This document shows, piece after piece, positions 1 to 15,299 of a DNA stretch of 15,299 bases. A model generated the notes under the pieces. The model was not told where the DNA came from. It ran no database searches and was given only the letters and a program-made list of their open reading frames with translations. The DNA is taken from NCBI GenBank assembly GCA_015039315.1, contig WIDE01000122.1:1-15299 (forward strand). Reading direction: 5' to 3'. The translations under genes and the position numbers were made by a program. How positions within the stretch are numbered: the first letter of the stretch is position 1; each line of letters starts with the position of its first letter. Source of the DNA: Clavulina sp. PMI_390 (lineage: Eukaryota; Basidiomycota; Agaricomycetes; Cantharellales; Hydnaceae).

Positions 1-300
1 ATCGCCATCAGCACTGTCCTCGGGTCCACCTACACTTCTTGGGTCGACTCAGCCTACTTGTAATCCCTTCTGGACTGCACGTCCACGTGGCTACCGGATA
101 AATCCCGCCCTTTTTGGCGTACGAAGCTGTCATCTTCTTTACAAGAAGTAATGCCAATGATTATCAACCTTTGTGACTGTTCATACTATCCTGCCCTGCA
201 GGGTACCAGCCCGTACGGCCGTTACTTCAAAGCAATTACCCCCGAAGATGATATTCGCAACTATAAGATACAGCATAATGCTCGAATAATGATCGGGTAT
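1..300. other. Non-coding flank, no gene recognised
   Basis: No convincing gene is seen in these 300 bases. They lie downstream of the stop codon of the minus-strand secreted-protein fragment that ends at 301. A short plus-strand frame that starts at 151 and overlaps that fragment has no recognisable motif and is probably chance. Confidence 0.5.
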
Positions 301-818
301 CTAATAGGTAATAGTAACAACTCCGTTGGTTGCACCATCAACGTTAACGGAAGCAGTGACTCCGTCAGCACTATCGCTATTAACAGACCAGGATAGGGCA
401 GGTGTTCCGCCTGTACCAGTGATCTGGATGTTGTTGAAAACGGTGGAACCAGCAGGATAGTCTGTAGAGGCAGTGATGCCGTAGCATTCGAGGGTCTCGG
501 TGGCCCAAACCAGCTCAGCCGAACCAGAAAGTGCAAGACCGCCGGCCGCCGGGATATTCGAGAATTCCGAAAGATAATTATAGGAGCTCCCGCTCTGTCC
601 CGTGAGGGTGATGAGACCCGTCAGCTCGTCACCCACGTTCACATTATAGAGTGTGGTGTAGTATGTCTAATTATGGCACCATGGATGAAGGAGCACACAC
701 GGTGAGGATTTATATCAGTGAAGACTGAGAGCTATCCGTTGAATTAGATGACTTACCCCGCCGGTTCCAACGTACCACGAGGCGATGGACCAATATGCGC
801 CACCACCAGCAGCGGAGC
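301..818 (-). pseudogene. 3' half of a secreted beta-sandwich-type family gene, 5' end missing
   Basis: Two exons are visible on the minus strand: 818-757 and 666-301, joined by a 90-nt GTAAGT...TTAG intron (756-667). The first encodes an SAAGGGAYWSIASWYV motif. The second continues with YYTTLYNVNVGDELTG and an Ala/Ser/Gly/Thr-rich beta-strand-like stretch, and ends with GVVTITY and a TAG stop. The tail is nearly the same as the partial gene at the right edge (26 of 30 final residues match by eye), so this is a paralogue family. I recognise the pattern from secreted hypothetical proteins of basidiomycetes, perhaps with a concanavalin A-like fold, but no enzyme function can be assigned. The exon that should precede it (VFLFNSIEP...ILQPVLQ in the copy near 13.4 kb) is absent. 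Upstream of 889 the sequence is unrelated, so there is no start codon or signal peptide here. The missing part may be the fragment at 13391-13895. Confidence 0.75.
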
Positions 819-880
819 CTGTCATACAACCGCACATCAATCCACAACATCAGCAACACGCCCCACAAGCCCAAAAAGGA

Positions 881-889
881 AATATTTAC
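881..889. repeat. Left copy of a 9-bp direct repeat at the family break point
   Basis: AATATTTAC is identical to 13382-13390. On the minus strand it reads GTAAATATT, which would serve as the 5' splice site of the 71-nt intron (889-819) before the SAAGGG exon. It marks the point where similarity to the secreted family stops. It could be a target-site duplication of an inserted segment. At nine AT-rich bases, chance is not excluded. Confidence 0.4.
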
Positions 890-1718
890 AGGCCTTTCGC
901 GGTCATGAAGGCTTCCTTGATTGCAACAATGAGGAGCGCGCAATATATTGAATTTGTAGAGTGCACACTAAATACGTAAAGAGGCATCACCTCAGTGGGC
1001 TCGAGTGCCAGACAGCAGTAAGGAATGGCGGAGGTCGAAAAGGTGCGGAGGAGTGGAGAAAGTCGCATCTATATTTGTTATGGTAGGGCTAAGGGTATGA
1101 AACTCATCAGCAAAGCGGTACAAAATCTAATTCACCCTAGTCAGGATTACTTCCTCGAAGCGCGCGACTCGGGAATTGTGTACTTGCAAAAATCCTGCCA
1201 CCAACGACAAGCGTCGATCTCCTTGTCTGGTTGCCGTCTACACCCCCCGTTGTCTTGAGCACCCCGAGGCGAATATTCCTGTCTCTTCCCCAAGCGTCTT
1301 CTTATGATGATGGAATCGTATCACTATCTGTTGATTGACCTACTACAATGCATTCACATAGACGATACCCCCAATGTTGTACATGCAATGTCTGCATCCC
1401 TGGTGTTCCGAATGTCATCTGAGTAAGCGTTTTCAACATGCCTACTACAGCTACGATACCAAAAACTGGCCTCTCTGTCACATGGGCTAATAGCCATCAT
1501 TGCGAAGATGAGCTGGAATGGTTGATGGGCATGCCAACTGAGCCGAAGTATCGTTTACTTATTCTGATTTTCAGCCTTTTTTTCGCCCCTTCTTTATGTT
1601 CCCCAACAGCGAGTATATGCACACTCATGAATCCGCTGTTCCTCAGGGTCGAGTGTACCTTAGCCAACAGTCCGTTCCCTCAGTATCATGGTAGTATGTA
1701 CAGTACGAACTCTATGCA
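890..1718. other. Long stretch without a recognisable gene
   Basis: About 830 bases between the family break point and the 3' end of the REC114-like gene. Short open frames exist on the plus strand (1025-1258, 1438-1797) and on the minus strand (886-1068). None shows a domain, consistent splice signals or a family motif, and one overlaps the 3' end of the neighbouring gene. Probably non-coding. Confidence 0.5.
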
Positions 1719-2917
1719 TCAAGATATATACATCGCGTCTTCCTCCTCGCAGTCGCAACTTATATTCCCTTTTTTTGCTTCGCCATCAGCATGCTAGTGT
1801 ACTTAGTCCAAAACTTGTGTTATTACACACAGTGGAAGTATTGCCTCCTTGAAAAAACTCACAAGTTTACGAAACTGAGGATCGGCTATTTTTCCATCTA
1901 CGATGGCGGAGATGTGCTCAAGCATGCTGGAAGGGGCTCCCTTAGCAGCAAGATGCATGGGTAATAGGGATAGTAAGACGTCTCGAGCACCGGCGCGATA
2001 ATGGGCTTTGCCGTTGGACAATAGTGGTGGTGCAAGGGCCGGCGGGGTATCTTCTTGAGCATTCATACTCGCGGAATTCGCGAGGTGGGAATGATTTATT
2101 GAGTACGGTCCCGCTCCGACTAGGTTTGATAGAGACGCTAAACCTAGAGGTTGTGCAGCAGTTAATCCTCCTGAAAGGCCCTGTAATACCAGTAGACGAC
2201 ACTCAGAGGGAGTCTGCCTATAGGATTTGGGTCGAGGATCTCCAGCAAATTTGTGCACATTGTTACCCTCCTTTGTAGATTGCACACGAGACTTCCGCAG
2301 CTTTGATATATCCTCACAGAAAATTGAGGTTTCGACCATCGAGATTAGCTTGTTCAAATCGCGATCGTTTGTGAAAATGATGCAAAAACGTCGACGGGCC
2401 TGAAAAGGAAAAAGGTTAGAAAGGTCAATCTCTGCCAACAGAAAACAGCAGTGCCATACGATTTCGGCGCCACTGGGCAAAATATGCTGAGGGGGGTCTT
2501 GGAACTCAATATATGCCGTAACATTGTCTTGGACCAGCCTGATAGGATGGTAATTCTTGCTCGCATTTGTCAGGCCTTCATCTCTATATAGCTTTCCCGC
2601 CAGCGACACATTCAAGTCCTCCTGAGCCAAAAAGAAGAAAAAATCAATATGCAAGCGAAATGAAAGAATCACACACAATACGTCACATAAGCAACAATTT
2701 CGACCCGCGAACTTTTATCTCCTTTCAGTAAAGCTTTCATTTGGGACTCTTCAATTATGATCAAGTGGTCCGAGCCGTCGGACACCTCAATTATACACAA
2801 GAAGACGGATGCTGACTTCTGAATATACTCTGGATTGGGATATGATCCGGCAGAGGGCAGCAGATAGTCGTCTGCCCGGGAGAAAGAGATTAATGGACAT
2901 ATCAGCTTTAGAGACAT
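1719..2917 (-). CDS. Putative REC114-like meiotic recombination protein (weak match)
   Basis: Predicted exons are 2917-2687, 2621-2460, 2399-1863 and 1793-1719, about 334 aa, with all junctions in phase 0. The start is the ATG giving MSLKLICPLIS. The last intron (1862-1794) has GTGAGT, a GGACTAAG branch-like site and CACTAG; if it is retained, the frame stops at 1803 instead. The N-terminal part alternates hydrophobic strands (VFLCIIEVSDGSDHLIIIEES) and ends in RRRFCIIFTNDRDLNKLISM, as expected of a PH-like domain. A Ser/Ala/Gly/Pro-rich middle is followed by a C-terminal helix with IADPQFRKLV. A PH-like N-terminus, loose linker and short C-terminal helix with a D-P-x-F-x-x-(F/L)-V core is the plan of REC114/Rec7, a partner of Mei4 and Mer2 in SPO11-dependent break formation. 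The assignment is inferred from layout and one short motif, so treat it as a hypothesis. The gene is divergent from the zinc-finger gene, with 77 bp between start codons, so the two may share a promoter. Confidence 0.4.
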
Positions 2918-2994
2918 TTGGTTGGGGTCGTTGTGAGTGGGTTGTGTGTACCCTTATTTTCTACTGTGTGCTCTCGATTTCCTTTTGTGCAAAA

Positions 2995-3762
2995 ATGGAC
3001 GGAGCAAAAGGAACTTTTGATTCTGTCTGGTGCCAAGCCTGTTCAAAGTGGCTCTCAAACGAGAAAAATTGGCGAGCGCATGTGAGAACGAAACCTCATA
3101 TCACAAGCCGAGAACAGATGTGGCAAAAGCAACCTTCAACACCATATGTCCCGCCGAACCCCGGCCAATACTGTGCCGCGTGCTTGTGTTACTTTCGTAA
3201 CCTCCGTAAATTTAACCAGCACCTCAAAGAATCTGATCACTATGATGCCTTAGCAGCCTTTAAAGCTGTTGCACCAAATTCGCTTGCGAGTAGTAGCCAG
3301 CTGCCGGATTCCGCACCTATGGAACAGCCTCCAGCCGATACTCGGCGTGAAAGCATTCCCACCGAAATAATCTCGTCGCCACATGTCCCCGAGTTCAACA
3401 TTGATACTGCAAGTCATGATAGTGACGAGAGCAACCCTGTTTACTGATAAGCTCTCTACCAGGCTTTAGCAGAGGCACTCGTTGAGATCACACCCTTGGG
3501 ATGGACTGCTGAACAATTTCTAGACGTGCTATCAGGTCCATCCAAGGAACTCGGTGATTTATTAGTCCTTCAAAGACCAGGTGTGTTCAGCGTCTGAATT
3601 AACTAGTCTCCTCTGCGAACCTCACCCAATGCATGGGCGCTTTATTTGTCAGATGAGCGCAGCTCCGGCAGTACCGTGATCGATCCAGAACTCCTCCTTG
3701 AAGATGAGCTTTCACAACAGGGGGCAAAACTCGCCCCGGGCACGAACACGACTCAAGGATAG
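2995..3762 (+). CDS. Two-finger C2H2 zinc-finger protein, with in-frame stops inside a 24-bp GT-AG segment
   Basis: The start is the ATG after AAAA at 2995, just ahead of the first finger. Two similar C2H2 fingers follow, each C-x2-C-x12-H-x5-H: WCQACSKWLSNEKNWRAHV...H near residues 12-35 and YCAACLCYFRNLRKFNQHL...H near residues 60-83. The long spacing of the histidines resembles U1/JAZ-type fingers that bind RNA or structured nucleic acid, but the target is unknown. A Ser/Pro/Glu-rich tail follows. The frame meets TGA TAA at 3445-3450. Coding sequence then resumes in the same frame (ALAEALVEITPLGWTAEQFL), and a normal 72-nt intron (3581-3652, GTGTGT...GTCAG) leads to a last acidic exon (3653-3762). 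Joining 2995-3438, 3463-3580 and 3653-3762 gives about 223 aa, but this needs a 24-nt intron (3439-3462), shorter than known spliceosomal norms. Either the protein ends at 3447 or the gene carries nonsense codons. Confidence 0.65.
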
Positions 3763-4256
3763 TCCTGTGCACGACTTGGTCTGGCGTCCGCCAATAGCCC
3801 ACGAGGTTGTCCGTGCAGCCCCAATAGTCTCGCTATCCTGTTTCAGTCTACCGTGCCTCGCGTTCCCGATCCTTTCTTGATTACTGCAATATTTCTTGAT
3901 CAGGCAGCGCATGATTTGATCCTTTTCGCAGCCATTGCTAACCCACGGCAACAGATCATCCAACTACATTTTGCGCGTTCCTCCCCAGTCTTGTACACTT
4001 CTTATTCATCCTTGCCACTATCACCCAGTAAATATTATCGCACATGTCGTGATTGACAATCGATGAGGTACTAATGGTACATGCACAGAGAGAAATGCGG
4101 GCAAGGAAAGGATACTTTCTGAGGTATCATTCAAAACAACAAGATAACAAGGGAAAGCTACAAACTGCCAAACTGGAGTCGTAACAAAGGAAGTTGCAAA
4201 GGTAACAATATGGAGGAACGAAGAGAAATTGGTGTTTGAGAAAGGCGAGAAGCAAT
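3763..4256. other. Intergenic stretch, no gene recognised
   Basis: This lies downstream of the zinc-finger gene. Short open frames occur on both strands (3698-3880, 3853-4056, 3712-3963), but none has a motif or a coherent exon chain. It is probably 3' UTR and spacer leading into the minisatellite. Confidence 0.45.
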
Positions 4257-4457
4257 ATTCGAATGCAGTGGTGGTGTCAAGATGACCGGGTTATTCGGAT
4301 GCAGTGGTGGTATCAAGATGCGAGAATTATGGAAGTGCGGCGATGGTAACAAGATGAGAGGATTATTCGAGTGCAGTGGGCGTGACAAGATGAGGAGTTA
4401 TGCGAGTGCAGTGTTGATGAAAGTTGAAAGGATTATTCGAATGAAGCGGTGCAGTGG
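4257..4457. repeat. Degenerate 36-bp tandem minisatellite, about 5.5 units
   Basis: Units start at about 4257, 4293, 4329, 4365, 4400 and 4435, with a consensus near ATTCGAGTGCAGTGGTGG followed by TAACAAGATGAGAGGATT. Units are 35-36 bp and the last is partial. The period is a multiple of three, so one plus-strand frame shows a 12-residue repeat pattern, but it has no recognisable gene context. It lies between the convergent 3' ends of the zinc-finger and homeodomain genes. A weaker related stretch (GGTAACAATATGGAGG) precedes it. Confidence 0.75.
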
Positions 4458-4676
4458 CCATTATTCAGGTGATAGGATCGAAATGTGATGAATGCATGGT
4501 GCGGATGGTGCAGGCAATACTAGGAGTGACGAGCGGAGATTGAAGTATGAGAAGCTGATTGGACGGTGCCGTGGTGATTATGCAACGAAACTTCGACGCG
4601 GGAGTCGTGGAGTTGCGTGAGTTATAGCAGAAGGAAGCGGTGGTGTATACATGTCGGCGTCATAGTACGAGTCAGT
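4458..4676. other. Spacer after the minisatellite
   Basis: Short spacer immediately downstream of the homeodomain gene's stop codon. It is GA-rich on the plus strand and shows no gene. Confidence 0.4.
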
Positions 4677-6477
4677 CTACTCCGAGTCGCTGCTGCGCAT
4701 GCGCTTGCGGTGGAGAGGCTTCACGTAGTTTTCGATGACTTTTGGACAGTTCTATGGGCATTTTTGAGAAGAAGAGAAAACAATAAGATAGAAGATAGAA
4801 CGAAGCATTCACAAAGTCGAGGGCGTACTCTGGTGAACCAGTCGTAGATCTGAACCCGATCAAGTTCGGTAGCGATAATCAGCCGATCCATCTCCGGTCC
4901 ATCAGGTTCGGGGCTGGACCCATCTTTATGCTCATCGAGCCATTTTTGCATGACGGCAACGCTTGGTGCTGGTAAAGCCCGATCGGGCGGCTGAAAGTTC
5001 GGGATTAGTTTCGGCCGGTTCTAAACATGGGGAAAGAGACGAGTAAGCATAGAGAAGGAGTGGATAATGCGAAGACGCACATGGATCAACCAACTGTGAA
5101 CTTGCACCTTTGTGAAGCCAGTAGCTCGACAGAGCTCCTTCAGCTGGTCTTGATCAGGGTAAGGGTTGTCCAAATTTTCCTCCGTCCACGCCGTGAGTAT
5201 CGCAACGGATTCCTTACGGAGACGCTTGTTCTCACGGTTAGGCGTGTAACCTTCAAGCTTTGGCCGGTTCTATATCATGTATAAAGAGAGAGAGAGCAGC
5301 GAGTCAGTACCGCTCTGAAGAGTCGAACACCAACCAGAAGAGAACGCACATGATTGATCCAATTCAGAACTTTGTCTTCAGGGGTGTCTGTAGCAATTGA
5401 GAGCGCCTTCAAATCCTCCGGAGTGGGTTTAGGATTCTCGCGATGCGAGTCAAGCCACGCCTGCAGGACTGCAACGACCTTGGGCGACAACGTTCCTAGC
5501 CGATGAGCATCTGGGAGTATCTTAGATCGGTTCTATAGGTAATTGGATCATAATAAGTATTGGGAAAGCACCCCAAAGCATTGGAAGGAAACAGGACGAC
5601 ATACTCTTCTCATCCATTGCAGTACTTGCTTTGGAGACTTGTTTGTCTGACGAGCCAGTTCTTGAAGGTCTTCAGGGTTCGGGTAAGGAGCGTCTTTATT
5701 ATCGATGTACCACTTCGACATGATCTCTTTATCTTCGGTCGTAAACACCACGGGAGGGTTTCTCTTTCTTGGGGAAGCTGCCTTCGTAGCCCTAGGCTGC
5801 CAACTCGGCAGGATTCTTGGTCGATGCTATGAACGAACAGCACACGTTATTTCTGTCCGCGCGAACACAACGTTACTGGTTTCATGAGCACTTACATGGC
5901 CAAACCAGGTCTTGACCTTTTCGATAGGTGCTCCGGTGGCCTGAGCAAGCTCCTGCCACTCCTTCTTGTTTGGTCTTGGGTTCGGTTCATGATCGAACAT
6001 CCACTTCGTCATAATCTCCTGTTGTTCATCGTTAAAGACCCAAACATTTCCCTCCAGCACTGCGATCATCCATGGCTTCCATGAGGCATCAAGGACAAAT
6101 GTCGTCAGACCAAACCCAATACCAGGACTCCTGCAAGAAATCACCTGAGCCCCGTCAATTTTTTTCGCCTTTTCTTTAAGAGCATCGAGCTCGGCGGCCT
6201 TGTCGAGGCACTCATCATCAGATTCTTCAGCGGGGATAGAAGCGTCGTCGTCATCATCATGGTCTTCGACACCTTCATCGGGGTCTTCTTCGCGGTGGTC
6301 AGGCTCGTGTTTGATTGTAGCAGGCGATCGAGAAGCAGAGGGAAAGGTAGACGCGACGGGAGAAGAGGGGACAAGACGTTCTCCACCACGTAAAATCGCA
6401 CCATTGTCTTCCTCTTCGGAATCGAGCGCATCAGCCTTGCGCTTTTTGATCCCTGTCTTCGAGGGTTTGGATTTCAT
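4677..6477 (-). CDS. Protein with five tandem TALE-like homeodomains, one per exon
   Basis: Six exons: 6477-5896, 5826-5605, 5532-5350, 5269-5081, 5020-4829 and 4751-4677, all joined in phase 0, about 480 aa. The N-terminus has Lys/Arg clusters and an Asp/Glu-rich region (residues about 20-110). Homeodomain-like repeats follow at about residues 147-194 (first), then exons for 195-268, 269-329, 330-392 and 393-456. Each has a helix 1 around a conserved Trp, a TALE-type loop (APYPNPED, NPYPDQDQ, NPKPTPED, NPRPNKKE), helix 2 (LxxLAxxT) and helix 3 ending W-(F/M/I/L)-x-(H/R). After every intron the next exon opens with NRPKL-like residues (HRPRILP, NRSKILP, NRPKLEG, NRPKLIP, NCPKVIE), which complete helix 3: Arg53 is kept except in the last, while the near-invariant Asn51 is His or Arg. 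The C-terminus is a short basic tail (HRKRMRSSDSE). Probably a nuclear DNA-binding protein; targets unknown. An unrecognised intron within exon 1 near 6145-6060 is possible, since that stretch looks less conserved. Confidence 0.85.
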
Positions 6478-6523
6478 GTCGGATAAAAACCAGATCGCGG
6501 GGTGAGAACTTTTTTGAGATGGT

Positions 6524-7961
6524 GTGGCGGAGTGGAACCCAACTGTACTGCGTGACGCAGCACGTGCCTCGGCGCTTATCTTCGCCGCCTACAATATGCA
6601 GGTTTGTTGGACTGAGGCTTTCAAACCCAGCTCAGACCTTCCCGTCCTGCTTAAATACATCATTATGTCTCTTTCCACACTCTTAAAAGCCGAAACAAGG
6701 GACATCATAAGCTCTCTAGTGCTCTACCGTCTCTCATAACTGTGATAAACACCTCTCCGTCCATCAAAATACGTCTCTCCGCCTATAACCAAGGCAGCCA
6801 AGTCCCAGTCGATGAGCTTCTTGAATGCGACTTAGGAAAAGTGCTGCTTCGCGCCTTGAATGAGGTACTCACATCTGTGCGAACACTCAAGGATCCTGAA
6901 CGACGTGAAATGTTTCTCAGGTGCAAACAAAACTCAAGCCCCATGCCTCACCACGTGCAATCAAACAGGAGGGTGACTATCTGACAAGTAAGTATTACCT
7001 TCAGTTCTGCACTTCGGAAGCACCTATCCCAAGGGAGCCTGCTGGGCGCGAACTGCATTGGTTTGATACAAGGAAAGTGTGCCCAACAACTGACTACTCT
7101 TATCATAATTCAGCAACTCTCGAACCCAAAAATGATGTGCAACACGCCCCTCCAACTCGATCAGATGGACCCCAAGCCTCACTCGACTGGCTCGAGATCG
7201 AAGTTCAGGCAAGACACCTAGCTCGACCAGGCCACAAGCTTCTCAGTGTGTTTGATCCGTTGATTCCGATCATTTTTCTCAAAAAATGGCAAGCTCTGCT
7301 GTACCGAGCGCTAGAGCAAGGCGTCGTAGGGTCAGATCTACTGTTCGATCATACTGCATTCTAGCTCACACCATTATGCAGGAAATACCCAGCCATCTTC
7401 CGAGACCCCTCCATGGTATGGATTTGATTCGCCTGCGCCCATTTTTCCTCTCACACAGTACGCTATCTAGGATGACTCCGACACTCTTGGTAGCTCCCAG
7501 ATTCCCATATTTGCAGAATCGCTGATGGAGATCCTCAGTGTTGACGATAGCCTGAAAGCAGACGTCACCGCTCTATGTGATACTGTGGGACCTCTGCGCG
7601 CCCGTAGAGCAGACGCGGCGTGGATAGCACTTTCAGTACTCGAATGCAAAGGCCGACGGTTGTTTTCTATGGGAGAGGTGGAGAAAGCTCGACAGTCCCT
7701 ACCCGAAGCCCCCCCGATTACCAACATCACTGAGGAAACTGCAGCCCCGCGCCTCCAGAATGGTATCAGGGAAGCCTTCGAGGTCTATCATGAAGCTTAC
7801 GTTACAGCTTTCCCTTCGCACAAGGTATTGATTCTTCTTACTGCCCATCTGCATGTCGAGCTGATGACCTGTGGCATCAACCCCCTGTTGTTCGCTAGTA
7901 CTTCACTAACTTGGCTAGAACGATACTTGGCCCTGAGACTCTACTTCCGCGAGCTAGCTGA
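6524..7961 (+). CDS. Unrecognised multi-exon gene
   Basis: Several linked coding exons of unknown function. The firmest part is 7382-7415 (encoding KYPAIFRDPSM), an intron GTATGG...CTATCTAG (7416-7470), exon 7471-7824 (118 codons, beginning DDSDTLGSSQ), an intron 7825-7898, and a last exon 7899-7961 ending in TGA. All fit phase. Upstream, an exon from about 6524 to 6601 (WNPTVLRDAARASALIFAAY) and one from about 6712 (LSSALPSLITVINTSPSIKI... to RDPERR-like residues near 6900) look coding. The exons between 6930 and 7340 are ambiguous because two frames stay open. The first coding frame has no ATG (the first usable codon is GTG at 6524; an ATG at 6519 is out of frame), so the true start or a first small exon is unresolved. 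The start region lies only about 45 bp from the start of the divergent homeodomain gene, and the 3' end converges on SPO11. No domain is recognised; it looks mostly helical and soluble. Confidence 0.55.
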
Positions 7962-8145
7962 AATGATTCCCCTCTTTGTACCTTATCATCTTGCAATATT
8001 AAGTAAACGCCTTGCACATTGATTCAGGAAGATTGAACCTGCCGCCTGATGAGCTCGAACAATTGATGATGGCAATAATTATTCGCACAATTAATTGTAG
8101 AGAATATGGATCAGACGAAGAAGTAAAGCTAAGTTTTGAGCCCGA

Positions 8146-9972
8146 CTAAGCGTCAAGAGGTGGCAGCCCCGCCTTGTACATTTCGCTAACGAGGAAAGGA
8201 ATGAAACGAGAGCCCTTGGCCAGTGCATCCCATGCCTGAAGGATTTCTTTTCGCCGATAAGAAGGGAGATTCTCACTGAGTAAAGGAGGCGATAACCTCT
8301 GGAAATCAATGTACTTTATGGATTCCAGGTCCGCCCTGAACCCGAATGATTTGATGCCTTCAATTTCGGCCCTTACATACGGGAAGAATGAGTATATGAA
8401 TGGGGCAAGATTCTTTCGCCAGAAGGGACGGTGTAAGGAACTTACTTTATCAGCGCAGGTACAAACGATTCGTCACGGGCAAGCATGGCGTTAGCCTGGA
8501 GGAACGAGCTAGTGAACGGTTGCGCGGATATCAGAGTTGGCAAAACTCAAACCTTCTTATAGTCCATCGGTTCCAAGAGTAGCAGGTATCTCTGGGGGAT
8601 CCTGTGCAGCACGATATTTACTACATAGGACGCGTGGTGGGACAAAGCACATAGACTCACATTGTGAGGTGCCGAACTTGTAGCCCGATAACCTCCAAGT
8701 CAGGGCATGATTGAGTCGCGGCGGCATAACTCATGGAAATCGACCCGCATTGGTAAACAGCAGTGATCTCCTTCCCATAGGGGTCACAGTCGGTAAACAC
8801 CCAGAACCTAACGCTATGATCCATTGGGCGTGTTGGCGTAAAACCTCGAATCATGCAGCCTTAAGTATTTACTCACTTTCCGGCAAGTTGGAGGTTCAAG
8901 CGATGGAGGAATATACGGGTTCCCACATCCCCATACCCTTTGCCCTATAGGAACAGATCAGAAACATGAGACCACACGGAGGATAAGCTTTAGGGCATCA
9001 AAACACACCGTTAGAATGAGACCCTGTTTGCTGAGTAGTGGGTGGTTTGCCAAGCTGGCATCACGCAGAACCTGCCAGACCGTCTTGGGGGCCATGAATA
9101 TTGGAGAGGGTTACGATAAGTTATCGACTTACTTCCTTCTCCACCACAAGAACCCATCCAATTTTCAACTTCATCGACCTCGACAAGGTAGCCGTACGAG
9201 CAAATTCCGGCTCGATCAATGTGCGGACGTTGGGCTTGACATGCACTGGTCCACGCTCATCTACGAATTCGACGTCACATGCGCAGACCGACCCTTTACT
9301 TGAGGCAACCTGGATCATAGTTCCCGGTCAGTTTATAGCCCAGAGACCCAACGAGTCGATTCGCTTACAACACCAAGGTCATATCTCGTGACTCTCAGGG
9401 TTGCGGCCAAATAGTCGAGTTGCTTCAGTGCCGGTGAGATTGGTCGAGCATACGAGTCAAAAAGTTGACATAAAGACGGTGCTTACCCTGTCTATTCTTC
9501 GTTGGCTGAGAAAGAGTTTTTTGTCGAGATAGAGGATAGACCTACAAGTCTCGCGAGTCAATATAGGATGGAGAGGGCCTCCTATGTTTACGCACCGTTT
9601 TAGAATAGTTTCGCCCCTCATGAGCGTCGTGATGCATATGCTGATCAATTTCAGGAGCCTCGCTGTTGAACGATAGCTTTCAGCCGCGAGAATCGTAAGA
9701 AAAAGGAGCTATACAACTCACCTGCAAAGGTTTCGTTGTTTGGCCATCGGATTATTCGAAAAGCCCTACGTCGCGCACATGTCAGAACGCCGATGTACAA
9801 TGAAAAGAAAGTGAAAATACTTCTTGTCTGGATATCTGAGCTTGATTCGAAGCTTTTTTCTCTTTGCTCTAGGGTTACCCGGCGTATATAGAATGCTGTT
9901 TGCGCGGGTCGCCCTTCGGAGCATCGGGCGAAGAATAAGTGATGCTAGCCGATTCACGACGGTGTTGCGTGA
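8146..9972 (-). CDS. SPO11: SPO11, meiotic double-strand-break transesterase (topoisomerase VI-A family)
   Basis: SPO11 cuts DNA by a tyrosine transesterification to start meiotic recombination. Exons: 9972-9821 (3' part of a longer exon), 9765-9722, 9662-9596, 9541-9487, 9422-9369, 9309-9133, 9083-9009, 8944-8877, 8807-8661, 8601-8553, 8495-8446 and 8371-8146; all phases match. Family landmarks occur in order: the 5Y-CAP (winged-helix) region around GETILKR|SILYLDKKLF with the catalytic Tyr at 9531-9529; LDYLAATLRVTRYDLGV; SSKGSVC; the TOPRIM metal site Glu in WVLVVEKE; GKGYGDVGTR; the DxD motif in FTDCDPYGKEI with YQCGS; and a C-terminal YKKANAML...FGFRADLES helix region. The usual acidic residue after the Arg before the catalytic Tyr is Ser here. 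A free-standing protein could start at the Met at 9924-9922 (about 371 aa, a normal SPO11 length). However, family-like residues (SRNTVVNRLASLIL) begin upstream of it, and the frame is open all the way back into the USP-like domain, so this is probably the C-terminal part of a fusion. Confidence 0.93.
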
Positions 9973-12526
9973 CGCAAGGGACGTTTGATCTTGAAGTTCG
10001 TCCTCCGGCTCGTCGTCGCCGCTATCGTCGTCGCCTTCATCCTCGTTCTCATCCTCGTCTTCGCCATCATCCTCATCCTCGTCTTCATCCTCGTCCTCAT
10101 CGCTGTCGTCGTATCCGTCGTCGAGATAATCATCGAAACTGTCATCTGGGTTGTCAATCTCGAGACCCTCGCCGCCATCGCTCGCCTGCTCCGCTTCATT
10201 CTCCGCTTCATGATCCGAGAAGACGACTTCCTGAAGGAGCGGAAGTAAGTTCTCTCCCGGCACTCGGCGATAGACCGCGAGGCTAACATTCTGAGGGATG
10301 ATGGTCCGAGAGTAATCTTCTGGGATGACTGGCGTGGATGAGCCAACAATCATAGAAGTGCGCCGATCGTCCTTGAACGACCACGAATCCCCGTCTCGCA
10401 CAACGCAGAGCCAGTGCCCGCGAGCCCAATCGTGACCGACATGATACGCGAAACCCTGCAGCTCAAACACCTTCACAAACATCAAACATGAGTGAGAAAA
10501 CAGCAGTCTCGAGGACAGGTTGCGAGCTAACTCTAACCTCATCAGGATGTTCTTCCCCGCCATCGGCCACGGGCCGGCATATCACTCGATTAATATCGAC
10601 ATGCCTCAAAGTTTTAGCACCCTCGAGAGCTCGATTGATGGCCACAACGACCATCGATCCCAGGGAGACGACCTCCACTAACTCCGCTTCGTGGTGTCGC
10701 GGATCGCAGTAGCACACTGATCGGTTATTGGTGACGGCCGTCATGGGTGGTGGAGCCAGGTCGGCGTCTTTAAGAGGCTTGGCATTCAGCCAATCGCTGA
10801 ACACGTCCTGCGTGCTTGTTGAGGCAGGCTCGTTCAAAAGACCCCTCATTACCGTAGGCGCGCCTGCCTCAACAAAAGGCTTCTGGCAGACGTCGCAGAA
10901 CTCTCGGGAGCGTAGCACAGCCGAGGCTTGCCCCAGCACCAGGAGCAATGCAGTCATAAACTCGGGAGCGTCGTGCTCCTTGGTTATGTCCCACAGGTGG
11001 CCTAATGCGGCATACTCCACTACAAAACGACCCATAAAAACGTCTAGTTGGTCCCGAAGAGAATCCTCCGGAGCGTTTGCTTCCATGAGGCTGTATAGCA
11101 TACCGAGAGCACCACGCACAGAGCCATCATCGCGACGGGGGAGTCCCAATGTCTCCACGACAGAATGAAGCAAGTGTATATCGACAATCGCATAGCACAG
11201 TATCCCTGGATTGGGGATACCACTAGTCGACGATAGTGCGCTCGAGTTTGGACCCTGGTCATGAGAGGAGGAGAGGGATGATGTGGAAGATGAACAGTCC
11301 TCTATATGGCCGTCGACGGCGGCAGTGGTGGGGAGATGAGCCATCGATGCTGATTTGGGAGTCGCAGTCGTCTTTCGGGTAGAGTGGGGGCTGGAATCGG
11401 CAGGCTTCCCACTGACAAGGTGAAAATTGTCGTCAGTGGCGCTTTCGGAATCAGCTGGGAAATCGAAGGCATAAGATCGATCAGAACGAGACAAGGAGTG
11501 TAGGAAAAAAAACGAACTAGAATCGCGCGACTCTCTGGGAACACTCCTGCCCACCCAAAATGGGTTATCCTACGCCACACTCGTCAATTTATGAGACTGT
11601 AAGATCTGAGCGTCCGTACTCACAGGGTCATCCCGAGTGCTTGCATTCGTCGGCTCATCTTGGTTCAGGTCTGTAAACAGAGCTGGCAAGACGTCTGTGG
11701 GCTTGAGGCCTCCACGACGAGGGTTGTTGCCGGGTTCTAAGAAGGCTTCTACCAAGAAAAACCAGACAGATAACGAGATTTCACATTCTACTGTTTATGA
11801 TAGACGGCTAGATGATCGCGGTACTTACTTGCTGCTAGCTCTCTGTTTAGAGTGGTGTGGGGATACCCCAGTTTGGGAGCTGGAGATGGTGTCACCGGCC
11901 GCGATCCCGAGCTACTTGCCTCTGTTGTCGAAGGGCTCGGAGATCTCATGTCGACAGAGGTTTCTTGGGAGCCATATTAGAGCGCAGGACCTACGGACAA
12001 GAACGAGAACAGCTCACTTTCTCTGGTGAGACTTTGGGGTGTTGTGCCCGTCAGCCTAGGAAATTTGGCTGCCTTCATTGGCTCTACGATTGCTAGATCA
12101 CATTTCAATAGGTTTCAACGCGATTTAATAAGGACCGTGGCTCACTTGGTGTAGCTGGCAGCGCACGCTTGATTTGAGCGTCCTGGTGGAAGTGATCATT
12201 GAGGGTAGAGAACAAACACATGTGAGTTAATGTAGACATACGTCGACACGACTGTGTTGAACAGGCGTGGGAGAGGCAATGGGTTTCTCCTCACTACTAG
12301 GCTCGAGGCCGATGAGGATAGGGCGGGGAGTGGGAGTGTTGTCATTTTCGCTACTATCCTCGATTTCAATGGGAGCTGAGTTTACAAAGAAGGAGCGGGA
12401 CGAGCACGCTAATATCAGAACCCGGTTGCCTGGCCTAGTGATGGAGAAAAAGATCTCACCTTCCACACTCGAGGCCAAGTTTCGCTTGGCTTTTGGAGTT
12501 TTCTTAGTTTTACTCTTCCGGGCCAT
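9973..12526 (-). CDS. Ubiquitin-specific-protease-like domain, in frame with SPO11
   Basis: Exons: 12526-12460, 12375-12242, 12182-12146, 12092-12018, 11963-11829, 11748-11624, 11569-10538 and 10470-9973 (this last exon continues to 9821 as SPO11). The start ATG opens a basic N-terminus (MARKSKTKKTPKAKR), followed by a Ser/Pro-rich disordered stretch. The USP features are a Cys box NPGILCYAIVDIHLL (Cys near residue 316, oxyanion-type Asn five before it), EHDAPEFMTALL matching the DAxEF box, a zinc-type CDVC...CYC pair, and a His box YHVGHDWARGHWLCVV (His near 554) with Asp in WSFKDD (about 569). So the cysteine-protease triad of deubiquitinases (peptidase family C19) appears intact, although the Cys box is unusual (GILCY in place of GNTCY). 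The domain ends at NVSLAVYRRV and runs, without a stop or Met, into an acidic linker and SPO11; the whole frame is about 1,088 aa. If translated as one protein, it would bring deubiquitinase-type activity to the break-making enzyme (inference). Confidence 0.78.
9985..10218 (-). repeat. Acidic Asp/Glu low-complexity linker (GAY/GAR simple-repeat DNA)
   Basis: Encodes about 78 residues (about 620-697 of the joined frame) that are largely Asp and Glu, densest at 10020-10125, where the plus strand is a (TCNTCN)n-like pyrimidine-rich tract. It lies between the USP-like domain and SPO11. Such tracts vary in length by slippage, so this is also where a frameshift or assembly error could create or hide a stop codon. 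Confidence 0.85.
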
Positions 12527-13381
12527 TGTTGGGGGAAAGGAGTTGGATGGAACGGCTGGTGAAAGACAGAAGGAGAAAATCCAGGATTGTCAACGCCGAG
12601 TACCGAAAAATAAGCGCGATCCCTCACATTTTTATTCCTCCATTTCGAGCAAATGGACCTGACGAATCGGGGTCGAGATGCACCCAAAATGGCGAATCAT
12701 GAACTCAATGATTTGCGACAGAGCAGGCAGGTTGGTTTACCAGCCCGGCCAGACCAGTCAAGCCCTGCCGAAATCCACTGAGGGCTCAAATTCCCTCGTT
12801 GCTTTCCCCAACCTGTAAGGTGGACTGAGCTTGCGCACTGGTGACACCAAGCAGACTGTCCAGCCGAGGCCCGCGGAGAAGCATGCCTCCAATTCTACAC
12901 GGGAATCATCCGCAAATCCCTACATAGAATAGAAGTGCGAGATTCGTGTCATCAACACGTGATTCACTCGAGCAAGCCTGTCATTGTCTAGATTTGGCTA
13001 GATAGCACCCCCATTTCTCAAGGTGGCTCATCGCCTCCGGACTTCCCACTAAAAATGCTCAGCATCCTTACATGGTGGCAAAGCATTGATTCCATTTCAA
13101 TTGTGTCGGGCCAGGCCATATTCTCTAGAGAGCTTCAAAATTGTTTAGGCTGGAACCGAGAAATTCATCGCAAGGCCATAGGTAGAGATAACACAGGGAA
13201 GACGATGTAATCCAAGAGAATTCAGGAGCGAGCTGCTGGAAAGTCGAATACTGTGGGCCTGACGAACAGAAAAGGGATGCAAACATGTTGGGGAGCGGTT
13301 GTTTACTACTGTTTTTACGTGTTGTTCTCGGCCTCGGCAGGATGTACGATGTCGAGTGTAAAAAACTAAAGAATTTATTGG
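12527..13381. other. 5' flank of the USP-SPO11 frame, no gene recognised
   Basis: About 855 bases upstream of the USP-like start codon, up to the family break point at 13382. It should contain that gene's promoter. I see no convincing TATA box or known meiotic control site. The minus-strand frame that reads out of the secreted-protein fragment into this region (to 13125) shows no family similarity. Confidence 0.45.
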
Positions 13382-13390
13382 AATATTTAC
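13382..13390. repeat. Right copy of the 9-bp direct repeat at the family break point
   Basis: AATATTTAC, identical to 881-889. On the minus strand it gives GTAAATATT directly after the last family-type exon, and can act as a 5' splice site. The two copies bound 12,492 bp. Confidence 0.4.
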
Positions 13391-13895
13391 GAAAAAAGCA
13401 CTGAAGCACTGGCTGCAAAATTGCGTTGAACGCTGCGGGTTCGATGGAGTTGAAGAGGAAAACTGTTTGGCCGTTGTTTGTTTGAGGGGCGGGCGGAACC
13501 GTCCAGCTCGTGACAAAGTTATTGATCGGACCGTTGGACTCGGTATTATACCACGACGTATATGCGGTCCAACCAGTCTCAAAACGCTTTGAAGTAGGAG
13601 CAGGAGCGGTGTTCTGGGCGATGTGGATGACCTTGCCCGCAGCGTTGATGAGGTGCGTCTCGTTTCCAACGTGCTTAATGGAACCACCTAATGAAGCAAC
13701 AATATACTTCAAGAGACTATTGGAAATAGATTCAAATATGTAGTTCAACGTACCAGCAGGAACCTCGTGTACTTCGGATGCAGAGCGGAGACCCACAGGG
13801 GTAACAACCATGCCCGACCGGGCTGCCGGCACAGCGAGGGCGGGAACGATGAAGGCCAGAATGGCGAGTGAAGCGCGGAAAACGGTGGAGACCAT
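13391..13895 (-). pseudogene. 5' half of a secreted family gene with signal peptide, 3' end missing
   Basis: Exon 1 (13895-13754) starts with MVSTVFRASLAILAFIVPAL, a clear signal peptide, so the product was secreted. An upstream in-frame Met exists, but this one gives the better signal. A 66-nt intron (13753-13688, GTACGT...TTAG, phase 1) leads to exon 2 (13687-13391), which encodes GSIKHVGNETHLINAAGK, then GWTAYTSWYN, NNFVTSWTVPPAPQTNNGQT, VFLFNSIEPAAF and ILQPVLQ. In this family that motif is normally followed by an SAAGGGxYWS exon, which is absent here but present at 818-757. Exon 2 ends in phase 1 at the GTAAATATT splice site, and the 818 exon begins with the two bases needed. Translation straight through gives an unrelated tail to a stop at 13125. 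It may therefore be a broken gene or make a truncated secreted protein. Confidence 0.75.
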
Positions 13896-15194
13896 GGTGA
13901 GGAATGCTATAGCGGGAAAGTGGAGTTGAGCGAGAGCAGAGACGACAAATAGTAGACGAGGCACATACAGTGGCGGGGAGAGGAGCTGGGTGGAGCTTGG
14001 AGCTTGAGGCCCCAAGGCTCCACTTGCTTGTAGGCTTTATAGAGCACAAGGATCCTTATGATTTCTCTTGGTTCGGCGTCTAGGTTGCGACAGAGTATGA
14101 TGATGCGGGGAAGATCAACGACGACATTCCATTCAGTCATCAAGTGGAGTCGACAATTGCTCGCGGGACCGCCAGTCAGGTTTATCTCCTTGAATAGCAC
14201 AGTTTATGAATTCATATTTTGGGCGGGGCGGTCGCCGACTTAGTATGCCGACGGACGACGAGGGTGCATTCGTTAAGCTTACATATCCAATAAAGTGGGG
14301 AGGAGGGCATTCAGAATGTATGGGTGCTAGAGATCAGAGTGAAGCAATGTGATGATCCGCGCGATTTGCTTCATCGTTGAGCACGCTGCCGCAAGCTGGT
14401 GACATTCACTAGCCTTCGCAACCAATGATGACGTCTCATATGTCCACCATGCCCAACGTGCGTGGCGAGAGAGAGAGCTCCATCAGTGTTGGGGCATATA
14501 AAAAAAAAACACTATCGCTAGTTGCTGTTGGACGGCACAGGGAAGTTTGTGCCAGAAATCAATCATACTGGGCATGCGGGTTCAAACTATTTCGAGCAAT
14601 TAGGTGTCAAATATAAAGTTCAGTAGCGCTCAAACTGATGTCGAGCGAGGAAGAAGAGATGCACATGATGACCTTATGGAACCATCGCAATTCCGATTAG
14701 TAGAGTTGTGGACAAGTGGCTGGTCGCCTCGTTAGAGCCCGAGTGGATCACGCCAGCTAAACAAAACTGATAAAGAAAGGCCATTGAGCACGGAATTTTC
14801 TCTTCGGCTTCGATGCCTTAGCTGCCGGTTTCCTATGAGGTACTCTCGTCAGCTTCCTTGTTTGAGTCGGAAATCGTTGACCCGGCCGTTGTTGTCTATT
14901 GTTATTCGCTGTCACCTCACCCCCACGCCACTGAAAGCCTTGCGCAAACCGGTCCAGGTATGGGCAGACGGCCGTACGGGTTCGGCGGAAAACCAAAGAT
15001 TCACCTTCATCCGGTCCTACAGCCGGAATGAGATATATCTGTCGTCGTAATTGGCTCCTGAGTACCACCATTTCCGGTAGCACCCTATCTTTTCTTACTA
15101 GTGGCCCCTCTGAGATCGACGGTCAATCCAAGGTCAAAAGAGTGATTAATTCCGGTATTAAAAACTTCATAATACTCGAATAATAATAGGATAT
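13896..15194. other. Intergenic region between two secreted-family copies
   Basis: About 1.3 kb upstream of the signal-peptide gene fragment and downstream of the next paralogue's stop. A minus-strand frame at 14757-15083 (basic, no recognisable domain) and short plus-strand frames are seen, but none is convincing. An A-rich run occurs near 14500-14512. Confidence 0.45.
14037..14042 (-). promoter_or_regulatory. TATA-box candidate for the secreted-family gene
   Basis: TATAAA on the minus strand (context CTATAAAGCC), about 140 bp upstream of the ATG at 13895. The position is reasonable for a fungal core promoter with a short 5' UTR. Six bases in isolation are weak evidence. Confidence 0.35.
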
Positions 15195-15299
15195 TTAGTA
15201 CGTTATGGTGACAACCCCGTTGGTTGCACCATCAGTGTTAACAGTAGCAGTAACTCCATCGGCGGTATCGCTGCTAACAGACCATGAGAGAGAGGGAGT
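15195..15299 (-). CDS. C-terminus of another secreted-family paralogue, cut by the window edge
   Basis: The minus-strand frame from the right edge reads PSLSWSVSSDTADGVTATVN and ends GVVTITY then TAA (15197-15195). Its last 30 residues match the fragment ending at 301 except for four conservative or small changes. It shows that this secreted family is present as clustered copies on the same strand. Its 5' part lies outside the window. Confidence 0.8.
   Translation of the reverse strand, partial: TPSLSWSVSSDTADGVTATVNTDGATNGVVTITY

Follow-up and report, generated by a model that had tools for sequence, protein, structure and literature searches.

A USP-like deubiquitinase domain and a second SPO11 in one predicted gene of Clavulina sp. 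PMI_390

Here we describe a gene of the fungus Clavulina sp. PMI_390 in which a USP-like deubiquitinase domain and a paralog of SPO11, the DNA-cutting enzyme that initiates meiotic recombination, are joined in one spliced open frame. It occupies 8146..12526 on the minus strand of the window, the 15,299 nucleotides of contig WIDE01000122.1 that were analysed. Judged from its sequence, it is most likely a functional chimeric gene, and neither a merge made by gene prediction nor the main SPO11 of this genome. No precedent for the USP-SPO11 combination was found among the proteins searched.

Structure of the gene and its join

The gene model is based on splicing, a single open frame and codon usage. 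It comprises 20 exons and 19 introns and encodes 1055 aa. Exons 1-10 are 12526-12460, 12375-12242, 12182-12146, 12092-12018, 11921-11829, 11748-11624, 11569-11518, 11454-10538, 10470-9821 and 9765-9722; exons 11-20 are 9662-9596, 9541-9487, 9422-9369, 9309-9133, 9083-9009, 8944-8877, 8813-8661, 8601-8553, 8495-8446 and 8371-8146. The spliced frame runs from the ATG at 12526 to the TAG at 8146, 1055 codons without a stop, and all 19 introns have GT-AG ends. The first-pass annotation had phase kept between these two codons, which this frame bears out; its count of nineteen exons needs correcting to the 20 given here. Choosing different splice sites at two places would give 1049-1053 aa. The protein consists, from N- to C-terminus, of a low-complexity region, the USP-type deubiquitinase, an acidic linker and SPO11. 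The low-complexity region (11518..12526, minus strand) is made of seven small exons and had no match in 11 other loci searched. Its start codon and exon edges are the least certain part of the model.

Three introns (12017-11922, 10537-10471 and 9820-9766) lay outside the 70 best of the splice-site scan and were placed by hand for frame. Two of these have outside support, 10537 from the USP relatives and 9820 from a second SPO11 on contig C249, both described below. If intron 10537-10471 is left unspliced, the frame stops at 10463, ahead of the USP His box. Several donor sites depart from the consensus (GTTCGT, GTTAGA, GTATTT and GTTTGA). Codon usage, trained on 11 frames that all come from USP-family loci and are biased towards the USP part, prefers the modelled frame in 17 of the 20 exons; the three that fail are small SPO11 exons (9765-9722, 9662-9596 and 9541-9487), and scores for the SPO11 exons lie near zero.

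The join itself lies in a single exon, 10470-9821, which holds the USP His/Asp box, the acidic tract and the start of SPO11 and is open throughout. The Asp/Glu-rich linker (9985..10217, minus strand) is in frame with the USP end in that exon, spans the approximately 230 bases between the end of USP and the start of SPO11, and contains an imperfect 12/18-bp tandem repeat at 10025-10101. Its codon usage scores 22.7 in the modelled frame against -14.3 and -82.5. In a first-order Markov control the whole exon was open in 0.075% of 20,000 draws. The linker by itself was open in 4.8% of draws, so its openness taken alone is weak evidence. The only in-frame Mets of the exon are at 10353, within USP, and at 9924, within the SPO11 N-terminal segment. 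Because the intron at 9766-9820 pairs with an intron of the C249 SPO11, SPO11 homology begins inside the USP/linker exon. The earlier claims that this exon joins the USP box, linker and SPO11 N-terminal segment without a stop, and that the sole Met between the modules, at 9924, already stands among SPO11-like residues, thus hold: the open exon and codon usage agree with the former and the listing of Mets with the latter.

The two halves and their relatives

The USP-like domain is encoded in two parts on the minus strand. The first (10538..11221) carries the Cys box (Cys281, codon 11197-11195), an HDAPEF box and a CxxC; the second (10218..10470) carries His519 (10416-10414) and Asp535 (10368-10366). 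When the domain is aligned with six related ones from the same genome, the Cys281, His519 and Asp535 columns are invariant in all seven, and the position of the intron between the two parts (10471..10537, minus strand) matches within two codons in 7/7 as read by eye. The first CxxC is also invariant in the seven domains; a second, CxC-like pair occurs in some rows only. Some active USPs do without zinc. The window domain is divergent, with GHW in place of GHY, as has the C204 relative. Alone, it gave no Pfam match at E<=10 and in the PDB matched only USP12 (E=0.011). The profile of the seven domains matched USP12 at 1.8e-17, USP46 at 3.2e-15 and yeast Ubp8 at 2.5e-14, and the USP12 alignment pairs its Cys, His and Asp boxes with those of the window domain. 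A protein search with the USP half returned no relative at E<=1. One scan of viral contigs, made with a mobile or viral origin in mind, revealed no relative, and no TTAGGG-type telomere repeat was found in the window.

The USP half is one member of a local gene family with about 11 loci, the window among them; the others are on C280, C202, C204, C113, C35, C275 (three loci), C90 and C15. The window domain is 42, 41 and 32% identical to its three nearest rows and 21-22% identical to the other three aligned; C202 reads, from its frames, as two USP domains. The USP domain and an intron at about the same place are common to the family and the window. However, in 8 of the 10 loci examined a different conserved region comes after USP; in the window its place is taken by SPO11. 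At E<=1e-3, a search of the window and of C27:15000-24900 detected no remnant of that region. A likeness of the region to GIY-YIG nucleases, seen by eye from their motif, is unproven. The best PDB profile match was an unrelated protein (E=1), NCBIfam gave one chance match (E=0.17) in one of five members, and Pfam GIY-YIG matches in the genome were on C1 only.

The SPO11 paralog occupies 8146..9984 (minus strand). Its Pfam matches, TOP6A-Spo11_Toprim (5.4e-27) and TP6A_N (4.7e-11), are both above cut-offs. All five active-site residues are retained: Arg754 and the catalytic Tyr758 (9531-9529), the Toprim Glu847 (9141-9139), and Asp905 (8791-8789) and Asp907 (8785-8783) of the Asp-x-Asp motif. 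They are among the 29 of 34 columns invariant in 14 other sequences that this copy keeps; the other five are altered. Approximately 19 stops would be expected here in random codons and none is observed, a sign of constraint.

The same genome has a second, conventional, stand-alone SPO11 of 431 aa on C249. The two copies are 36% identical and their introns pair 11/11 with identical phase, the first pair being that at 9766..9820 (minus strand). Three junctions of the C249 model were set by hand. Its intron after the catalytic Glu (VEKE) was read as GC-AG, the window counterpart being GT-AG, because this choice preserves the motif and agrees with the window intron; the automatic GT choice deletes the Glu. 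In a tree of 15 sequences (13 of the 30 proteins found and both SPO11 copies of this genome) the window copy and C249 group as sisters, with support of 99/98. The end branch of the window copy is about six times longer than that of C249 (2.19 vs 0.36). For the tree and the invariant-column alignment the C249 sequence included about ten intron-derived N-terminal residues; the intron comparison used a corrected version. Between the two copies dN is 0.73 and dS is saturated, so no dN/dS ratio is claimed. On these sequence comparisons the window copy is a second SPO11, a rapidly evolving paralog of the one on C249. Because five invariant residues are changed, and given the high dN and saturated dS, the activity of this half could be altered or lost.

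Origin and possible function

Both halves have introns in common with relatives, so the chimera derives from genomic DNA, and its frame has been kept open through deep divergence. The account that we prefer, to which as a whole we give about an even chance, begins with a duplicate of this fungus's SPO11 that a DNA rearrangement would have fused to the downstream side of a USP-type exon pair from the local family, where it would have taken the place of the usual C-terminal region. The fusion would be transcribed as one mRNA, translated as one protein and act in meiosis. Breaks require a SPO11 dimer, and because the SPO11 half would bind DNA and/or pair with ordinary SPO11, the USP half would be delivered to the break machinery. 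There its substrates could be SPO11, SPO11 partners or axis proteins, and removal of ubiquitin from them would tune the duration or location of breaks. The first-pass annotation had taken the enzyme joined to the deubiquitinase to be the break enzyme proper. The intron evidence from both halves strengthens the case for a USP domain in one frame with SPO11; the rest is not quite right, given the conventional SPO11 on C249. The fusion may have a part in controlling breaks or in SPO11 turnover.

A lesser but serious possibility is that the fusion is functional with an SPO11 half that no longer cuts and serves only to bring the deubiquitinase to DNA or to a binding partner, or that the USP half is merely a ubiquitin-binding module. 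The fast branch, the five altered SPO11 positions and the divergent USP (GHW) are consistent with this. However, if neither half were catalytic, so much divergence would not be expected to leave the full SPO11 active site and the full USP triad intact. Even as a mere address tag, the SPO11 half would illustrate reuse of the meiotic DNA-cutting enzyme.

A bifunctional deubiquitinase and break enzyme might heterodimerise with ordinary SPO11, giving each mixed dimer a ubiquitin eraser, and the ratio of fused to plain protein would then set break number or SPO11 lifetime. We regard this as unlikely. If true, it would amount both to a fungal SPO11 pair with divided labour and to a SPO11 that carries its own ubiquitin switch; we found no description of either.

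It is still less probable that two genes share the exon, with USP and the SPO11 paralog made from separate or overlapping transcripts and SPO11 started at Met 9924. Such a start would yield a nearly complete SPO11 without USP, much as C249 is a stand-alone protein. Against this, exon 10470-9821 offers USP no stop, the short gap is one open frame that fits codon usage, and the form unspliced at 10537 would end USP before its His box. Moreover, Met 9924 is already within the SPO11 N-terminal segment, and the USP exon itself contains SPO11 homology, on the upstream side of the shared intron 9820.

Returning to the preferred chimeric gene, protein searches for another USP-SPO11 fusion, each scoring about 8000 candidates sharing most words, found neither a second fusion nor an ortholog, and no close relative of the source species was among the results. 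When the 30 proteins returned were scanned with the USP-family profile, none showed a USP domain. Among the 30 are three long SPO11 records from red yeasts (P0005, P0006 and P0008; 751-808 aa), which were rejected as fusions on that basis. One Cyclocybe aegerita record (P0001), possibly a merged gene model, has SPO11 and an HNH domain together. The same objection fails for the window because its join sits within a single exon. That the chimera is decaying or has lately died, or that it is an assembly artefact, is highly improbable: the acidic repeat could allow assembly slips, some donors are off consensus and the searches gave no ortholog, but 19 GT-AG introns and 1055 codons without a stop where the nearest relatives are 36-42% identical, a frame that does not change across the acidic tract and the retained active sites all oppose it.

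Relationship to known SPO11 and USP systems

How SPO11 is controlled is a major unsolved problem of meiosis. If made as one protein, the fusion would link ubiquitin and break formation directly and offer a ready tool for testing the connection. For mouse SPO11-TOP6BL it is reported that dimeric assemblies cut, that weak dimerisation is limiting and is proposed to hold SPO11 nearly off without helpers, and that E224, D277, D279 and Y138 lie at the active site (PMC11601517). The window copy shares with conventional SPO11 and the topoisomerase VI A subunit (C249 and yeast Spo11) the TP6A_N and Toprim domains and the Arg/Tyr, Glu and Asp-x-Asp residues. However, the conventional form (C249) is without the USP domain and acidic linker that precede SPO11 here.

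In plants SPO11-1 and SPO11-2 form a required heterodimer, and two functional SPO11 paralogs are stated, in the same source, to be absent in animals and fungi (PMC13143177). The second SPO11 described here departs from that statement as regards fungi. As in the plant and protist SPO11-1/SPO11-2 pairs, one genome has two SPO11 genes with active-site residues. Here, by contrast, the two copies group as sisters in the set of 15 sequences, and one of them is joined to a deubiquitinase.

Among USP-family deubiquitinases, the worm DUO-1 is a meiotic example. It is described as needed for meiotic axes and against the build-up of early DSB repair intermediates (PMC13012089). The window domain shares with this family (USP12, USP46 and yeast Ubp8 by profile) the Cys, His and Asp boxes and one CxxC. 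It differs in that it has no Pfam match alone, its second CxxC is not clearly placed, and it is joined to SPO11.

Structure of the fusion gene

The fusion gene lies on the minus strand and, in the spliced model, is read as one open frame of 1055 codons from the ATG at 12526 to the TAG at 8146. All 19 introns are GT-AG. The first-pass annotation had placed a USP-type deubiquitinase domain and SPO11 together in this frame, which is confirmed; it had also described 19 exons in phase, and the phase is kept but the exons number 20. Use of the acceptors at 9084 and 8814 produces VEKETVWQ and GNVRFWVFTDCDPYG, both SPO11-like, and alternative choices at these positions give a protein of 1049-1053 aa. 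The introns 12017-11922, 10537-10471 and 9820-9766 fall outside the 70 best of the splice-site scan and were placed by hand to preserve the frame. No homology was found for the seven N-terminal exons, and these are the least certain part of the model.

Codon usage, trained exclusively on frames of USP-family loci, prefers the modelled frame in 17 of the 20 exons. The three exceptions are small exons in the SPO11 part, whose exons score near zero. The acidic linker between the two halves scores 22.7 in the modelled frame versus -14.3 and -82.5 in the other frames, a high score that we guess is partly due to acidic codons being frequent in the training set.

Elsewhere in the window, five homeodomain-like units lie in a row at 4721-6588 (minus strand) in neighbouring open frames resembling exons of a single gene. 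Homeobox_KN is above the Pfam cut-off in four of these frames (5830-6588, 5551-5826, 5278-5532 and 5024-5269) and below it in 4724-5020. A protein built of several homeodomains would, as far as we know, be atypical for a fungus. C2H2 zinc-finger matches (zf-C2H2_jaz 6.1e-08) are found in an open frame at 2761-3447 on the plus strand, and a 36-bp tandem repeat (5.5 copies, 71% matches) occupies 4256-4451.

The SPO11 half and the second SPO11 copy

Residues 663 to the end of the predicted fusion protein match Pfam TOP6A-Spo11_Toprim (5.4e-27) and TP6A_N (4.7e-11); in the PDB they match archaeal Top6A (7.5e-12) and yeast Spo11 (6.2e-11). The SPO11 half keeps 29 of the 34 columns that are invariant in 14 other sequences (columns filled in at least 12), including the Arg/Tyr pair, the Toprim Glu and two Toprim Asp. 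At the other five columns it has Ala for Gly, Thr for Ala, Gly for Pro, Arg for Lys and Asp for Glu. Leave-one-out counts for six other SPO11s are 34/35 for the copy on contig C249 of the same genome and, for database proteins, 34/36 (P0001, Cyclocybe aegerita), 34/35 (P0005), 34/36 (P0007), 34/37 (P0016) and 31/33 (P0027). The P0001 record also includes an HNH domain in the one protein; it may represent either a further SPO11 fusion or two genes merged into one model.

Across the window's genome, 39.4 Mb in 301 contigs, there are two SPO11 Toprim matches, in the window's contig (C27) and in C249, and a protein search of the genome returned the same two contigs. The C249 gene is a conventional SPO11 (L028:4323-6370, coordinates of its own locus, minus strand) with 13 exons, 431 aa and an acidic first exon. 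Its model depends on one hand-set GC-AG intron directly after the catalytic Glu; the GT alternative at this junction would drop that residue. Over 340 aligned residues the two copies show 36% identity. Each of the 11 introns in the SPO11 part of the window pairs with a C249 intron of identical phase, and C249 has one additional intron upstream. In the pairwise alignment 10 of these pairs share a column and the remaining one differs by two columns, next to a gap; in the seven-sequence alignment this pair agrees and the first is shifted by gaps (612 vs 629).

A tree of 15 sequences groups the two copies as sisters with 99/98 support; the end branch is 2.19 for the window and 0.36 for C249. The tree program warns that long branches are difficult to place, but the shared introns agree with the sister placement. 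The window copy changes more than C249 with all five outgroups in relative-rate counts, ranging from 65 vs 20 with P0001 (chi-square 23.8) to 45 vs 30 with P0007 (chi-square 3.0, not significant).

The USP family and the origin of the join

The USP half alone has no Pfam match at E<=10 and in the PDB matches only USP12 chains (E=0.011-0.013). Related USP-like domains of the same genome make up a family of about 11 loci including the window, on contigs C280, C202 (two tandem domains), C204, C113, C35, C275, C90 and C15 (L022-L027, L029, L031, L032). Three C275 copies are 85-99% alike across the first USP exon. The Pfam UCH cut-off (23.9 bits) is passed by three of 10 relative frames (26.6, 28.8 and 27.4 bits), while three match below it and four have no match. 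A profile of seven domains, that of the window included, matches USP12 (1.8e-17), USP46 (3.2e-15, positions 6-273 of 317) and yeast Ubp8 (2.5e-14) among the best 60 of 105 PDB sequences at E<=1. In the alignment of these seven domains, which leaves out C113, C90, C15 and two further C275 copies, the catalytic Cys, His and Asp columns and one CxxC are invariant. Read by eye, all seven have an intron within two codons of one place, just upstream of (E)VFEL.

Family members carry additional conserved C-terminal regions of unknown fold. Another conserved region follows USP in eight of the 10 loci examined (the eleventh, C275 near 139.7 kb, lies outside this set), and the window and C90 have no match to it at E<=1e-3. 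In the window SPO11 takes the place after USP instead of this region. The SPO11 part starts upstream of the first shared intron (9820), so its start lies inside the exon in which USP ends, and exon 10470-9821 does join the two modules as originally annotated. Acidic N-termini also occur in the C249 and Cyclocybe SPO11s, so the acidic linker may be a former SPO11 N-terminus. Because both halves have introns shared by relatives, genomic DNA rather than a retrocopied mRNA was the source of the chimera.

Constraint, possible function and relation to known systems

Random codons would be expected to hold about 19 stops in the SPO11 part, and there are none in all 1055 codons of the fusion frame. 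With the nearest relatives at 36-42% identity, splice signals and active sites are still in place. At the sequence level the open frame, intact splice signals and kept active sites argue for long constraint on the fusion gene. The likeliest product is a protein acting in meiosis: its SPO11 half is predicted to provide the address by binding ordinary SPO11 or DNA, and its USP half would strip ubiquitin at the place so reached.

In the literature searched, judged by title or abstract start, neither papers on SPO11 with ubiquitin-specific proteases nor those on fungal SPO11 copies dealt with such a fusion; no papers turned up on SPO11 with gene fusion and domain architecture, on SPO11 ubiquitin/turnover or on a deubiquitinase in SPO11 break formation. 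Protein searches found no other case, and the USP-family profile detected no USP in any of the 30 proteins retrieved (at best 5.7 bits vs 438 for the window). The earlier statement that no such fusion is known holds for these proteins; each search scored only about 8000 candidates, those with the most shared words, and more distant fusions may have escaped it.

In worms, the USP-family enzyme DUO-1 is described as required for meiotic axes, and its absence leads to a build-up of early DSB repair intermediates (PMC13012089). Mouse SPO11 is reported to cut DNA as dimeric assemblies, with weak dimerisation proposed as a limit (PMC11601517). Plant SPO11-1 and SPO11-2 are described as a required heterodimer, and paired functional SPO11 paralogs are said there to be absent from animals and fungi (PMC13143177). 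Both domains of the fusion are of known kinds; what appears new is their combination, and the second SPO11 in a fungus.
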